From: Methanosalsum natronophilum
Lineage (GTDB): Archaea > Halobacteriota > Methanosarcinia > Methanosarcinales > Methanosarcinaceae
Length of the DNA: 64,000 bases
NCBI RefSeq assembly: GCF_024808815.1
Contig: NZ_JANUCS010000001.1
Coordinates: 186,001 to 250,000, forward strand
Direction: 5' to 3'
Shown: piece after piece, positions 1 through 64,000 of the stretch
Layout: every line of letters begins with the position of its first letter
How positions within the stretch are numbered: the first letter of the stretch is position 1
Made by a program: the position numbers and the translations under genes
Notes under the pieces: model-generated
Seen by the model: the letters and a program-made list of their open reading frames with translations, nothing else
What the model was told of the DNA's origin: nothing
Databases searched by the model: none

Positions 1-525
1 AGGATAAACCGATACACCAATTGGAACACCATATTTTTTAGCTTCTAAAACAATCTCATTTACACGTTCAACTTCTTTATCAGGTGTCTCAGATACCCCA
101 GAAGTTATAGATATCGAATCCATCTTACCTGTATCATAGGCTTTTTCTAGAAGTTTGATTACTTCCTTAAAAGATTTTATTCTGCCTCCCAGTTTCGGTA
201 CTGGACAAAACTTGCAATCAAATATACATTTTTCACTTACAGTAATATATGCTTGCCCGGGACAATGTACTAGTTCTGGCTCAATCTTACCTGTGACCAG
301 TTCTTCATTGTCATAATAAATAACAACATGGTCATTCTTAGTAAACACTTTAAGAGGAGAATCTTTATTAACTGAGAGACGTACTCTCCGATTTCCTGAT
401 TTGAAAAAAAAAGCCTTTTTACCAGCTCCGGGACCTGCTGTAGGAACCGTTAAGTCCCCCAGTGCATCTTCATCAATATCAGCAGAGCCTATAGCTATCA
501 TTTTTGCTTTTACTTCTGATTTCAT
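1..525 (-). CDS. radical SAM protein, N-terminal 175 residues (runs off window)
   Basis: The reading frame starts at an ATG at 525 and is open to the window edge, so only the N-terminal part is present. About 100 residues precede a radical SAM cluster motif, CIFDCKFC (CxxxCxxC), followed by residues typical of the first strands of a radical SAM barrel (SITSGVSE, VPIGVSVYP). The N-terminal part is beta-rich and may be a separate domain. It is divergent from gatC, 199 bp away. I do not recognise the subfamily and assign no substrate. The Cys spacing makes SAM radical chemistry likely. Confidence 0.75.
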   Translation of the reverse strand, partial: MKSEVKAKMIAIGSADIDEDALGDLTVPTAGPGAGKKAFFFKSGNRRVRLSVNKDSPLKVFTKNDHVVIYYDNEELVTGKIEPELVHCPGQAYITVSEKCIFDCKFCPVPKLGGRIKSFKEVIKLLEKAYDTGKMDSISITSGVSETPDKEVERVNEIVLEAKKYGVPIGVSVYP

Positions 526-724
526 GTAATCAAACCGCTTTTTTCATATTCACCTATTATAATAGGAAAATACATCTATACTTTAAACCTATCTCTTCGG
601 CAAATTTAATTTTTCATAATAGCAATGCCATCTAAACCATAATAAATGTAAACGCCAACATATTAATATTAAGTGTCTATTGTTTTAACATTAAACTTTA
701 AAGCTAATAATAGAGGAATCTTAG
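526..724. promoter_or_regulatory. divergent promoter region, partial radical SAM gene / gatC
   Basis: This 199-bp AT-rich spacer separates two divergent genes and should hold both promoters. I can point to no TATA box with confidence and no inverted repeat stands out. The gatC start has a weak upstream purine stretch (agaggaatctt). Confidence 0.35.
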
Positions 725-1006
725 ATGATCACAGAAGAAGATGTTGAACGTATAAGCTGGCTCGCTAGGATTGAAATTGATAGTTCTAAAAGTAAGGAGT
801 ACGCAGAACAACTAAACTCAATTCTTGATTATTTTCAACAACTTGAAGAGCTAGATACTAGTGACATAGAGCCTACATACCATGTAGATGACTTAGTGAA
901 TGTTTTAAGGAGTGATGATATTAAGCCATCATTTACCCAAGAAGAAGCACTTGAGAATTGTGAGAATAAAAAAGATGGATATTTCAAAGTTCCAGGTATA
1001 ATGTGA
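725..1006 (+). CDS. gatC: Asp-tRNA(Asn)/Glu-tRNA(Gln) amidotransferase subunit C
   Basis: The 93-residue product has the GatC pattern: N-terminal VERISWLARIEID helix, an LNSILDYFQQLEELDT helix and the central DIEPTYHV segment, ending with the FKVPGIM motif shared by the family. GatC is the small scaffold that clamps GatA to GatB. Archaea use GatDE for Gln-tRNA(Gln), so GatCAB here most likely makes Asn-tRNA(Asn) by transamidation. It is the first gene of a tight gatCAB operon, with 9 bp to gatA. Confidence 0.93.
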   Translation: MITEEDVERISWLARIEIDSSKSKEYAEQLNSILDYFQQLEELDTSDIEPTYHVDDLVNVLRSDDIKPSFTQEEALENCENKKDGYFKVPGIM

Positions 1007-1015
1007 GGATAATAA

Positions 1016-2443
1016 ATGCCAGAATGGATGAGTATAAGAGATACTAAACACAAAATCGACAATTTGTCAGCTGAAGAGGTTACTTCTTCATATCTTGATA
1101 CTATTGAAAAGAGTTCAATCAATGCCTTTACAAACATAAATAAAAAAGCAATTGAAGATGCTAAATATTATGATAAGAACCAAAGTGATTTACCGCTAGC
1201 AGGCGTACCCATCTCAATTAAAGACAATATCTCTACTAAAGGGATACCCACAACTTGTTCTTCGAGAATGTTAGAGAATTATATTCCGCCTTTTAATGCA
1301 CATGTTATTGAAAAGCTCTATGAAGCTGGTGCAATTATAATTGGTAAAACCAATATGGATGAGTTCGCAATGGGAGGATCGACAGAAACATGCTGTGGCG
1401 GAACTACCTTTAATCCATGGGACACATCAAGAGTCCCCGGAGGGTCTTCCGGAGGTAGTGCAGCAGCTTTGGCTGCAGGAGAATCACCTATTTCATTAGG
1501 ATCTGATACTGGCGGTTCTGTTAGATCGCCTGCATCTTATTGCGGAGTGGTTGCTATGAAGCCCACTTATGGCACCATCTCTAGGTACGGTTTGATATCT
1601 TATTCTAACTCGCTAGAACAAATAGGACCAATGGCAACTTGTGTCGAGGACATTGCACATATCATGGATGTTATAGCAGGGTATGATAACCGTGACAGTA
1701 CTTCTATAAAAAGAGACATAAACTATTCAGATGCTATCATAAACGATTCGGAAGGGATGAAAATTGGTGTACCAACTGAACTTATTTCCGATGGAATTAA
1801 TCCTAAGGTAGAAAAAATAGTCTGGGATGCAATACATAAAATGGAAGACTTAGGTGCTATCTGGAAAGAAGTATCATTGCCAACCACAAAATATGCATTG
1901 CCTGCATATTATATACTTGCTATGAGTGACGCTTCATCTAACCTAGCAAGGTTTGATGGTACAAGATATGGGCTACGGGTCGAAGGAAACAACTGGCATG
2001 TTATGGCATCCAAAACAAGGGCACAAGGGTTTGGGGACGAAGTTAAAAGAAGGATTTTACTTGGAACTTACGCATTATCAGCAGGTTACCACGATAAATA
2101 TTATGTTAAAGCTTTAAAAGTACGAACATTAGTCAAAAATGACTTTGATCGAGCTTTTAATGATGTTGATGTTTTGATGGGACCCACCATGGCTGATATT
2201 GCATTCAAAGTAGGTGAAAAAATCGAGGATCCATTGTCCATCTACATGACTGATATTAATAATGTACCTGTAAATCTTGCAGGCGTTCCTTCAATGTCTA
2301 TACCTTGTGGTTTTGCAGATAAAATGCCTGTTGGATTGCAAATCATTGGAAATACTTTTGATGAATCTTCGATATTAAGATGTGCATATACTTTTGAACA
2401 GAATACTAATCACCATAGAAAAAGACCTGATGGGGTGAACTAA
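1016..2443 (+). CDS. gatA: Asp-tRNA(Asn)/Glu-tRNA(Gln) amidotransferase subunit A
   Basis: This 475-residue amidase-signature enzyme hydrolyses glutamine and passes ammonia to GatB. The Ser-cisSer-Lys triad context is visible: the lysine in VPISIKDNI (about residue 67), the PGGSSGGSAAA glycine-serine motif and the nucleophile region GSDTGGSVRSPA. Length matches the family. The start ATG follows gatC by 9 bp with a GGAT-like site, and the stop codon abuts the gatB ATG, which indicates translational coupling. Confidence 0.96.
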   Translation: MPEWMSIRDTKHKIDNLSAEEVTSSYLDTIEKSSINAFTNINKKAIEDAKYYDKNQSDLPLAGVPISIKDNISTKGIPTTCSSRMLENYIPPFNAHVIEKLYEAGAIIIGKTNMDEFAMGGSTETCCGGTTFNPWDTSRVPGGSSGGSAAALAAGESPISLGSDTGGSVRSPASYCGVVAMKPTYGTISRYGLISYSNSLEQIGPMATCVEDIAHIMDVIAGYDNRDSTSIKRDINYSDAIINDSEGMKIGVPTELISDGINPKVEKIVWDAIHKMEDLGAIWKEVSLPTTKYALPAYYILAMSDASSNLARFDGTRYGLRVEGNNWHVMASKTRAQGFGDEVKRRILLGTYALSAGYHDKYYVKALKVRTLVKNDFDRAFNDVDVLMGPTMADIAFKVGEKIEDPLSIYMTDINNVPVNLAGVPSMSIPCGFADKMPVGLQIIGNTFDESSILRCAYTFEQNTNHHRKRPDGVN

Positions 2444-3862
2444 ATGAGCTATAGTAATACTGATGGGATTATGATTGGGTTGGAAATACACGTCCAGCTC
2501 AATAGACTAAAAACCAAGATGTTCTGTGGATGCTCGACCCAGTATCATAGTTCACCGCCTAATACCCATGTATGCCCTGTTTGTCTTGGATTACCAGGTG
2601 CTTTACCAGTAATAAACCAAAAAGCTGTTGAATCTGCCATGAAGGTTGGATTGGCCTTAAACTGTGAAATAGTAGAACAAACACAATTCCATAGGAAGAA
2701 CTATTATTATCCAGACCTTCCTAAAGGTTACCAAGTAAGCCAATTCGATTACCCCATTGTTAGCAATGGTAAGGTTGCAATAGAAGGTGAGGATGGCGAG
2801 CTGGTTATAAGGATTAGGAGAGCTCACATGGAAGAGGACCCTGGTAAACTTATACATATGGGATCCATTGATAAGTCTAAGGGTACCCTTATAGATTATA
2901 ACCGGTCGGGTATGGCATTATTAGAAATTGTAACTGAACCAGATATTAGAAGTCCAAAAGAAGCTAGAAGATTCTTAGATAAACTTAGAAATATACTAGA
3001 ATACCTTGATGTCTTCGATAGTGATCTAGAAGGTGCAATGAGGGTAGATGCAAATATATCGCTACAAGGTGGAGACAGAACCGAAATCAAAAATATATCA
3101 TCACATAAAGGAGCTGAAAGAGCACTTTTATACGAAATAATGCGACAAAAAAATCTTCTAAGACGTGGTGAAATTGTCACAATGGAAACCAGGCATTTTG
3201 ATGAGGCGCGTGGTGTGACAACTTCTATGAGAAGCAAAGAAGAAGAACATGATTATCGATACTTCCCAGAACCTGACCTTGTACCACTAAGAGTTAAAGA
3301 CAGAACTGAAAAATTGTTACAAGAACTACCTGAACTACCAGATGCAAAAAAAGAAAGGCTAATAAGTCAGTATTCAATTTCAGATATGCATGCAAAAGCC
3401 TTAGTCTCTAATCTAAAAATTGCTAATTTCTACGAAGAAGTAGCATCTGAGGTTAATCCAAAAGTAGCTGCAACTTGGATTGCTGATGTTTTGAAAGGAG
3501 AACTCAATTATCGTGATCTAACAATAGATGCATGCAAGGTTGAAGATATTGTCCAGCTTGTCACTATGATCATGGAAAACAAAATCACTGATAGAAGCGC
3601 AGTTGAAGTTATCAGAACATTATTAGATTCCGGTGGCAATTGCATGGAAATTGTTGAGAAAAAGGGACTTGTTAAAGTAGAAGACAATGTAGTTGAACAA
3701 GCAGTTGATGATGTATTAGGTGAAAACAAGAATGCAATCAATGATTACCTCAATGGAAAAGAGCAATCTTTGAACTTTTTAGTTGGACAAGTCATGAAAA
3801 AAACTAGAGGTAGAGCAGATCCAATGATAGTCAGAGACATCATTGCCAATCGAATCAAATAA
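2444..3862 (+). CDS. gatB: Asp-tRNA(Asn)/Glu-tRNA(Gln) amidotransferase subunit B
   Basis: This 472-residue protein begins with the GatB signature GLEIHVQL and has the Zn-binding region CGCSTQ...[12 protein letters not shown], then [14 protein letters not shown] and [17 protein letters not shown]. It phosphorylates the tRNA-bound Asp/Glu and amidates it with ammonia from GatA. The C-terminal helical tail and YqeY-like part (about 330-472) contact the tRNA and end in a typical GRADP motif. Its start directly follows the gatA stop with no gap. The next gene is 114 bp away, so the operon probably ends here. Confidence 0.96.
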
Positions 3863-3976
3863 CTAAAATACATTTTAAGTAGAGATATCAAAACAGTTAT
3901 ATTGGTTAAGATGTATGTAGCGAGGCAGATATTACTTACATGATTTTAATTATCAAATTATCAAAGGTGAAAGACT

Positions 3977-4123
3977 ATGGCACGATTCCCAGAAGCTGAA
4001 AATAGAATCCTAAACAAAAAAATATGCATGAGATGCAATGCAAGAAATGGTTCTCGTGCATCTAGATGCAGAAAATGTGGATACAAACAGCTAAGACCAA
4101 AATCAAAAGATGTGAGAGGCTGA
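3977..4123 (+). CDS. rpl40e: 50S ribosomal protein L40e
   Basis: This 48-residue basic protein reads [20 protein letters not shown] and then a second CxxC (CRKCGYKQL). The two CxxC pairs form the small zinc finger of L40e, and the lysine/arginine-rich tail fits a ribosomal protein. The ATG is preceded by AAAGGTGA eight bases upstream. It lies 8 bp before the GGGP synthase gene and is probably co-transcribed with it. Confidence 0.93.
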
Positions 4124-4131
4124 TCCAATAA

Positions 4132-4878
4132 ATGGAAGTTGAAAAGTACCTCAATAAAATAGTAGAAGATGAAGGTACTGTTCATCTTACTTTAATAGAT
4201 CCTGCCTCACAAACCCCAGAAGAGGCAGGTCATATTGCCCATGAAGCTGTTAGTGGTGGAACTGATGCAATTATGGTCGGAGGTTCTACAGGCGCTGGCG
4301 GAACTATACTTGACCAAACAATTGAACAAATAAAACAAAAGGTTGCTAAACCTGTAATCTTATTCCCAGGCAACGTTGATGGAATAAGTCCAAAAGCTGA
4401 TGCAATCTTTTTTATGAGTTTATTGAACTCTCGTGATGTCAATTTTGTTGCAACTAATCAAATGATTGGTGCACCGCTTGTCTACAAGTATGGTATTGAA
4501 GCTATTTCTATGGCTTACCTGATAGTAGAGCCAGGTGGAACAGTTGGATGGGTCGGTGACGCAAAACTTATCCCAAAGAACAAGCCAGAACTTGCAGTTG
4601 CTTATTCACTCGCAGGAAAGTACCTTGGAATGCATTATACATACCTTGAAGCTGGTTCAGGTGCAAGTGAACCCATAAAACCTAGAATGATAGCAGCAAC
4701 TAAAAAAGCATTAGGTTCATCTAATAAATTAATTGTTGGTGGTGGAATCCGATCTCCAGCTGATTCTGGAAAATGTGCCGAGGCAGGTGCAGATATGATA
4801 GTTACTGGAACTATTGTCGAAGAAACTAGTGATATCAAATCAAAGGTCGAAGAAATAATAAAAGCTATCAAACAATAA
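4132..4878 (+). CDS. geranylgeranylglyceryl phosphate synthase
   Basis: This 248-residue TIM-barrel prenyltransferase joins geranylgeranyl diphosphate to sn-glycerol 1-phosphate, the first ether bond of archaeal membrane lipids. Family landmarks are HLTLIDPA near the N-terminus, the GTDAIMVGGSTG phosphate loop, PVILFPGN, and the C-terminal phosphate-binding runs YLEAGSGA, LIVGGGIRS and GADMIVTGTIVEE. Length fits PcrB/GGGPS enzymes of group II. It is 8 bp downstream of L40e. Confidence 0.93.
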   Translation: MEVEKYLNKIVEDEGTVHLTLIDPASQTPEEAGHIAHEAVSGGTDAIMVGGSTGAGGTILDQTIEQIKQKVAKPVILFPGNVDGISPKADAIFFMSLLNSRDVNFVATNQMIGAPLVYKYGIEAISMAYLIVEPGGTVGWVGDAKLIPKNKPELAVAYSLAGKYLGMHYTYLEAGSGASEPIKPRMIAATKKALGSSNKLIVGGGIRSPADSGKCAEAGADMIVTGTIVEETSDIKSKVEEIIKAIKQ

Positions 4879-4982
4879 AGTTTACTTTTTATTCATAAAT
4901 CAATTTTACATACCAATATCAGCTTTTTAAGAAGTAAAAGCTCAAATACTCAATTCATGTATCTCATTCCAAGAGGTGCGCT

Positions 4983-6677
4983 ATGCTGAAAGTAAATAAC
5001 ATAACTAAATTCTACAAGCTTGATTCTTTTGATAAAAAAGTTCTCGATAATATCTCATTTAAAGTAGATGATGGAGAAATACTTGGAATTACAGGTAAGA
5101 GTGGTAGTGGTAAAACAACATTATTAAAAGTACTCCGTGGTGTTGAAAGTTTAGATGAAGGTACAATAGAACTCAATGGTGTATCCATCAATAGTGGTTC
5201 AGGTAAAGAAGGGTCAAAGTTTCTGATAAAAAACACTGCAATTCATTTACAACGTAGTTTTGGACTTTGGAACGGTCCTGCAATCGAAAACGTTATAAGA
5301 AAACTCAGTTACATTCGAACAGGAAATGAGTCTTTACCAGAGAAGGATTCACCTTACTACGATGATATGTACAATGAAGCCTATAAATATTTAAAAATGG
5401 TAAAGCTTGATCAGAAAGCGCTCCATTCATCAAGTGCTTTAAGTGGTGGTGAAAAACAAAGACTAATTATTGCAAGACAGCTTGCTTCAAGGCCATCTTT
5501 ATTACTTCTTGATGAACCTGTAACAATGACTGGTCCGGAAACAAAACAACAGGTTTTAGATGTTTTAAAAGAGTTGAAGTTAAAACTAAATATTCCAATA
5601 ATTGTTGTTTCTCATTTACCGGAAGTCCACATGTATCTCTCTGACAGATTAGTATTTATTGAAGATGGAAAGCTAGTTGATGATGGTTTGCCTGAATCTG
5701 TTCTCAAAAATTATAACAAAGATTTGAAGCCCCGTTTAGATTTTAAAGTTAATGAAAGCAAAACTGAATGCATAAATGTAAACAATATCTCTAAAAGGCT
5801 TGTTCTTTTAAGAGTTGGAGAAGTTTTGAATATTCAAAACTTGTCCTTGAAAATAAAAAAAGGTGAAATTGTATCATTAATTGGTCCATCTGGTACGGGA
5901 AAGACCACTTTAATGAAAATAATAGAAGGACTACTTGAGCCAAAAACAGGTAATGTCTGTTATAACTTAGACGGCGACTGGATAGAAATTACCAAGTTTA
6001 GTAGGAGGAGAATGGAGCTACGCCAAAAAATCAGTATTATGCACCAAGAATTCTCACTATCTCCACATTCAACTATTAGAGAACAAATTGGGTTCAAATT
6101 AAGCATGAAAAAAAGAGGTTCTTTAGAATATGCTCAAATGAAGGCAAGTGAATTAAACATTTCAGAAGAACTTCTAGATACTATCTACCGCCTACCAGAT
6201 ATGAGTGAAAATGAAAGAGCTATGAAAATGCACCAACTGAATCTTTCAGATGATATTTACTCAAAGCTTTTCCCAAAAATAACAAACACAGACCTTGAAA
6301 ACTATTCAATCCCGATTTTTGAGTCTTTAAACCTACCTCTAGAAATTTTAGACAAAAAACCACACCATATAAGTGGCGGAGAACATGTGAGAGCTTATAT
6401 AGCTACAGCACTAGCAACATATCCAGATATTTTATTCCTTGATGAGCCTTTTGGAGATTTGGACCCAGTTACGCTAAGAGATGTAACTAATGCACTAAAA
6501 TCAATCAACAAAGATTTTGGTACAACTATTATATTTGTCAGCCATCACATTGACTTTGTGAAAGAAGCGGCAAATAGAGCTATCTTGATACTTGATGGTG
6601 AAATTGCAAATGACGGTAAACCAAGTGATGTCTGTCAAGATTTCATAGATAGAAGTAATGTAAAATACCTAAACTAG
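4983..6677 (+). CDS. atwA: methyl-coenzyme M reductase system component A2 (tandem ABC ATPase)
   Basis: The 564-residue soluble protein has two complete ABC ATPase domains and no membrane segments. Domain 1 has Walker A GKSGSGKTT (38-46), signature SGGEKQR (154-160) and Walker B LLLLDEP. Domain 2 has Walker A GPSGTGKTT (301-309), signature SGGEHVR (464-470) and LFLDEP. A long inserted helical stretch precedes the second signature. Two-domain ABC proteins of this size in methanogens are component A2, which takes part in ATP-dependent reductive activation of methyl-CoM reductase. The assignment from family knowledge is firm; the activity is not tested here. Confidence 0.9.
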   Translation: MLKVNNITKFYKLDSFDKKVLDNISFKVDDGEILGITGKSGSGKTTLLKVLRGVESLDEGTIELNGVSINSGSGKEGSKFLIKNTAIHLQRSFGLWNGPAIENVIRKLSYIRTGNESLPEKDSPYYDDMYNEAYKYLKMVKLDQKALHSSSALSGGEKQRLIIARQLASRPSLLLLDEPVTMTGPETKQQVLDVLKELKLKLNIPIIVVSHLPEVHMYLSDRLVFIEDGKLVDDGLPESVLKNYNKDLKPRLDFKVNESKTECINVNNISKRLVLLRVGEVLNIQNLSLKIKKGEIVSLIGPSGTGKTTLMKIIEGLLEPKTGNVCYNLDGDWIEITKFSRRRMELRQKISIMHQEFSLSPHSTIREQIGFKLSMKKRGSLEYAQMKASELNISEELLDTIYRLPDMSENERAMKMHQLNLSDDIYSKLFPKITNTDLENYSIPIFESLNLPLEILDKKPHHISGGEHVRAYIATALATYPDILFLDEPFGDLDPVTLRDVTNALKSINKDFGTTIIFVSHHIDFVKEAANRAILILDGEIANDGKPSDVCQDFIDRSNVKYLN

Positions 6678-6802
6678 AATTTTAAATTCTCAACATTCTC
6701 TGATTTTTGTGCTGTCTAATGGTTAGTCAAAATAGTCCACTTGTTTCTTTAAATCACAAAAATTATTTAATCTTTAAAAACAAAATAGAAGTGGTGATAT
6801 AA

Positions 6803-7126
6803 ATGCGTGAAACTATCCGAAAACTAGGTCTTATGGGGATTGGTGCATGGGCTCTAACTGAAGAAAAAGTCAATGAGCTGGTAAAAGAACTTGTGGAAAA
6901 AGGAGAAATGTCACGTGAAGAGGGGCGTATGGTATTTCAAGAGATCATTGATGAAAGGCAAAGACAAAAAGAACATATTGAAGCTAAAATCAATGAGCGA
7001 GTAAACCAAATGATAGAGCAAACAAATCTTGCTACAAAAGAAGATCTTAAAAAATTGGCTTCAAGAGTAGAAAAATTAGAAAATGCTCAAAAAGAAGAAA
7101 TGGAGAATGAAGAGAACGCTTGGTGA
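6803..7126 (+). CDS. phasin-like coiled-coil protein
   Basis: The 107-residue protein is almost entirely helical, charged and coiled-coil-like, with a single short hydrophobic patch (LGLMGIGAWALT) near the N-terminus and a C-terminal heptad-rich region (KEDLKKLASRVEKLENAQKE). This layout matches the phasin / polyhydroxyalkanoate granule-associated family found in many methanogens, where the function is unknown. It follows a 125-bp spacer after atwA, has SD-like GTGGTGAT upstream of the ATG, and is convergent with the SDR gene. Confidence 0.7.
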   Translation: MRETIRKLGLMGIGAWALTEEKVNELVKELVEKGEMSREEGRMVFQEIIDERQRQKEHIEAKINERVNQMIEQTNLATKEDLKKLASRVEKLENAQKEEMENEENAW

Positions 7127-7135
7127 TACTGATAG

Positions 7136-7942
7136 TTAAACCTTTTCCATTAAATAGTAATAAGCTATTTTAGATCTCCATTTAGCAGGTAAAATGCTTA
7201 AAACCGAATTAATTATAGCAAAACCCCTACCTGGAATTATTATTTCATTTCCTTTTTTAATCCCATTATAAGTTTGCTCTACAACTGAATTAACATCAAG
7301 AGTTAACCAAGAGTTGAAACTGTGTGTATTCTTCATACACGCCTTGATTTCAAAGTTAGTTCCACTCACTGCAGATGGACATACTACAGTCATTTTTACA
7401 TTTGAGCCAATTTCCTTAAGCTCATAAGAAACTGCACGACTAAATTGGAGAATAAAACTTTTACTTGCACCATACGTTGCCATTAAAGGATTTGGCTGAA
7501 AAGCAGTGATTGAAGAAAAGTTTATGATATAGCCATAGTCTTGTTTAAGCATGTCTTTAAGAAAAAGACGCGTTAACTCATAGACACTGCATATATGTAA
7601 GTATAGCATATTCAACTCAATATCTTTATCAATATCTTTTAAAAAGCCATAGGTACCAAATCCTGCACAGTTTATTAAAACATTTACTTTAAGGTTGTTC
7701 TCCTTAGTATATTTGTAAACTTCTAATGCTGATCCTTTTTTGGATAAATCCATTTCCAATGTATGGATCTTAGTGTTCACACCTTCATTTACCAACAACC
7801 TATATGCAGTATCTAATTCTTCCCTTGAAATTGATACCAGCAAAATATCATGACCTTCATATGCATATTTTCTAGCAAGCCCAAACCCAATTCCTTGTGA
7901 GCCACCTGTGATTAATATAGTACCTGAGTCAAACTTCCCCAT
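7136..7942 (-). CDS. short-chain dehydrogenase/reductase
   Basis: This 268-residue classical SDR has the NAD(P) loop TGGSQGIGFG at about residues 13-22, the NCAGFG motif, a catalytic serine in NFSSITAF and the YGASK catalytic Tyr-Lys pair. The C-terminal part fits the family that acts on hydrophobic ketones or ketoacyl substrates, but the substrate cannot be read. It is the last gene of a four-gene minus-strand set (28 bp after the aldehyde dehydrogenase) and is convergent with the phasin-like gene, 9 bp apart. Confidence 0.87.
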   Translation of the reverse strand: MGKFDSGTILITGGSQGIGFGLARKYAYEGHDILLVSISREELDTAYRLLVNEGVNTKIHTLEMDLSKKGSALEVYKYTKENNLKVNVLINCAGFGTYGFLKDIDKDIELNMLYLHICSVYELTRLFLKDMLKQDYGYIINFSSITAFQPNPLMATYGASKSFILQFSRAVSYELKEIGSNVKMTVVCPSAVSGTNFEIKACMKNTHSFNSWLTLDVNSVVEQTYNGIKKGNEIIIPGRGFAIINSVLSILPAKWRSKIAYYYLMEKV

Positions 7943-7970
7943 CTGCTTTACCTACATAGTATTTGTATGT

Positions 7971-9380
7971 TCAAGAAAACCATTTATGTATTTCTTTAAG
8001 TTTCTCAAGTTTTTTTTCAGAATATGGAGGATATATCAAATTCAAATTTCCCCACTTCCTGTGGATAATACTCCTCTGATTAGAAAATTCAACAAATCCA
8101 TGGAATCCAAAAGATTTACCTATACCACTATTGTTTACACCACCAAATGGTAAATTTGGATTACTATACCCCAACATATAATCATTGATTACAGATCCCC
8201 CGGCAGTAGTGTGGTTTATTAAATAGTTAATATTCTTTTTATCTTTACTTGCAATATACATGGTAAGTGGTTTTGGTCTTCTAGAAACAATATCACAGGC
8301 TTCTGAGGTTGATGAATATTTAATAACAGGAAGAATTGGCCCGAATATCTCATCGTTCATAATTTCCATATCTTCTGCAACGTTATCTAATATTGTGGGA
8401 GAAATATACAAGGAAGATTCATCAAACTCTCCTCCATAAACTACATGTGCTCCTTTTTCTAAAGCATCATTAAACATTGATTCAAGTCTCTTGAAATGTT
8501 TTTCATTGATTATTCTACCATAATCTGATGACATCTTGATATTTTCTTGGGCAGAATAGAGTTTTTCTATTGAATATATCATATTTTCCAGAAAATCATT
8601 ATATACTACATCTTTTAAGATCAGGTAATCGGGGGCAATACATGATTGACCAGTGTTTATGAATTTTGCCCATGTGCATTTCTCAGAAATCCCAGAGAGG
8701 TCCGCTGTTTCGTCAATTATGGAAGGGGATTTGCCACCAAGTTCCAATGTTACACTTGACAAGTTCTTTGCCGCTTCTGACATCACAATTTTGCCTATTT
8801 GAGGGCTACCTGTGAAAAATATATGGTCAAATGGTTTGCTCAGAAGCTCCTGTGCAATATTAGACCCTCCCTCCACAACAGCAACCTCCTTTTCATCAAA
8901 CAGGTCAGTAATCATTTTTTTAATAAATCTTGACGTGCTAGATGAAATTTCACTAGGTTTTAGAACAATTGAATTTCCTGCAGAAAGAGCATATATAAGA
9001 GGAACTATACTCAAATTTAGCGGATAGTTCCAAGGAGATATTATTAATGTTATTCCTTTCGGCTCATAATGAATATAGGATTTGGTTCCAAGTAAAGACA
9101 ATGGCCTAGATACTTTTTCAGGCTTCATCCATTTCTTAAGATTTTTTTTTACAAATGATAAATGTGCATGTATGATACCTGTTTCACTAATCAAAATCTC
9201 AGCTTTAGGTTTTTTTAGATCCGTATACATTGCATGGTAGAGTTGATCTAAATTTTTTTCATTGTTTAGATAATTCTCAATTAGTTCAAGTTTTTGTATC
9301 CTTTGCCCAGAATCAGAATTCTTTATATTATTCTGATTTTCTTTTTGCTGATTAAATAAAGCATCTATATCATTGGCCAT
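7971..9380 (-). CDS. aldehyde dehydrogenase family protein
   Basis: This 469-residue NAD(P)-dependent aldehyde dehydrogenase has the PWNYPL cofactor loop, the FTGSPQIGK Rossmann motif, the general-base glutamate in LELGGKSP and the catalytic cysteine in NTGQSCIAPDY. Length, the short N-terminus and the PFGGVNNSGIG motif resemble class 3 fatty/aromatic aldehyde dehydrogenases. Such enzymes are uncommon in methanogens. It sits between an SDR and a membrane protein in one apparent operon, so a hydrophobic aldehyde substrate is a fair inference, not a demonstrated one. Confidence 0.9.
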   Translation of the reverse strand: MANDIDALFNQQKENQNNIKNSDSGQRIQKLELIENYLNNEKNLDQLYHAMYTDLKKPKAEILISETGIIHAHLSFVKKNLKKWMKPEKVSRPLSLLGTKSYIHYEPKGITLIISPWNYPLNLSIVPLIYALSAGNSIVLKPSEISSSTSRFIKKMITDLFDEKEVAVVEGGSNIAQELLSKPFDHIFFTGSPQIGKIVMSEAAKNLSSVTLELGGKSPSIIDETADLSGISEKCTWAKFINTGQSCIAPDYLILKDVVYNDFLENMIYSIEKLYSAQENIKMSSDYGRIINEKHFKRLESMFNDALEKGAHVVYGGEFDESSLYISPTILDNVAEDMEIMNDEIFGPILPVIKYSSTSEACDIVSRRPKPLTMYIASKDKKNINYLINHTTAGGSVINDYMLGYSNPNLPFGGVNNSGIGKSFGFHGFVEFSNQRSIIHRKWGNLNLIYPPYSEKKLEKLKEIHKWFS

Positions 9381-9417
9381 AATACTTTACCACATATTAA
9401 TAATAGTTAATTATTCG

Positions 9418-10239
9418 TCATACGGCTACAAATCCAAGCATTGAAAAGATGTAGAAAATCGATAAGCTAATTGCTGCAAAGGCTTCGATTTTCCCCCAAT
9501 CCTTCTTATGTTTGAATAGGTCATTTAATGTCAAGCATATCCACAACAAAAATATATATCCTGCCATAAGCGAAAAGAAGGAAAACTCAGGGTGATACCA
9601 AGTACCTATAGTTTCTCCCGAAAACTCTGTTAAAACTGTGAAGAAACCTACAAAAGCAACCAATCTATATCCTCTAATTGATTTAAATAGAAGTACTGCA
9701 AGACCAAATTTAGCTATTATTGGAAGTAGGTTGGCTGATAGATCAAAATATAAATAATCTACGAGTATCAGTAATAAGAAAGCAATCAATATAACAAAAT
9801 TAGTTTGATTGAACCAATGTCTATTAGAGTAATTTTCTTCGAATGTCCTCCATAAATTATAGGATGACCAGAATATTGCACCATAGCCTGGAAGTATCCA
9901 GATAGGAACACCACCAATTACTCCACCTAAATATATAAAATACTCAAAATGAACCCCTATAAGTTCATGTATATAACCAAATACTGATGCGATAAAGAGA
10001 AAGAGCTTACCCCTAAACTCACTGTTTTTCCAGAAAATAAACCAGATTATAGACAAGTAAAGGAAAGGAATTATTTCGATCTCAGTTAGTTCATAAAAAA
10101 ATAACACACCATAGATAGACAAGAGCATGAACACTGTAAAATACAAGAAATTGTTTATTACAATTTTACTTTTCTTATCTATTTGACCAATGAGTGAATG
10201 AATCAGTGTATCAATATTTGTCATGCTCCCTAATAGCAC
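9418..10239 (-). CDS. polytopic membrane protein of unknown function
   Basis: This 273-residue protein has about seven to eight hydrophobic segments, with few charged loops. The conserved-looking stretch ELIGVHFEYFIYLGGVIGGV followed by PIWILPGYG recalls membrane enzymes of the carotenoid hydratase (CruF/DUF422) type, where acidic and aromatic residues face the membrane, but the match is only by eye. The GTG start at 10239 is preceded by AAAGGA with 5-base spacing; an internal ATG at 10224 has its SD too close. It lies 37 bp upstream of the aldehyde dehydrogenase and 57 bp downstream of the flavin reductase. Confidence 0.6.
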   Translation of the reverse strand: MLLGSMTNIDTLIHSLIGQIDKKSKIVINNFLYFTVFMLLSIYGVLFFYELTEIEIIPFLYLSIIWFIFWKNSEFRGKLFLFIASVFGYIHELIGVHFEYFIYLGGVIGGVPIWILPGYGAIFWSSYNLWRTFEENYSNRHWFNQTNFVILIAFLLLILVDYLYFDLSANLLPIIAKFGLAVLLFKSIRGYRLVAFVGFFTVLTEFSGETIGTWYHPEFSFFSLMAGYIFLLWICLTLNDLFKHKKDWGKIEAFAAISLSIFYIFSMLGFVAV

Positions 10240-10296
10240 ATTTATCCTTTTATAATCTTTTCATTTTCATCTTTAGTTGTACAGGTACAATAATTG

Positions 10297-12465
10297 TCAT
10301 ATATTCCTTGCAATTTCATTTGCCGAACTTACAGCTCCCCATACTAAACCAATTTCTTTAGCATCACCAACTTGGTATATCTCACGTGCAGCCTGAGCAT
10401 TTTTCAACTCCTGATACAAACCATCATCAGGTACTCCAGTAGTTGCAAAAATAACATAATCGACATCAAAATTCAAATGTTCGACTTTTTCCGGATTTAA
10501 CTTTTTCTCAAAAGGATTATTCACATTTTCAGGAATTAATGACATCCAAGGAATATAGGGGTCCTTGCGATCTTTATTAGAAAATATATAGACTTGATTC
10601 TCTGAAAAACCAATGATTTTTGAAGCAGTATATGCCTTTACTGCTTGATCTAAACTATCCTTTTTATTTCCATTAGTTGAACCTTTTCCCATGAGCAACC
10701 ATAACATCTGGTTGCGATTAGCCATAGTTGTATTTGGCATTAAATTCTTGTTTTTACTAACTATTGTTACATTATAAGACTTGTTTTTTGCTACTATGTA
10801 AGCAAGTTCGCATCCTACATTACCACCCCCAACAATAAGTATATTTTTTTTATTAGGTGGTACTTTCATACCATTTGAAATGAATTGTCTTGCACCAATG
10901 TGATCGATCTTATCAAGGCCATTTATGTGAGGGATGTTTTCTTTTAAACCGTTACAGCAAATAATCACATCGAATTGATCCTTTATATCACCTAATGTTG
11001 CTTCTTTATTGAATACAAGGGTCAAACCTTGCTCATTGGCTCGCTCAATTTTATGATTAATATTATCCAAGTACCTCTTAAGGTCATGCTTCATCTCCAT
11101 CTTACTACCTAAATATAGTTGACCACCAATTACAGAGCTTTTTTCGAAAAGTGTTACATTGTGGCTTCTTTTGTGTGCTGTGAGTGCAGCTTCACAGCCC
11201 GCTGGGCCTGCGCCAACAATACATACCCTTTTTTTAATTTCAGCGTTCTTTATTTCCTTAACATCTTCAAAGCCCATATATGGATTCACAGAACAACAGG
11301 GATGTCCTCCTTTCTTAAAAGATTCGATGCAACCTTCATTATCGCCTATACAATGAATTATGTCTTTAACATCACCTGTTTTTACTTTATTAGGCCAATA
11401 TGGATCAGCTAACAAAGGACGGCCCAGCATAATAAAATCTGCCCAATTTTTATTTAATACATATGAAGCAACTTCAGGTTTTCCAAGTTTACCTACTGCA
11501 ACAACAGGTACATTAATACCTTCCGAAACAAAAAATTGCTTTAATCTACCCGCAATTTCTTCCACATAAACTGCATCATCGAAATAAGAGGGTAAATGTG
11601 GCCAAAACCAATTTTCATAACATCCTTTATCAACATCAAACGCATCCACCCCAGCTTCATTTAAAGCCTTACAAAATTGTAAACCTTCCTCTATACTTCT
11701 TTCTTTACCTTTAAAAATATCTTTGAATATACTTTCACCGTACGTTTCCCTTATAGCTTGTGTCAAGTCTAATCGATAAATTATAGGAAAGTCAGTGCCA
11801 CACCTACTTTTAATCTCTTTAACTACATCTAATGCAAATCTGAATTTATCCTTATATCGACCAAATATTCTTCTATTCCATGGATTTGATGTTAACTGAT
11901 CCATCAAATAACCTTCATGTCCATGTAGTTGAACCCCATCAAAACCTGAGATCTTTGCATTAATAGCACACTGCCCAAAACTCTTCACTATTTTCTTAAT
12001 ATCTCGATTAGATAATGGTAAATGAGGAACTTGAGGAACGTAAAAATTCCTATTCCAAGATGCAGATTTTAATAGTTTACCTTTCAAAGCTGGTTCTGGT
12101 GAGCCAACGCGACCAAGACCTGCTGATAATTGTATAAATATCTTGGATCCATATGGTCTCACACTCGATGTAAGATCTTGCCAACCACTAAGTCTGGTTC
12201 GTGAAGTACCATCAATTCTTGGAAAATATGTCGTGTTATTATCTTCTAAGAGTGTTGGATCCACTCCATAAGATACAGGAACCAAACCAGTAATTAGTAG
12301 CCCACAACCACCTTTTGCTCTTTCCCTAAAAAATTCAATCATTTTATTTGTAGGACGGCCATTGGAATCCACCATATTAATATTGCCAATAGGCGCCATG
12401 ATTATTCTATTATTTAGTTTACAACTACCAATCTGGCCTGATTCAAACAGGTTATCAAATTCCAT
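10297..12465 (-). CDS. old-yellow-enzyme / 2,4-dienoyl-CoA reductase family flavoprotein
   Basis: This 722-residue enzyme has an N-terminal FMN TIM barrel (1 to about 360; HGHEGYLMDQLTSNPWNRR is diagnostic), a [4Fe-4S] linker, then FAD and NAD(P) domains (VCIVGAGPAGCEAA, ILIVGGGNVGCELA) and a C-terminal YQVGDAKE motif. Family members reduce enoate or enal double bonds with NAD(P)H. The Fe-S motif is unusual: C372-I-G-D375-N-E-G-C379 and C391, with Asp where the family has the second Cys. It is the first gene of the four-gene operon. No substrate can be assigned. Confidence 0.88.
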   Translation of the reverse strand: MEFDNLFESGQIGSCKLNNRIIMAPIGNINMVDSNGRPTNKMIEFFRERAKGGCGLLITGLVPVSYGVDPTLLEDNNTTYFPRIDGTSRTRLSGWQDLTSSVRPYGSKIFIQLSAGLGRVGSPEPALKGKLLKSASWNRNFYVPQVPHLPLSNRDIKKIVKSFGQCAINAKISGFDGVQLHGHEGYLMDQLTSNPWNRRIFGRYKDKFRFALDVVKEIKSRCGTDFPIIYRLDLTQAIRETYGESIFKDIFKGKERSIEEGLQFCKALNEAGVDAFDVDKGCYENWFWPHLPSYFDDAVYVEEIAGRLKQFFVSEGINVPVVAVGKLGKPEVASYVLNKNWADFIMLGRPLLADPYWPNKVKTGDVKDIIHCIGDNEGCIESFKKGGHPCCSVNPYMGFEDVKEIKNAEIKKRVCIVGAGPAGCEAALTAHKRSHNVTLFEKSSVIGGQLYLGSKMEMKHDLKRYLDNINHKIERANEQGLTLVFNKEATLGDIKDQFDVIICCNGLKENIPHINGLDKIDHIGARQFISNGMKVPPNKKNILIVGGGNVGCELAYIVAKNKSYNVTIVSKNKNLMPNTTMANRNQMLWLLMGKGSTNGNKKDSLDQAVKAYTASKIIGFSENQVYIFSNKDRKDPYIPWMSLIPENVNNPFEKKLNPEKVEHLNFDVDYVIFATTGVPDDGLYQELKNAQAAREIYQVGDAKEIGLVWGAVSSANEIARNI

Positions 12466-12675
12466 CTATCTAACCTTCTCTTAATATTAAAGATGCTTAA
12501 TTTTACAGAACAAAACATTGATTTAACTATTGTTTTATAGATTTTATCATTTAAGAAATAAATTTGAGGATATTCTAATCATACAAATCCGTATACTTTT
12601 TTATTTTTTATAACTAGGTTAAAATAACATGTATGGTTCAAAAGGTTTAAGTAGGCTATAAGCTTATTTTTACAC

Positions 12676-12990
12676 ATGTCAGAGAGAGATGAACGTTACA
12701 ACAGTGAACTAAAAAGGCGAGGCGTACCAAAAGATCTATTTGATGCTAGTAGGCAAGTAACCTGTCCTGAATGTGGACAATCATTTAACCTATTCTACTC
12801 AAGAGCTAAACTCTGCACAGGATGTATCCATGCAGTTAATGGATGTGAATTTGCGCGTTGTATTCGATGTGATACTGAGTTCCCATTAACGGATTTCATG
12901 AACAAAGCAAAGTCTAGGAGAACTTCAACTTACTTAGAGTCTTTAATAAACAACTATCATAATACATTTGGTGAACGGCCTGGTAGGTAA
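12676..12990 (+). CDS. zinc-ribbon protein of unknown function
   Basis: The 104-residue protein carries four cysteine pairs or near-pairs: CPECG (35-39), CTGC, a lone Cys in NGCEF and CIRC. This suggests two zinc knuckles. Flanks are basic (SERDERYNSELKRRGVPK and KAKSRRTS), which would suit nucleic-acid or ribosome contact. It stands alone between divergent and co-directional genes and I do not recognise the family. The start ATG at 12676 has no clear SD and lies about 25 bases from an AT-rich stretch, so the mRNA may be leaderless. Confidence 0.6.
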   Translation: MSERDERYNSELKRRGVPKDLFDASRQVTCPECGQSFNLFYSRAKLCTGCIHAVNGCEFARCIRCDTEFPLTDFMNKAKSRRTSTYLESLINNYHNTFGERPGR

Positions 12991-13141
12991 AAAGCCTCAA
13001 TAAATATAACATCAGATTTAGTCAAAAACTACGTTGTAATTAAATTAGCTCATAATGTGTTTGTTATTTTCAGTATGACATGAAATATACCTGAAAATTA
13101 TTTGATAAATAAGTAATCAACCAATTAGCTGAGATTAGAAA

Positions 13142-14788
13142 ATGAAAACCTCACAATTTAATGATGAAACGGATATCATTGTTAATAGTAGCCCAGCTGT
13201 AATTTTTTTATGGGAGGCTAAAGATAATTGGCCCGTAGAATTCGTTTCTGACAATATCCTTCAATTTGGCTATGAAAAAGAGGAATTTATAGAAGGTAAA
13301 CTGAAATATGGGGACATTGTTCATCCAGATGACCTGCCTAGGTTGAAAAAACAACTTAATCGGTATTGTAGCGAGAATACATATAAAGGTTTTACTCAGG
13401 AATACCGTATTATCACAAAATTTGGTGAAACACGTTGGGTTGACGAACGTACTCTTATAAGAAAAGACAGTAATGGTAAAATAACACACTTCCAAGGAAT
13501 CATCCTTGACATAACTGAAAGAAAAAAGCATGAGGAAGAGCTACTTTTAAATGAGAATAGATTAGAAACACTTCTCAAGCTTAACAAGATGACCGGTTAT
13601 AGTGTGAGTGAGATAATTGATTTTTCCTTAGAAGAAGGTATAAAACTCACTAAAAGTAAAATCGGATACATTGCATTTTTAAATTCTTCCGAAACTGTTC
13701 TCACAATGCATGCTTGGTCTAAAAAAGCAATGTCAGAATGTGGAGTTAATACTAAGCAAAGATTATATGATGTAGAGAATACTGGTTTGTGGGGAGATGC
13801 TATAAGACGGCGAAAGCCCATTATCACAAACGATTACGAGGCATGCGAAACAAGAAAGGGTTACCCAGAAGGGCATGTATCAATTAAAAGACATATGAAC
13901 GTCCCAATATTCGATGGATCAAAAATAGTTGCTTTGGTAGGTGTGGGAAATAAAGAAGAAGATTATGATACAAATGATGTTCGTCATTTGAGACTCTTAA
14001 TTGAAGGTATGTGGAAAATAATTCAGAGAAAAGAACTTGAAGATTCACTTATGATTTTCTCTAAAGATTTTGAGAAGGCTAACAATGAATTAAAGTCTAT
14101 TCAGAGTATAAAAAAGGAGTTATTCGATTCGATTGGTTCTTCACAAATAAGTGACCGACATACATCAATCTTTGATCATGAAGCTATAAATTCGATAAAT
14201 GAACAGCAAAGCCAAGTAATGCAAGATTTGATAAGAAGCTCAGAAAAATTGAAAAGTATTATTGATTCAATGGTATATATGAGTGCTGAGAGTGCTGGAA
14301 AGATCACTTATTATATGACTTACGAGAACCCTGAAGAACTTATCAATGATGCTGTACTAAACATTATACTAAACATCGATGAAAAAAATATAACTATTGA
14401 ACAGTATATCCCTAAAAATATTTCTAAGTTGAGGGTTGATAAAGAAAAGTTTACTGATGCTTTAACAAGAATAATTTTTAGCTCAATTCATTTTACACCA
14501 ATCGCAGGGAATATAGATATTAAAGTTTCAGAATATGGGAATTATGTATACTTTGAGGTCAAAGATAATGGTGTAGGTATACCTGAACCACTTGCATCTA
14601 GTTTATTCATGCGATTTCACCAATTCAATGACATTGTATTTGACACCTCGTGGTATGAAGTCTATGAAGAATTGAAATCTAATTATTATATAGCTAAAAA
14701 TATCATTGAAGCACATAAAGGTAAAATTTGGGTTGAAAGCAATAAAGGAAAAGGAACCTTGGTCAAAATAAAACTTCCTAAATTTTAA
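13142..14788 (+). CDS. PAS-GAF sensor with degenerate histidine-kinase domain (MsmS-like)
   Basis: The 548-residue soluble sensor has a PAS/PAC domain (about 10-130, ending FQGIILDITERKKHEE), a GAF domain (about 150-300, with the methanogen-typical ITNDYEA and KGYPEGHV motifs) and a C-terminal kinase-like module. The module lacks the phospho-acceptor HExxxP box, has serines where the N-box asparagine should be (IIFSSIHFTP), keeps G1 as DNGVGIP near residue 475, and has lost the glycine-rich G2 box. Catalysis is therefore doubtful. In Methanosarcina, MsmS, a heme-bearing PAS-GAF protein, sits beside an Msr regulator; the same arrangement is seen here, 53 bp upstream of an Msr gene. Confidence 0.85.
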   Translation: MKTSQFNDETDIIVNSSPAVIFLWEAKDNWPVEFVSDNILQFGYEKEEFIEGKLKYGDIVHPDDLPRLKKQLNRYCSENTYKGFTQEYRIITKFGETRWVDERTLIRKDSNGKITHFQGIILDITERKKHEEELLLNENRLETLLKLNKMTGYSVSEIIDFSLEEGIKLTKSKIGYIAFLNSSETVLTMHAWSKKAMSECGVNTKQRLYDVENTGLWGDAIRRRKPIITNDYEACETRKGYPEGHVSIKRHMNVPIFDGSKIVALVGVGNKEEDYDTNDVRHLRLLIEGMWKIIQRKELEDSLMIFSKDFEKANNELKSIQSIKKELFDSIGSSQISDRHTSIFDHEAINSINEQQSQVMQDLIRSSEKLKSIIDSMVYMSAESAGKITYYMTYENPEELINDAVLNIILNIDEKNITIEQYIPKNISKLRVDKEKFTDALTRIIFSSIHFTPIAGNIDIKVSEYGNYVYFEVKDNGVGIPEPLASSLFMRFHQFNDIVFDTSWYEVYEELKSNYYIAKNIIEAHKGKIWVESNKGKGTLVKIKLPKF

Positions 14789-14841
14789 GTTGACTAAGAG
14801 AAATAATTTATATATCTATCACACATAAAGGATTAGCTAAT

Positions 14842-15624
14842 ATGAAAACTGAACTAATAGGCACAGTGTTTCTTTCTGAAAAAAGAAAGGCCATTCTTTT
14901 GATGTTAATGGATGGACCCACTACAGTAGATGAAATTAAAAAATGTCTTACTGGTACCTCTAGTGCAATTATGACTCAAATCAAAATACTTCTCGAACAG
15001 GGCTTGATAGAGAACGAAGATTATGAGTATAGGTTAAGTTATATTGGCGAGATTATAGTAAAGAAGATGAAGCCATTAATCAAAACTCTAAATGTCTTAG
15101 AAGAACATAAGGATTTTTGGCAAAATAGAGACTTAGGACCAATACCTGAACATCTACTTGATAGGATTGGAGAGTTAGGTGATGTTATAGTTTATGAACC
15201 CGACCTTAACCACTTGTTCGAGCCACCACAAGAGCTATTAACCAGTTTATATCAATCACAAAATGTTAGTACATTATACTCATACTTTTGCCCATCCTGC
15301 CCTAAAAATTATTCCGAGTTAGCAAAAAAAGAAACAAATTTCGAGCTTATATTAACAAAACCCGTATATGAGCGTCTAGAAGAAGAGTATACAGAAGAAC
15401 ATAATGCTATGATCGAGAATGAAAACTCAAATATCTATATTTGTGATGATACTGCAATAAAACTTGGTGCTCTTTCTGTTACAGACGATATGATGCTAAT
15501 TGCTTTTTTCAATAAAGATGGTGTTTTTGACCATAAAAAAGTTATGAGCTTTGATGAAAGTGCAAGACTTTGGGGCCAAGAACTCTTTAACTACTATAAA
15601 GAGCGAGCAACACCGGTCAAGTAA
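14842..15624 (+). CDS. Msr-type transcriptional regulator (wHTH plus FilR1/DUF1724 domain)
   Basis: The 260-residue protein has an N-terminal ArsR-like winged helix (about 1-75; KRKAILLMLMDGPTTVDEIK, then a recognition helix TGTSSAIMTQIKILLEQGLI) and a C-terminal DUF1724/FilR1 domain (about 110-250, with PEHLLDRIGELGD and the terminal MSFDESARLWGQELFNYYK). This architecture is that of the Msr regulators that activate or repress methyltransferase operons in Methanosarcina. It follows the sensor gene by 53 bp, with its own TTTATATATC box, and precedes the corrinoid gene. The 76-bp element shared by the two methyltransferase promoters is its natural candidate target. Confidence 0.88.
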   Translation: MKTELIGTVFLSEKRKAILLMLMDGPTTVDEIKKCLTGTSSAIMTQIKILLEQGLIENEDYEYRLSYIGEIIVKKMKPLIKTLNVLEEHKDFWQNRDLGPIPEHLLDRIGELGDVIVYEPDLNHLFEPPQELLTSLYQSQNVSTLYSYFCPSCPKNYSELAKKETNFELILTKPVYERLEEEYTEEHNAMIENENSNIYICDDTAIKLGALSVTDDMMLIAFFNKDGVFDHKKVMSFDESARLWGQELFNYYKERATPVK

Positions 15625-15806
15625 AACAACTTTATAACTTTAATTCTTGCATTGTTTTTTCTTTTTAAATAATAGTTGAAGAATGAGTATTTAGATTTAT
15701 CCTTGATATTATCAATGAGATTGATTTATTTTACGTTATGGTTTTACTGTCTTATCTAGATAATAATTATGTTAAGAAACAACCATTCATTGTTGATAAT
15801 ATAAAT

Positions 15807-15882
15807 AACTTTGACCAATTACCACAAGTTATTATATATATCTCTAACCAGATATTGATTAACAGTCAATGAATACAAATTA
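15807..15882 (+). promoter_or_regulatory. promoter/operator P1 of the corrinoid protein gene
   Basis: A 76-bp block here matches, without gaps, 66 of 76 bases of the block upstream of the UroD methyltransferase operon (21694-21769, minus strand). The 5' part, AACTTTGACCAATT and then RCCAYAAG, is the likely activator site; TTATTATATATATCTC (15829-15844) contains the TATA box. A start about 25 bases downstream would leave a 5' leader near 140 nt before the ATG at 16005. Weaker similarity continues about 20 bp further, through TATTTGTT. Confidence 0.8.
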
Positions 15883-16004
15883 TGTATTTGTTATATTGAC
15901 AAAAATAACAACAGAATACTGAACAGATTGTTGAGAATGGTTAGAATTTGATTTCAATCCATTCCTTACAAGATTATACTAAAAATAAATTCTGGAGGAA
16001 AATT

Positions 16005-16670
16005 ATGGACGAAAAAGAAATACTCAGTGGTCTCACAGACGCAGTAGTAAACGGTAAAAAAGATCAAGCAACAGAGCTGTCTGAAAAAGCACTGGAAGCT
16101 GGAATTGACCCATATAAAGCAATTGTAAATGGTCTAGCTAATGGTATGGAAATTATGAGCCAAAAGTATGAGGATGGAGAAGTCTTTATGCCACACCTTT
16201 TAATGTCATCCAATGCCATGTATGCAGGAATGGATGTACTTACACCTCATCTAAAAATGGAAGGTGCTGAAAAAGCTGCTGTTTTGGTAATTGGTACCGC
16301 TGAGGGAGACGTCCACGATATTGGAAAGAACTTAGTTAAAACAATGATGTCAGCTGTCGGTTTCGATGTTATTGATCTTGGTAAAGATGTGCCTGTTCCT
16401 GAATTTGCTGATGCTGTTGAGAAAAACAAAGCAGATGTAGTTTCAATAAGCACATTGATGACATCAACCATGGATAACATGGAAAATACTGTTAAAGATA
16501 TTGCAAGCAAAGGTCTTAGAGATAAAGTAAAAATAGTTGTTGGTGGTGCCCCTGTCACTGAAGCTTTCGCTAAAGATATTGGAGCAGATGAATATAAAGC
16601 TGATGCTATGGGAGCTGCTAAGTGGGCAAAAGAAGCAGTTAAAGAACTTGATTCCTCCAGATGGGGATGA
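16005..16670 (+). CDS. corrinoid methyl-carrier protein (MtaC/MtbC/MttC family)
   Basis: This 221-residue protein has the four-helix cap domain (about 1-90) and the B12-binding domain with D102-V-H104-D-I-G107, in which the histidine is the lower cobalt ligand, followed by SISTLMTST and VVGGAPVTEAFA. It carries a methyl group from a substrate methyltransferase to a CoM methylase. Sequence alone does not tell which methylated substrate. The ATG at 16005 follows TGGAGGAAAATT, so an upstream in-frame start at 15948 is rejected. It is monocistronic, shares its promoter with the UroD-type operon on the other strand, and ends at a strong terminator. Confidence 0.92.
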   Translation: MDEKEILSGLTDAVVNGKKDQATELSEKALEAGIDPYKAIVNGLANGMEIMSQKYEDGEVFMPHLLMSSNAMYAGMDVLTPHLKMEGAEKAAVLVIGTAEGDVHDIGKNLVKTMMSAVGFDVIDLGKDVPVPEFADAVEKNKADVVSISTLMTSTMDNMENTVKDIASKGLRDKVKIVVGGAPVTEAFAKDIGADEYKADAMGAAKWAKEAVKELDSSRWG

Positions 16671-16687
16671 ATTAGTTTAAATAAAGT

Positions 16688-16732
16688 AGAATATATTAAA
16701 AAGTAATATATTCTGCTATCTTTTTTTTTTAT
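16688..16732 (+). terminator. hairpin plus T-tract terminator after the corrinoid gene
   Basis: A perfect 11-bp stem (AGAATATATTA at 16688-16698 and its complement at 16704-16714) with a 5-nt loop is followed by a run of T residues starting at 16721. It lies 18 bp past the stop codon. The rest of the 397-bp gap to 17068 holds nothing I can identify. Confidence 0.75.
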
Positions 16733-17067
16733 TTTAGAAATTTGGATGTTTTTGTACTATTTTTTTAAACTTAATTTAGTTATTATTTGACTATTGTTTA
16801 GCCAGCTAAAGTTGTATTTAGTTTTTGTAGAAGATATTCAAAAATTAATACTGACAGTATCTTAACCTGATTGATTTTGTAACTTTGCATTGCTTAAAAA
16901 AGTAAAGAGCTATCCAAATATACGAAGCATATTATTGAAGGTTGAGCTTAACAATATCATAAAATATGAAATTAATTGTTCAGGCTGTTTATACTTGCCT
17001 GATAAATTAATCAAACTAGATATTATTATTGAGCCTACTCTCAGAATATTGGAATAACTAAAAAATA

Positions 17068-18219
17068 TTAGTTTTCCATTCTTCTAACATTTTTAATCCT
17101 TTGATCTAATGTAGTTCCACAATCACATGGTTCATCTAGCAGAACACCTAAATCTTTGGTGCGATACCTTACAAGTGGCATACATCTTCTATTAAGTGTA
17201 GTAAACACGAGCTCACCTTCTGATCCCTCTGGAAGTACTTGTCCAGTATCTGGATCTACAACTTCTACTAAGAAGTCAGGATTATTTACATGCATTCCAT
17301 TTTGTTCTGTACACTCAATAGCATTAGCTAGCCCAAGTTCAGTCATACCCCACTGTCTTACTGCTGTACAACCCCATGCATCTTCGATAACTTCTTTCAT
17401 TTCCTCGGTTAATGGCTCAGATGAACAAATTATATTCTTTATTCCAAGGCTTCTCAGTTTATCCAGATTTGAAGCTGATTTGGAAAGGTCATATATAAAA
17501 GAAGATTTTCCTATAATAAAAGTAGTTCCTGAATTGACCATTGTATTAATCTGGTCATTTATATCAGAAGAGTCATTAATCACAGACTTGAAGCCTGCTA
17601 GATCACATGCTTTGCTAAGAACTAATCCTGGATCCCATGTAGCTGTTAGAGTAGGGTACATTATTTGAAGCATATCTTTTTCAGAATCCATTCCCGCCAT
17701 TTTTAGTCCAGATATAACTGAATCAACAATATCTAGCAATTCATCCTGTGTATAAGAAATTCGCTTTTTCAAGTCAGCTGTTTCAGTAGTTGTAGTTCCT
17801 GAAGTAGTAAATTCTCTTGCTATTTCTCTCCTAGATACACACAAAAAGTGATATGGATTCTGTATTAGTTGTTCATGTGTCGTCAAAGGAACCTTAGATA
17901 TGTCGGACATGCTCTTAATATTAGTTGACTTTATCCCTTCTTTTTCAAATAGTTCTTGATAATAAGGACTGTTTTTTGACACATAATCTAATAATTGTTT
18001 GAATTTATAAAGTTTATACTCTTTTATATCATCTCTTTTCAGGCCATAATCCTTTCCAAGATAACTCAGTTCTTCATTTGCAGCTATCTCTTTCTTGATT
18101 TTGAGCAAACCCCACATTTCTAGCGGGTTGCCTTTAGAAGAGTCAATATCCCTTGATTTTAGTTTTCTTTTAGCTACATTTAATTTAACAAAGTTACTAA
18201 TCCTTTCAGATAAACCCAT
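17068..18219 (-). CDS. phenylacetate-CoA ligase / F390 synthetase-like adenylate-forming enzyme, short form
   Basis: The 383-residue protein belongs to the AMP-forming PaaK/F390 synthetase family: TTSGTTTTETADLKKR phosphate loop, QWGMTELGLA adenine motif and VRYRTKDLG. The family normally continues for another 60-100 residues as a mobile C-terminal domain after a cluster such as CDCG; here the frame stops 16 residues after it, with nothing coding-like beyond. GGAGGT seven bases before the ATG at 18219 fixes the start. It is the last gene of the UroD-radical SAM operon, behind a 13-bp inverted repeat. Substrate unknown. Confidence 0.85.
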   Translation of the reverse strand: MGLSERISNFVKLNVAKRKLKSRDIDSSKGNPLEMWGLLKIKKEIAANEELSYLGKDYGLKRDDIKEYKLYKFKQLLDYVSKNSPYYQELFEKEGIKSTNIKSMSDISKVPLTTHEQLIQNPYHFLCVSRREIAREFTTSGTTTTETADLKKRISYTQDELLDIVDSVISGLKMAGMDSEKDMLQIMYPTLTATWDPGLVLSKACDLAGFKSVINDSSDINDQINTMVNSGTTFIIGKSSFIYDLSKSASNLDKLRSLGIKNIICSSEPLTEEMKEVIEDAWGCTAVRQWGMTELGLANAIECTEQNGMHVNNPDFLVEVVDPDTGQVLPEGSEGELVFTTLNRRCMPLVRYRTKDLGVLLDEPCDCGTTLDQRIKNVRRMEN

Positions 18220-18363
18220 AAGATATACCTCCAAATAAACTAACTAATTTTGAAATCAAATTTAACACGTTTTAAAAGTATACATTTACCTTTTTGGTAA
18301 TAAAAATAGCTCATGCTCAATTTCAGATTCTATAGATTCCACATCAAATTACAAAAAAGTAGA

Positions 18364-18414
18364 CTAAGAACAATGTTTTTATCTTTTGATTAGCAATAAA
18401 GACATTGTTCTTAG
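18364..18414 (-). repeat. 13-bp perfect inverted repeat inside the methyltransferase operon
   Basis: CTAAGAACAATGT (18364-18376) and its exact complement (18402-18414) are separated by 25 nt. The element lies 16 bp past the stop of the radical SAM gene and about 145 bp before the adenylate-forming enzyme. In the RNA it would form a stable hairpin, either a 3' end/processing signal or an attenuator that sets lower expression of the last gene. There is no long T-run directly after it on the minus strand. Confidence 0.65.
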
Positions 18415-18430
18415 TATTAATAAACCACTA

Positions 18431-19858
18431 TCATGTAGTAATTTGATCCCTATACAGGTATTCTCCATTGCAGCTACTTAGATTATAGTTGCAAAATGGT
18501 ACAAACTTTCCATCTTTTGTTACAACATGGATGCAACAGTTCTCAATTCTTCCTTTTTCATAGGACCACACGTCTTGGAAAGCCATTGTAGAAATAGTTA
18601 AGTATCTATTCTTGCTCATTTCAATAAATTCAGCCCATCCATTACTTTTCGTAGTAGACCTACAACAAGAACTCTCTTGTGGAACTGTAACAGTAGTTAA
18701 AGGTGTATTTCCGCAACATTTGTTGCTACCTACAGCCTCCGAATTGTCTTCGTTCTTACTAGATCCTTTCCATCTACCCATAATAGATTTCTTGGTCTTA
18801 CTTGCAACATCTGTAGAAGTATTTAATGACCCTTGTTCAATGTTAGTTAGAGGTAAGAACTCACCTTCACCTTCTACTAATGTCATACAAGTAGCACCAC
18901 ATTGTGCCGTTGCCATTAAGGCTGGAGTGAAGTGCTCTACTTTAAGTTGACCATTGGTCTGTTCTTCTATATTCTCAAGTAAATCTAAAATAGTTATTTT
19001 AGCTTCCTGGTCAGCAGGCGACCTGCCTGACAAGAAAACTGGTTGGAAGTGAACTCCTCGTACAGTAGGCACATTGTTGCTAGCAAATTTTATTATGTTA
19101 CCAACTTCATGGAGGTTATAATTATTAGCTACTAAGGGTACTAAGACTACACCAATACCTGCTGTTCTGCATTTATTGATTACTTCAGATTTGACTTCAA
19201 AAAGATTCTTCCCGGTACGTTTCATATAAACGTCATCTGAAACCCCATCAAAGCCAAGATAAAGTGCATCTATCCCAGCATCTATTATCCGATCAAAGTA
19301 TTCCTGATCCTGGGCAATCCTAACCCCATTAGTATTGAGTTCAATATGAGTCAATCCTAAGTCACGGCCCATTTTAATTATCTCTGGTAAATCTTCCCTT
19401 AAAGTAGGCTCACCACCAGATATCTGGACACATGTTGGATCATTTGAATAATATTTAACAGTCTCAAACATTTTCCTTATTGTTGCCATATCAGGATCTT
19501 TACTATCATCCATCAAAGAACTCGCAAAACAATAAGTGCACCCCATATCACACCTGTCAGTAACTTCTACCACTGCTAAACAAGTATCTTGTTTATGGGA
19601 AGGACACAAACCACAATCTAGTGGGCACCCTTTTTCAGTAACACCTAGATGATTTTTTGGGCTTGCTCGGTCAACTTCAAAAAAATTTTCCATTTGATGA
19701 TAATGATTCACATCTTTTGAGATAAGAGTTGTGAAGACGCCATGATCTTCACATTCCTTATCAATATATACCTTACCATCATCTGAAGCATACTTGACGC
19801 CACTGATATTCCTGAGACATTCAGGACACAAACTACTAATTTTTTCAATTTGTTCCAT
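18431..19858 (-). CDS. COG1964-type radical SAM protein (TrsS/Tes-like)
   Basis: The 475-residue protein has an N-terminal zinc ribbon (C11, C14, C36, H39), a second Cys cluster GCPLDCGLCPSH, and the radical SAM motif C103-x3-C107-x2-C110 (CDMGCTYC) followed by ISGGEPTLRED. The C-terminus holds an insert with two Cys pairs (NKCCGN, SSCCRS) and then NCCIHVV...FVPFCNYNL. This layout is shared by tetraether synthase and by the radical SAM (seleno)proteins called TrsS; the ending looks more like the latter from memory. GAGGG upstream supports the ATG at 19858. It lies 44 bp after the zinc-ribbon redox-like gene in the UroD operon. Confidence 0.85.
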   Translation of the reverse strand: MEQIEKISSLCPECLRNISGVKYASDDGKVYIDKECEDHGVFTTLISKDVNHYHQMENFFEVDRASPKNHLGVTEKGCPLDCGLCPSHKQDTCLAVVEVTDRCDMGCTYCFASSLMDDSKDPDMATIRKMFETVKYYSNDPTCVQISGGEPTLREDLPEIIKMGRDLGLTHIELNTNGVRIAQDQEYFDRIIDAGIDALYLGFDGVSDDVYMKRTGKNLFEVKSEVINKCRTAGIGVVLVPLVANNYNLHEVGNIIKFASNNVPTVRGVHFQPVFLSGRSPADQEAKITILDLLENIEEQTNGQLKVEHFTPALMATAQCGATCMTLVEGEGEFLPLTNIEQGSLNTSTDVASKTKKSIMGRWKGSSKNEDNSEAVGSNKCCGNTPLTTVTVPQESSCCRSTTKSNGWAEFIEMSKNRYLTISTMAFQDVWSYEKGRIENCCIHVVTKDGKFVPFCNYNLSSCNGEYLYRDQITT

Positions 19859-19902
19859 TATCACCCTCTGGAATATTACAATTACCTCAAGTTATACAAA
19901 TA

Positions 19903-20370
19903 TTATCCTCTTTTTTCCTCAAGGATACCTTCTGCACCTTTTATTGTTGGTACCATATCTTCTCCAAGATACATATCACCACATTTAGGGCAGACTATTG
20001 CATTACCTGGTCTTGTAACTCCAAGATAGGTCATGTCAACATTTGCTTCAATGGCATTCTCATTACATTTCTTACAAATCCAATCGGCTTCATCTGCAGC
20101 TTCAACGTTAAATTCTCCACCTGTTGGGCCCACCATTTTCATTTTATGAGCATATCCACTATCTAATGAAAATCCACCGTTTGAAGCAGAGTATAAAGCA
20201 TAGCATGTTAAATTATCATCTTCAGCTTTTGCAAGACATTTACTCCCATCTTTGGATTCAAGTTTTTTTCCGCTTTCCTCCGCATCTTTGATTACTTTCT
20301 CCATTTCTTCTGCTTTTAGACCATTGTCTTTCAATAAATTAGCAACTTCTTCGCTTATTTTGATATCCAT
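19903..20370 (-). CDS. two-part zinc-ribbon redox-like protein (DVU_1557-like C-terminus)
   Basis: From the ATG at 20370 (SD AAAGGTG, 6-base spacing) the product has 155 residues; upstream starts at 20415 or 20424 would add a repetitive segment and have weaker support. The N-terminal half (ISEEVANLLKDNGLKAEEMEKVI, then a Cys/Gly-rich part) is unknown. The C-terminal half reads WICKKC, DMTYLGVT, then VCPKCGDMYLGED, and ends EGILEEKRG. From memory this is close to small proteins next to TrsS and a CoA ligase in Desulfovibrio (DVU_1553-1557). It lies between the UroD and radical SAM genes. Confidence 0.7.
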   Translation of the reverse strand: MDIKISEEVANLLKDNGLKAEEMEKVIKDAEESGKKLESKDGSKCLAKAEDDNLTCYALYSASNGGFSLDSGYAHKMKMVGPTGGEFNVEAADEADWICKKCNENAIEANVDMTYLGVTRPGNAIVCPKCGDMYLGEDMVPTIKGAEGILEEKRG

Positions 20371-20470
20371 AGAGTACACCTTTGATATTTTTGATATTAA
20401 TTTTTTGATATCCATCAAGTCCACCGGCTTATTTTGATAGCTTTGACATCAATTTTCAAGTATCAAAACT

Positions 20471-21583
20471 TTAGAATTTTTCGTATTTACCATAGTCCTT
20501 TGCTGCTTTAACCATTGCATGTACGTTTGCAGGTGGAGCGTATGTTGGACATTCACATGAACTTCCAATAATAAATCCTCTTGGACTATCCTTACCTGCT
20601 TGCAGCTGTTCTGCAGTTTGATCATAGACCTGTCTAGGAGTACCACGATCAATTAGTTTGGTATCAACAACTCCAAAGCAAGTACATCTATCTCCAAAGT
20701 GTTCAACCAATTTGCTTGATGGGAAAACATTCTTTCCATCATTACCAACTTGTACAACAGTAAATGGTGACATAGGTGCATCTTTCCACATATCAAAACT
20801 GTTAGTGTGGTTTCCACAAAGGTGGTAATATATACCAGGTCCAGCACCGGCTTTAAGTACATTTTTTACTGCTTTGCATTGTGGTTCATAGCTGAATCTT
20901 TTGATCTGTTCTCTTTCTAAGAGATCACCACTGGCAACAACAGATCCTGTAATCATTACATTAGCACCGTACTTCTCAGCTGTTACCTTACATGCATTGA
21001 CCATATGTTCAGTTGCTTTGACTATAAGTTTGTCAACAATTTCTGGTTCAGTTATCATCCACATAAATACATCTTCAATACCTGCCCAGTTAGTTGCAAC
21101 TTCCATTGGTCCTGCAAGCTGTGTAATAGGTGCAAACATTTGTGGATATTCTTCTAGAACTGTATCCAGTGCTTTGAAGTGATCTTTGAATGTTGGTCCT
21201 TCTTTAAGTTCTTCAGGACTTTTTACCTCAAACTTATCAATATCTTCAGGTTCCTTTATAGGATATTTAGTAATTGCAGGTGGTGAAGTTTCCTGTATCT
21301 TAATCTCAGCACCATAGTCCTGTCCCCAGTAATCTGCCCACAGATAGTGACCTACCGGTGTGATATCATACAGTTCACAGGCCTGGCATACCATTCGTGC
21401 TGCTTCATCTGGGTTTTCCCAGAAATATTTTGGAGTTTTCTTGAATAAAGCAGCTGCATGAGACAATAAGATTGGGTCAACAATTACCCTTTCTGATGGT
21501 TTATCGACAAAAGGTGTTGTCCATAAGTTACCTGCTTTTTCTAACCATTCTGAATTTATTGGAGCAAAATCCTCTGCTGGCAT
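20471..21583 (-). CDS. UroD-family corrinoid methyltransferase (MtaA/MtbA/MtoB-like)
   Basis: This 370-residue uroporphyrinogen-decarboxylase-fold protein retains the zinc triad of methylcobalamin:CoM methyltransferases: H254-x-C256 (YYHLCGN) and a C-terminal cysteine at 343 or 345 (SSCEC). Members either methylate CoM (MtaA, MtbA) or demethylate O-methyl and related substrates (MtvB/MtoB type); sequence alone does not decide. The ATG at 21583 lies 8 bases after GGGTGA. It is the first gene of a four-gene operon under promoter P2, which duplicates the corrinoid gene's promoter, so the two proteins are probably partners. Confidence 0.9.
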
Positions 21584-21693
21584 ATTATTTATCACCCTTT
21601 TTATTTTTAATAATTAATGGTCAAGGATAGTAAAAGGCCATCCATAACCTCCAGTTTTCAATTAGTTTTTTCTAATCAATAAAAACAAATACT

Positions 21694-21769
21694 TAATTTG
21701 TAATTATTGACTGTAAACTAATATTTTGGTAGAGATATATATAATAACTTATGGCAATTGGTCAAAGTT
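21694..21769 (-). promoter_or_regulatory. promoter/operator P2 of the UroD-radical SAM operon
   Basis: Read on the minus strand from 21769 to 21694, this block begins AACTTTGACCAATT and includes TTATTATATATATCTC as TATA region. It aligns gap-free with P1 at 15807-15882, with ten substitutions, mostly downstream of the TATA box. Transcription would start near 21712-21722, giving a leader of about 130 nt before 21583. The remaining part of the 527-bp gap to 22111 is AT-rich and holds nothing else I can name except the promoter of the next gene. Confidence 0.8.
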
Positions 21770-22110
21770 GATTATATAATCAATAACATATCTTATCTCA
21801 ACACTGTAGTTTTTTTCTTAACCATATTTTTGATTAGACCTTTTTGTTATAGCTACATGGACAAATAAATCAAGGATATTGATCATATCAATGCTTCTAA
21901 TACCTTGATTTTCAAATTACTTTTTGATTCAGGAAAACATCAACGTTAATAGAATAAATTTTCCTAAAATAATATATAAGGTAAATATATTTAATCAGAA
22001 CCGTACTTTATGTTAGTAGCTGTGTGAAATATGCATAGGTAAAAAAAATTAGTTTATATCTATTATTGTTCAATTTTCGTCTATTTCAAACAATAAAGGA
22101 AGACCTTCTA

Positions 22111-23790
22111 ATGATCCCAAACCTAGCACGAAAATATTCAATGGTTAAAAGATATCGTGAAATCATCGATACTCTATTAAAATACGAGTTCTTCTATTTG
22201 GCTGAAAAACTTGGAGTGAGCAAAACATGGTTATTCAAGACTAAAATTAAGCAAAAGTATAGGAGTAGAGCAGCAGGATTAAGCAGACCGGAGCGAGCAC
22301 GGAGAGTATTAGAAGACCTTGGTCCAACTTTTGTTAAATTTGGTCAAATCCTGAGCACTAGAAGAGATTTACTCCCAACAAAATATATAGATGAGCTAGA
22401 AGAATTACAGGATTCTGTTGAACCCTTTGAATTTGACCAGGTTAAAAACATAATCAAGAGTGAACTTGGTTATAATCTAAATGAGGTCTTTATATCGTTT
22501 CAAGAAAAACCATTTGCCTCCGCCTCGATCGGACAAGTTCATATAGCAACATTATTCGACGGAACTGATGTTGTAGTAAAAGTTCAGAGACCGGGGATAA
22601 CATCAAGAATTGAAAGTGACCTTGATATTCTTTATAATATAGCTGGTTTTTTAGAAGAGTATATTGAAGAGTCCAGGTATTATCATCCAAAGGAAATCGT
22701 TGATCAACTAGCACGTACGATCAGGTCGGAGTTAGATTATACACAAGAAGCAAGGAATGCAAACGTTTTCCATAATAATTTTAAGAATAATCCTAACATC
22801 TATATCCCTCATGTCTATGACAAATTCAGTACAAGGCGTGTAATTACCATAGAATATATCGATGGAATTAGAAGCAATGATCTCAAGGAAATTGAAAATA
22901 ATGAGATCGATCCAAATAGAATAGTGACATATGTAACAAAAGCATTTATGAAACAAGTGTTTGAGGATGGGTACTTCCATGCAGACATCCATCCTGGTAA
23001 TGTATTAATACTCAATAATAATAAAGTTGCATTGATAGATTTTGGAATGGTGGGGTATATCTCAAAAGAACTTAGATACGCATTGATAGATTCACTTTTC
23101 CTTATAACAAATCGTGATATCCCACAGTTCTTAGACCTATTAAGAGACTTTGATATCATAAGTGGACATATGGATACAGTCGCCTTACAGCAAGATATAG
23201 AGTTTCTTATGTACAAGTATTATGGGCGATCAGTAGATCAAATCGATACACCCGAAATGATAAAAGAAACTTTTTCGATCTTAAGAACTCATAGAGCTAA
23301 AATTCCACCAAATATATCTATGCTGATGAAAGCTATTGTTACGTTAGAAGGATTTGGATCACAGCTTGTGCCTAACTTCAATGCAACAGTAATAGCAGAA
23401 CCATATGCAAAAAAACTTATCCGAGAACGAGTACGTCCAGACAAATTGGCTCAAGGTGCATTCACAGAACTAATAAATGTCATAAGAGCTGTTAGAAAAT
23501 TCCCAGCCCAAGCATCTCATATACTATCCTCTGCTGAAAAGGGTGAATTCTTGATCAACCTTGAACTTAAGTGGCTACAGCAGCTAGTATATCAAATCAA
23601 TACTGCAAGTAACCGTATAGCTTTCAGTCTAATACTTTCAGCAATAATAATTGGTTCTTCCTTAATAATACAAACTGGAATTGAACCACATTTTTGGGGT
23701 GTTCCAGTAATTGGACTTGTTGGGTTTCTTACTGCCGGAATATTGGGGCTTGTACTTGTAATCTACATATTGAGGAGTGGTCATTTCTAA
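22111..23790 (+). CDS. ABC1/UbiB family atypical kinase
   Basis: From the ATG at 22111 the product has 559 residues; an in-frame TTG at 22066 is unlikely, since AAAGGA lies ten bases before the ATG. The family hallmarks are present: KxGQ motif in GPTFVKFGQILSTR, the Ala-rich loop as FASASIGQVH, the VVVKVQRPG lysine, catalytic YFHADIHPGNVL and metal-binding LIDFGMVG. Two C-terminal transmembrane helices (about 505-555) anchor it. UbiB proteins assist lipid quinone metabolism; in methanogens the equivalent could involve methanophenazine, which is inference. Confidence 0.92.
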   Translation: MIPNLARKYSMVKRYREIIDTLLKYEFFYLAEKLGVSKTWLFKTKIKQKYRSRAAGLSRPERARRVLEDLGPTFVKFGQILSTRRDLLPTKYIDELEELQDSVEPFEFDQVKNIIKSELGYNLNEVFISFQEKPFASASIGQVHIATLFDGTDVVVKVQRPGITSRIESDLDILYNIAGFLEEYIEESRYYHPKEIVDQLARTIRSELDYTQEARNANVFHNNFKNNPNIYIPHVYDKFSTRRVITIEYIDGIRSNDLKEIENNEIDPNRIVTYVTKAFMKQVFEDGYFHADIHPGNVLILNNNKVALIDFGMVGYISKELRYALIDSLFLITNRDIPQFLDLLRDFDIISGHMDTVALQQDIEFLMYKYYGRSVDQIDTPEMIKETFSILRTHRAKIPPNISMLMKAIVTLEGFGSQLVPNFNATVIAEPYAKKLIRERVRPDKLAQGAFTELINVIRAVRKFPAQASHILSSAEKGEFLINLELKWLQQLVYQINTASNRIAFSLILSAIIIGSSLIIQTGIEPHFWGVPVIGLVGFLTAGILGLVLVIYILRSGHF

Positions 23791-23924
23791 AATGATCATT
23801 CATTATCAGCATCTTCCCCTAAACTAAAAAACTATAAATACAACAGTATTCATTCACAATATACGGAAGCACTTTTCTTATCTAATATATTAAAAAAGAT
23901 TTTGTTTTATTTGCGAGTGTTTAA

Positions 23925-24899
23925 ATGACAGACCCTGACATTGAAAGAAAGCTGATTGAGATTATGAGAATCATCAGTGAAAGTGAAAAGCCAGTTGGTG
24001 CAAGGAATATAGCTGATGAACTTAATACAAGAGGATATAATATAGGTGAAAGAGCTGTAAGGTACCATTTAAGAATCTTAGATGAAAGGGGTTTTACTGA
24101 AAAGCATGGGTATGCTGGCCGTACAATCACAAAACATGGTACTGAAGAATTGAAAGAAGCTCTCATAACTGACAGGTTGGGATATGTCATCAATAGAATA
24201 GATGAACTCATTTATCTGACCGACTATGACCTGTACACAAAAAAAGGTAAAGTTATAGTAAATCTGTCTTATATCAATGAAAATGAGATCGATGATGCAC
24301 TTAATATTATGAAAGATGTTGCAAGTCTTGGTATAGGTATTAGTCCTAAAATAAAGATTTTCGATGAAGGAAATGATGACAATGTTATAGTACCTAAAGA
24401 TAAAATCTGTATTGCTACCATGTGTAGCATAACCTTTGATGGCCTCTTACTAAAAAACGGCATCCCTGTAGAACCTTATTATGGTGGGATTTTAAAAATT
24501 GAAAATAATGTGCCTATTAATTACTCTGACCTCATCTCATATCATGGCACCTCTATAGACCCAATAAAAATTTTCATGAGCAGAAAATCGACTTCTGTAC
24601 TTGATGTCATGGAAACGGGAACTGGTTCGGTTCTTTCTAATATCAGGTACATTCCATCTTCTGCAAAGGAAAAAGCTGAGCTTATCATAGACAAAGCATC
24701 TGAATCCGATATACTTGGTGCAATTCGGGTTGGTAACTCTGGAGAAGAATTGTTTGGTGCACCTGCTGATATTGGAAAATCTGGAATTCCCATATTTGTT
24801 GGTGTTAATTCCATTGCAGCAGTAGAAGAAAATGGAATAAATGTCACAACACACCCAATATCAACAATAATTGATTATTGTAGCATGAAAAAGATCTAG
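23925..24899 (+). CDS. nrpR: NrpR-type nitrogen repressor
   Basis: The 324-residue protein has an N-terminal winged helix (about 5-75; GARNIADELNTRGYNIGERAVRYHLRILDE) and one C-terminal NrpR/DUF128 effector domain (about 90-324). NrpR represses nitrogen genes such as glnA, and 2-oxoglutarate releases it. Methanosarcina uses two single-domain NrpR proteins, one with the helix-turn-helix; this is that DNA-binding type. It is 8 bp upstream of the KaiC/PEP-binding fusion gene, and a candidate binding site lies at the glnA promoter 8.5 kb away. Confidence 0.9.
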   Translation: MTDPDIERKLIEIMRIISESEKPVGARNIADELNTRGYNIGERAVRYHLRILDERGFTEKHGYAGRTITKHGTEELKEALITDRLGYVINRIDELIYLTDYDLYTKKGKVIVNLSYINENEIDDALNIMKDVASLGIGISPKIKIFDEGNDDNVIVPKDKICIATMCSITFDGLLLKNGIPVEPYYGGILKIENNVPINYSDLISYHGTSIDPIKIFMSRKSTSVLDVMETGTGSVLSNIRYIPSSAKEKAELIIDKASESDILGAIRVGNSGEELFGAPADIGKSGIPIFVGVNSIAAVEENGINVTTHPISTIIDYCSMKKI

Positions 24900-24907
24900 A
24901 ATATTTA

Positions 24908-27601
24908 ATGGAACCAATATATGGAGACTTTTTGTTGAAAAAAGACATAGATGGAAACATCGATATAGCAAATTATGGTGATAAAGCAAGCATTACTACA
25001 GGAATACAGCAAATGGACCATATCTTACATTATCTAAGACTTGGAGATAATGTAGTTTGGAAAATTGAAAGCATTGGAGATTACAAGTATTTCGCTACAT
25101 CTTTCATAAAAAGTGGAATTGAGAACGGATATAAATGTGTATATGTGAGATTTGCACCTCATGATCCCATACTTGAACCAATGGATGGGCTGGATATAAT
25201 CAATGTGGAACCAAGCTATGGTTTTGATTATTTTAGTAGCCAAGTTCATAGGATAATTAAGTCTTATGGAAAAAAAGTATTTTATGTGTTTGATAACCTA
25301 TCTTCACTTGTTGTAGAATGGGCTACAGATGAGCTCGTTGCTAATTTCTTTAAAGTCACGTGTCCTTACCTATTTGAACTTGATACTATTGGATACTTTG
25401 CACTTTCCAGGGGACGACATACACATACAACTGTTGCAGCAATAAGGGACACTACACAGGTCCTTATAGACTTTTACCACATTAAGGACCAAGCCTATGT
25501 ACATCCATTAAAGGTCTATGCTAGATACTCTCAGAGTATGTTCTTACCACATGCCGTCACGGATAGTTCTGAGTGGAAACCCGTCTTTGAAAGCGGTGCA
25601 GCTGCCTCAATTTCTTCAAGTGACCGAGAAAAGGTTCTTCACCGGAGTACAACTGCCACTGCTCCATGGGACAGTGTGTATACACGACTTAAAATGTACT
25701 ACGAGATTGGTGACTTGAAAGAAGAATTACATCCTGAGATACATGCTTTAAAAAAAGAACTTTCAAGAATGATAATTGGGGATCACCCCAAGTTCAACGA
25801 CCTTGCAGACATTTACCTTTCTTTTGAAGATCTGCTTAGTATCAGGGACAGAATCATCGGCTCTGGAAGGATTGGGGGTAAAGCAGTAGGTATGTTGTTA
25901 GCAAGAAACATTGTACTAAAGAACAACAAAGAAGATATTTCAGAAATTATTGAACCACATGACTCATTTTACATTGGTTCAGATGTTTTTTTTAGTTTCA
26001 TGATCAATAATAATCTGTTTCGCCTAAAACTGAAGTTGTCAGACAGTTCGGGTATGACAAAGAATGAATTCTTTGAAGTTGAAAAAAAGTTCCTTGAAGG
26101 TGATTTCTCAACTGATATTATAGAACAATTCAAAGACATGTTAGAGTATTTTGGACAGGCACCTATTATAATACGGTCAAGTAGCTTACAAGAAGATAGT
26201 TATGGAAATGCCTTTGCAGGTAAGTATAGAAGTGAGTTCTGTGCTAATCAAGGTAGTCCTGAGGACAGATTAAGCTCTTTCATCAATGCAGTAAAATTGG
26301 TCTATGCGAGTGCATTGAATCCAGACGCTCTTTCATACAGAAGAAGTAGAGGATTACAATACGAAGATGAGCAAATGGCAATACTTGTCCAAAGAGTATC
26401 TGGACTGCGGTACAACCATTTCTTTTTCCCATCATTAGCAGGTGTGACATTCTCGAAGAACATGTTTACATGGACCAACAGGATCGACCCATCTAAAGGA
26501 GTCATAAGATTAGTTTTCGGCCTCGGCACCAGAGCTGTTGATCGTGTAGGTAGAGATTATCCAAGAATGATAGCTGTAAGCCATCCCACACTTAGGCCAG
26601 AAACTGGTATCCAAATACAAAAATATTCTCAGTGGGACGTTGATGTGATTGATCTGAAAAACAACAGGTTAACTACGATCCCATTCCACAAACTTTTGAG
26701 TAAAAAAGATTACCCTAACCTAAAAATGTTTGTATCTTGTTTAAATAATGGATATATTGAAGACCCATATATGGGTAAAATCGAATGTGAATCGAGAAAA
26801 ATGATACTCACATTCAATAACTTAATTAAGAAAACCAGTTTTGTCAAAAAAATTGATACCATCCTTGAAACTGTTGAACAAGTTTATGAAAAACCTGTAG
26901 ATATTGAATTTACTTCACATGTAGACAATAGAGGTGATATCAAAATAAATATAGTCCAGTGTAGACCAATGACAATCCCAGGCATCACTGATGATACTAC
27001 CCTCCCTAAAAATATTCCTGAGAAAAATATTTTGTTCCAGTCAAGCATGGTAATAAATGCAGGTAAGATCGATAACATTAACTATATCCTATACATCGAC
27101 CCAGAATCTTACGAAACAATAGACAGTTTTGATAAAAAGCGATCTCTTGGCAGAGTTGTTGGACTAATCAACTCAATATTGGCCAAGATAGAAAAGCAGT
27201 TTATATTGATTGGGCCTGGAAGATGGGGTAGTAGTAACATAGAATTAGGAGTAAATGTGACTTACAGTGAAATTGATAACACATCTGTGCTTGTAGAGAT
27301 GTCTCGGATCAAAGAAGGTCATACCCCAGAAGTATCTTATGGGACTCATTTTTTCCAAGACCTTGTTGAAAGTGGGATTGTTTATATGCCATTATATCCG
27401 GATCAAGAGGATAGCTTGTTCAATGAAACTTTCTTTTATGAATCAAAAAATGTATTAACTGAGCTACTCCCAGAATATAAAGAGTTCGAGAATATAGTTA
27501 AGTTGATAGATATAAGTTTAGAAAAAAATAACTCCCAAATATCTGTTATTGCAAACCAACAAGCACAAAAAGCAATAGTTTTCCTAAAAAATAATGAATG
27601 A
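24908..27601 (+). CDS. KaiC-like / PEP-pyruvate-binding domain fusion protein
   Basis: The 897-residue protein starts with a RecA/KaiC-like domain (about 25-230). Its usual Walker A loop is missing (VVWKIESIGDYKYF in its place), but a Walker B-like VFYVFDNLSS remains. A PPDK/PEP-synthase N-terminal domain follows (about 310-640): SGRIGGKAVGMLLA and the ATP-grasp stretch IIIRSSSLQEDSYGNAFAGKY. The C-terminus (about 700-897) has GRWGSSNIELGV and HFFQDLVESG. It lacks the phospho-histidine and PEP-barrel domains, so it is not a PEP synthase. It is translated from nrpR's operon. Function unknown. Confidence 0.8.
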   Translation: MEPIYGDFLLKKDIDGNIDIANYGDKASITTGIQQMDHILHYLRLGDNVVWKIESIGDYKYFATSFIKSGIENGYKCVYVRFAPHDPILEPMDGLDIINVEPSYGFDYFSSQVHRIIKSYGKKVFYVFDNLSSLVVEWATDELVANFFKVTCPYLFELDTIGYFALSRGRHTHTTVAAIRDTTQVLIDFYHIKDQAYVHPLKVYARYSQSMFLPHAVTDSSEWKPVFESGAAASISSSDREKVLHRSTTATAPWDSVYTRLKMYYEIGDLKEELHPEIHALKKELSRMIIGDHPKFNDLADIYLSFEDLLSIRDRIIGSGRIGGKAVGMLLARNIVLKNNKEDISEIIEPHDSFYIGSDVFFSFMINNNLFRLKLKLSDSSGMTKNEFFEVEKKFLEGDFSTDIIEQFKDMLEYFGQAPIIIRSSSLQEDSYGNAFAGKYRSEFCANQGSPEDRLSSFINAVKLVYASALNPDALSYRRSRGLQYEDEQMAILVQRVSGLRYNHFFFPSLAGVTFSKNMFTWTNRIDPSKGVIRLVFGLGTRAVDRVGRDYPRMIAVSHPTLRPETGIQIQKYSQWDVDVIDLKNNRLTTIPFHKLLSKKDYPNLKMFVSCLNNGYIEDPYMGKIECESRKMILTFNNLIKKTSFVKKIDTILETVEQVYEKPVDIEFTSHVDNRGDIKINIVQCRPMTIPGITDDTTLPKNIPEKNILFQSSMVINAGKIDNINYILYIDPESYETIDSFDKKRSLGRVVGLINSILAKIEKQFILIGPGRWGSSNIELGVNVTYSEIDNTSVLVEMSRIKEGHTPEVSYGTHFFQDLVESGIVYMPLYPDQEDSLFNETFFYESKNVLTELLPEYKEFENIVKLIDISLEKNNSQISVIANQQAQKAIVFLKNNE

Positions 27602-27618
27602 AAATAATCAAATAATGA

Positions 27619-28344
27619 TTAATCTACAAACTTGATTCCAATATCCTTCTTTTGGTTGCGAATAGCAATATTTATGACTAAAGGAGTAAGTGCCTCTATC
27701 ATTGAAGATGTTTCCAAAGGCCCTACGTCAATAGGTCGCATGTTAGGTATATCCCGCACAAGGTCAAACACAATTTCTTTTGACCGCATGTAATTACCAC
27801 ATACACCAATATCATAATCTAAATCTAAATCCAAATTGGCTAGCTTAGCTGCTGGTACATTGTGGAACGCCGATACTAATTCAATTCCTTCAGGTAACAT
27901 CGCATCGATTTCTTCAGCCGCACTCCCTAGTTTAGGTGTCATGTAGCAGAAATAATCGGCTTTAAAGTCTTCTCTTGAAGTTGCTTCAATTTGTATCGAA
28001 TCAGAATCTGGTAGAATCGTACATTGGTTTTTCTCCATAGGAACAACTACTGAAACTATAATTTTTCGATCTAGTACAGGCTTAAGCTGCTCAATGATAG
28101 ATTCTACCTTGCTGTACCTTACAGCTAGGATTATAACCTCCGCCTCTGAAGCTGCACCTAAATTTGTATTACCGGTAATCAAAGCATCCATATTACGATC
28201 TTTTAAGAGATTAGCATACTCTAAAGCCTTATTCTCAGCCCTTTGTTTATCTCTTGACCCTACTATAATCTCATGTTTGCTACCCCATCTTACTGCAAAC
28301 CCTTTTCCAATATTTCCGGTTCCACCAATTATTGCGATTTTCAT
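27619..28344 (-). CDS. npdG: F420H2:NADP oxidoreductase
   Basis: The 241-residue Rossmann protein starts MKIAIIGGTGNIGKGFAVRW, the NADP motif of F420-dependent NADP reductase (Fno/NpdG), and continues with VGSRDKQRAENKA, IILAVRYSKVES and a C-terminal SSMIEALTPLVINI. It exchanges hydride between F420H2 and NADP, supplying NADPH for biosynthesis. It is convergent with the KaiC/PEP fusion (17 bp apart) and lies 70 bp downstream of glutamate dehydrogenase, which could consume the NADPH. Confidence 0.92.
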   Translation of the reverse strand: MKIAIIGGTGNIGKGFAVRWGSKHEIIVGSRDKQRAENKALEYANLLKDRNMDALITGNTNLGAASEAEVIILAVRYSKVESIIEQLKPVLDRKIIVSVVVPMEKNQCTILPDSDSIQIEATSREDFKADYFCYMTPKLGSAAEEIDAMLPEGIELVSAFHNVPAAKLANLDLDLDYDIGVCGNYMRSKEIVFDLVRDIPNMRPIDVGPLETSSMIEALTPLVINIAIRNQKKDIGIKFVD

Positions 28345-28414
28345 GATAATCCCATCAGTTTCGTTAAAAAATATGGCCTGAAATTAGGCCATTTGTATCA
28401 AATATTTTAAAAGC

Positions 28415-29665
28415 TTAAATCCAGCCACGATCTTTCATTGCAAGTACTACACGCTCAATAGCAACTACATATGCAGCTGTTCTCATATCTGTATTATACT
28501 TATCTGCAGCTTCGTATACCGAATTATATGCTTCTGTCATCTTCCTATCAAGACGTGTATGCACTCTTACTTCACTCCAATAATACATATAGAAATTTTG
28601 TACCATCTCAAAGTAAGATACTGTTACACCACCTGCATTACATAAGAAATCTGGTATGATATGGACACCGCGTTCATAGAGTATATCGTCTGCTGAAGGC
28701 GTTGTAGGACCATTCGCTAGTTCTGCAACAATATTAGCCTTGATATTATATGCATTCTTATCTGTTATAACATTCTCCAAGGCTGCAGGAATCAGTATCT
28801 CGACATCTAATTCAAGTAATTCTTCATTGGACACTGGAACAGTGTTAGGAAGATTTGCTACAGATCCCGTTTCTAATTTATGTTGGCGTGCTAAGTCAGG
28901 ATCAATACCGTCTTCTAAATTCATCACGCCACCTTTACTATCACTGATAGCCACTATCTTTGAACCAAAAGTCTCTTTAGCCAAACTTGCGGCATAATAT
29001 CCAGCATTACCATATCCTTGGATTGCAATCTTTGCCTCTCCCATATCAATTCCAAGTTTTTGGGCAGCTTCTCGGATAGTATATATCCCTCCTCTGGCTG
29101 TAGCATCTCCTCTACCAAGAGATCCACCTACTGTCAGAGGTTTTCCAGTAACAACTCCTGGCTGGTTCATCCCTTTTATTTTAGAATATTCATCCATCAT
29201 CCATCCCATCATCTTTGGATTAGTATAAACGTCAGGGGCAGGGATATCCATCCTTGGGCCTACTATATGTGAAATACTAGCTATATATTGGCGACTTAGC
29301 CTCTCTAATTCAGTTTCTGATAATTCTTTTGGATTACAAACAACCCCACCTTTGCCACCACCTAGTGGAATATCAACTACTGCACATTTCCATGTCATCC
29401 ATGCAGCAAGCGCTCTTACTGTATCAACATCTTCTTCTGGATGAAATCTGATACCACCTTTAGTTGGTCCTCGTGCATCATTATATTGTATTCTAAAACC
29501 TTCAAATACTCTCGTAGTACCATCATCCATCCTTACTGGAATAGATACACGCATTTCTCGCATTGGATGTCTAAGCATTTCATGCACATTATCATCAAGT
29601 TCAAGTATCGCTGCACATTTTGCTAATTGTTTTCTTGAGTTCTCAAACGGATTTTCTACTGACAT
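28415..29665 (-). CDS. gdhA: glutamate dehydrogenase
   Basis: This 416-residue hexameric-type Glu dehydrogenase has the catalytic lysine region PLGGGKGGVVCNP, KCAVVDIP just before it, the dinucleotide loop AIQGYGNAGYYAA and the C-terminal NAGGVTVSYFE glutamate motif. It interconverts 2-oxoglutarate plus ammonia and glutamate. Length fits archaeal enzymes. It may be co-transcribed with npdG. Its upstream region has no evident NrpR-type palindrome. Confidence 0.95.
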   Translation of the reverse strand: MSVENPFENSRKQLAKCAAILELDDNVHEMLRHPMREMRVSIPVRMDDGTTRVFEGFRIQYNDARGPTKGGIRFHPEEDVDTVRALAAWMTWKCAVVDIPLGGGKGGVVCNPKELSETELERLSRQYIASISHIVGPRMDIPAPDVYTNPKMMGWMMDEYSKIKGMNQPGVVTGKPLTVGGSLGRGDATARGGIYTIREAAQKLGIDMGEAKIAIQGYGNAGYYAASLAKETFGSKIVAISDSKGGVMNLEDGIDPDLARQHKLETGSVANLPNTVPVSNEELLELDVEILIPAALENVITDKNAYNIKANIVAELANGPTTPSADDILYERGVHIIPDFLCNAGGVTVSYFEMVQNFYMYYWSEVRVHTRLDRKMTEAYNSVYEAADKYNTDMRTAAYVVAIERVVLAMKDRGWI

Positions 29666-29979
29666 TATTAAGCCTCTTCAAACTGAAAATTGTCTTATAT
29701 CTCATAAACAGGTCCTTTTAAGCTCTGGTGATTAAATATTTCATATTTGAGATAATAATTATATTAAACTAATCTTAGACCTTTTTACTCATTTTTATAA
29801 TATGTGTTTAAATTGAATAATCTACCCTCAAATTTGACTGAATCTATAGCATAGTTTATTAAATTAAGATGATTTCACACAAATCTTTATATAGAGCATA
29901 CTAATCACTTCAGATTCCTTAATCCATTTATATAAGAGTTGCTATTTATGCCTAATACAATTAATTGAAGTGAATCCTA
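29666..29979. promoter_or_regulatory. divergent promoter region gdhA / DUF1284 gene
   Basis: This 314-bp AT-rich spacer separates divergent genes. CTTTATATAG (29884-29893) is a good TATA candidate for the plus-strand gene and would give a leader of about 60 nt. I see no inverted repeat and no small ORF that persuades me. Confidence 0.4.
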
Positions 29980-30369
29980 ATGTCAAATATTATCATTATA
30001 AGAGGACATCATTTGATGTGTATGAAACATTTTGAAGGTAGAGGTTATTCTAAATTATTTGTACAAAATATGGAAAATATTATCTCTAATATCCAATCAA
30101 ACCCTAGCATAAAATTAAAACTAGTATCAAGCTGTGATGATATTTGTGCATACTGCCCAAACAACATCAAGGGCACATGTCAAGATGAAAACCATGATAA
30201 AATAATACAGCAATCCGATAAAAAAATTATTGATGAATTGGGTATTGATAAATACAAAATCCATACTGCGACTAAGATATTTCAGTCCTTTGACAACAAG
30301 ATAAATGAGATAAAACCCCTAGATGTATGTGAAGATTGTATATGGAACTCTATTTGTTTTAGGGACTGA
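29980..30369 (+). CDS. DUF1284 family cysteine-rich protein
   Basis: The 129-residue protein begins with IIRGHHLMCMKHFEGRGYS, the hallmark of the DUF1284 family, and has later cysteine clusters DDICAYCPNN, KGTCQDE and the terminal DVCEDCIWNSICF. The arrangement suggests an iron-sulfur or zinc site. The function of the family is unknown to me. The gene is monocistronic and convergent with the acetolactate synthase gene, 12 bp apart. Confidence 0.85.
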   Translation: MSNIIIIRGHHLMCMKHFEGRGYSKLFVQNMENIISNIQSNPSIKLKLVSSCDDICAYCPNNIKGTCQDENHDKIIQQSDKKIIDELGIDKYKIHTATKIFQSFDNKINEIKPLDVCEDCIWNSICFRD

Positions 30370-30381
30370 AATAAGAATCTT

Positions 30382-32019
30382 TCAAACATTGCATGAGCTT
30401 TGATTTAGCTTCTTGGTAAGCTTAATATTTTCAGAATAATCCACAGCTACATCTATAATCCAAACACCACCTTCATACAAGCTATGTTCAATGCTTTTTT
30501 TAAGATCTAGTGCTGTTTCTACTTTTATAGCATTTGCACCAAAGCTTTTAGCAAGAGTTACAAAATCAGGATTGTTAAAATCAGTGCCCACTTCTTCATT
30601 AAACTTTTTCATTTCAGACCAAGCAATCACACCATATTTGGAGTCATTAAATATTACAACAACAAAATTTGAGCCTAGTCTAACAGCAGTCTCTAACTCC
30701 TGTACATTCATCATAAATCCACCATCACCCACAACTGCGACTATTTTTTTATCCGGATTGATTAAACTAGCTGAAATTGCCGCTGGAAGTGCAAATCCCA
30801 TTGATGCAAGTCCATTTGATATAAACACAGTATTCTCATCCATTCCCGGAAATAATCTGCCAACCCATAGTTTATGAGCACCCACATCACTTATCAAAAT
30901 ACCATCCCTTGGTAAGCTTTGCCTTATATCCCACAATATCTTTTGTGGTTTTATAGGATAAGAATCATCTAGTTTATAGCTTTCAAGCTCATCCACCATT
31001 TGTGATCTTAGATCTTTAAACTCCTGTGGCATTTCATCTAGAACCTTACAATAAGTTAAAAGACTTTTAAGTGATTCCTTAATGTCGCCTATAAGAGCTG
31101 CATCTGGAACGTAATTCTCTGAAATATCAGGTACATTTTGATGAATATGAACAATCCTCTTTTCCCCATTAAAGTTCCAGTGCATTGGACTATACTCTAC
31201 AGGGTCATATCCAATACATATAACCAAATCTGCCCGATCCAAACCACACATGATGTAATCCCTATCAGGAATACCCATTGAACCTATAAAATGTTCATCA
31301 TCAGCAGGTATAGATCCTTTACCCATAAATGTAGTTACCACAGGAATACCACTACATGCAACAAAATGTCTCAATACCTCTGAAGCACCAAACCGGATAG
31401 CACCATTACCTACCAATATCAAGGGATTAAGCGCCTCTTCCATCAATTTAGATGCATTTTCAAGCTCAATTTCATCACAATGTGTAGTGTGAGAATAAGA
31501 TTTCTTTAATATCGGGCCTTTCTGAGAATCCTCTTTAGCAACATCTTCAGGCAATTCAATATGTACAGCACCAGGTACATTCTTAGCTATATCAAAACCC
31601 TTTGCAATAACCTCAGGTATAAAATCAGCCCTAAGTATACCTGAATTCCATGCGGTTATTGTTTTAAAAGTGGTAACAATATCAATATACTGATGTGATT
31701 CCTTATGCGTTCTATCAAGTCCACCCTGACCTGTTATAGCCACCATTGGTGCACGATCCAAGTGTGCATCCGCAACACCAGTTATCAAGTTAGTTGCACC
31801 TGGCCCTAGTGTTGCAAGGCATACTCCTGGCTTATGAGTCATTCTACCATACATGTTTGCCATAAAGGCTGCCGATTGCTCATGTCTAGTTACAATGAAC
31901 TCGATTTTTGACCTTGATATAGAGTGCATCAAATCAACGGTTTCCTCACCTGGTATTCCGAAAATATAGTCAACACCTTCCTCCTCAAGACACTTTACAA
32001 ACAAATCACTTGCTTTCAT
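30382..32019 (-). CDS. acetolactate synthase-like ThDP enzyme, large subunit
   Basis: The 545-residue ThDP enzyme has the catalytic Glu in VTRHEQSAAFMANMYGR, TLGPGATNLITG and the ThDP-Mg motif GDGGFMMNVQELETAVR. It condenses pyruvate, or pyruvate with 2-ketobutyrate, to acetohydroxy acids. No ilvN regulatory subunit lies beside it, so it may be a stand-alone (catabolic-type) enzyme rather than the regulated biosynthetic one. AAGGTG eight bases upstream supports ATG 32019 over the GTG at 32028. The next gene upstream is divergent glnA. Confidence 0.88.
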   Translation of the reverse strand: MKASDLFVKCLEEEGVDYIFGIPGEETVDLMHSISRSKIEFIVTRHEQSAAFMANMYGRMTHKPGVCLATLGPGATNLITGVADAHLDRAPMVAITGQGGLDRTHKESHQYIDIVTTFKTITAWNSGILRADFIPEVIAKGFDIAKNVPGAVHIELPEDVAKEDSQKGPILKKSYSHTTHCDEIELENASKLMEEALNPLILVGNGAIRFGASEVLRHFVACSGIPVVTTFMGKGSIPADDEHFIGSMGIPDRDYIMCGLDRADLVICIGYDPVEYSPMHWNFNGEKRIVHIHQNVPDISENYVPDAALIGDIKESLKSLLTYCKVLDEMPQEFKDLRSQMVDELESYKLDDSYPIKPQKILWDIRQSLPRDGILISDVGAHKLWVGRLFPGMDENTVFISNGLASMGFALPAAISASLINPDKKIVAVVGDGGFMMNVQELETAVRLGSNFVVVIFNDSKYGVIAWSEMKKFNEEVGTDFNNPDFVTLAKSFGANAIKVETALDLKKSIEHSLYEGGVWIIDVAVDYSENIKLTKKLNQSSCNV

Positions 32020-32404
32020 AAATAACACCTTAACTCACACTTATGGGTGAACTACATTTCATGAATAGAATGACTTCTTTCTCCATTATCGAGTCCACCG
32101 ACTCAATTACACACACTTGCGCTGTAGTCCTTACAACACAGTTGAGTATGCTGATAGCTGTATTAAATACCTATAAGTTCAAACTGTTTAAATGCATTTC
32201 TTACCTATAGATTTTTGCATCATGTTAAAATATCCGCTAAAACGATTAAGAAATACATTGACGATCGTTACAGTAACAAAGTAATTTCATCTATTAGTCC
32301 CATTTCGAAGCAATTGAACATATGCTATTCTTACTACAACATGCTAATTTACAATCTATCATCTTTTTAAGGTTGAAACATTAATAAAAAATTTAGTAAA
32401 AATG
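32020..32404. promoter_or_regulatory. intergenic region between divergent acetolactate synthase and glnA
   Basis: About 385 bp without a supported gene. On the acetolactate synthase side a small hairpin, GAGTC-cacc-GACTC (32091-32104), sits about 70 bp upstream of the start codon and could be a leader structure or operator. The central part is AT-rich, with no ORF or repeat of note. Confidence 0.4.
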
Positions 32405-32443
32405 TTTATATAATATTAAGTAGGTAAATGGTTAGTGTATACC
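32405..32443 (+). promoter_or_regulatory. glnA promoter with candidate NrpR operator
   Basis: TTTATATAA at 32405-32413 is a good TATA box. About 17 bases on lies TGGT-N8-ACCA (32429-32444), containing GGTT-AGTGTA-TACC at 32430-32443, one mismatch from the GGTA-N6-TACC operator known for Methanosarcina NrpR. It falls about where transcription should start, as expected for a repressor site. The nrpR gene is in this window. Confidence 0.6.
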
Positions 32444-32460
32444 ACCGAAAGGAGATGTCT

Positions 32461-33792
32461 ATGTACAAAACAAAAGAAGATGTATTACAAGCAGTGAACG
32501 AGTATGATGTAAAGTTCATAAGAACTCAGTTTACTGATACGTTCGGAGCGATTAAGAGTTGGGCAATCCCTTCAGAGGACCTCTCAGACGCATTCTCAGA
32601 AGGAATTATGTTTGATGGTTCTTCAATTGAGGGATTTACAAGGATCGAAGAATCTGATATGATGTTAATGCCAGATCCTTCAACTTTCAGAATTTTGCCA
32701 TGGAGACCAAAAGAAGGTTCTGTTGCCAGATTATTAGGTGATGTCAAATTACCAGACGGAAGTCCTTTCATTGGAGACCCAAGGTATGTACTAAAACAGG
32801 CCATTGAGGAAGCAAAGAGCGAAGGGTATACAATGAACGTAGGGCCTGAGCTGGAGTTCTTTGTGTTCAAGTTAGATGAAAACAACAATCCTACCACCAA
32901 TCTTACTGATGAAGGTGGATATTTTGATTTCGCACCACTTGATCGAGCACAAGATATGAGAAGAGATATCGATTATGCCCTGGAACATATGGGATTTAAA
33001 CTTGAGGCTTCTCACCATGAAGTAGCACCATCACAACATGAAATTGATTTCAGATTTGGTGATGTGCTTTCAACTGCTGACAATGTTGTGACTTTCAAGT
33101 ATGTTGTGAAATCGATCGCAAGCCATAGAGGATATTATGCTACATTTATGCCAAAACCCCTTTACGGAGTAAATGGTTCAGGAATGCACGCAAACCAATC
33201 TTTAATGACAAGTGACGGTCAGAATGCATTCTATGATCCAGAAGGTGAAAACCAGCTTTCACAAACTGCTCGCTATTATGTTGGTGGTTTATTAAATCAC
33301 ATAAAGGAATTTACAGCTGTGACTAACCCATTAGTAAACTCTTATAAGAGACTAGTACCAGGATACGAAGCACCAATATACATAACGTGGTCAGATAGGA
33401 ATAGAAGTTCATTGATCCGTATACCTGCAACACGTGGTAAGGGTACCAGAGTTGAACTGAGATGTCCTGACCCAACATGTAACCCATACCTTGCATTCGC
33501 ATTAATGTTGAAAGCAGGCTTGAACGGAATTAAGAATGAAATAGATCCTGGAGACCCTACCAGCAGAAATATATTCAACCTAACACCCGAAGAGAGAAAA
33601 GATATGGGAATTGGTTCACTTCCAGCTAACTTAAAAGAAGCATTGGATTATATGAGCAATAGTGAGTTCGTGAAGGAAACTTTAGGAGATCACTTGTTCG
33701 AGCATTACATAGCAGGAAAAATAGCTGAATGGGATGATTATAAAGCTCAAGTCCATCCTTGGGAAGTTGATGCTTACCTTGGAAAATTCTAA
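32461..33792 (+). CDS. glnA: glutamine synthetase, type I
   Basis: The 443-residue enzyme has FDGSSIEGF, the metal/ATP motifs GPELEFFVF, the ASHHEVAPSQHEIDF histidine region, KPLYGVNGSGMH and the Arg loop NRSSLIRIPA. It lacks an adenylylation Tyr loop, as in GSI-alpha forms. It makes glutamine from glutamate, ammonia and ATP. The ATG at 32461 lies six bases after AAAGGAG; in-frame ATGs at 32428 and 32455 are upstream of or inside that site. The gene ends at a bidirectional terminator shared with the convergent aminomutase gene. Confidence 0.96.
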   Translation: MYKTKEDVLQAVNEYDVKFIRTQFTDTFGAIKSWAIPSEDLSDAFSEGIMFDGSSIEGFTRIEESDMMLMPDPSTFRILPWRPKEGSVARLLGDVKLPDGSPFIGDPRYVLKQAIEEAKSEGYTMNVGPELEFFVFKLDENNNPTTNLTDEGGYFDFAPLDRAQDMRRDIDYALEHMGFKLEASHHEVAPSQHEIDFRFGDVLSTADNVVTFKYVVKSIASHRGYYATFMPKPLYGVNGSGMHANQSLMTSDGQNAFYDPEGENQLSQTARYYVGGLLNHIKEFTAVTNPLVNSYKRLVPGYEAPIYITWSDRNRSSLIRIPATRGKGTRVELRCPDPTCNPYLAFALMLKAGLNGIKNEIDPGDPTSRNIFNLTPEERKDMGIGSLPANLKEALDYMSNSEFVKETLGDHLFEHYIAGKIAEWDDYKAQVHPWEVDAYLGKF

Positions 33793-33823
33793 GCTAAAGT
33801 AAGTAACAAAAATAAAGTTAAAC

Positions 33824-33847
33824 AAACTACCCTAAAAAGGGTAGTTT
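33824..33847. terminator. bidirectional hairpin terminator between glnA and the aminomutase gene
   Basis: A perfect 10-bp stem, AAACTACCCT (33824-33833) and AGGGTAGTTT (33838-33847) with an AAAA loop, sits between the two convergent stops. It is flanked by short A and T runs on either side, so it can serve both transcripts. Confidence 0.75.
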
Positions 33848-33849
33848 TA

Positions 33850-34926
33850 TCACTCTTTTATATTAGGAATTTCTGTAAGTTCACCACGGTGATTCTTTAG
33901 AACATATTTTTCATCGTCATGATCAACTATGTAATAGTCCCGCATTAATGGGATTTTACCTACATTCGTAGCAATTACATGCATTGGTTGAGCAAGACCT
34001 GTAGTGTGACCTCTCAAAGCATCCCTTATAAGTTCGCTTCCCTTCTCAACAGGCGTTCTAAAGTGATCAATACCTGGTGCAGGTTCACAGTAGAATAAAT
34101 AGTAGGGTCTGATCCTTGCTGCAAGCAGCTTTTGATGAAGTTCACGAATAGTCTCTACATCATCATTTATTCCTTTCAGTAAAACTGCCTGGTTCCCTAC
34201 ATTGACACCACTTGTCACTAGATCATATACTGCACGTTTTGTCAACTCTGTTATCTCTTTTGGATGATTACATTGTGTATTCAACCAAACTGGAACTTCA
34301 TGATATCCGCCTAAAATACGTTTTAAATTATCTGTTATTCTATGTGGCAAAACTATCGGAATACGAGATCCAATTCGCACCATCTCTACATGAGGAATGT
34401 TACGTAAGTTCTCAATTATGTATTCTAGTTTTTCATCTGAAAGAAGAAGCGGATCACCGCCTGTTACGAGGACATCTCTAACCTCTGGATGATCCCGAAT
34501 CCATTCAATACCGGCATTCACATTAAAATCAAGCTTAAGGTCACCATCAACAACTAGTTCTTTCCTGAAGCAATGTCGACAATAAATCCCACATTTGCCA
34601 GTTACTGTAAAAGCAACTCTGTCTTTATATTGTCGTGCAATACTATCTGGTCGAACCTCTTCAGTTGCCCTGTTTTCCTTCCAAACGAGATAATCTTGCA
34701 TACCATACTTGTTTTTAGTTTCTTTAAGGGATGGTACGACTTGTTTCCTAATAGGACAATTGGGGTCATCTTTATCCATCAAAGATGCAAAATAAGGCGT
34801 TGTTCCCCATATTGTATCAAGAGATTCAATTGCTTCTCTTTCTTCAGCAGTTAAATTTATGTATTTTTCAAGTTTTTCTAACGAATCTACACTATTTTTT
34901 AATTGTTCTTTCCATTCTTCACTCAT
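33850..34926 (-). CDS. KamA-family radical SAM aminomutase, substrate uncertain
   Basis: The 358-residue protein has the radical SAM motif C112-x3-C116-x2-C119 (CGIYCRHC), VTGGDPLLLSDEKL, SRIPIVLPHRI, a C-terminal HFRTPVEKG and the PLP lysine context GK324IPLM. It is shorter than clostridial lysine 2,3-aminomutase (about 416). Where that enzyme has the two aspartates binding the lysine side chain (Asp293, Asp330), this one aligns E281 and A319, and the Gly-rich loop before the PLP lysine is shorter. No ablB acetyltransferase is adjacent. An acidic or other amino acid substrate is possible, for example glutamate to beta-glutamate; that is inference. Confidence 0.82.
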   Translation of the reverse strand: MSEEWKEQLKNSVDSLEKLEKYINLTAEEREAIESLDTIWGTTPYFASLMDKDDPNCPIRKQVVPSLKETKNKYGMQDYLVWKENRATEEVRPDSIARQYKDRVAFTVTGKCGIYCRHCFRKELVVDGDLKLDFNVNAGIEWIRDHPEVRDVLVTGGDPLLLSDEKLEYIIENLRNIPHVEMVRIGSRIPIVLPHRITDNLKRILGGYHEVPVWLNTQCNHPKEITELTKRAVYDLVTSGVNVGNQAVLLKGINDDVETIRELHQKLLAARIRPYYLFYCEPAPGIDHFRTPVEKGSELIRDALRGHTTGLAQPMHVIATNVGKIPLMRDYYIVDHDDEKYVLKNHRGELTEIPNIKE

Positions 34927-35064
34927 TATAGTGAAATCTCCTTACTTAACCATCATTTCAAGTTGTATACCAATAATCATTAAAGGTAGCCATACAACCA
35001 TAATTGAAATCTTAGTTAGTTCAAGTTAACAAAAATATAAAAATTTCATTATATATTAAATTAA

Positions 35065-35575
35065 TCAAATATCTTCATAACCCTGTTTTTGAAAAAAGTT
35101 TTGATGGTACTCTTCTGCAGCATAAAATTTCTTTGCAGGTAATATTTGAGTTGTTAGTTCTGAATCATATTTCCCCGACTTTTCCTGATCTCTTAAAGCC
35201 TTAGTTGCAACCTCTTTTTGGTCATCATCATGATAAAATATAATCGATTGATAATGTCGACCAAATTGTGGTTGGTCTTTAGTAAGTGGAGCTACAAGAC
35301 ATCCTGAATATTTTGAATCATGTAACTTCCAAAACTCTTCAATGAGCTTTGAATAATCTATCTCTGATGGATCATAAGTTACCTGTACGGCCTCTACATG
35401 ATCGGTCTTACCTTTAATCACATCTTTGTATTTTGGATCAGGAATGTCGCCACCAGTATAACCAGATAAAACTGATTTAACACCCTTTATTTTTCTGAAG
35501 GCATTCTCGATCCCCCAGAAACATCCGGCTGCAAACGTTGCTTTTTTAACTATTGGATCACGACCATCCAGTCAT
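35065..35575 (-). pseudogene. msrA: peptide methionine sulfoxide reductase A, frameshifted at its start
   Basis: The frame from 35571 down to 35065 encodes ATFAAGCFWGIENAF with the MsrA catalytic Cys, then GGDIPDPKYKDVI, HVEAVQVTYDP and a C-terminal AAEEYHQNFF. It has no ATG, GTG or TTG ahead of the active site; it opens with CTG right after a TGA. A well-placed ATG at 35575, about 27 bases from a TATATAA box, is one base out of frame. One inserted base (or two lost) within codons 2-5 explains this. The QGxDxGxQYRS motif is also replaced by KDQPQFGRHYQS. It is either a decaying gene, or a sequencing error in a divergent msrA. Confidence 0.75.
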
Positions 35576-35639
35576 TTGTAATTGGAAATAATGTTTTTAT
35601 ATAACATGTACAGGAAAAAAACTGGTCTGCCTTTTCATG

Positions 35640-35753
35640 TTATGCTAAAAGTCCAGATATATATAATATAATCAATAGCACTATTCCAATCAAATACAGA
35701 TATATAGCAATTGAATCGGTCTTATCTAACTTAAAGTTAAACCTTTCTTTCAT
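35640..35753 (-). CDS. 37-residue single-span membrane protein
   Basis: The frame starts at ATG 35753, seven bases after a GGGGTG Shine-Dalgarno site, and encodes a charged N-terminus MKERFNFKLDKTDS followed by one hydrophobic helix (about 16-36) and a stop. The strong SD and clean topology argue for a real gene. No family is recognised. It sits 64 bp upstream of the msrA remnant. The rest of the 35754-35991 gap is AT-rich and without recognisable features. Confidence 0.5.
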   Translation of the reverse strand: MKERFNFKLDKTDSIAIYLYLIGIVLLIILYISGLLA

Positions 35754-35991
35754 TTACATACACCCCACGCAATATACATAATTAACTGTAATTTTGTTCT
35801 TCATATCATAAACACCAAAATTATAGTCTGAAACATTTAATTGAGCATATTAATTGAATATATCAATTATAGTTAATAATAATGATAGATTATATTATAT
35901 TTAAGTTTTTTGATTTATCATGATTAATCGAGTGAGTATATTGAAAAAGGGTTTGTGTGCTCAAAACCATAAAAAAAGGAATTTTAGGATC

Positions 35992-36981
35992 TCAGGATTT
36001 CATATTAATTCCAGTTATAGAATCATACCTGAAATCGAATGCAGTATCACTTTCATCTTCAAATAAGAGTTCTATTTTACCAGTATTGTCTATAGTGCCA
36101 ATAGCAGCTGCTGTCAAGCCTGTTTCCTCAAAAGTAGTGATACATGGTTCTACATTATCTTCAGTGGCAGTAACAATATAACCTGTTGCGGGATAGACCT
36201 TAAGCCATTGTGCTAAAGGTACTGAATTGGGTCGTGGTATTTTGGTAATATCTACAGATGCACCTACATGACTTGACTCACAGAGCATACCAAGTGTACC
36301 AATTGTACCGGGGTTACTAATGTCCTTACCCGAGGTAACTAGTCCTGCTTCACCAAGCTTTTGCATTACCATGTACATATCCCTAACTTTTTTAGAATCT
36401 TTAAAAGATGTACTATCCCAACTATATGGAGAATTTCTGCCAATCTTACCGTCCATATCATATGCCACAATGATAATGTTACCATCTTTTGCAGTATCAC
36501 TTCGAATAATGCTATCCTTTTTAGCAATACCTATAATTGCTACTGATATGGACGTATAAGGTGTATCGGGATGCATATGTCCACCTACCATAGGCACACC
36601 AAATTTCTTAATACCTTCATTTATCCCTTGTATCAATTCATTACATATCTCTAAATTATTAGAAGCTAAAACATTCACCATTGCAATAGGTTTTCCACCC
36701 ATAGCCGAGATATCATTAACGTTCACAAGAACTGAAGTGTAACCTGCCCACCAGGGGCTTGCATCCGTGATCTTACCCCAAATACCATCCGCTGAAAAAA
36801 GTATAACATCATTACCGCCAATATCAATAACAGCTGCATCGTCCCCAAAATCAATCAGAGTAGTACCATTATAATCGTCCTTCACACTTTCAAAAAGTTT
36901 CACAACGTCTTCTATAGGCTGTTTACGTTTTACCCCTTCAAACTCACGAAGCTCTTTTATCAAACTTTTCAATTCGGACAT
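35992..36981 (-). CDS. methanogenesis marker 2 protein (AIR synthase-related)
   Basis: The 329-residue protein belongs to the PurM/AIR synthase-like ATPases (HypE, SelD, ThiL relatives): DFGDDAAVIDIGG near the N-terminus binds Mg-ATP, followed by VNVNDISAMGGKPIAMVNV and GVPMVGGHMHPDT. This set of motifs is that of methanogenesis marker 2, found throughout methanogens. Its reaction is unknown; a phosphoryl-transfer step in cofactor or modification chemistry is likely from the fold. It lies 37 bp downstream of nifB. Confidence 0.85.
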   Translation of the reverse strand: MSELKSLIKELREFEGVKRKQPIEDVVKLFESVKDDYNGTTLIDFGDDAAVIDIGGNDVILFSADGIWGKITDASPWWAGYTSVLVNVNDISAMGGKPIAMVNVLASNNLEICNELIQGINEGIKKFGVPMVGGHMHPDTPYTSISVAIIGIAKKDSIIRSDTAKDGNIIIVAYDMDGKIGRNSPYSWDSTSFKDSKKVRDMYMVMQKLGEAGLVTSGKDISNPGTIGTLGMLCESSHVGASVDITKIPRPNSVPLAQWLKVYPATGYIVTATEDNVEPCITTFEETGLTAAAIGTIDNTGKIELLFEDESDTAFDFRYDSITGINMKS

Positions 36982-37018
36982 CGAAAGTAATTCTCCATTT
37001 AAAACAGCAGTAAATCAC

Positions 37019-37957
37019 TCAATCTTTTCTAAGTTTAATTAGATTTCGACGTTCCTGACTCATCTGAGATAGATCATTTCCAATCAAACCATAAGCATCA
37101 GCCCTACATTGACGACAATGTTTCATTTGACTCACAAATTCTTCACATGCTTTTTGAGCTTGTTGGCGTTCTTCGTCTGTAGGTTCTTTTAAGGACGCAA
37201 ACTCACCTTGAGCCATCATTGGAATTATATTCATTATATGAACGTCCATATCCCTCATTTTACGAGCAATATCGACAACATGGTCCCCATTAATCTCGGG
37301 GATTAGTACAGTGTTTATCTTAACAACTATATCATTATCTACAGCAGCTTTTATTCCTTCCATCTGTTTCTCATGAAGAAGTTGAGCTGCTTTGGCCCCT
37401 TTGTAAATCTTACCATCATATACTATATGTGAATATATTTTTTCAATTAGTTCCGGATCAATTGCATTCACTGTAACAGTTAATGTAGAGATACCAAGAT
37501 CAACTAGATCATCTATCCTATCAGCTAAAGCAAGCCCGTTTGTACTAAGACATAACAATAAATCTGGGAACTCCTTTTTCACAAGTTCAAGTGTTTTGAA
37601 GGTATTCTCATTTGATAGAGGATCACCTGGGCCCGCAATACCTACTACCTTAATATATGGATGTTCTTTGGTTACTTCCCTTAGTTTAGATACAGCCTCT
37701 TCGGGACTTAGAACTTCACTCGTGACACCAGGTCTACTTTCATTCACACAATCGAATTCCCTTACACAGAATCTACACTGTACATTACAAGCTGGTGCAA
37801 CGGGCAAATGTATGCGCCCAAACTTGTGCTGTGCCTTTGAATCATAACATGGGTGGCCAGCTATTTTTCTTAGTACATCGCTTCCTTTATAGCTAGGGCA
37901 TTTTTGATCTAAGGTCTCAGAACTTTTGTCATGTGTATCTTTTTTTGTTTCTGACAT
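37019..37957 (-). CDS. nifB: NifB-type radical SAM protein
   Basis: The 312-residue protein has an N-terminal HPCYDSKAQHKFGRIHLPVA, then the radical SAM motif CNVQCRFC plus two nearby cysteines (REFDC), GPGDPLSNE and a late KHCRQCRADA pair. These are the cysteine positions of NifB, which makes the carbide-containing NifB-co Fe-S cluster. It is the short form without the NifX domain, as in methanogens. No nifHDK genes are in view, and NifB occurs in methanogens lacking nitrogenase. GGAG six bases upstream supports ATG 37957. Its partner here is methanogenesis marker 2. Confidence 0.88.
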   Translation of the reverse strand: MSETKKDTHDKSSETLDQKCPSYKGSDVLRKIAGHPCYDSKAQHKFGRIHLPVAPACNVQCRFCVREFDCVNESRPGVTSEVLSPEEAVSKLREVTKEHPYIKVVGIAGPGDPLSNENTFKTLELVKKEFPDLLLCLSTNGLALADRIDDLVDLGISTLTVTVNAIDPELIEKIYSHIVYDGKIYKGAKAAQLLHEKQMEGIKAAVDNDIVVKINTVLIPEINGDHVVDIARKMRDMDVHIMNIIPMMAQGEFASLKEPTDEERQQAQKACEEFVSQMKHCRQCRADAYGLIGNDLSQMSQERRNLIKLRKD

Positions 37958-38059
37958 TATATTCTCCATTGTATAAGGGATGAAAGTAAACTAATTCAAC
38001 TGTTAATTTGACATATAAGTTGAAATAAGTTTTGAATATTTTGATATTATATAGGCTGA

Positions 38060-38410
38060 TCATTCTATTGAACTTAGTTCACACCACTTGTTATGACCTT
38101 CCCATACCTTTACAGATAAAGGATATCCAAGTTCTTTGCTTACCTTAGCATGTATTTGTTCGCACATATTCTCAGCGCTTGGATATTCTAGAAGATCGTT
38201 TAGAAGTACATGGTCATACTGGTTCAATATCACTTTAACTTTCTGTTTAATATCATAGAAATCCATGACCATTCCAGTTTTTTTCTTTTCACCTTCAATA
38301 ACTATTTCAACCTTATAGGTATGACCATGCACAATTCCACATGAATCATGCCCTGGAAGGTAATGTGCGCTATCTATATGATCAATAATTCCAAGTCTCA
38401 TTTTCTTCAT
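38060..38410 (-). CDS. queD: 6-carboxy-5,6,7,8-tetrahydropterin synthase
   Basis: The 116-residue PTPS/QueD-fold protein has the zinc histidines in SAHYLPGHDSCG and HGHTYKVEIVIEG, the DYDH-like NQYDHVLLND and the terminal VKVWEGHNKWCE. It converts dihydroneopterin triphosphate to carboxytetrahydropterin in preQ0 synthesis for archaeosine. GGTG six bases upstream fixes ATG 38410, which overlaps the queE stop by one base (TAATG), so translation is coupled. It is the last gene of the queC-DUF366-queE-queD cluster. Confidence 0.92.
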   Translation of the reverse strand: MKKMRLGIIDHIDSAHYLPGHDSCGIVHGHTYKVEIVIEGEKKKTGMVMDFYDIKQKVKVILNQYDHVLLNDLLEYPSAENMCEQIHAKVSKELGYPLSVKVWEGHNKWCELSSIE

Positions 38411-39126
38411 TAAAGACACCCTAACATTTTATGTGATTGTGGGATTATCCTTGCATCGATAATATTTAATAGTTTATTTTGAAACTGTAACAAAACATCT
38501 AAGTCACACCTATCAGTGGGTGATGTTACTGGTTGTAGAACAATGCATGATATGTATTGAGATATTTCTGTAACTATATCGTAGATTTGTTCAGTTTCCG
38601 TATATTTTGAGATGATGACTTTAGCAAAACAATCCCTAGTCTTAGTAGTCCTAAGTTCCTTAAAGCATTTAATAGTTGAATCAATATGTGAACTGAGTTC
38701 AGGTACATTGACATCACCCTGCATCTTAATATCTCCTGAAACGAACCTGATCTTATCACTTATTTGTCTTGCATTCTCAGGGAGTGTCATATTAGATTCA
38801 AGATATAATGGATATCTTGTATCAAGTTCTTGAATAAAATCACTGTACAAGAGAGGTTCACCTCCAGTAAGGGATATGGAATGCACTTGATCAAACCTTG
38901 AAACAAGTTCATTGAGTCTTGAAGGTGTTATTGGATTTGCCATACTCTCAAACTCAAAAGAACCTGGTATTCGCTCGAACTTAAAGTATTTATCAGTCTT
39001 TTGAGGCGTGTCGCAATAAGAACATGACAAGTTACAGCCAGCAAATCTTACAAAAACTTGCCTCATTCCTATATAAGGACCTTCACCTTGAACCGAACAG
39101 AATATCTCTTGCAAGGGTGCATCCAT
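38410..39126 (-). CDS. queE: 7-carboxy-7-deazaguanine synthase
   Basis: The 238-residue radical SAM enzyme has EIFCSVQGEGPYIGMRQVFV, the cluster motif CNLSCSYCDTPQ and SLTGGEPLLYSD, all typical of QueE. It contracts carboxytetrahydropterin to the 7-deazaguanine ring. Start and stop codons overlap those of the DUF366 gene and queD in TAATG junctions, so the three are tightly coupled. Confidence 0.93.
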   Translation of the reverse strand: MDAPLQEIFCSVQGEGPYIGMRQVFVRFAGCNLSCSYCDTPQKTDKYFKFERIPGSFEFESMANPITPSRLNELVSRFDQVHSISLTGGEPLLYSDFIQELDTRYPLYLESNMTLPENARQISDKIRFVSGDIKMQGDVNVPELSSHIDSTIKCFKELRTTKTRDCFAKVIISKYTETEQIYDIVTEISQYISCIVLQPVTSPTDRCDLDVLLQFQNKLLNIIDARIIPQSHKMLGCL

Positions 39127-39689
39127 TAAAACACGTCCAATGGTCTTGATTTTCTTAAATCCGCCTCAATATCATTAAACTCAGTACAGTACCTCTGAGC
39201 AATTTTATGCATTATAGCAGAAACTGTCTCATCTCCATTTATGCCAGCCATATCTAAACTACCATAACTATCATGTACTACATTCAAACCAAAATGTATC
39301 TTTTGAGATACTGAAGATACACTGGCTATAGATACTGATAACTTTTTGGAGTTGATGAAAAGGTCATCACCATCACGCATAATATTCATACAATATTCAC
39401 TTAATATCTCTGCAACAATATTCACAAAAAGCCTTTGCCGCGTGTATACTAGTTTTAAGTTATTTGAATCAAAGTGTTCTATTATAAAATGGATCATGTC
39501 AGTGGATACTATAGACTCGTTTAGGACCTTATCCTCAAGGTCGATCATATGTTCAATATTAACATCACAAGGACCTCTAAAAGAAACAATTGTATCTTCG
39601 CTCACTTTAAACTTCGTATATGCCCACAACGATGAGATTTGACTCCCATCATATCGAAGTTGCTCATCAGTTAAAACAATTGGTCTCAT
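39126..39689 (-). CDS. DUF366 family protein
   Basis: The 187-residue protein matches the DUF366 pattern by eye: an N-terminal YDGSQISSLWAY, FRGPCDVNIEHMIDLED, and later HFGLNVV and the terminal DIEADLRKSRPLDVF. The family has no proved activity that I know of. Position inside the preQ0 operon suggests a role in archaeosine or folate/pterin metabolism, perhaps at the GTP cyclohydrolase step, which is not otherwise present here. That role is inference. Confidence 0.8.
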   Translation of the reverse strand: MRPIVLTDEQLRYDGSQISSLWAYTKFKVSEDTIVSFRGPCDVNIEHMIDLEDKVLNESIVSTDMIHFIIEHFDSNNLKLVYTRQRLFVNIVAEILSEYCMNIMRDGDDLFINSKKLSVSIASVSSVSQKIHFGLNVVHDSYGSLDMAGINGDETVSAIMHKIAQRYCTEFNDIEADLRKSRPLDVF

Positions 39690-39710
39690 GTATATTTACC
39701 TACAAAAACA

Positions 39711-40394
39711 TTATCTCAAACATGGATCTTCCATACCCACTTCTTCAAATGCTATTTTCCTTCTAACACAACTCTCACATACACCGCACGGTTTATCATC
39801 ACCGTAATAACAGCTCCAGCTAAATTCAAGTGGGGCCTTTACATCTACCCCTTTCCTTACAATCGCTTCTTTATCATAAGATAGGAGAGGTGCATATACT
39901 TCAACACTTTTTTGAGTTGAATATGATAATGACAAGTTAACCGACTTCATGAAACTTTCAGAATTATCAGGAAATGTACTAGCTTCTTCTTCATTAAAAC
40001 CAACGATAATATAATCACAGCCCATGCTTTCTGCAAAACTTGCAGCGATATTGATCATAACACCATTCCTGTTTGGAACCCATACTTGCCTCGCAGATTC
40101 TGTTACAATATCCATATCATCTTCGTTTATTTCTTCCTGAGATAAATGTGGGATTGATTTATCTTTATTCACTAAAGACGTTTTAGTGATTGATTCAAGC
40201 CAATCGAGTTTAATTATATCATAGGGTATACTCATATGTTCACAGAAACGTTTAGACACTCCTATCTCCTTTTTTGCTGCACGTTGTCCATAATCAAACA
40301 CAATAGCCAAATTTATATTAATTCCTTCATTCATAGCAACAGATGTGGCTACAATTGAATCAAGTCCACCACTTAATAAAGATATACTTTTCAT
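39711..40394 (-). CDS. queC: 7-cyano-7-deazaguanine synthase
   Basis: The 227-residue ATP-dependent enzyme has the PP-loop SLLSGGLDSIVATSVA, the FDYGQRAAKKE motif and the zinc cysteines near the C-terminus (CYYGDDKPCGVCESCVRRK). It converts carboxydeazaguanine to preQ0, used for archaeosine in tRNA. ATG 40394 follows TGAGTG; the GTG at 40403 is less likely. It is the first gene of the cluster, 21 bp before DUF366. Confidence 0.93.
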   Translation of the reverse strand: MKSISLLSGGLDSIVATSVAMNEGININLAIVFDYGQRAAKKEIGVSKRFCEHMSIPYDIIKLDWLESITKTSLVNKDKSIPHLSQEEINEDDMDIVTESARQVWVPNRNGVMINIAASFAESMGCDYIIVGFNEEEASTFPDNSESFMKSVNLSLSYSTQKSVEVYAPLLSYDKEAIVRKGVDVKAPLEFSWSCYYGDDKPCGVCESCVRRKIAFEEVGMEDPCLR

Positions 40395-40465
40395 ATTAAA
40401 CACTCATTTTGAGTTGACTAAGGTTTTATCTAGTTCACAATAAAACAATAAAAAGATTGTTAATA

Positions 40466-40803
40466 CTACCTTGTCAAGTATCCCCACCTTACGGAAGGAG
40501 ACTCCTGCTTTTTTAGTTGATTGAAATCAAATGCAACATCATGTTCTTCAGAATCACAGTTCTTACACTAACAGTTTCTACTTATTAAATAATGACTGTG
40601 TCAGGGACATAAGAGAAGGATTCTATTGCTACCTCAGTTAGGCCATTTTCTTCGACATCCCCGTTTTCTTCATCTGGCAATAGATCGTCATCATTGGCTT
40701 CTTCGGCCCTTTCCTCTAGATAACCTTCCTCGTCATAGTCCATGCACCCCACAGACAACAAAGCAACTGTTACAAATGTAAGAATCATTAACACCTTTTT
40801 CAT
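40466..40803 (-). pseudogene. decayed cupredoxin lipoprotein
   Basis: The frame from ATG 40803 to the stop at 40585 encodes a lipoprotein signal peptide with lipobox LLSVGC, an acidic linker, and then VAIESFSYVPDTVII, the opening strand of a plastocyanin-like domain. It stops there with two tandem stop codons. In another frame downstream (40561-40466) the remnant NCDSEEHDVAFDFNQL looks like the later histidine-bearing strand of the same fold. A shift plus several stops have broken what was once a secreted copper-binding lipoprotein. The 72-residue stub may still be translated. Confidence 0.65.
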
Positions 40804-40990
40804 AATCTCACCTGCACTAAATATTTGAATTTAATGAATTGAATATAAGCTTTGAATTTAACCTCTACTCAATATAATTTTCTAGTTCATGTTATAAAAA
40901 ACATTTTAAACACCCATTCTCTTTAAAGATATCACAATTAACGGTTCTATTTGACAAATGATTTAAAACTCACACATCAATATTTTATAA

Positions 40991-41250
40991 TTAAAGCGTA
41001 AAACCACTATGTCTTTAGCATAGTGGATGTAAGCGTCAACTATATTATAAATAAGTCTCAATATGTATGTAATTAACCGATGGCGAGAACCAAGCCAAAA
41101 GGAATTAAAACTGGACACCCATGGGATAGGGGTCTTCGTAAAGGGTTCCCATAGTTCGTTGCCTTTCCAGTTGGGTATGAACTGTGATATCAGATTCCTC
41201 AAGGAATCGGTCGAAGGAAGCACCTGAGTCTTTAGCTCAGGAGTAGTTCA
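40991..41250 (+). mobile_element. IS200/IS605-derived remnant (transposase-less, both ends kept)
   Basis: The left end has an 8-bp hairpin, CCACTATG-tctttag-CATAGTGG (41004-41026), followed by ATGTAAGCGTC. The right end has GATTCC-tcaa-GGAATC (41193-41208) and CCTGAG-tctttag-CTCAGG (41223-41241), followed by GAGTAGTTCAC. Both terminal hairpins share the same 7-nt loop. Subterminal hairpins of this kind are typical of IS200/IS605-family elements of methanogens. No transposase or TnpB reading frame fits in the 260 bp, so it is an internally deleted, MITE-like copy. Exact borders are uncertain. It ends about 14 bp before the F390 synthetase-like gene. Confidence 0.7.
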
Positions 41251-41263
41251 CTGAGGACTTGTT

Positions 41264-42613
41264 ATGAGCACATACTTCAATCCGGAAATGGAAACTATGG
41301 AGCGTAGTGAACTAGAAGCACTTGTTGACGAACGCATCAGGTACACAGTACAATACGCTGCAGAAAATTCTCCATTTTATAAAAAATGGTTCAAAGAGAA
41401 TAATATCGACCCCAAGACCATAAAAGAACATGAAGACCTTTTAAGACTCCCAATAATAAATGGAGATATGTTAAAACAACACCAACCTCCTATAACAGAT
41501 AATTTCGAGTTTAAAAGTGTTGATTGGAACAATGTTTTCACTATCCATGAAACAAGTGGAACCACAGGAATTCCTAAATCCTTCTTCTTAACATGGGATG
41601 ATTGGATGAGGTTTGCACAAAAATATTCTCGTGCATTCGCATCTCAAGGTTTTGGTCAAGGAGATAGAGTAGTGATTTGTGCATCCTATGGAATGAATGT
41701 AGGTGCAAATACAATGACATTAGCTGCAAAGGATGTTGGGATGGCCATAATACCAACAGGTAAATGTACATTCCCAGTTAGAATAATGGAATCATATAAG
41801 CCTACTTCTATTGTGGGGAGTGTATTCAAGTTGATAAAACTTGCCGAACGTATGGAAGATAATGGGATGAACCCTGCAGAATCAAGCATACAAAAACTGA
41901 TTGTTGGTGGAGAAGGGTTTGCAGACGAATCCAGACAATACGTATCCGAGATATGGAACTGTGACGTGTATAATACTTATGGTAGCACTGAAGGAACTAT
42001 GTGTGGCGAATGTACTGAAATTGCTGGCCTCCATGTACCAGAAGACCTTGTACACCTTGACGTCTATGACCCATATTCAGGCAATTATGTAAATGAAGGA
42101 GAATGTGGTAGAGCTATTTTGACAACTTTGTTACCTGTTGGAGAAAAATGTGGTAATTTGCTTTTAAATTACGATACGGAGGATACCACATTAATACACA
42201 CAAAGAAAAGATGTGCTTGTGGAAGAACACATATGAGGATAGAAAATCCACAACGTGAAGCTGAAACCTTTTGGATATTAGGTGCGCCCTTCAACCGTGT
42301 CGATGTAGAAAGAGGAGTTTTCCAAAGAGAGAACATGGAATACCTTACAGGAGAATATGAAGCTTTTATCTATGGAGGAGATGACGAAGGCGAAACCGTG
42401 CTCAGGGTTAGTGTGGAGTGCAAAGATAAAAGTGATACTGACAAAGAACTAATAAAAGAAAATTTCTTGAACTCTTTCCTAAAATATAAACCACCACTAA
42501 AACAAGCGCATGGGGATGGATTACTAAAAATATTGTTCAATTTCACTCAAATAGGTGACCTAGAACTGTATAAAGTAAAAGGTCGCCCAAAAAGAGTTGT
42601 TGATAGAAGGTAA
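41264..42613 (+). CDS. coenzyme F390 synthetase / phenylacetate-CoA ligase family protein
   Basis: The 449-residue AMP-forming enzyme has HETSGTTGIPKSFFLTW, YNTYGSTEGTMCGE and a cysteine site KKRCACGRTH, followed by a full C-terminal region ending KVKGRPKRVVDR. F390 synthetase adenylylates F420 under oxidative conditions, and this is the usual annotation of such proteins in methanogens; the activity is not proved by the sequence. GAGG seven bases before ATG 41264 is close to the right end of the IS remnant, so that insertion may have altered its promoter. It is a longer paralogue of the short enzyme at 17068-18219. Confidence 0.82.
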   Translation: MSTYFNPEMETMERSELEALVDERIRYTVQYAAENSPFYKKWFKENNIDPKTIKEHEDLLRLPIINGDMLKQHQPPITDNFEFKSVDWNNVFTIHETSGTTGIPKSFFLTWDDWMRFAQKYSRAFASQGFGQGDRVVICASYGMNVGANTMTLAAKDVGMAIIPTGKCTFPVRIMESYKPTSIVGSVFKLIKLAERMEDNGMNPAESSIQKLIVGGEGFADESRQYVSEIWNCDVYNTYGSTEGTMCGECTEIAGLHVPEDLVHLDVYDPYSGNYVNEGECGRAILTTLLPVGEKCGNLLLNYDTEDTTLIHTKKRCACGRTHMRIENPQREAETFWILGAPFNRVDVERGVFQRENMEYLTGEYEAFIYGGDDEGETVLRVSVECKDKSDTDKELIKENFLNSFLKYKPPLKQAHGDGLLKILFNFTQIGDLELYKVKGRPKRVVDRR

Positions 42614-42757
42614 GTGTTTAATTTTTAATAAAGTTCGATCCAAAAAAATATCCAGTATCAGCTTATCCAATAACACATAGATGAATTCGAAATAACTATA
42701 TATTATAGTTGCTAATTACGTAATGTAATAAAATTAATTAAAGGGTGTGATTAAAGA

Positions 42758-43024
42758 ATGTTATTTTTAGATATAAGCACATGGGAACCACATGACAGAG
42801 ATGAGATCTTAAAACACTTCAAAGACATAAAAGTTCCTGAAGGTATCAAGATCAAGAACCAGTGGATTGACTTAAGTGGTGGCAGATACTTCATATTATA
42901 TGAAGCAGAATCTGCAGAAGCTGTTGGTGCATTCAATCTACCTTGGTCAGATGTATGTGTAATTGAATCAATACCTGTCATGGAAACAGGCGAATTCATG
43001 AGTTTAATGTCAAAATATAAGTAA
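42758..43024 (+). CDS. DUF3303 family small protein
   Basis: The 88-residue protein has the DUF3303 pattern FLDISTWEPHDRDEILKHF...IKIKNQWIDLSGGRYFILYEAE and ends with a ferredoxin-like alpha/beta ending. It probably forms a small dimeric alpha-beta barrel. No function is known. GGGTGTGATT upstream of ATG 42758 serves as SD. It is monocistronic with a terminator directly after it. Confidence 0.82.
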   Translation: MLFLDISTWEPHDRDEILKHFKDIKVPEGIKIKNQWIDLSGGRYFILYEAESAEAVGAFNLPWSDVCVIESIPVMETGEFMSLMSKYK

Positions 43025-43035
43025 TTAAGACAATA

Positions 43036-43067
43036 AGGTGAGATTTCTATAAACTCATCTTTTTTTC
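43036..43067 (+). terminator. hairpin plus T7 terminator after the DUF3303 gene
   Basis: AGGTGAGATTT pairs with AAACTCATCT through one bulge and a G-T wobble, followed by seven to eight T residues. It starts 12 bp after the stop codon. Confidence 0.6.
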
Positions 43068-43136
43068 TAAAATTTTTCAATATAGAACTTCTATTTAGTT
43101 CACTAATCCTATATTTTACTCACAAATAAAATTAAA

Positions 43137-43394
43137 TTATATATTAATTTGTTTTAGAGTGTAAGGTGTTGCTAACTCAATTGATGTACTTGCATATGCT
43201 TCAGATTCGTTAATGAAATCTAGATCTATTATAGGACTTTGATCATCTAGGTCACAATATTGACTTTCCACACCATTTCCTTCACTTAGACAACCGATAA
43301 ATGGAACCATCAATGTCATTAACATGATGGTCATAATTACCAATGGAATCTGTTTCTTAAAACCTTTTATTCTTTTGATTTTCATTAAACCCAT
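43137..43394 (-). CDS. small putative lipoprotein
   Basis: The 85-residue product has a basic N-terminus (MKIKRIKGFKKQ), a hydrophobic signal segment and a lipobox-like VPFIGC, leaving only about 50 mature residues. These are acidic, with one further Cys (ESQYC), and show no recognisable domain. A GAGG site precedes ATG 43394. It may be a truncated copy of a longer surface lipoprotein, as the mature part is so short. The 43395-43715 stretch upstream contains nothing I can identify apart from AT-rich DNA. Confidence 0.5.
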   Translation of the reverse strand: MGLMKIKRIKGFKKQIPLVIMTIMLMTLMVPFIGCLSEGNGVESQYCDLDDQSPIIDLDFINESEAYASTSIELATPYTLKQINI

Positions 43395-43715
43395 GAATCC
43401 TCTTTCCTGTAAATTCTGTTTTTATTTTGATCACAGTAACAAAACAAATTATCAATAAGAATCTAGTTAAATAGGTTAAATAAGTATCTATCCAATCAAA
43501 TAATTAGGATTAGTTGAACCTATCATCTCACATCAAAAAAAACATTTTAGAAAATATGATTGGACAGAGCAAAAGTTGTGAAGTGATGGATATTTCTGTA
43601 GTGCCATAGAAAATGTCGTAAAGAGATTGTAACAAAATACGTTACGTACTCAATCAGAGATGAGCTGGTGTTTACATCCCTTTTACTAAAAATATTTTTA
43701 CACTTTTTCTATATA

Positions 43716-44336
43716 TTAGTTCTTTTTTGAATTAAGTTTTATGTATTCCACAACATCTCCTGCCTGCACTTTAAACTCACCATCTACCAGTGGGGTTGTA
43801 TCGTATTTATAATGGAACTTGCCTTCTTCATTTGTGGGAATTGTTTGAACGGCTTCTATACCCAGAACGATACTGTCCTTACCATCTTCAGCATCGCCAT
43901 CAATTCTTATATCATAAGTACCTGAGGGTACATTTGAATCCGAGAATATCGCAACACCATCTTTTGCTTGAGACGTACGTGTAAACATAACAAACATCTT
44001 TACTGTAAAGTTGAGGTTCTTTGCACCCACTGCTTTAACAGTATACCGATTAGGAGCTTCGGGGATAGCTACTCTGTCAAACTCGAAAAAGTATTTCCCA
44101 TCATTTACAGGTATTTCTTTTTCAAAAGTTACACTTACTTCAATTTTAGAGTTTGGTTTCGCTGTACCCCAAGCTTCAAGCACATCACCTACTGTTGGAT
44201 CTGGCGGTTTGATCGATAGTTCAGTTACTGATGAATCCAAGCTTTTATCTTCATCACTATTCTTTTCAGGTCCTATTATTCCAGTAATCGATTTCTTTAT
44301 TTTTTGATATCCATAGGCTCCAATTCCAGATTTCAT
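43716..44336 (-). CDS. beta-rich repeat protein of unknown function
   Basis: From ATG 44336 (GGAGTG eight bases upstream) the product has 206 residues. Two similar beta-rich segments, ending in VNDGKYFFEFDRVAIP and TNEEGKFHYKYDTTPLVDG, suggest a duplicated Ig-like sandwich, as in archaeal surface-layer-associated proteins. There is no signal peptide or membrane helix, so secretion is unclear. It lies 18 bp downstream of the amino acid dehydrogenase gene and may share its transcript. I do not recognise a named family. Confidence 0.6.
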   Translation of the reverse strand: MKSGIGAYGYQKIKKSITGIIGPEKNSDEDKSLDSSVTELSIKPPDPTVGDVLEAWGTAKPNSKIEVSVTFEKEIPVNDGKYFFEFDRVAIPEAPNRYTVKAVGAKNLNFTVKMFVMFTRTSQAKDGVAIFSDSNVPSGTYDIRIDGDAEDGKDSIVLGIEAVQTIPTNEEGKFHYKYDTTPLVDGEFKVQAGDVVEYIKLNSKKN

Positions 44337-44354
44337 TGATATCACACTCCTAAT

Positions 44355-45338
44355 TCAAAAAAACATTTCAACTCTTTTTCCAATCATTTTATCTTTAGCC
44401 TTAGAATAAACGTAGGATGCTGTTGCAACATCTTGGATAGCTAAGCCTGTAGAATCAAATATAGTTATTTCCTCATCAGTTTGTCTACCAGCATATGTTC
44501 CGTTTATTATTTGGCCAAGTTCACAGTAAATATCCTCGACTTCCAATTTACCTTCTGAAATAGGTACGTTTATATCTCCGGAATGTGATGCCTGAGGAAT
44601 ATCATCTACTACGAGTTTGGAATGAACGAGTAAGCTAGGATCAATTTCCTGTTTACCTTTAGCATCTGCACCTATTGCATTAATATGAGTCCCAGGTTTA
44701 ACCCACTCCTTTTCAACTAAATAGTTCCTTGATGGAGTAGTGGTAACTAAAATATCACAGTCACATATTTGCTCTAAGTTCATTGTTTTAGTGAATTCAC
44801 AATCAATCTCAGATTCGAGCCGGCATTCGAACTCCTTACATTCCTCCATATGAAGAGATGTTACTTTAACTTCTTTTATATCGAACAATTCAGAAAGTGC
44901 CAATAATTGAGCATGTGCCTGGTGTCCTGCACCAATGATACCAACAACCTCAGAATCTTTTCTTGCAAGGTATTTAGCAGCAATACCCCCCGCGGCCCCA
45001 GTTCGTATGTCAGTAAGATATGATGCTTCAACTATTGCAAGTGTTTCACCTGTATTGGTCGAGTTCAACACAACAACCCCCATAACAGTAGGTAAACCTA
45101 CCTTTGGATTATTTGGATGAGAATTAACTATCTTTACACCACATATATCCTTGTCCTCAATATATGCAGGCATTGTCCTCAAATCTCCATTATATTCATG
45201 GAAATATAGATAGGATTTTATTGGCATTTGTACCTTAGCTAAACCATGCTGTAAAAATGCATCTTCATTTACTTCCATTGCACATGTCATATCTAAAGTA
45301 TCTTTCACATCTTCTTGGTTCAAAAACAAAATTTCCAT
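44355..45338 (-). CDS. alanine dehydrogenase / ornithine cyclodeaminase family protein
   Basis: The 327-residue mu-crystallin-family protein has PTVMGVVVLNSTNTGETLA, ASYLTDIRTGAAGGIAAKYLA, the NAD loop VGIIGAGHQAHAQL and INAIGADAKGKQEID. Members include archaeal alanine dehydrogenase, ornithine cyclodeaminase and imine reductases, which are hard to separate by eye. It is divergent from the DUF434 gene (76 bp apart) and upstream of the beta-rich protein gene. Confidence 0.87.
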   Translation of the reverse strand: MEILFLNQEDVKDTLDMTCAMEVNEDAFLQHGLAKVQMPIKSYLYFHEYNGDLRTMPAYIEDKDICGVKIVNSHPNNPKVGLPTVMGVVVLNSTNTGETLAIVEASYLTDIRTGAAGGIAAKYLARKDSEVVGIIGAGHQAHAQLLALSELFDIKEVKVTSLHMEECKEFECRLESEIDCEFTKTMNLEQICDCDILVTTTPSRNYLVEKEWVKPGTHINAIGADAKGKQEIDPSLLVHSKLVVDDIPQASHSGDINVPISEGKLEVEDIYCELGQIINGTYAGRQTDEEITIFDSTGLAIQDVATASYVYSKAKDKMIGKRVEMFF

Positions 45339-45414
45339 ATCTTGTACCCATACTTAAATAAAAACCAGTGCGTATATATTTTGCGAATAGTTTTAACTTA
45401 AAACCTGATAATAC

Positions 45415-46086
45415 ATGGAAAAAAATAAATTTGAGAGTGCTGCAAAAGATGTTAGGTATCTGCTAAACAGAGGGTATCCAAAAACTAGCACGTTACGTTT
45501 TGTGTGCAACCATTATTGCCTAAACAAATCACAACGAAACTTATTATCAAGATTAATTGTACCTGACATTATCTCCAAATCGCGCCATAACAAAAAATTA
45601 AGTTGTAAGGACATTAAAGGGGCAAGTGTAGTAATAGACGGATATAATCTAATTATCACAGTAGATAGTATTCTCACTGATAATGACCTATGGAAATGTA
45701 ATGATGGATTTGTAAGAGATAATAGAGGTATTTTCAGAAATTATAAAATCAGTGATACTACCTACAATGCAATAGAAACAATAATCACAGCATTAGAAGA
45801 TCGAAAACCCTCAAGTACTAAAATAATACTAGATTCCCAAATGAGTAAAAGTGGTCTGCTTGCAGACCATATAAGGAACATGGTCCAACATAGACTACCA
45901 AATACACATGTCTGCACCTCATCCAAAACAGACTACCACATAAAAATGGAACTTGATAAAATCATAATCACATCAGACGGAATTATAATCGATTCTGTCA
46001 ATAAGGTAATTGACCTTGCTGAATGTATTGCGATTAGAAAAAAGGTAACTATCAATGAACTAAATTTGACTGAACCACAATATTGA
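45415..46086 (+). CDS. DUF434 domain protein
   Basis: The 223-residue protein has the DUF434 N-terminus (AAKDVRYLLNRGYPKTSTLRFVCNHYCL) and a second part with GASVVIDGYNLIITV and KIILDSQMSKSGLLA that resembles a PIN-like nuclease fold with conserved Asp residues. The fold assignment is by eye. The stop codon overlaps no start but the next gene begins 23 bp on, so it forms an operon with the MptN-like ligase. Confidence 0.8.
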   Translation: MEKNKFESAAKDVRYLLNRGYPKTSTLRFVCNHYCLNKSQRNLLSRLIVPDIISKSRHNKKLSCKDIKGASVVIDGYNLIITVDSILTDNDLWKCNDGFVRDNRGIFRNYKISDTTYNAIETIITALEDRKPSSTKIILDSQMSKSGLLADHIRNMVQHRLPNTHVCTSSKTDYHIKMELDKIIITSDGIIIDSVNKVIDLAECIAIRKKVTINELNLTEPQY

Positions 46087-46109
46087 ACTTTTTTTACCTG
46101 GTGCTAAAA

Positions 46110-47030
46110 ATGAAAAAAATAGGTGTTGTGTTAACCGATAAGAGTGATTGGACCGCAGTCTCTTTGATCGAAACTATCCAGAAGATGAAACATGAAGCTA
46201 TACCTATAGACTTAAAAGAAGCGTACTGTACACTTGGTTCAAATAGCTCATGTGAGGTAGGTTCAGCTGAAAAAGTAAACTTGTTCGACATTGATGCAAT
46301 TGTAGTCAGAGACTTGGGACACGGGACTATTGATGAAATTGCCTTCAGGTCAGATATTTTATTGCAAATGCAGCAATATGGAATACCTTTAATAAATTCA
46401 CCTCAATCGATTCAAATAGCTGCAAACAAGTATTATTCAACATACCTATTATCCAAAAATGGTTTACCACATCCTTTGACTTATGTGCACCAACAGTTAG
46501 ATCATGCAATTAAAACTACTGAACAGTTAACTGATTGTATATTAAAACCAATGTTCGGATACCAAGGCCGTGGTATTAAAAGAATTAAGAACGGGTCTGT
46601 ATTGAACTATAGTGGTTCGATCGACATGACTACAACTCCTGAAGAAACTATTCAATTTATTATAGACAAATATGGTATAGTTTATATTCAGGAATTCGTG
46701 GAAAGTTATGGAACTGATATTAGATGTTTTGTTGTCAATAATAATGTAGTAGGTGCAATTGAGCGTACAGCACATGAAAAATCATGGTTAAGCAATTTGA
46801 GCCAGGGTAGTATAGCAAAAGCTTATAATGTATCAGAAGACGTCGAAAATCTTGCCTGCAAAGCATCCAGTATAATAGGTACAGATTTTGCGGGTATTGA
46901 TATAATAATAGGGTCCGAGGGACCTAAAATATTAGAAGTGAATGGAACACCTTCAGGTGCTGGTATTTATAGAGCTTGCAATATTAATGTAACTGAACCA
47001 ATAATAGAATATTTAACAGACTTATTGTGA
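46110..47030 (+). CDS. RimK/ATP-grasp ligase, MptN-like (pterin glutamate ligase)
   Basis: The 306-residue ATP-grasp protein has NSPQSIQIAANKYYSTYLLSKNGLPHP, the ILKPMFGYQGRGIKRI grasp loop, YIQEFVESYGTDIRCFVV and the Mg site LEVNGTPSG. RimK-like ligases of methanogens include MptN, which adds glutamate to tetrahydromethanopterin to make tetrahydrosarcinapterin, and CofF for F420; MptN is my preferred call. ATG 46110 is preceded by GGTG; earlier in-frame starts lack support. Confidence 0.8.
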   Translation: MKKIGVVLTDKSDWTAVSLIETIQKMKHEAIPIDLKEAYCTLGSNSSCEVGSAEKVNLFDIDAIVVRDLGHGTIDEIAFRSDILLQMQQYGIPLINSPQSIQIAANKYYSTYLLSKNGLPHPLTYVHQQLDHAIKTTEQLTDCILKPMFGYQGRGIKRIKNGSVLNYSGSIDMTTTPEETIQFIIDKYGIVYIQEFVESYGTDIRCFVVNNNVVGAIERTAHEKSWLSNLSQGSIAKAYNVSEDVENLACKASSIIGTDFAGIDIIIGSEGPKILEVNGTPSGAGIYRACNINVTEPIIEYLTDLL

Positions 47031-47099
47031 ACTGCCTCAACGTTAAAGACATAGGGCTTTTACACTAACACTCCAGATATAATTAAATGAGAGAATATT

Positions 47100-47447
47100 A
47101 TGACTGACTATAAGCAATGTATAATTATAAGAGATGACTTAAAGCTTTCAAAAGGAAAACTTGCAGTCCAAGTTGCGCATGCTGCCGTTTCATCTATGGA
47201 GTGGGCTAGCAAGGATGATATTGAGAAATGGAAAAAAGGTGGTCAGAAAAAAGTTGTTCTTAGAGTAAAAACATTAAGAGATATGTTCGAAATGAAAGAA
47301 ATTGCAAGAAAGAACAATCTACCAACTGCCCTAATAAAAGATGCAGGGCTAACTCAAATAGAGCCCGGGACAATAACTGTATTAGGTATTGGACCTGCAG
47401 AGGTTGATAGACTGGATCGCATTACTGGTGACTTAAAGCTAGTTTAA
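47100..47447 (+). CDS. pth2: peptidyl-tRNA hydrolase, archaeal type
   Basis: The 115-residue Pth2 protein has QCIIIRDDLKLSKGKLAVQVAHAA, where the lysine, glutamine, histidine and following residues form the active site, and GLTQIEPGTITVLGIGPA. It releases tRNA from stalled peptidyl-tRNA. It lies 28 bp upstream of truD, a common neighbour in methanogens. Confidence 0.94.
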   Translation: MTDYKQCIIIRDDLKLSKGKLAVQVAHAAVSSMEWASKDDIEKWKKGGQKKVVLRVKTLRDMFEMKEIARKNNLPTALIKDAGLTQIEPGTITVLGIGPAEVDRLDRITGDLKLV

Positions 47448-47475
47448 TTTAAAATGGATAAATACTTTGATTCAT

Positions 47476-48792
47476 ATGAAAGTTTACGAATTAGAACAAA
47501 AGATTGGTATTGAGTGTTATTTTACAACCACTAGTGGTACTGGTGGATCACTGAAACAAATAATAGAAGACTTTGAAGTAAATGAGGTCACTAACCGAGA
47601 AGAAGGCAAGTCTGGAAAATATCTAATACTTGAACTAAAAAAACATAACTGGGATACACATCATGTCATTCGTGAGATCTCAAGAAGATTGCGTATAAGT
47701 CAAAAAAGAATCACTTTTGCAGGAACTAAAGATAAGAGAGCTATAACAACACAAAAGATCAGTATATCAGATTTAGACGCATCTGAAATAGAAAATATTA
47801 ACTTGAAAGATATTAAGCTAAAAGTACTTGGCCGTTCTAACCGTTCAGTAGATCTTGGAGACCTTATAGGCAACGAATTCAAAATAACTATACGTAATAT
47901 AGATCTAAAAGAAGATGAATTAAATACAGTTTTAGAATCAATCACTGACGAGATAAGTGAATCTGGTGGTGTCCCTAATTACTTTGGGATACAACGATTT
48001 GGATCAATTCGTCCAATCACTCACCTTGTTGGTAGAGAACTTGTTAAAGGAGATACTGAAAGTGCAGCCCTTACATATATCTCAAAACCATTTCCCAACG
48101 AACCCGAAGATACAGTTAATGCGAGACAATTTGTAGCCGATACAATGGATTTTGCTCAAGGCCTGAAAACATTTCCTGATCATTTAAGGTACGAACGAAC
48201 AATGATGCACCACCTAGTTACCCATCCTGGAGATTACGAAGGTGCTTTCCTGATCCTTCCCAAGAACCTTAGACGTATGTTCATCCATGCATACCAATCT
48301 TACATTTACAACAAAATACTTTCTGAACGAATTAAGCAAGATTTACCTTTCAATAGAGCCACAGTTGGGGATATTGTCTGTTTTAAGAACAGTGATGGTT
48401 TCCCAGATACCTCAAAAACACAAAAAGTAACAGAAAAGACCATTCATGGCATCAATAATCTTCTTAAAAGAAACCGTGCATTCGTAACTGCACCATTAAT
48501 TGGTTCGAATACAGAATTCGCATCAGAAACCCCTGGCGAAATCGAACAAGAAATATTCAAACACACTGGGACTTCTCAATCCAATTTTGCTAATATTCCT
48601 GTAGAAGGTCTTTCCTCTAAAGGTATGAGACGTGAAATATTACTCCAAACCATACCTAAATACGAAGTAGATGAAGATGAGCTCAATAATGGCAAATTAA
48701 AAGTAATACTGAATTTCAAGTTGCCAAAAGGAAGTTATGCAACAACTGTTTTAAGAGAATATATGAAAGTGAATCCACTTCAAATGTCTTAA
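47476..48792 (+). CDS. truD: tRNA pseudouridine synthase D
   Basis: The 438-residue TruD protein contains ITFAGTKDKRAITTQ with the catalytic Asp, VPNYFGIQRFGS and FIHAYQSYIYN, plus the TRUD insertion domain. It makes pseudouridine at position 13 of tRNA. ATG 47476 is chosen over an in-frame TTG at 47467. A small hairpin follows the stop codon by five bases. Confidence 0.93.
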   Translation: MKVYELEQKIGIECYFTTTSGTGGSLKQIIEDFEVNEVTNREEGKSGKYLILELKKHNWDTHHVIREISRRLRISQKRITFAGTKDKRAITTQKISISDLDASEIENINLKDIKLKVLGRSNRSVDLGDLIGNEFKITIRNIDLKEDELNTVLESITDEISESGGVPNYFGIQRFGSIRPITHLVGRELVKGDTESAALTYISKPFPNEPEDTVNARQFVADTMDFAQGLKTFPDHLRYERTMMHHLVTHPGDYEGAFLILPKNLRRMFIHAYQSYIYNKILSERIKQDLPFNRATVGDIVCFKNSDGFPDTSKTQKVTEKTIHGINNLLKRNRAFVTAPLIGSNTEFASETPGEIEQEIFKHTGTSQSNFANIPVEGLSSKGMRREILLQTIPKYEVDEDELNNGKLKVILNFKLPKGSYATTVLREYMKVNPLQMS

Positions 48793-48797
48793 ACAAC

Positions 48798-48818
48798 CCC
48801 TATGCTAAAAACATAGGG
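48798..48818. repeat. hairpin like an IS200/IS605 left end, 3' of truD
   Basis: CCCTATG (48798-48804), a 7-nt loop, and CATAGGG (48812-48818) are followed by TATTTACGCTC. The layout and downstream TTACGC-like motif resemble the left-end hairpin at 41004-41026. It could equally be the truD 3'-end hairpin. A degenerate relative may lie at 47034-47056. Confidence 0.45.
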
Positions 48819-48877
48819 TATTTACGCTCTACTTATAAAAAAAAATCTTTACTAACAGTCAAGTTAATCAAAAAAAT

Positions 48878-50476
48878 TTAACTTGACTTTGAACGGTCAA
48901 TCATTGCTTCAACAAAAGATTTGAACAATGGTGAAGGTTTTCCTGGCCTTGACTTGAATTCTGGATGAAATTGACATCCTACATAAAAACTATGTTCAGG
49001 TATCTCTGCAATCTCCATCCTTCTCCCATTATTAACACCCGAAAATATCATACCATTATCTTCTATCTGTTCAATGAAATTAGGATTTACTTCATACCGA
49101 TGCCTGTGGCGTTCCACTATATTCTTATTACCGTAAGATTCCATTGCAATAGAACCTTCCTTTAACACAGCATCATAGTCCCCAAGTCTCATGGTAGCAC
49201 CCATATCTATTACAGATTTTTGTTCCGGTAATATGTCAATTACAGGATGGGGAGATTCTGGATCGAATTCTGTACTATTAGCTCCATCCAATCCAACTAC
49301 GTTACGAGCAAATTCTATAATGGCTACCTGCATTCCTAAACATAGACCAAAATAAGGTATATCGTTCTCCCTTGCATACTTGACTGCAGCGATCTTTCCT
49401 TCAATACCGCGTTCACCAAATCCGCCGGGAACTAATATTCCATCATATTCGGATAATTGTTCTGCACCTGTTCCTCCGTTACAGAACTTTTCTGCATCTA
49501 CCCATGACATCACTACTTTAGCTCCACATTCTATAGCAGCATGTTTTAGAGATTCGGTTATGCTCAAGTACGAATCTTCAAGATCAATATATTTTCCTAC
49601 AATCGCTAATTTTACACTTCCTTTCATCTCCTTCATTTTTGCAACCATATCATGCCATGACCGATCCTCGCTCTTCTCAACAAGTTCAAGCATATCTATC
49701 ATATACCTTGTAAGTCCCTCTTCTTCAATGTATAGAGGTACTTCATAGATATCCTCAGCGTCATGAGCACTTATTACTGCATCTTCTTTCACATCACAAA
49801 ATAAAGCGATTTTTGACCTTGTAGCTTCTAGTAAAGGTTCCTTACACCTTGAAACAATTATATCTGGAGTCAATCCGAGCTGTCTTAGTTCTTTGACTGA
49901 GTGCTGAGTTGGTTTTGTTTTCTGGTCACCTTGAGAATCACTTGGGACAAGTGTCACGTGCACAAATGCAATATCTTTCTGTTCCTCCTCCCTATGCATC
50001 TGTCTAACAGCTTCCAGGAAAGGCATACTCTCAATATCCCCTACAGTCCCACCAATCTCTATCAAGCAGATATCAGCACCACTCTTTTCAGCTACCCTTC
50101 GTATGCGTTCCTTAATCTCATTGGTAATATGTGGAATTATCTGAACTGTCTTACCAAGATATTCACCTAATCTCTCTTTTGAAATAACTGACTGGTAAAC
50201 TTGGCCTGTAGTTATGTTATGTTCCCTTGTGAGTTCAGTATCAAGAAAACGCTCATAATTGCCAAGATCAAGATCAACTTCACCACCGTCCTTTAACACA
50301 AAAACCTCACCATGTTGGAATGGACTCATAGTCCCTGCATCGATATTGATATAGGGATCTATCTTTATTGCAGTCACATCATAACCCTTATTCTTCAGGA
50401 TCCTACCTATGGACGCTGCAGTGATCCCTTTTCCAAGTCCACTCATTACACCGCCAGTAACTATAATATATTTCAT
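48878..50476 (-). CDS. pyrG: CTP synthase
   Basis: The 532-residue enzyme has the amidoligase domain ([21 protein letters not shown], ending near residue 275) and a class I glutaminase domain with [11 protein letters not shown], the nucleophile loop FGLCLGMQ and the terminal [15 protein letters not shown] His-Glu pair. It aminates UTP to CTP. GAGGTAG nine bases before ATG 50476 supports the start. It is the last gene of a three-gene set with the Trm112-like protein and a membrane protein. Confidence 0.96.
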
Positions 50477-50509
50477 GGAAAACAACTACCTCATAATAAT
50501 ATGGAAAAA

Positions 50510-51181
50510 TTAAAGCAATTTTATCAGAATATAAGACATCAATGACGTGAACGCTATTGCTAGAACAACTGCTAGATAAAACAGAGCTAGTGTCCCTGAT
50601 TCAAATGATGTTTGGTAAACTAGGTATAATACTATCAAAAATACACTTACTATAACAAAAATAAAAAAAGCTTTCAAGTAATTTAAGTCGAATTGATTTA
50701 AAAACGATACTGATATTCCACTAAAATGTTTACTCTTTGTTCCTTTGTTTTTTTTAGTAGCAATACTGGATATACTATCACCATGTACCTCGTCTAAATC
50801 CTCATCTTCATCCTCGTAATCATACCTTTCGTCAAAAGAAGCGGTTCCTATATTCACTTGAAAACCTTCGGTCTTAGAACCATACCCCATTGTAACATTG
50901 ATAGTACCAGTATTCATTAACCGCCCCTCTGCTGGTATTCTTACAACCACCGGCACATATTCTTCATGTGTAACATATGGTTTTTCTTCAAGAATAGAGA
51001 CATTCTCTTCAATTGATGGATCTACTGAAAGATGTACATGTGTTGGCGACCCGTAATTTATCAGGACAATTTCAAAGCTCTGTTCATCGCCTGGGTTCAT
51101 TGGAATATCCACTATCTCATAATCGAACTCTACCGAATTCACGCCCAGACGATTGATATGAACATACTGCAAAACTATCAC
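50510..51181 (-). CDS. membrane protein with N-terminal beta domain
   Basis: The 223-residue product has a soluble, beta-rich N-terminal part (about 1-120; YEIVDIPMNPGDEQSFEIVLIN and VPVVVRIPAEG look like an archaeal NEW1/CARDB-type fold), an acidic linker (DYEDEDEDLDE) and two transmembrane helices near the C-terminus (about 165-220). The GTG start at 51181 is uncertain. It is 25 bp after the Trm112-like gene and 33 bp before pyrG, so it is probably in their operon. No function is known. Confidence 0.65.
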   Translation of the reverse strand: MIVLQYVHINRLGVNSVEFDYEIVDIPMNPGDEQSFEIVLINYGSPTHVHLSVDPSIEENVSILEEKPYVTHEEYVPVVVRIPAEGRLMNTGTINVTMGYGSKTEGFQVNIGTASFDERYDYEDEDEDLDEVHGDSISSIATKKNKGTKSKHFSGISVSFLNQFDLNYLKAFFIFVIVSVFLIVLYLVYQTSFESGTLALFYLAVVLAIAFTSLMSYILIKLL

Positions 51182-51206
51182 ACCTATAAGAATTACTCAA
51201 TATTAA

Positions 51207-51386
51207 TTATCGGTTTTCTGGAGGTAACATGTTAGGAATACCGTCATCTATTGGATAATCTATATTACACGCATTACAAGAAATAATACCTTTGACCACC
51301 TCAGTATCATCCTCCTCCATTACATTCAGAACAAGATCACCCTTACAAACAGGGCAAGCAAGTATATCCATAAGTTCTCGTTTCAC
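51207..51386 (-). CDS. Trm112 family zinc protein
   Basis: This 59-residue protein from GTG 51386 reads MKRELMDILACPVCKGDLVL, then a second pair CNACNIDYPIDDGIPNMLP. Two CxxC pairs and the DILACPVCK and DDGIPNML motifs are those of Trm112, the small activator that binds several RNA and protein methyltransferases in archaea. An ATG start at 51371 would lose five conserved N-terminal residues. It leads a small operon with a membrane protein and pyrG. Confidence 0.85.
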   Translation of the reverse strand: MKRELMDILACPVCKGDLVLNVMEEDDTEVVKGIISCNACNIDYPIDDGIPNMLPPENR

Positions 51387-51570
51387 CTTGATTCACCAGC
51401 CGAACAAATTATTTACTCCTAATATCAAACTTTTGGTAAATACTATTATTAACTATTTCATTGTTTCCATGTTAACTAGCAATCTACAATTAATGTATAT
51501 AGATCAATAATAGAAAGGTTTACTAAAGCATTTCTTCTAAATTTTATTTAGTCACGCTGAAGTAAGAAGA

Positions 51571-51590
51571 CCACCGTTTTTAAACGATGG
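51571..51590 (-). repeat. hairpin resembling an IS200/IS605 left end
   Basis: On the minus strand, CCATCGTTT-aaa-AACGGTGG-like arms (plus-strand CCACCGTTTT and TAAACGATGG) are flanked by TTCATCC-type and TCTTCTTAC-type sequence, a layout seen at left ends of such elements. One stem mismatch is present. It lies in the 325-bp gap between the Trm112-like gene and the membrane protein gene. No transposase remains. The rest of the gap is AT-rich and featureless. Confidence 0.45.
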
Positions 51591-51711
51591 ATGAATTACT
51601 TCTGCAGATAGTATGCCTTTCATCGCCAAGCTTACTTAAGAAGAGTTCTAAACTAAAGTTAAAATCAATTCATTAATATCCTTTGCACATAACCAGTTAT
51701 TAACTTAGACC

Positions 51712-52686
51712 GTGGAGTGTTCAAACATTTTAGATATGGATGTAAACATATTCGAAATTTTTCTTAGAGTAGTAGATTTTGCTGTACCCATAGTTATCAT
51801 GATCTTTATAGGGTTAATGGGTGCAGGAATGCTGATAGAGCTTGGGGTCATGAAGAAATTTTCAGGTATTGCTCGTCCATTGTTCAAGTACACTAATCTA
51901 CCAGATTCATGTGCATCCACTTTCCTTGTTGCACTTGGATCAACGGTTGCAGCAAATAGCATGGTATTAAAGTTAAAAGAAAGCGAGTGTCTAGAGAACA
52001 AAGAGGTTATACTCTGCGCTTCGCTCAACAGCACCCCCGCCTATTTTCGAGAAATACTAACATACCAGATACCTATCGTATTACCAGCACTTGGTCTGAT
52101 AGTGGGTGGGTTCTATGTAATGGTTTTCATCATTACAGCTATTGTTAAAGTATCAATAATCGTGATTCTTAGCAGACTGTTCCTCAAAAAGAACAAATGT
52201 ATGGTACCAGAGTCTGAAAATAACAGTAAAGTTGGACTAAAGATGGCTTTTCTAAACGCATGGGAGAGGGAAAAGAAACTTTTCATCAAAATAGCTGTCA
52301 TATATCTTGCAATGACAACACTGGTTTTCACGCTTCGTGATATGGGTGTGTTTGAGATATTCAGTGCATTACCATTAGCGCAACTTTTCGGTATTCCTCC
52401 AGAAAGTATAGTGCCATTAACAAGTTATATCGCTAGTCCAATACTTGGAATATCTTTACTTGGACCTATGATACATGAAGGTACTATCACAGCAATTCAA
52501 GCAATGATCATATTAATGTTGGGGAGTATGTTCATGATACCTTTCTTTGGTCTCAAGTCACTATTACCACGATACATTTCTATCTTTGGTGTGAAGACGG
52601 GGATCACCATAGTCTCATTTTCATTATCAATGACATTAGGTGTAAGATTTGCAATACTAATAATATTATTACTTATAGCTGCATGA
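51712..52686 (+). CDS. nucleoside-recognition (Gate domain) membrane protein
   Basis: The 324-residue protein has about eight transmembrane segments. LASTFLVALGS-like and NSMVLKLKESECLENKEVILCASLNSTPAYFREIL match the nucleoside-recognition Gate domain (SpmA/NupG-like), whose transport substrate is unknown. The GTG start at 51712 lacks a good SD and may be leaderless; ATG 51736 is the alternative. It is convergent with fpoO. Confidence 0.75.
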   Translation: MECSNILDMDVNIFEIFLRVVDFAVPIVIMIFIGLMGAGMLIELGVMKKFSGIARPLFKYTNLPDSCASTFLVALGSTVAANSMVLKLKESECLENKEVILCASLNSTPAYFREILTYQIPIVLPALGLIVGGFYVMVFIITAIVKVSIIVILSRLFLKKNKCMVPESENNSKVGLKMAFLNAWEREKKLFIKIAVIYLAMTTLVFTLRDMGVFEIFSALPLAQLFGIPPESIVPLTSYIASPILGISLLGPMIHEGTITAIQAMIILMLGSMFMIPFFGLKSLLPRYISIFGVKTGITIVSFSLSMTLGVRFAILIILLLIAA

Positions 52687-52708
52687 AAAGTTACAGAAAT
52701 CAATTAGT

Positions 52709-52737
52709 CAAAAAAAAGAAAAAGAAAAAGAAAAAGG
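52709..52737 (-). terminator. T-rich terminator of the fpo operon
   Basis: The plus strand has an almost pure A/G tract, AAAAAAAAG then AAAAAG repeats; on the minus strand this reads as repeated T-runs about 20 bp past the fpoO stop. Such T-rich tracts end transcription in archaea. It may also serve to insulate the convergent gene. Confidence 0.6.
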
Positions 52738-52757
52738 AAGGATTCGAATTACAAGAA

Positions 52758-53183
52758 TTAGTGGTGACCTGAGTCACCTGGCTCTTTCTTATCAAAAACG
52801 TCCTTACATGCTTGCAAGCATACTGCACAAATATATGAAGTCTCTGGTTCATTTCCCTTTGAGAAAGATGGGATCTCAATATCAACGCCAAAAAGCATTG
52901 TATACGCAGCACACATTTCACATTTACCACATGTACCAGTTGGTTTCTCCGATTCAGATAATACCTTCTCTGCGGTCTTGTTAAGTGATTCCAGGCACGT
53001 ATCGCAGATCCCAGCCCAAATCCCCATAGGACTATGCGAGATGAACCTTGGTCTGATAATCGAATTACCTGGTGATTTGCATGCACTGCTCGAACCAAAA
53101 GATGATGAATCATCTTTTGGCACGAAAATCTTGACGTTGTTAAGAGTTGGTAATGCTACTCCACATAAATCACAATCTGTCAT
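52758..53183 (-). CDS. fpoO: F420H2 dehydrogenase subunit FpoO
   Basis: The 141-residue cysteine-rich protein (CDLCGVALPT, GICDTCLES, GTCGKCEMC, ICAVCLQAC) has no membrane helix and is the last gene of the operon, the position and size of FpoO in Methanosarcina. Its four CxxC pairs could bind Zn or Fe-S; a redox role, possibly with methanophenazine or ferredoxin, is not proven. Confidence 0.9.
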   Translation of the reverse strand: MTDCDLCGVALPTLNNVKIFVPKDDSSSFGSSSACKSPGNSIIRPRFISHSPMGIWAGICDTCLESLNKTAEKVLSESEKPTGTCGKCEMCAAYTMLFGVDIEIPSFSKGNEPETSYICAVCLQACKDVFDKKEPGDSGHH

Positions 53184-53197
53184 ATTTTATTCCTCCA

Positions 53198-54649
53198 TCA
53201 GATCAAAAGCACATTCGCAGCTTCGGATGCCCAGTATATGAACGGTTCTGGCCAGATACCTATAACCAATACAGCCACAAGTGCAAGTATCATTGCAATT
53301 GCATATGGAGCAGGTTCTGTAATCCTACCACCTTCTGTAGGCATGAAGTACATGTACTTAATCACCCTAGCATAATAGAACAGTGATATTGCACTATTTA
53401 ATATTGCAATAACTGCAAGCCATACAAGTCCTGCCTCGATTGTCGAGGAGAATAACACGAACTTACTTACAAACCCAGCAGTTGCTGGTATTCCAGCCAA
53501 TGCGAGTAAGAATACCATTAGTGCGAATGCTGTAATTGGCATCCTCTTAGATAAGCCTCTAAAGTTATCTATATGGTCAGTATCACGTGCATCTTTGTTA
53601 CCTACCAATATCATAAATCCTACTATTGCCACTGCTATGAAAGCACCAGCTTTCATGAAAGCGTGTGACAGGATATATAATATACCACCTGCAAGAGCAG
53701 TTGGTGTAAGTACTACAAACGCCATTGAAATGTATCCTGCCTGTGCTACTGAAGAGTATGCTAACATTCTCTTAACACTATCCTGAGATAATGCTACCAC
53801 ATTACCCAATGTCATTGTAATAACTGCAAGTACTGCAAATATTGTCTGCCATTCAGCATTGAGTGCAATAAGTGCAACTATTATCACCTTAAAGGCAGCA
53901 ATGAATCCCATTTTCTTGGATGCACCTGCAAGGAGTGCAGATATCACCGAAGGTGCACCTTGATATGTATCAGGTGCCCACATATGGAATGGTACCAATG
54001 ACATCTTATAACCAAACCCAGCGATCAACATCACAATAGCTACAATCCCTATAGGATTATCTACAAGCAAATGTGCATTAGCTGCTATTCCTGGAATGTT
54101 AGTAGTACCGGTCATACCATATACATACGACATACCAAACAGCAAGAACGCAGATGAAACTGCACCTATAATGAAATACTTCATTGAAGCTTCAAGCACT
54201 TTAATGTTCTTCTTTTCAAACCCTACCAATGCATATGTAGCAAGTCCTGCAAGCTCGAATCCTAGGAACAGTGTGATCAAGTCGTTTGATGAAGAAACTA
54301 CCATCATACCTATGATCGCAAGAAGTAAAAGTGCAAAGAACTCTTCAGTGTTCCTATCCTCACTGACATATTTCACAGATGCTATTGAGACAAGTAATGC
54401 TACTGATAAGAACACGAGTTTGAATACCTGTGATAATGGATCTATCACCATTGTATCATAGAACATTGAAGCAGATGTCTTGGCTAGCATTATGCTCATT
54501 GTAAGAGCAATCGCCATTATAATTCCAGCAACTGAAATAAAACCTAATGCAACTTTATGTTCTGTCTTTAGATACAAACCTGCAACTAGCACTACAAGTG
54601 CAGTAACAGCTAGAATAATCTCAGGTGCTAATAGCAATATATCTTCCAT
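53198..54649 (-). CDS. fpoN: F420H2 dehydrogenase membrane subunit N
   Basis: The 483-residue NuoN-like antiporter subunit has about 14 transmembrane helices, the proton-path motif GFGYKMSLVPFHMWAPDTYQGAPS and the KKMGFIAAFK helix with a key lysine. ATG 54649 starts after the fpoM stop; a longer frame from 54682 would overlap fpoM. With L and M it pumps protons as electrons flow to methanophenazine. Confidence 0.95.
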   Translation of the reverse strand: MEDILLLAPEIILAVTALVVLVAGLYLKTEHKVALGFISVAGIIMAIALTMSIMLAKTSASMFYDTMVIDPLSQVFKLVFLSVALLVSIASVKYVSEDRNTEEFFALLLLAIIGMMVVSSSNDLITLFLGFELAGLATYALVGFEKKNIKVLEASMKYFIIGAVSSAFLLFGMSYVYGMTGTTNIPGIAANAHLLVDNPIGIVAIVMLIAGFGYKMSLVPFHMWAPDTYQGAPSVISALLAGASKKMGFIAAFKVIIVALIALNAEWQTIFAVLAVITMTLGNVVALSQDSVKRMLAYSSVAQAGYISMAFVVLTPTALAGGILYILSHAFMKAGAFIAVAIVGFMILVGNKDARDTDHIDNFRGLSKRMPITAFALMVFLLALAGIPATAGFVSKFVLFSSTIEAGLVWLAVIAILNSAISLFYYARVIKYMYFMPTEGGRITEPAPYAIAMILALVAVLVIGIWPEPFIYWASEAANVLLI

Positions 54650-54653
54650 ATCT

Positions 54654-56147
54654 TCACACCCCCGCCGTGGCCATAAGGCCAACTATCTGTTCTGCATTCG
54701 TTATTATCATATCCATTACCGGGCTTGGATTCAAACCAAAGTACAATGCCAACAAAGCGAATACCGCCATTGAAAACGTCTGTAAATTGGTAATATCCCT
54801 TATTTCGTTTCCAAGTTTTTCGTTATAGACCCCAAACATAGCCCTTTGTAAGGCCCAAAGGTGATAAGCTGCCGTGATAACAATTGCTATCAACGCAACT
54901 AAAACATAACCTGGCAGGGATATGTAGGAGAAGTTCAGTACAGTAAACTCAGCAATGAACCCACTAAATCCTGGTAGACCTAAATATGCCATGAAACCAG
55001 CTACCATAAGGAATGCTAGTTTAGGCATCTTTTGAGCTAGTCCTCCGAGCTCTGATATAAGTCTTGTACCAGTACTTGTCTGGATCGCACCTATTGCCAT
55101 AAACATCAAACATGTGATTATTCCATGTGAGAACATCTGGAACATTGCTCCGGATACTGAAAGGGGTATCAGTGCAACTGCCCCAAGTGTAACAAAGCCC
55201 ATATGGCTCACACTTGAAAATGCAATCATTCTCTTAATGTCATCCTGTGCAAGAGCCAAAAATGCCCCATATATTATACTCAATACACCAAGAGCTGCAA
55301 GAACTGTTATCATCAGGTCAGCACTGCCTGAGAATGGTAACATTGGTAAAATGAACCTGAACAAGGCATATGCACCCATCTTTGACATTATCGCAGCCAT
55401 TAATATAGTACCTGCAGTTGGTGCCTGGACATAAGCATGTGGTAACCAGCTATGGAACGGTACTGCTGGCATTTTCACAATAAATCCAATCAACAATGCA
55501 ATAAATATCATTGTTCTTGCAAGTTCTGATTCGAATAACTGATATTGTGAAAGTAGAGTGGGTATATCAAATGTAGTGATTCCTGCCTGGAAATAAGCTC
55601 CAAAGAACAATCCAAATATTCCAAGAAGCATTACGAGTGATGCCACGTGTGTATAAAGCAAGAACTTTATCGATGCATACGCTTTCTCGGGTCCGCCCCA
55701 CATGTTGATCATGAAGAACATTGGTATTATACTCAATTCCCAGAACACGTAGAACAAGAAAAAGTCCATTGCAGTAAACACTCCAATGACCCCTGCATAT
55801 GTTGCAAGTATCATTCCATAGAATTTACCTGGATTCTTTGATTCGTTCCATGAATAAAGGACTATCAATGGAATCACTATTGAAGTTAGCAGCACGAGTG
55901 GCATTGATATCCCATCTACTGCAACTGTGTACGAGACACCAATTGATGGTATCCATTCAAATGTGTCAACAAACTGTAGTGCAGCTGATTGACTATCAAA
56001 GTTGAAGAACATGTATAAGGATCCTACAAGTGTCACCACTGAAGTCACTAATGCTATGATCCTCGCATGTTCTTTTGTTTTTGTGAATATCGTAACTATA
56101 GCACCTATAAGTGCTATCAAGATCATGAGGGAAATTATCGGAATCAT
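54654..56147 (-). CDS. fpoM: F420H2 dehydrogenase membrane subunit M
   Basis: The 497-residue NuoM-like antiporter subunit has 14 hydrophobic helices. Proton-channel landmarks are the Glu in FYVFWELSIIPMFFMIN, KMPAVPFHSWLPHAYVQAPT and the loop lysine MSKMGAYALFRFILP. It follows fpoL with a one-base overlap (56147). Confidence 0.95.
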   Translation of the reverse strand: MIPIISLMILIALIGAIVTIFTKTKEHARIIALVTSVVTLVGSLYMFFNFDSQSAALQFVDTFEWIPSIGVSYTVAVDGISMPLVLLTSIVIPLIVLYSWNESKNPGKFYGMILATYAGVIGVFTAMDFFLFYVFWELSIIPMFFMINMWGGPEKAYASIKFLLYTHVASLVMLLGIFGLFFGAYFQAGITTFDIPTLLSQYQLFESELARTMIFIALLIGFIVKMPAVPFHSWLPHAYVQAPTAGTILMAAIMSKMGAYALFRFILPMLPFSGSADLMITVLAALGVLSIIYGAFLALAQDDIKRMIAFSSVSHMGFVTLGAVALIPLSVSGAMFQMFSHGIITCLMFMAIGAIQTSTGTRLISELGGLAQKMPKLAFLMVAGFMAYLGLPGFSGFIAEFTVLNFSYISLPGYVLVALIAIVITAAYHLWALQRAMFGVYNEKLGNEIRDITNLQTFSMAVFALLALYFGLNPSPVMDMIITNAEQIVGLMATAGV

Positions 56148-58162
56148 TAGATTACCTCCACGATCAATCTAAACAGTATGATCAACAGTCCTACCCCTGC
56201 TACTACAGCAGCAACATAGTTCTGGACCACACCTGTCTGTATCTTTCTCATAAAGTTACCAGCTGACATTGTAATTTTACCTATTCCATCTACTATAGTA
56301 TCAATGAACTTGCGGTCAAAGTAATCAGCTGAAAGACTGATCAATTCATAAACTATTCTTGTAGCAAGTAATTCAGTGAATATCTTGTGTTGATAATACC
56401 TGTTATACAAGAGCTTGTATACAGGATTCTCTCGAGATACCACTTTACTAACATCTATTACCTGTTTGTAGTACAGGAGATAAGATATCAATAGACCAGC
56501 CACTGCCACTATCACCGGCAACCATAGAATGAACAAGGGTTCAGGACCGTGTTCGAGTACAAGGTCATAGTTTCCAAGTGTTGCCAAATGTTCTATGTTC
56601 AAACTGATCACATTATTATCAAACGTACGTTCCATGAAAGCGATGAACGGTTTGAGTGTCAATGCACCAAATACTAGAGAGAACACTGCTAGTATCAATA
56701 ATGGAACTGTCATGATAGAAGGTGCTTCGTGTGCTTTTGCGTTATTCCTTGACTTCCCTGTAAATGTCATGAAGAACAAACGGAATATGTATATCGATGT
56801 TAACAATGCCGCAAGTATTGCGAAAATGTATGGTATCCAGTCATGTGAATATTCTCCAAACACGAACGCAGTTTCAATTATAGCATCTTTACTGAAGAAC
56901 CCACTAGTACCAATAGATGTACCAGGAATACCAAATCCAGCTAATGCAAGTGATGCTACTAACATGGTTCCCGCAGTTATTGGCATTGCTTTTAGCAATC
57001 CTCCCATCTGCCTCATATCCTGTGTACCTATGGCATGTATCACACTACCTGCACAAAGGAACAGTAAAGCTTTGAAGAATGCGTGATTGATCAAGTGGAA
57101 CATTGAAACACCTATTGCTTCAAGTCCTACTACTGCACCCATTCCAAGTCCAAGTACCATATAACCTAATTGACTTACTGTAGAGTATGCCAATACACGT
57201 TTAATATCGTTCATGACCAGACCCATAGTAGCTGCAAACAATGCAGTGAATCCACCAAGGTATGCTACAATTATCAAGGCATCTGGTGCAGAAAGGAACA
57301 TAGGGAATGTCCTGGCAACCAAGTATACACCTGCAGTCACCATTGTTGCTGCATGGATAAGTGCAGAAACTGTTGTTGGGCCTTCCATAGCATCAGGAAG
57401 CCACACATGTAATGGGAACTGTCCAGATTTACCAATTGCACCACCAAAGAACAGTAATGCAATTATGGTCAAGTGGCTCACTTCCATCCCTAATATAGTG
57501 GCATTCATTGCAGCCAGCGCATCGATATGATTGAACATTTCACTGAACTGTAATAGATACACACCTTCTGGAACCTCACCGTGGAAAGCTTGGAACAGAC
57601 TTGCAAACAGTATAATAATACCTGCAAGGAACATCACATCTCCAACACGTGTTGTCAGAAACGCTTTCTTAGCAGCTGCTGCTGCTGATGGTTTCTGGTA
57701 CCAGAACCCTATCAGTAGATATGAACAAAGACCTACAAGTTCCCAGAAAATGAACATCTGTAATATATTATCTGATAGAACCACACCAAGCATAGCAGCT
57801 GTGAACAATGACGTTTCAGCAAAGTATCTTGGTTTTGCGGGATCATGTTCCATGTAACCAATAGCATAAATGTGGATCAATAAACTCACAAAAGATACCA
57901 TGGTCAACATCACTGCAGCCAATGGATCGATCAGAATACCCAAATTGAATATTGCAAACCAGTGTACTGACTGATGTATGACCTGGTCAGGGTTCTGTAA
58001 TATATTGATAGTTATAAGTAATGATATAATGAAAGATGCACCAATTGCACCAATTGGAATCAATGCACCGCCAGAGTATAACCTCTTTCCAAAGAAAAGA
58101 GTGATAACAAAAGCAAGTGCTGGTAGAAGTGGTATTAGAAATGCGAAATCTCCTATATTCAT
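56147..58162 (-). CDS. fpoL: F420H2 dehydrogenase membrane subunit L
   Basis: The 671-residue NuoL-like protein has about 16 transmembrane helices, FIFWELVGLCSYLLIGFW, KSGQFPLHVWLPDAMEGPTTVSALIHAATMVTAG and the long lateral amphipathic C-terminal helix region typical of L subunits (about 540-610). ATG 58162 is chosen. The lateral helix couples the pumping subunits. Confidence 0.95.
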   Translation of the reverse strand: MNIGDFAFLIPLLPALAFVITLFFGKRLYSGGALIPIGAIGASFIISLLITINILQNPDQVIHQSVHWFAIFNLGILIDPLAAVMLTMVSFVSLLIHIYAIGYMEHDPAKPRYFAETSLFTAAMLGVVLSDNILQMFIFWELVGLCSYLLIGFWYQKPSAAAAAKKAFLTTRVGDVMFLAGIIILFASLFQAFHGEVPEGVYLLQFSEMFNHIDALAAMNATILGMEVSHLTIIALLFFGGAIGKSGQFPLHVWLPDAMEGPTTVSALIHAATMVTAGVYLVARTFPMFLSAPDALIIVAYLGGFTALFAATMGLVMNDIKRVLAYSTVSQLGYMVLGLGMGAVVGLEAIGVSMFHLINHAFFKALLFLCAGSVIHAIGTQDMRQMGGLLKAMPITAGTMLVASLALAGFGIPGTSIGTSGFFSKDAIIETAFVFGEYSHDWIPYIFAILAALLTSIYIFRLFFMTFTGKSRNNAKAHEAPSIMTVPLLILAVFSLVFGALTLKPFIAFMERTFDNNVISLNIEHLATLGNYDLVLEHGPEPLFILWLPVIVAVAGLLISYLLYYKQVIDVSKVVSRENPVYKLLYNRYYQHKIFTELLATRIVYELISLSADYFDRKFIDTIVDGIGKITMSAGNFMRKIQTGVVQNYVAAVVAGVGLLIILFRLIVEVI

Positions 58163-58164
58163 GG

Positions 58165-58467
58165 TTACCACCTCAGTATATTAATCTCATTGAGCTCGAT
58201 ATCATCTCTAATTCGATATATTGCTAACATTATAGCAAGCCCAATCGCTGCTTCTGCTGCAGCCAATGCAATCACGAACAAGGCAAACACCTGTCCTGTT
58301 ATATCATGACTATATGCAGAGAACGCTACAAGATTTATGATCGCTGCATTGAGCATCAGTTCTATACACATCATTAACCTGATACCGTTATTCAGTGTCA
58401 TCAGGCCATAGAGACCTATTGAGAAAATAATTGCTGATAAGATCAAATAATGTTCAAGTCCAATCAT
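58165..58467 (-). CDS. fpoK: F420H2 dehydrogenase membrane subunit K
   Basis: The 100-residue NuoK homologue has three transmembrane helices and conserved acidic residues in [15 protein letters not shown] and [16 protein letters not shown], the glutamates of the E-channel. Its ATG overlaps the stop of the fpoJ C-terminal half by four bases. Confidence 0.94.
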
Positions 58468-58757
58468 TTGTCAACCTCCTTTCGTGCAAGATATATCGCA
58501 CCTATCAACGAGGCCAATAATACCAGTGCTAGAACCTCAAATGCAATCACGTGTTCTGTGAATAACATTAACCCGATCTTTTCAATATTACTTGGATCCG
58601 CAATATCTGCTAGAGGTTTATCCATTACAGGAAATGAAGTTCCTATTAGAGATACAACGACCACTGCCAAGAACAATAATGTAATCAATAAACTACCTGG
58701 GTTTGAAGGAAGTAGTTTTGATATGGATGCTAGCGCCTTACCTGGATCATCTAACAT
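58464..58757 (-). CDS. fpoJ: F420H2 dehydrogenase subunit J, C-terminal half
   Basis: This 97-residue protein has two transmembrane helices and [27 protein letters not shown], the C-terminal helices of NuoJ. It overlaps the N-terminal half by 11 bp. The split of NuoJ into two reading frames is known in Methanosarcina fpo operons, so I regard it as natural rather than as a frameshift. ATG 58757 is preferred to GTG 58766. Confidence 0.87.
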
Positions 58758-59019
58758 CGTTATCACTTCCGATTTCTTTTTTAGTCAACATTATAGCGAA
58801 CAGGATCAATACACCAATTGCACCTACATATACCAGTACTTGTATGATACCAAGGAAATAGGCATTCAATACCATATACAAACCTGCTACACTGAACAGG
58901 GACAATATGAGGGATAATCCTGCACGCACTATATTCTCTGCTTTGATCACAAAGATAGAAGAAACGATCAAAATAATTGCAAATATTGCAAATGCTATTA
59001 ATTCTCCAAAAACGTACAT
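58747..59019 (-). CDS. fpoJ: F420H2 dehydrogenase subunit J, N-terminal half
   Basis: The 90-residue protein has three transmembrane helices, with LSLFSVAGLYMVLNAYFLGIIQVLVYVGAIGVLILFAIML being the pi-bulge helix and following segment of NuoJ. It starts at ATG 59019 after GAGGGTG, one base past the fpoI stop. The frame then ends in a charged tail ([12 protein letters not shown]), while the C-terminal helices are encoded by the overlapping gene. Confidence 0.88.
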   Translation of the reverse strand: MYVFGELIAFAIFAIILIVSSIFVIKAENIVRAGLSLILSLFSVAGLYMVLNAYFLGIIQVLVYVGAIGVLILFAIMLTKKEIGSDNDVR

Positions 59020-59020
59020 T

Positions 59021-59437
59021 TTACTGTTCACCCTCCTCATCTTCAACAATGACGACCTCACGTGCCAAAATATCAGGCGTGCATAAAAGGTCCTCATGTT
59101 GCCACGTTACAATTCCTTTTGCACAGACCTTAGTACTTGAAAGAGCTTCTTTTGGGCACTGATCAATACATAGACCACAGAACATACAATGTCCAATATC
59201 TATCTCAGGGAACCATCTCTGTTTTTTACTGTCTTTATTGATCCTAGCCCTAACGACTCTAATTGCTTCATTCGGGCATGTATTAGCACAAATACCGCAA
59301 CCAATACATGCCTCTTTATCAAGTTTTTGTAGTCCCTTGAACCTATCAGACATCTCTGTATCATGTTCGGGATATATTCGAGTCACAGGGGACTTATAGA
59401 AGTTCCTAACAGAAACTAATAGATTTTTCAATACCAT
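59021..59437 (-). CDS. fpoI: F420H2 dehydrogenase iron-sulfur subunit I
   Basis: The 138-residue NuoI-like subunit binds two [4Fe-4S] clusters through CIGCGICANTCPNEAI and CMFCGLCIDQCPKEAL. It wires electrons from the F420H2-oxidising FpoF, encoded elsewhere, to FpoB. GGAGTG lies seven bases before its ATG. Confidence 0.96.
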   Translation of the reverse strand: MVLKNLLVSVRNFYKSPVTRIYPEHDTEMSDRFKGLQKLDKEACIGCGICANTCPNEAIRVVRARINKDSKKQRWFPEIDIGHCMFCGLCIDQCPKEALSSTKVCAKGIVTWQHEDLLCTPDILAREVVIVEDEEGEQ

Positions 59438-59443
59438 ACTAAT

Positions 59444-60487
59444 TCACACTCCCATATACAGAGTAAATGCTATAACCCACACAAGATTCAATACTGAGAG
59501 GGGAAACAGCTTTTTCCAGCTCAGGTCAACTACCTGATCTATCCTAAACCTTGGAACAGCCCATCGGAACATAAGTATGAATATCATCACAACTGCAGCT
59601 TTACCTAACAATACTGCTGTAGGTACAATAAATCCTAGAACTGGATTCGCTGTCAGTGCACCTGGAATGAATCCTGGTATGTTCCAACCACCCAGGAACA
59701 ATAGACTTATTAAGAACGATCCGAGCACTACATGCATATATTCTGCAAAGAACCCGAGCCCAAACCTCATTCCACTATATTCAGTCACCCAACCGGCAAC
59801 CAGTTCTTCCTCGGCTTCGGTCTGATCGAAAGGCAATCGTCCCATTTCCGACATGGAAGCTACAAAGAATACAATAAAACCAATCGGTTGAAGCACAATG
59901 TACCAAATAGGGTCTTGGATTTTCACAATCTCGATTATATCAAGACTGTTCGCCATAATTGCAACACTGATAACACTTATTATCAAAGGTACCTCGTATC
60001 CTACCATTCGTGCAAAGTTCCTGAATGCACCAATGAGTGAATATTTATTATTAGAACCATAAGCTGCCATGAATATACCTACTAAAGATATAGATGACAT
60101 TGCCTGAATGTATAGAAGACTTATATCCATTTCAGCTGCAACTATTGGATATACGGTATCATTGATCACAACCGCACCAAAAGGTATGGCTGCCAACATT
60201 AGAAAAACTGAACCAAGCATCACCATAGGAGCTGCAACGAACAGTACCCTATCGGCCTTTATTGGAATAATATCCTCTTTTGTGAACAACTTAATAGCAT
60301 CGGCAACAAGTTGTAATACACCAAACTTACCTACCCTGTTAGGCCCGATCCTATGCTGAATATCACCAGCTATCTTTCGTTCCATCCACACAGCTATCAT
60401 TCCAAAAAGGAATATCAAGCCAACAAACACAAGACCGATCAAACTTCGAAACCAGGGATTATTATAAATTTCTACAAAATCCACCAT
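59444..60487 (-). CDS. fpoH: F420H2 dehydrogenase membrane subunit H
   Basis: The 347-residue NuoH-like protein has eight transmembrane helices and ERKIAGDIQHRIGPNRVGKFG, QTEAEEELVAGWVTEYSGMRFG and the terminal RIDQVVDLSWKKLFPLS, lining the methanophenazine site. Of three starts (GTG 60496, ATG 60490, ATG 60487), the last has the best spacing from AGGTGA, which also contains the fpoD stop. Confidence 0.95.
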   Translation of the reverse strand: MVDFVEIYNNPWFRSLIGLVFVGLIFLFGMIAVWMERKIAGDIQHRIGPNRVGKFGVLQLVADAIKLFTKEDIIPIKADRVLFVAAPMVMLGSVFLMLAAIPFGAVVINDTVYPIVAAEMDISLLYIQAMSSISLVGIFMAAYGSNNKYSLIGAFRNFARMVGYEVPLIISVISVAIMANSLDIIEIVKIQDPIWYIVLQPIGFIVFFVASMSEMGRLPFDQTEAEEELVAGWVTEYSGMRFGLGFFAEYMHVVLGSFLISLLFLGGWNIPGFIPGALTANPVLGFIVPTAVLLGKAAVVMIFILMFRWAVPRFRIDQVVDLSWKKLFPLSVLNLVWVIAFTLYMGV

Positions 60488-60492
60488 CATGC

Positions 60493-61617
60493 TCACCTAT
60501 CCACTTCACTGGTACAACCATCCATACTACCAGCAATCGCAGTCACATCAGCTATCGATTCTCCACGAATCAATGGAGGTAATGCTTGCATTGTAGGGAA
60601 CACTGGCCCTCTCACTTTCACACGATGAGGTTTATCTGAACCATCTGAGACCATGTACATACCCATCTCACCTCTAGGATCTTCTACTCTAAAGAAAACC
60701 TCACCTTGTGGTACTCTCATCACTGGTGTCCTCTTGCTATAAGGTGTACCTTCTGGGAACAGTGGACCTTTAGGAAGCTGGTCAAGTGCCTGTTCTATTA
60801 TATACATACTTTCTCTGATCTCATCGATACGAACCTTGATCCTAGCAAAGATATCACCCTCTTTCTGAGTACATACATTGAAATCGAGTTCATCATAGAC
60901 AAGATATGGTTCATTTCGTCTAATATCAAAAGGAACACCTGTAGCACGAAGTGCAGGTCCTGCAACACCATATTCTTTTGCAATCTCTGGGGTAAGTACT
61001 CCTACACCAACTGACCTCTCTTTAAATACAGTATCACTTTTAAGCAAACCCTCATATTCATCACAGGCTTTTCTCACACTTTTAAACACTTCATCACATT
61101 TTTCCTCAAAGCCTTCAGGAATATCGCCTCGCACACCACCGAACCTAAGATAGGAATGTGTGATCCGTGCACCTGTTAACATCTCTATTAATGTAAGCAC
61201 ATCTTCTCTATCCTTAATAGTGAACATGAACATGGAAGAATAACCAATAAAGTGTCCAAACTCTCCAAATCCAAGTAAATGACTCTGCATCCTGGAGAGT
61301 TCCTCAGCGATCACACGAATATATTTCGATCTTGGTGTGGGTTCAATACCTGCAAGACGTTCAACACATCCACAGAAAACTTCTTCGTTGGAAAGTGCAG
61401 CAAGATAACACATCCTATCAACTATCGTGATTCCTTGAAGGTATGTCTTGCTTTCAAGTATCTTTTCAATCCCTTTATGGATATACCCGACCTCTACATC
61501 AAGATCCACTACGGATTCACCATGCAACTTGACATTGAGCCTGTAAGGACCCGGTTGCATTGGATGTTGTGGACCTATATGAACTATCATTTCAGAAGGA
61601 CTTGTTTTATCAAACAT
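60493..61617 (-). CDS. fpoD: F420H2 dehydrogenase subunit D
   Basis: The 374-residue NuoD-like (49-kDa) subunit begins near MIVHIGPQHPMQPGPYRL, retains VGYIHKGIEKILESKTYLQG and ARITHSYLRFGGVRGD, and ends with SIADVTAIAGSMDGCTSEVDR. It forms the peripheral part of the electron-acceptor cavity. GGAGTAG is five bases before ATG 61617; an upstream GTG overlapping fpoC is less likely. Confidence 0.96.
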   Translation of the reverse strand: MFDKTSPSEMIVHIGPQHPMQPGPYRLNVKLHGESVVDLDVEVGYIHKGIEKILESKTYLQGITIVDRMCYLAALSNEEVFCGCVERLAGIEPTPRSKYIRVIAEELSRMQSHLLGFGEFGHFIGYSSMFMFTIKDREDVLTLIEMLTGARITHSYLRFGGVRGDIPEGFEEKCDEVFKSVRKACDEYEGLLKSDTVFKERSVGVGVLTPEIAKEYGVAGPALRATGVPFDIRRNEPYLVYDELDFNVCTQKEGDIFARIKVRIDEIRESMYIIEQALDQLPKGPLFPEGTPYSKRTPVMRVPQGEVFFRVEDPRGEMGMYMVSDGSDKPHRVKVRGPVFPTMQALPPLIRGESIADVTAIAGSMDGCTSEVDR

Positions 61618-61634
61618 TTCTACTCCTTGCCTCC

Positions 61635-62111
61635 TCACACCAGGTTCTTAGCAGTGTTCTGAGGGAACCCTTCATAATCTTTCCTCAACGGCCATTCGCC
61701 AAGCATCTCTTCTGGTAAAACGAGGTGCCTTAAATCTGGATGGTTGATATACTTGACCCCAAACAATTCATAGTTCTCTCGCTCATACCAGTTAGCATTC
61801 CAATAAACTTCAACAATAGACTCTATCTCAGGATTATCTCGAGGAAGGATCGCTTTTAATGTCAATACGACCGGATGAATATATGATGCGATATGGTATA
61901 CGTTCTCCAACTCATCCCTATCAATATAATCTACAACCGATTCACATGACAAATGGTCAAATTGTAGGTTATCTTTCAGGTATTTGCAGACATTAACCAC
62001 ATCTGATGCTGATACGTATGCAGATATCCTTATATCAGAGTCTATTAAGGTATTAGATATTGAATCTGGAAATTCAGTACTAATAGAATCAATAATTTTT
62101 TTTGCGTCCAT
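61635..62111 (-). CDS. fpoC: F420H2 dehydrogenase subunit C
   Basis: The 158-residue NuoC-like (30-kDa) subunit has a central YWNANWYERENYELFGVKYINHPDLRHLVLPEE and ends with WPLRKDYEGFPQ, the family signature. It is a structural part of the connecting module and is separate from FpoD, not fused as in some bacteria. Confidence 0.95.
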   Translation of the reverse strand: MDAKKIIDSISTEFPDSISNTLIDSDIRISAYVSASDVVNVCKYLKDNLQFDHLSCESVVDYIDRDELENVYHIASYIHPVVLTLKAILPRDNPEIESIVEVYWNANWYERENYELFGVKYINHPDLRHLVLPEEMLGEWPLRKDYEGFPQNTAKNLV

Positions 62112-62120
62112 TATATAACC

Positions 62121-62681
62121 TCAATATTCACTGCCTTTATCTTTCTTTGCCTCTATTTTCTTTTGAAGCTGAATAAATCCTTCAAGTAACGCTTCTGGTC
62201 TTGGTGGACAACCAGGTATGTACACATCTATCGGGAATATCTCCTCAATGTTTTGTACAGTACTATACGATTGGTAAAAAGGACCACCACTAATAGAACA
62301 ATCACCCATCGCCAAGATCCATTTCGGTGAAGCCATCTGATCCCACAGTTTCTTAAGTGCAGGTAAGTATTTCTTGGTTACATAACCACTGATAACCATT
62401 ACATCAGCTTGTCTTGGCGAGTTCCTTGGAATTATACCAAACCTATCAGTATCATAATGAGCACATCCTGTAGCTATCATTTCCACACCACAGCAACCCA
62501 TAGGTTGTGTCATGAACCAAAGTGAGTTCTTTCGACCCCAATTAATGAAATCCTGTGCTGGTGTCTTCTTTAAAAAATCACTTATTGCATTGGAAGTTGT
62601 TGTCATAACTCCAGGTATACTCTCTGGACTTTGCGCTTTTCTCAAATCCACTTTTTTTTCTTTCTGATTCACTTCTCCCAT
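62121..62681 (-). CDS. fpoB: F420H2 dehydrogenase subunit B
   Basis: The 186-residue NuoB-like subunit carries the N2-type [4Fe-4S] ligands: the tandem cysteines in PMGCCGVEMIA, the one in MGDCSISGGPF and that in PGCPPRPEALLEG. It hands electrons to methanophenazine. ATG 62681 follows AAAGGAGGGG; it overlaps fpoA by 13 bp. Confidence 0.95.
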   Translation of the reverse strand: MGEVNQKEKKVDLRKAQSPESIPGVMTTTSNAISDFLKKTPAQDFINWGRKNSLWFMTQPMGCCGVEMIATGCAHYDTDRFGIIPRNSPRQADVMVISGYVTKKYLPALKKLWDQMASPKWILAMGDCSISGGPFYQSYSTVQNIEEIFPIDVYIPGCPPRPEALLEGFIQLQKKIEAKKDKGSEY

Positions 62682-63043
62682 TGAAGCCCCTCCTTTTTCC
62701 ATAGGTAAACGAATCCAAATAGGAGAACTGTTATGAAGATGAGCAGTTCAATCGTCAAAAGTGCAGCTATATCATAGCCTACAAAAACGACAGACCAGGG
62801 GAACATAAAAAGTACTGCTACGTCAAAAATAACAAAAGATATCGCATATAGATAATATTCGACTTTGAACTGTATCCTTGCTTCACCTGTAGGATCCGAC
62901 CCAGATTCATAGGTATCGAACTTTGTTTCACCCGAACTACGGGGACTCAAGACATTCACGATGAACATCGTTATAAAAGGCATAATTATTGCCACTACTA
63001 AAATGATGGCAACTGGGATGTAACTATCAATTATTCCTGCCAT
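62669..63043 (-). CDS. fpoA: F420H2 dehydrogenase membrane subunit A
   Basis: The 124-residue NuoA-like protein has three transmembrane helices and the loop FDTYESGSDPTGEARIQFKVEYYLYAISFVIFDVAVLFMFPW, with the conserved Cys of bacterial NuoA replaced by Ser. It is the first gene of the operon and is preceded by AGGTGA seven bases upstream. Confidence 0.95.
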   Translation of the reverse strand: MAGIIDSYIPVAIILVVAIIMPFITMFIVNVLSPRSSGETKFDTYESGSDPTGEARIQFKVEYYLYAISFVIFDVAVLFMFPWSVVFVGYDIAALLTIELLIFITVLLFGFVYLWKKEGLQWEK

Positions 63044-63059
63044 TATATATCACCTGATG

Positions 63060-63100
63060 ATATGAATCGTAGAATAGCTATTTCTATATAACTATTTCCA
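63060..63100 (-). promoter_or_regulatory. candidate fpo operon promoter
   Basis: On the minus strand, AGTTATATAG around 63082-63093 is a TATA-like box about 45 bp upstream of fpoA, preceded by the purine-rich GGAAATA as possible BRE. Transcription would then start near 63060, giving a short leader. The assignment is by position only. Confidence 0.45.
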
Positions 63101-63301
63101 AATTATAAGATTAAATACACAGATTATGATAAAATTCAATTTATTTGAAATTAGCTACTTTCAGTTAACAAATATCAATAAATTACATAAATAATAAAAT
63201 TAATCTCAAGTTTTCTGTTAGAATGAACTATAATATGTTCAGTTGCATCTTCGATAACAAATATATATGAGTTAAAATATTAACCATGTTAAAATAGTAT
63301 A

Positions 63302-63337
63302 AATGCACAGGTGGAGGAAAGTAAGTGCCTGTGCATT
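63302..63337 (+). repeat. 10-bp perfect inverted repeat enclosing a GGAGG site
   Basis: AATGCACAGG (63302-63311) and CCTGTGCATT (63328-63337) flank a 16-nt loop that contains TGGAGGAAAGTAAGTG. A TATA-like AAATATATATG lies about 35 bp upstream, so it could be a transcribed leader hairpin upstream of the ferredoxin gene, or an operator. The rest of the 504-bp gap (63044-63547) is AT-rich. Confidence 0.5.
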
Positions 63338-63547
63338 CACTTTAATCAGCTACTCAAGCAACAAACGACAAGATGCAGTTAACATCATCTGTAAACTGCT
63401 AATCGGTAAGAAACTAAAAGAGTTTCTGAACATACATCTTATAACTGGTACTAGCACAGTTATAATAATAAACATATTTTTTTTCTACATGATAAATATG
63501 TGGAATGCGGTAATTTGAACCTAATATCAAAGTTAGTATGATGTACC

Positions 63548-63709
63548 ATGAAAATCAATCATTTATGTGTTGGATGCGGGCAATGTACCACTTTCTGTAA
63601 AAGAGGTGCAATTGAAGTTTACGGAAAAGCAAATATTACCAGCAAATGTACCAAGTGTGGGTCATGTATACCTTACTGTCCCCTAAAATCAATAGAGGTA
63701 ATATCTTGA
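63548..63709 (+). CDS. small 2[4Fe-4S] ferredoxin
   Basis: The 53-residue protein has two typical cluster motifs, CVGCGQCTTFCKRG and CTKCGSCIPYCPLK, and little else. It is basic between motifs. Its stop codon TGA overlaps the TTG start of the next gene in TTGA, so the two are translationally coupled. It probably serves as electron partner of that FAD protein. Confidence 0.9.
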   Translation: MKINHLCVGCGQCTTFCKRGAIEVYGKANITSKCTKCGSCIPYCPLKSIEVIS

Positions 63710-64000
63710 AAGCTATAGTCATAGGTGCAGGGCTTGGTGGGCTACTAAGCGCATCAAAGCTTGCAAGGAATGGGTTCGATGTCGAGGTTTTCGAACAACT
63801 TCCAATGATCGGTGGTAGGTTCACTAATATCGAATATAAAGGATATAAGTTATCTACAGGTGCTTTACACATGGTACCTCACGGTCCAAGTGGCCCTCTT
63901 GCCCAACTTCTTGATGATGTAGGTGCTGAGGTAGAGATTATTAGATCAAACCCAATGTCATCTATTAGAATACCTATAAATAATGATCTAACAGATTATT
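63706..64000 (+). CDS. FAD/NAD(P)-dependent oxidoreductase, N-terminal part (phytoene desaturase-like)
   Basis: The frame begins with TTG at 63706, six bases after GAGGT, and encodes KAIVIGAGLGGLLSASKLA, the FAD-binding loop, then VEVFEQLPMIGGRF and STGALHMVPHGPSGPLAQLL, typical of phytoene desaturase-like flavoproteins. It runs off the window after 98 codons. Such proteins next to ferredoxins in methanogens are of unknown substrate. Confidence 0.8.
   Translation, partial: MKAIVIGAGLGGLLSASKLARNGFDVEVFEQLPMIGGRFTNIEYKGYKLSTGALHMVPHGPSGPLAQLLDDVGAEVEIIRSNPMSSIRIPINNDLTDY

Follow-up and report, generated by a model that had tools for sequence, protein, structure and literature searches.

A gene island in Methanosalsum natronophilum carries two facing sets of genes, one including a corrinoid protein and the other headed by a UroD-superfamily methyltransferase and including a radical SAM protein, and comparison with related genomes supports the view that both sets form one co-inherited, co-regulated unit. 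We would put at even chances that the island encodes a single co-regulated corrinoid methyl-transfer pathway, with TrsS, ligase, redox and ALDH/SDR/OYE enzymes acting on the carbon skeleton. Its role would probably be the use of a methylated sulfur- or selenium-type compound.

In saline sediments, methane comes predominantly from methylotrophic methanogens, and the list of their substrates is incomplete. For some salt-loving methanogens, Methanolobus, Methanohalophilus and their relatives among them, the island is a concrete candidate system under joint regulation. It also links the uncharacterised TrsS/DVU_1553/DVU_1557 set to a corrinoid methyl-transfer pair as its biochemical partner, so that the function of the set becomes directly testable. 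Methanolobus degrades DMS without mtsA, mtsB and mtsF, which left new methyl-sulfide-specific methyltransferases possible (Tsola et al., PMC10762971).

Gene content and co-inheritance of the island

The stretch of DNA analysed, hereafter the window, comprises 64,000 nt (M. natronophilum, GCF_024808815.1, NZ_JANUCS010000001.1, positions 186,001-250,000 of the forward strand). The initial annotation had described seven genes, a plus-strand set facing a minus-strand operon, and all seven were recovered with family matches and as complete open frames in the ORF list. It had missed the upstream element common to both operons and the continuation of the island down to position 7136; the island extends over ~7136-21583, with extra OYE, membrane, ALDH and SDR genes. 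The features, in window coordinates, are as follows.

7136..7942, minus: SDR, short-chain dehydrogenase, island member (Pfam adh_short, 128 bits)
7971..9380, minus: ALDH, aldehyde dehydrogenase, island member (Pfam Aldedh, 314 bits)
9418..10239, minus: memb, conserved multi-helix membrane protein, kept in relatives
10297..12465, minus: OYE-family/pyridine-nucleotide oxidoreductase, island member (Pfam Oxidored_FMN 153 bits, Pyr_redox_2 74 bits)
12676..12990, plus: 104-aa Cys-rich protein, island member (ORF)
13142..14788, plus: PAS-GAF sensor histidine kinase (Pfam PAS_3, GAF_2, HATPase_c)
14842..15624, plus: FilR1/Msr-type regulator (Pfam FilR1_middle, 127.8 bits)
15790..15892, plus: upstream element copy 1 (corrinoid gene), matching copy 2
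16005..16670, plus: corrinoid protein, 221 aa, methyl carrier (Pfam B12-binding 94.4 bits, B12-binding_2 75.9 bits)
17068..18219, minus: DVU_1553-type AMP-forming ligase (NF045666, 270.2 bits, cut-off 300)
18431..19858, minus: TrsS-type radical SAM protein, Cys form (NF045646, 473.6 bits, cut-off 490)
19903..20370, minus: DUF7479/DVU_1557-type zinc-ribbon redox protein (Pfam DUF7479, 59.7 bits)
20471..21583, minus: UroD-superfamily methyltransferase, 370 aa (Pfam URO-D, 131.7 bits)
21684..21786, minus: upstream element copy 2 (UroD operon), matching copy 1

The best NCBIfam match of ALDH was an MdlD-like benzaldehyde dehydrogenase (364 bits, under that model's cut-off). Neither memb nor the 104-aa protein matched a family in Pfam or NCBIfam, and Rfam gave no match within the window. 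An AlphaFold model of memb (pLDDT 50) was useless.

Across 23 loci, which come from 20 genomes (Methanolobus, Methanohalophilus and relatives), the gene order UroD–DUF7479–TrsS–AMP-ligase is never broken, and the TrsS operon always begins with UroD. Among 61 Methanosarcinaceae genomes, the UroD and corrinoid genes are both present in 10 and both absent from 51, an agreement of 61/61 (Fisher p 1.1e-11, kinship ignored), with a patchy distribution inside four or more genera; the two genes lie ~4–20 kb apart in each of the 10 genomes. The constant gene order and the co-presence rule out a chance neighbourhood. The FilR1/Msr-type regulator is found in 22 of the 23 island loci, the 104-aa Cys-rich protein in 11 island loci, and an OYE gene close to the UroD or corrinoid gene in 11 islands, while the memb-ALDH-SDR block is preserved in relatives' islands. 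Across the 61 genomes, memb occurs in the 10 island genomes and two others; in Methanococcoides-like genomes it stands alone.

Rare co-occurrence of the radical SAM/ligase genes with the methyltransferase genes had been named beforehand as the outcome that would speak against a linked system, and the genes were instead found together in 23/23 loci. The five families proposed as a unit are indeed co-inherited, but the kit is larger (MtbA, RamA, ALDH, SDR and OYE) and the UroD-corrinoid pair also exists without the radical SAM module. In G077, a genome from outside the Methanosarcinaceae, a distant UroD relative adjoins a corrinoid gene with no TrsS alongside, so the UroD and corrinoid proteins are probably partners.

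In the window, a 103-nt element precedes both the corrinoid gene and the UroD gene, the two copies being 85% identical and in the same orientation relative to their genes. An upstream region of 66–251 nt is common to the UroD and corrinoid genes in 10/10 genomes, with local scores of 46-350 where shuffled sequences reached 36 at most, and in every genome (10/10) it is the corrinoid gene that gives the best upstream match to UroD of all island genes. No other strong match to the 103-nt element was found in the organism's own genome; a third, weak match lies at position 10144 of contig C25, near an unrelated PKD-domain surface-protein gene. Scans for sigma-70-type promoters and terminators gave no excess over shuffles, such models being inapplicable to archaeal promoters. 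The initial proposal that the two facing modules constitute one system is thus well supported by co-inheritance, the 23/23 gene order and the common upstream region.

The UroD, corrinoid and radical SAM proteins

The UroD protein scored only 87 bits against the MtaA/CmuA model (cut-off 235), and 64.7 and 53.5 bits against the NCBIfam MtaA and MtbA models (cut-offs 400 and 600, respectively); the UroD proteins otherwise found in relatives are ~32% identical to it or less. It falls in a distinct clade, separate from both MtaA and MtbA (SH-aLRT 100), in a tree that has long deep branches and includes a single fusion UroD domain and no verified MtsA sequence. The low scores and the separate clade rule out an assignment as MtaA or MtbA, and the placement firmly inside either family, which would have counted against a new system, did not occur.

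A His-Cys-Cys zinc site (H258, C260 and C347 in 374-aa numbering) is invariant in 22 aligned proteins, with the same ligands as in MtaA, MtbA and the fusion protein, and both Cys ligands are retained in every UroD orthologue. Among UroD-family methyltransferases, this site is of the thiol/selenol type (PMC10418091). Since it is intact, the alignment points to S- or Se-methyl chemistry for the island UroD. UroD-type O-demethylases are recognised by the replacement of one or both Cys ligands, and the presence of both rules out an O-demethylase (MtoB-like) reading. None of the island genes could be recognised as being of the MttB/MtmB/MtaB type, which leaves UroD as the best candidate for the substrate methyltransferase. 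Of the earlier suggestion that UroD is itself the demethylase, as in O-demethylase systems, the absence of an MttB/MtmB-type gene stands, whereas the likeness to O-demethylases does not, the Cys ligands being kept.

The corrinoid protein scored 213.8 bits against TIGR02370 (cut-off 215.3), and a TTG start at 15948 would extend its gene upstream. Its clade and the corrinoid domains of Mts-type fusions are sister groups (SH-aLRT 98), and a place within or sister to the fusion clade is what defines an Mts corrinoid here, the names MtsD/F/H of the fusion proteins being based on architecture and literature. This kinship is no proof of an S-methyl substrate, because CmtA belongs to the same fusion family and has been implicated in CO-dependent growth (Vepachedu and Ferry 2012, as cited by PMC7374477).

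The TrsS protein narrowly missed the threshold of its model, and its score is far above those of Tes-type proteins: the TrsS clade scored 464-484 bits against NF045646, compared with <=394 bits for all others. Against the Tes model the protein scored 373.8 bits, and it aligned with the Tes structure 7TOL over 465 positions (E 1.9e-98). Its Cys residues are conserved, and it has an extra CC-rich insert with CC pairs. DVU_1553- and DVU_1557-type partners adjoin it, as expected for TrsS. On plasmids, the search for TrsS returned only Tes-like matches with identity <=32%. The ligase is without the PaaK C-terminal domain and covers only the first ~326 residues of PaaK structures (~440 aa). The DUF7479 protein has an extra N-terminal domain, and its N-terminal part aligns with the C-terminal portion of NF045663 (43.7 bits, sub-cut-off); its AlphaFold model (pLDDT 77) gave no significant fold match in the PDB.

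A putative methyl-transfer pathway and its alternatives

Relatives' islands encode MtbA (627.8 bits, above the cut-off of 600) and RamA (756 bits, above the cut-off of 500), with MtbA inside the island at just 5 of the loci read and RamA at just 3; the M. natronophilum genome has MtbA and three RamA above cut-off outside the island. Counting these, the methanogenic methylotrophic set of MT1, corrinoid protein, MT2 and RamA is complete, with MT1 activity predicted from sequence. Relatives' islands also add one of two alternative transporters, an aquaporin or an SsuA-like ABC importer.

We propose that the substrate would enter through the aquaporin in some species and the SsuA-like importer in others. 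UroD would bind, via Zn, a substrate (or a fragment of one) that carries an S- or perhaps Se-methyl group, and would transfer the methyl group to the Co(I) centre of the 221-aa corrinoid protein, from which MtbA (methylcorrinoid:CoM methyltransferase), encoded in the island or elsewhere, would pass it to coenzyme M for methanogenesis, while RamA, the corrinoid activase, would re-reduce the corrinoid. SDR, ALDH, OYE, the AMP-forming ligase, the DUF7479 protein and TrsS may act on the carbon skeleton, either to make it ready or to remove it: it would first be oxidised to an acid, then adenylated or activated with CoA, and last cleaved or rearranged by radical chemistry. The FilR1/Msr regulator and the histidine kinase might turn on both operons jointly via the common upstream element. 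In this scheme, the nature of the substrate, the direction in which the methyl group moves and the steps catalysed by TrsS and the ligase are all inferred. A more specific version, which we hold only tentatively, is a new methanogenic substrate class whose methyl group is freed only via acyl-adenylation and Tes-type radical SAM chemistry, with a dedicated UroD/corrinoid pair. If true, it would be the first methylotrophic methanogenesis route needing a radical SAM enzyme, and it may supply the missing methyl-sulfur methyltransferase of Methanolobus.

The same kit could also draw methyl groups from methanogenesis for biosynthetic methylation, methyl transfer by corrinoids being chemically reversible. 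UroD and the corrinoid protein would then replace the SAM-dependent methyltransferase of bacterial Trs systems in methylating an acceptor, while TrsS, the ligase and ALDH/SDR/OYE would make a metabolite such as a modified lipid or cofactor. TrsS is nearest to Tes, a lipid-joining enzyme; several relatives' loci carry a SAM methyltransferase that scores 251 bits against the MduS model, sub-cut-off; and NCBIfam has a DVU_1556 methyltransferase family, of the same DVU series in name. However, the FilR1/Msr-type regulation, the island MtbA and RamA, the Mts-type kinship of the corrinoid protein and the alternative transporters all look catabolic, and we regard a biosynthetic role as rather unlikely.

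We consider it improbable that the island handles metals or metalloids through (de)methylation of As, Se, Hg or similar elements, as kin of the bacterial selenoprotein-rich SAO/MduS/MbdU neighbourhoods. The MduS match, those of relatives' DUF5714 proteins to MbdU (145-160 bits) and of their ABC transporter proteins to SaoX and SaoP (60 and 144 bits) are in line with such kinship, as are the CC pairs within the TrsS insert and the aquaporin of some islands, but every such score is under the curated cut-off, and the ABC binding protein scores higher as SsuA than as SaoX. Nothing of the MerB/SaoL type was recognised, there would be no obvious role for ALDH, SDR and MtbA, and the window's own island is without any of these metal-related genes; the SAO system is defined by SaoL with selenoprotein Sao components, and no Sao-type gene was found there. 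Least probable is that a small Mts-like methyl-sulfide pair merely neighbours an unrelated TrsS pathway travelling along, an idea in keeping with the TrsS-free pair in G077 and the solitary memb of Methanococcoides-like genomes, but at odds with UroD heading the TrsS operon in 23/23 loci and sharing its upstream region with the corrinoid gene.

Relation to known systems

Like the Trs/DVU_155x neighbourhood, the island has TrsS, the DVU_1553 ligase and the DVU_1557 redox protein side by side, and relatives' MduS-like methyltransferase and DUF5714/MbdU-like proteins add to the likeness; the three Trs-type proteins carry NCBIfam names, and PMC13188914 lists TrsS and MduS from Haft and Tolstoy (2025). 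Unlike that neighbourhood, the archaeal forms are all-Cys and sub-cut-off, and are joined to a UroD/corrinoid system and MtbA/RamA. TrsS shares the conserved N-terminal ribbon and Cys motifs with Tes, the tetraether lipid synthase (7TOL), but differs in its separated scores and the CC-rich insert.

In type 1 mlp clusters, HCC UroD-family proteins occur with a corrinoid protein and a RamA-type activase, and S/Se methyl chemistry was proposed (Kountz and Balskus, PMC10418091). The island resembles them in its UroD with an HCC zinc site, its corrinoid protein and, in relatives, RamA. However, such a cluster is defined by at least two Mlps, a corrinoid protein and Ram in one direction within 2 kb, and the window's island is not one, having a single UroD, no Ram and genes facing each other; it also differs in having TrsS and the ligase and in its UroD clade. 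With mtpCAP-msrH, the methylmercaptopropionate set of M. acetivorans (PMC7374477), the island shares a corrinoid protein, a methyltransferase, an Msr regulator and, in some islands, transporters, but it has in addition the radical SAM protein and the ligase.

The methyl-sulfide:CoM systems of Methanosarcina (MtsA/MtsB and MtsD/F/H) likewise combine a UroD-type methyltransferase and a corrinoid protein with an HCC zinc site and an Msr-type regulator. In contrast, the island UroD appears to be a clade of its own, and it sits in a putative operon whose radical SAM, redox and ligase genes have no counterpart in Mts sets; no close homologue of this UroD was found in the Methanosarcina-like genomes searched. 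At ~42 kDa by its length, the island UroD is similar in size to MtsA, which is 41 kDa (PMC7374477).

Gene content and organization of the island

The window's genome (2.03 Mb) belongs to the family Methanosarcinaceae and has G001 as its nearest relative. The initial annotation had proposed a methyl-transfer system in which a corrinoid protein and a URO-D protein (UroD) are coupled to a radical SAM enzyme, a zinc-ribbon protein and an adenylate-forming enzyme. All of the genes that it named are present, each as a complete open frame, and were assigned by profile search, with likely starts taken from the starts of orthologues:

Plus strand: PAS-GAF histidine kinase
Plus strand: FilR1-domain regulator
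Likely start 16005, plus strand: corrinoid protein
Likely start 18219, minus strand: DVU_1553-type AMP ligase (270.2 bits)
Likely start 19858, minus strand: TrsS-type radical SAM protein (473.6 bits)
Likely start 20370, minus strand: DUF7479/DVU_1557-type protein
Likely start 21583, minus strand: UroD

TrsS and the ligase score slightly under the curated cut-offs (490 and 300 bits, respectively). The island extends to 7136, through genes for OYE, a membrane protein, ALDH and SDR. Its parts are members of known superfamilies; however, in our literature search we found no report of TrsS, DVU_1553-type and DVU_1557-type proteins under common regulation with a methyl-transfer pair, and the island does not qualify as a type 1 mlp cluster. 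A 104-aa Cys-rich protein (12676-12990) is kept across islands and belongs to no known family, and the membrane protein family (9418-10239) has no Pfam or NCBIfam match. In the islands of four relatives (G004, G028, G211 and G297) the histidine kinase is split across two reading frames, which may reflect decay or a kinase made from two genes. Between the TrsS and ligase genes lies a 20-nt inverted repeat (18363-18415; 95%, 13-nt loop), a possible RNA hairpin inside the operon.

Joint inheritance of UroD and the corrinoid gene

When 84,980 species genomes were scanned, UroD orthologues turned up in Methanolobus, Methanohalophilus sp. RSK and one Methanosarcinaceae MAG, and further orthologues occur in other relatives. 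The order UroD–DUF7479–TrsS–ligase is unbroken at all 23 loci read, which represent 20 distinct genomes, three of them read twice. TrsS-clade proteins score 464-484 bits, separated by a gap from the Tes-type proteins (tetraether lipid synthases) that come next at 394, and within the phylum the clade is limited to Methanosarcinaceae in this sample.

At E 1e-200 or better, UroD orthologues are present in 10 of 61 Methanosarcinaceae genomes, and soluble corrinoid orthologues (61-100% identity) in the same 10 (Fisher p 1.1e-11, kinship ignored). Since presence is patchy inside several genera, clade membership alone does not account for this co-occurrence. The distance between the two genes is about 4 to 20 kb. 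The gene for the membrane protein (9418) occurs in these 10 genomes and in two more, one of which, G002, is 72% complete with a contig break within the OYE gene. In Methanococcoides-like genomes (L151-L153), a second, stand-alone copy of the membrane protein gene adjoins a gene for a small zinc-ribbon-like protein.

A repeat search found 103 nt with 85% identity upstream of both the corrinoid gene (15790-15892) and UroD (21684-21786), in the same orientation relative to each gene. Such a common region, 66-251 nt long, was found in 10/10 genomes, with local scores of 46-350 where shuffled sequences reached at most 36, and in each genome the best island-gene match to the UroD upstream region is that of the corrinoid gene. 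No third place in the window's own genome strongly matches the element. The aligned regions keep a TTGATATTATCAA-like palindrome, a ATTGATAATA block and a AGTTATTATATATA stretch, the last of which looks like an archaeal TATA region and may act as one. FilR1-type regulator genes stand next to one or both operons at 22 of the 23 loci. The corrinoid gene is therefore part of the same inherited unit as the UroD operon, and the earlier view of the two facing modules as one unit is borne out by their shared genomes and upstream element. In G001 (L058) the two upstream regions have the same base at 221 of 247 positions, which suggests recent homogenisation by gene conversion.

Outside the class, G077 encodes a distant UroD relative (286 bits) that keeps the zinc site. 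Its gene directly adjoins a corrinoid gene (G077:C1, joined stretch 18311-20194; L169/L170) in a neighbourhood that lacks TrsS, ligase and DUF7479 genes. The methyl-transfer pair thus also exists in a minimal form. UroD and the corrinoid protein are therefore likely to be natural partners, to which Methanosarcinaceae seem to have added the TrsS module.

Identity of the pair and its accompanying proteins

In the tree, UroD falls in a clade of its own (SH-aLRT 100), outside both MtaA and MtbA, as had been anticipated, which rules out its being either enzyme; other UroD proteins in the relatives share at most about 32% identity with it over the matched part. His258, Cys260 and Cys347 are invariant in the alignment, also in MtaA, MtbA and the fusion protein. 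This His-Cys-Cys ligand set marks S/Se methyltransferases, whereas in O-demethylases one or both Cys ligands are replaced (PMC10418091). The suggestion that UroD is O-demethylase-like is therefore ruled out, since the zinc site is intact with both Cys ligands kept.

The corrinoid clade (support 98) has as its sister group (98) the corrinoid domains of corrinoid–UroD fusion proteins 600 to 660 aa long, a grouping that leaves out the genome's other soluble corrinoid proteins. This fusion architecture has been reported for MtsD/F/H (PMC10762971, PMC7374477), which the fusion proteins presumably are.

TrsS aligns with Tes (7TOL) over almost its full length. The alignment takes in the N-terminal ribbon and the Cys motifs that lie beyond the radical SAM core, and TrsS carries an additional insert with CC pairs. 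The ligase matches only the N-terminal core of PaaK structures and lacks the C-terminal domain, which makes it uncertain whether the enzyme completes CoA ligation. The DUF7479 protein combines a domain resembling the NF045663 C-terminus with a DVU_1557 domain, and a PDB search with its model gave no match.

A putative methyl-transfer route

Relatives' islands carry additional genes: the methylcobamide:CoM methyltransferase MtbA, lying between those for the membrane and the corrinoid protein (five loci; 627.8 bits, cut-off 600), the corrinoid activase RamA (three loci; 756 bits, cut-off 500), DUF5714 (14 loci) and an MduS-like methyltransferase (6 loci). Outside the island, the window's genome encodes MtbA and three copies of RamA. 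Considering the single inherited unit with its common upstream element, the UroD–corrinoid pairing, the zinc site, and MtbA and RamA in relatives, we propose that UroD would demethylate an S- or Se-methyl compound and methylate the corrinoid protein, from which MtbA would pass the methyl group to CoM, while SDR, ALDH, ligase, TrsS and DUF7479 might process the remainder of the molecule. The main rival is the reverse direction, in which the same pair would serve biosynthetic methylation. Weaker alternatives are that the island handles metal(loid)s, or that two separate functions lie side by side.

Methyl transfer from an S-methyl compound would be relevant to Methanolobus, from which mtsA, mtsB and mtsF are absent, and new methyl-sulfide methyltransferases may await discovery (Tsola et al.; PMC10762971). 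By its gene content, the island is a concrete candidate for such a system.

Close to the ligase gene, an aquaporin occurs at 9 loci and a BioB-like radical SAM protein with an SsuA-like ABC transporter at 10; aquaporin and transporter never occur together in the loci read, which suggests that both may carry the same small substrate. The importer contrast sets L053, L049, L059, L060, L062 and L063 against L048, L050-L052 and L054-L057. METHO_RS01750 is listed as MtsF of M. hollandica (PMC7374477) and, from gene numbering, may lie in or near the island of G015.

Follow-up and report, generated by a model that had tools for sequence, protein, structure and literature searches.

Genes and features of the locus

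In the window, the 64,000-nucleotide stretch of Methanosalsum natronophilum DNA analysed here, the open reading frame described by the first-pass annotation at 13142..14788 (+) was present as stated and encodes a protein of 548 aa. The ORF, the Pfam matches, an alignment and a tree identified it as an H-box-less PAS-GAF-HATPase sensor of the MsmS/RdmS type. Pfam placed a PAS_3 domain at aa 34-121 (13241..13504, +) and a GAF_2 domain at aa 154-295 (13601..14026, +), in agreement with the earlier impression that both domains look intact. A helical hairpin of the dimerisation type follows (aa 297-400; 14030..14341, +), assigned as lacking the H-box from the model, Pfam and a check of its His columns, and then a degenerate HATPase (CA) domain (aa 401-548; 14342..14785, +), recognised by Pfam (HATPase_c match at aa 435-547), alignment, the model and its fold matches. 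In a single-chain structure model (pLDDT 84.6, pTM 0.70) the helix hairpin (277-333 and 340-384) and the CA fold were predicted to be retained, and the second dimerisation helix, which had been proposed to be kept, lies within the modelled hairpin. The lid region, at about 486-501, was modelled with low confidence, and a predicted helix (502-524) passes through the place of the G2 box. PDB matches of the model were histidine kinases (HK853 and others), DivL (4q20) and the NifL-NifA complex 9qq6.

The gene of a FilR1/Msr-type regulator of 260 aa (14842..15624, +) starts 53 bases past the sensor gene. It encodes a winged helix and a FilR1_middle domain, as indicated by Pfam (FilR1_middle PF08350, 3.3e-37; HTH_5, 4.5e-6), by a model and by fold matches; a receiver domain was absent both from the Pfam matches and from the fold matches of the model. 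Since the model (pLDDT 91) matched the folds of TrmBL2, TrmB and phospholipase-D, the regulator looks like a TrmB-type protein with a ligand domain and not like a response regulator.

After a gap of approximately 320 bases (15625..15947, +), which we presume from its position to be the target promoter region, lies the gene of a stand-alone, MtbC-like corrinoid protein (15948..16670, +), which probably begins with the ATG at 16005. The order sensor-regulator-corrinoid is conserved in four other genomes (G073, G018, G020 and G021), and in G037 the sensor and the corrinoid gene are some 2.8 kb apart, on opposite strands. Related sensor-regulator pairs stand ahead of fused corrinoid methyltransferases. 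This applies also to the sensor paralogue in the same genome (contig C3; full-length, 45%), which is followed by a FilR1-type gene and then by a fused corrinoid/URO-D methyltransferase gene. The conserved gene order suggests that the sensor-regulator pair of the window controls the corrinoid gene, its presumed target.

Directly upstream of the sensor, at 12676-12990 (+), we found a gene of a small Cys-rich, zinc-ribbon-like protein, which had no Pfam or NCBIfam match; a protein 83% identical is encoded in the same place in G073. Also near the pair, at 7139-12465 (-), are genes of a short-chain dehydrogenase, an aldehyde dehydrogenase, a membrane protein and an OYE-type flavoenzyme. In the genomes of genus g7, a membrane protein, an aldehyde dehydrogenase and a short-chain dehydrogenase, relatives of those near the window gene, follow on the same strand. 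As these three genes stand in line with the sensor, Msr and corrinoid genes in three g7 genomes, they may belong to one regulon.

Kinase motifs, descent and regulator pairing in the sensor family

To place the sensor among its relatives, we used 121 distinct entries among the matches listed in one family search (E<=1e-60), a sample biased towards relatives of the window gene. The C-termini of these 121 sensors, all from one methanogen family, were aligned with a canonical kinase from the same genome. The H-box, scored as [ST]HE[LF]KTPL, was found in 49 of the 121 listed entries. One further sensor (L149), with an H-box of another type (RHDLLNPA) and a GTGLGL lid, was left out of the 71 H-less sensors and counted among the 121 for the GAF residues discussed below.

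No HisKA domain was matched in the window sensor by Pfam at E<=1, and in the same scan three H-box relatives, used as a control, gave HisKA matches at E 1e-16 to 1e-17. Pfam likewise gave no HisKA match for MsmS, L053 or the paralogue from the same genome, and RdmS had a sub-threshold match covering the second helix only. In the alignment with the 49 H-box homologues, the N-box position of the window sensor is occupied by Ser447 (14480..14482, +) instead of the Asn found in all 49. The four glycines of G2 (509, 510, 512 and 514; Gly in 49/49 at each) have all been lost, and EELKSN (aa 509-514; 14666..14683, +) stands in their place. The G1 residues D475, G477 and G479 are retained in an intact DNGVGI box (aa 475-480; 14564..14581, +). 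Thus, the motif losses listed in the first-pass annotation (H-box, N-box Asn and G2, with G1 kept) were borne out by Pfam and by alignment. We also checked by alignment for an acceptor His at a shifted position. In the window clade of seven members (see below), no hairpin column has His in more than two sequences, which indicates that the acceptor was not merely displaced, and a shifted acceptor His was rejected.

Sensors of the MsmS/RdmS kind, which have no H-box, were named MA_type 2, and RdmS was shown not to be an autokinase (PMC11784639). A 2019 review also states that MsmS and RdmS have no phosphorylatable His and that their regulators have no receivers. The H-box loss, already published for this kind, is therefore not new for the window gene. 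Of the features of a histidine kinase, the window sensor has the CA fold with G1, and the acceptor His, the N-box Asn and the G2 glycines are missing; of the features of MA_type 2, it has a HATPase domain without an H-box, membership of the clade that holds RdmS and MsmS, a GAF pair of the Cys656/His702 type and an adjacent receiver-less Msr-type regulator. The best explanation is that the sensor belongs to the MsmS/RdmS (MA_type 2) kind, is cytoplasmic and works without histidine phosphotransfer.

In a maximum-likelihood tree built on the GAF and C-terminal part, all 71 listed H-less sensors formed one clade (SH-aLRT 99 for the split), and repeated independent loss of the H-box was rejected in favour of a single H-less clade. 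Within it, a clade with support 100 united the window gene with six orthologues, the seven coming from three genera. In this window clade the N-box Asn and the G2 glycines are absent from all members (0/7 each), EELK[SA] stands at the place of G2 in 7/7, and G1 is fully kept in 7/7. Among the other H-less sensors listed, 56/64 keep the N-box Asn. The eight that do not belong to two groups, the MsmS group (Asn replaced by His or Tyr) and a g7/g10 group (Asp or Ser). These sequences suggest that the acceptor His was lost first and that the ATP site then loosened repeatedly, a change not seen in the 49 H-box entries.

For three ortholog pairs of the window clade, dN/dS by the Nei-Gojobori method, rough because dS exceeded 1 in some segments, was 0.06-0.18 (PAS), 0.10-0.16 (GAF), 0.05-0.08 (hairpin) and 0.07-0.21 (CA domain); the hairpin was the most constrained domain in two of the three pairs. 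The low dN/dS and the conservation across three genera argue that the gene is not decaying, and on these grounds we rejected a pseudogene. As G1 is kept throughout the clade and dN/dS of the CA domain is low, some nucleotide binding may remain.

A FilR1-type regulator gene was found on the same strand within 2.6 kb of each of the 71 listed H-less sensors. For 59 of them it was located in the flank initially taken, and for the other 12 it was 2.2-2.6 kb upstream. Flanks of 1.5-2 kb were used for most entries and of about 6-8 kb for 40 of the 49 H-box entries; for L237 one side comprised 598 bases. In the wide flanks of the 40 H-box relatives such a regulator occurred within 5 kb only once (a weak match of 32 bits, 4.5 kb away), a second relative had a FilR1-type match 7.7 kb away, and in the narrow flanks of the remaining nine none was found (0/9). 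As the H-less sensors form a single clade, this pairing represents one evolutionary event kept since then and not 71 trials. Corrinoid or methyltransferase genes were present nearby for 50 of the 71 H-less sensors, an undercount for those with short flanks, and for H-box relatives in 3/49 cases with narrow and 6/40 with wide flanks.

In the portions of the literature on DUF1724 and archaeal histidine kinases that were accessible, we found no prior statement of the pairing rule or of the ATP-site loss. Both the strict sensor-regulator pairing among H-less sensors and the additional loss of N-box and G2 under purifying selection, in a clade of seven members and three genera, appear to be new.

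The converse, that FilR1-type genes occur only beside H-less sensors, proved false. On contig C18 of the same genome (G000:C18, L155, 3431-7366, -), two tandem FilR1-type regulators are followed by a membrane sensor kinase with a His of the EIHHRVKNN type, which we take to be HisKA_2-like, and with a PAS domain resembling that of the window sensor. MA4377 of M. acetivorans, a His-keeping kinase of another family, has the FilR1-type regulators MsrC/MsrX near it, and one FilR1-type gene of the window's own genome stands alone. In G074 there were 27 PF08350 match pieces, as against at least two H-less sensors among the family-search matches listed.

The GAF Cys/His pair and in-frame TAG codons

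The cysteine of the GAF domain had been proposed as a plausible place of heme attachment, as in MsmS. Cys200 of the window sensor (codon 13739..13741, +) and His245 (13874..13876, +) align exactly with Cys656 and His702 of the MsmS-like frame in G074, numbered from the first Met; we take these two residues of MsmS to be the heme attachment site and ligand. Both numbers fit exactly, and we infer that G074 is M. acetivorans. The cysteine is thus an exact homologue of MsmS Cys656, and the His702 homologue is present as well, but the residues are unspecific: the Cys656-type residue occurs in 120 of the 121 listed entries and the His702-type residue also in 120, including all 49 H-box kinases. The pair therefore does not mark the window protein as a heme sensor, and the cysteine was rejected as a special mark. 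RdmS has the same Cys and His residues, yet it is described as thiol-based.

The only entry with neither residue is L026 (G037), in which Cys is replaced by His and His by Asp, and which has a TAG in the same GAF domain. This double loss hints that the Cys and His act together. In three g7 orthologues of the window gene (L023, L025 and L063, from three species), an in-frame TAG stands at the nearly invariant Trp192 of GAF, eight residues ahead of the heme-type Cys.

We also noticed that the RdmS-like frame of G074 carries an in-frame TAG within its second PAS domain (an invariant TAG, codon 222 of the L051 frame 2646-5588, -). The orthologous codon is TAG in L035-L040, L042, L043, L046, L048, L075, L076 and L078-L080, that is, the second-PAS codon is TAG in 16/16 RdmS orthologues from two genera (g5 and g13). 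In the same orthologues, synonymous variation is seen at 73 of the 76 other codons whose residue is invariant and degenerate, and two-fold pyrimidine sites changed in 18/18 cases. A single TAG also lies within the match in seven further PAS domains, from g7 and g10, and no TAA or TGA was found inside a match among the PAS matches listed. PylS is encoded in 99 of the 111 genomes of the family, the window's own genome included. On the sequence evidence, the in-frame TAG of RdmS probably encodes pyrrolysine. The frame after the TAG comprises 759 codons, so RdmS as studied or annotated may be without its first PAS domain and a portion of the second. At the corresponding position the window gene carries CAG. 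The accessible portions of the literature contained nothing that links RdmS with pyrrolysine.

Mode of signalling and comparison with known systems

The first-pass annotation had called the sensor a probable pseudo-histidine kinase, which is supported by the missing motifs, the conservation in three genera, the purifying selection and the receiver-less regulator. These observations, together with the pairing and the synteny with the corrinoid gene, make it fairly likely, in our view, that the protein is a contact-acting, NifL-like redox/heme sensor that works without phosphotransfer and controls the downstream corrinoid-protein gene. The PAS domain and the GAF domain, with its putatively heme-binding Cys/His pair, would read an intracellular redox or methyl-substrate signal, and the change would pass via the kept dimeric helix hairpin to the HATPase-fold domain. 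This domain, having lost the acceptor His, the Mg-binding Asn and the ATP lid, would have a nucleotide-binding role at most; it would touch the co-encoded TrmB-like FilR1/Msr regulator and alter its DNA binding, and the regulator would in turn control the next gene, which encodes a corrinoid protein of methyl transfer. Signalling by contact is probable because the acceptor His and most of the ATP signature are lost and a DNA-binding regulator adjoins this kind of sensor. Output through contact with the Msr regulator, as suggested earlier, is consistent with these data and has become likelier with the pairing in 71/71 cases; the contact step itself we infer.

Alternatively, the sensor could have remained a protein kinase that depends on ATP and phosphorylates Ser/Thr/Tyr residues, either in the Msr regulator or in another partner. 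The G1 Asp and glycines are retained in all seven members of the window clade, RdmS is reported to bind and hydrolyse ATP although it has no H-box, and Georgiev et al. suggest partner-protein phosphorylation by MA_type 2 kinases (PMC11784639). However, the window clade has neither the Asn that RdmS keeps nor any G2 glycine, and the absence of the N-box Asn from three separate H-less groups, the MsmS-like one included, suggests a relaxed need for Mg-ATP; we consider this explanation unlikely. Less probable still is that the catalytically dead sensor assists another kinase, as its hetero-dimer or phosphatase-like partner, and feeds a REC-only phosphorelay. The dimerisation hairpin, retained in the model, would permit this, and many REC-only proteins and phosphorelays are described for Methanosarcina in the same work (PMC11784639), but the constant neighbour is a FilR1-type regulator, which is receiver-less. 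That the sensor is a decaying histidine-kinase relic and the regulator works alone, sensing a ligand by its own PLD-like domain as TrmB does, would agree with the predicted TrmB-like fold of the ligand domain and with the many FilR1-type genes that stand without such a sensor, but it is very improbable in view of the full-length frames in three genera, dN/dS of 0.05-0.21, EELK fixed in 7/7, the maintained gene order and the hairpin, which in two of the three pairs is under tighter constraint than any other domain.

A broader reading, which we put forward tentatively and with somewhat less than even confidence, is that in Methanosarcinaceae the H-less sensors together with the FilR1/Msr regulators make up one obligate signalling module free of phosphotransfer. 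The His would have been lost once, with a receiver-less TrmB-like partner thereafter, and the window clade would have shed its ATP chemistry and become purely allosteric and redox/heme-controlled, an archaeal counterpart of NifL-NifA. How archaeal sensors without an H-box signal is a question posed in print (PMC11784639). The window clade offers a natural experiment, as here the ATP site is also gone and both selection and the same partner are maintained. If these sensors still control their regulator, kinase activity would be dispensable for output and contact would be favoured over phosphorylation; comparison of window-type with RdmS-type proteins makes the question directly testable. A number of methanogen sensors that carry a histidine-kinase annotation would then also fall outside two-component signalling.

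MsmS and RdmS of M. acetivorans resemble the window sensor in the missing H-box, the PAS/GAF domains, the GAF Cys and His and the FilR1/Msr-type regulator directly downstream. The window protein is 42-44% identical to them over the shared part and is shorter, with one PAS and one GAF domain. In RdmS the N-box Asn and part of G2 are still present, and MsmS has His at the Asn position but retains QGLESG; at these places the window clade shows SS-like and EELK residues. Tyr phosphorylation of RdmS, reported earlier, was later withdrawn. In FilI/FilR1 of Methanosaeta harundinacea, a regulator with winged helix and FilR1_middle likewise stands beside a PAS/GAF sensor; FilI, however, is a HisKA-bearing autokinase and FilR1 has a C-terminal receiver, and the window pair has neither HisKA nor receiver. 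DivL of Caulobacter crescentus (4q20), among the matches of the sensor model, combines a kinase fold with a changed acceptor residue; its acceptor position is Tyr instead of His, and it functions in a bacterial phosphorelay. By analogy, the proposed mechanism has its closest working precedent in NifL-NifA of Azotobacter vinelandii, operon-encoded like the window pair, in which NifL, a kinase-like redox sensor without kinase activity, is described as controlling NifA by contact (PMC8063818). NifL differs in having FAD in its PAS domain and in keeping the H motif, and NifA is another kind of regulator; the likeness is one of design and not of kinship between the regulators.
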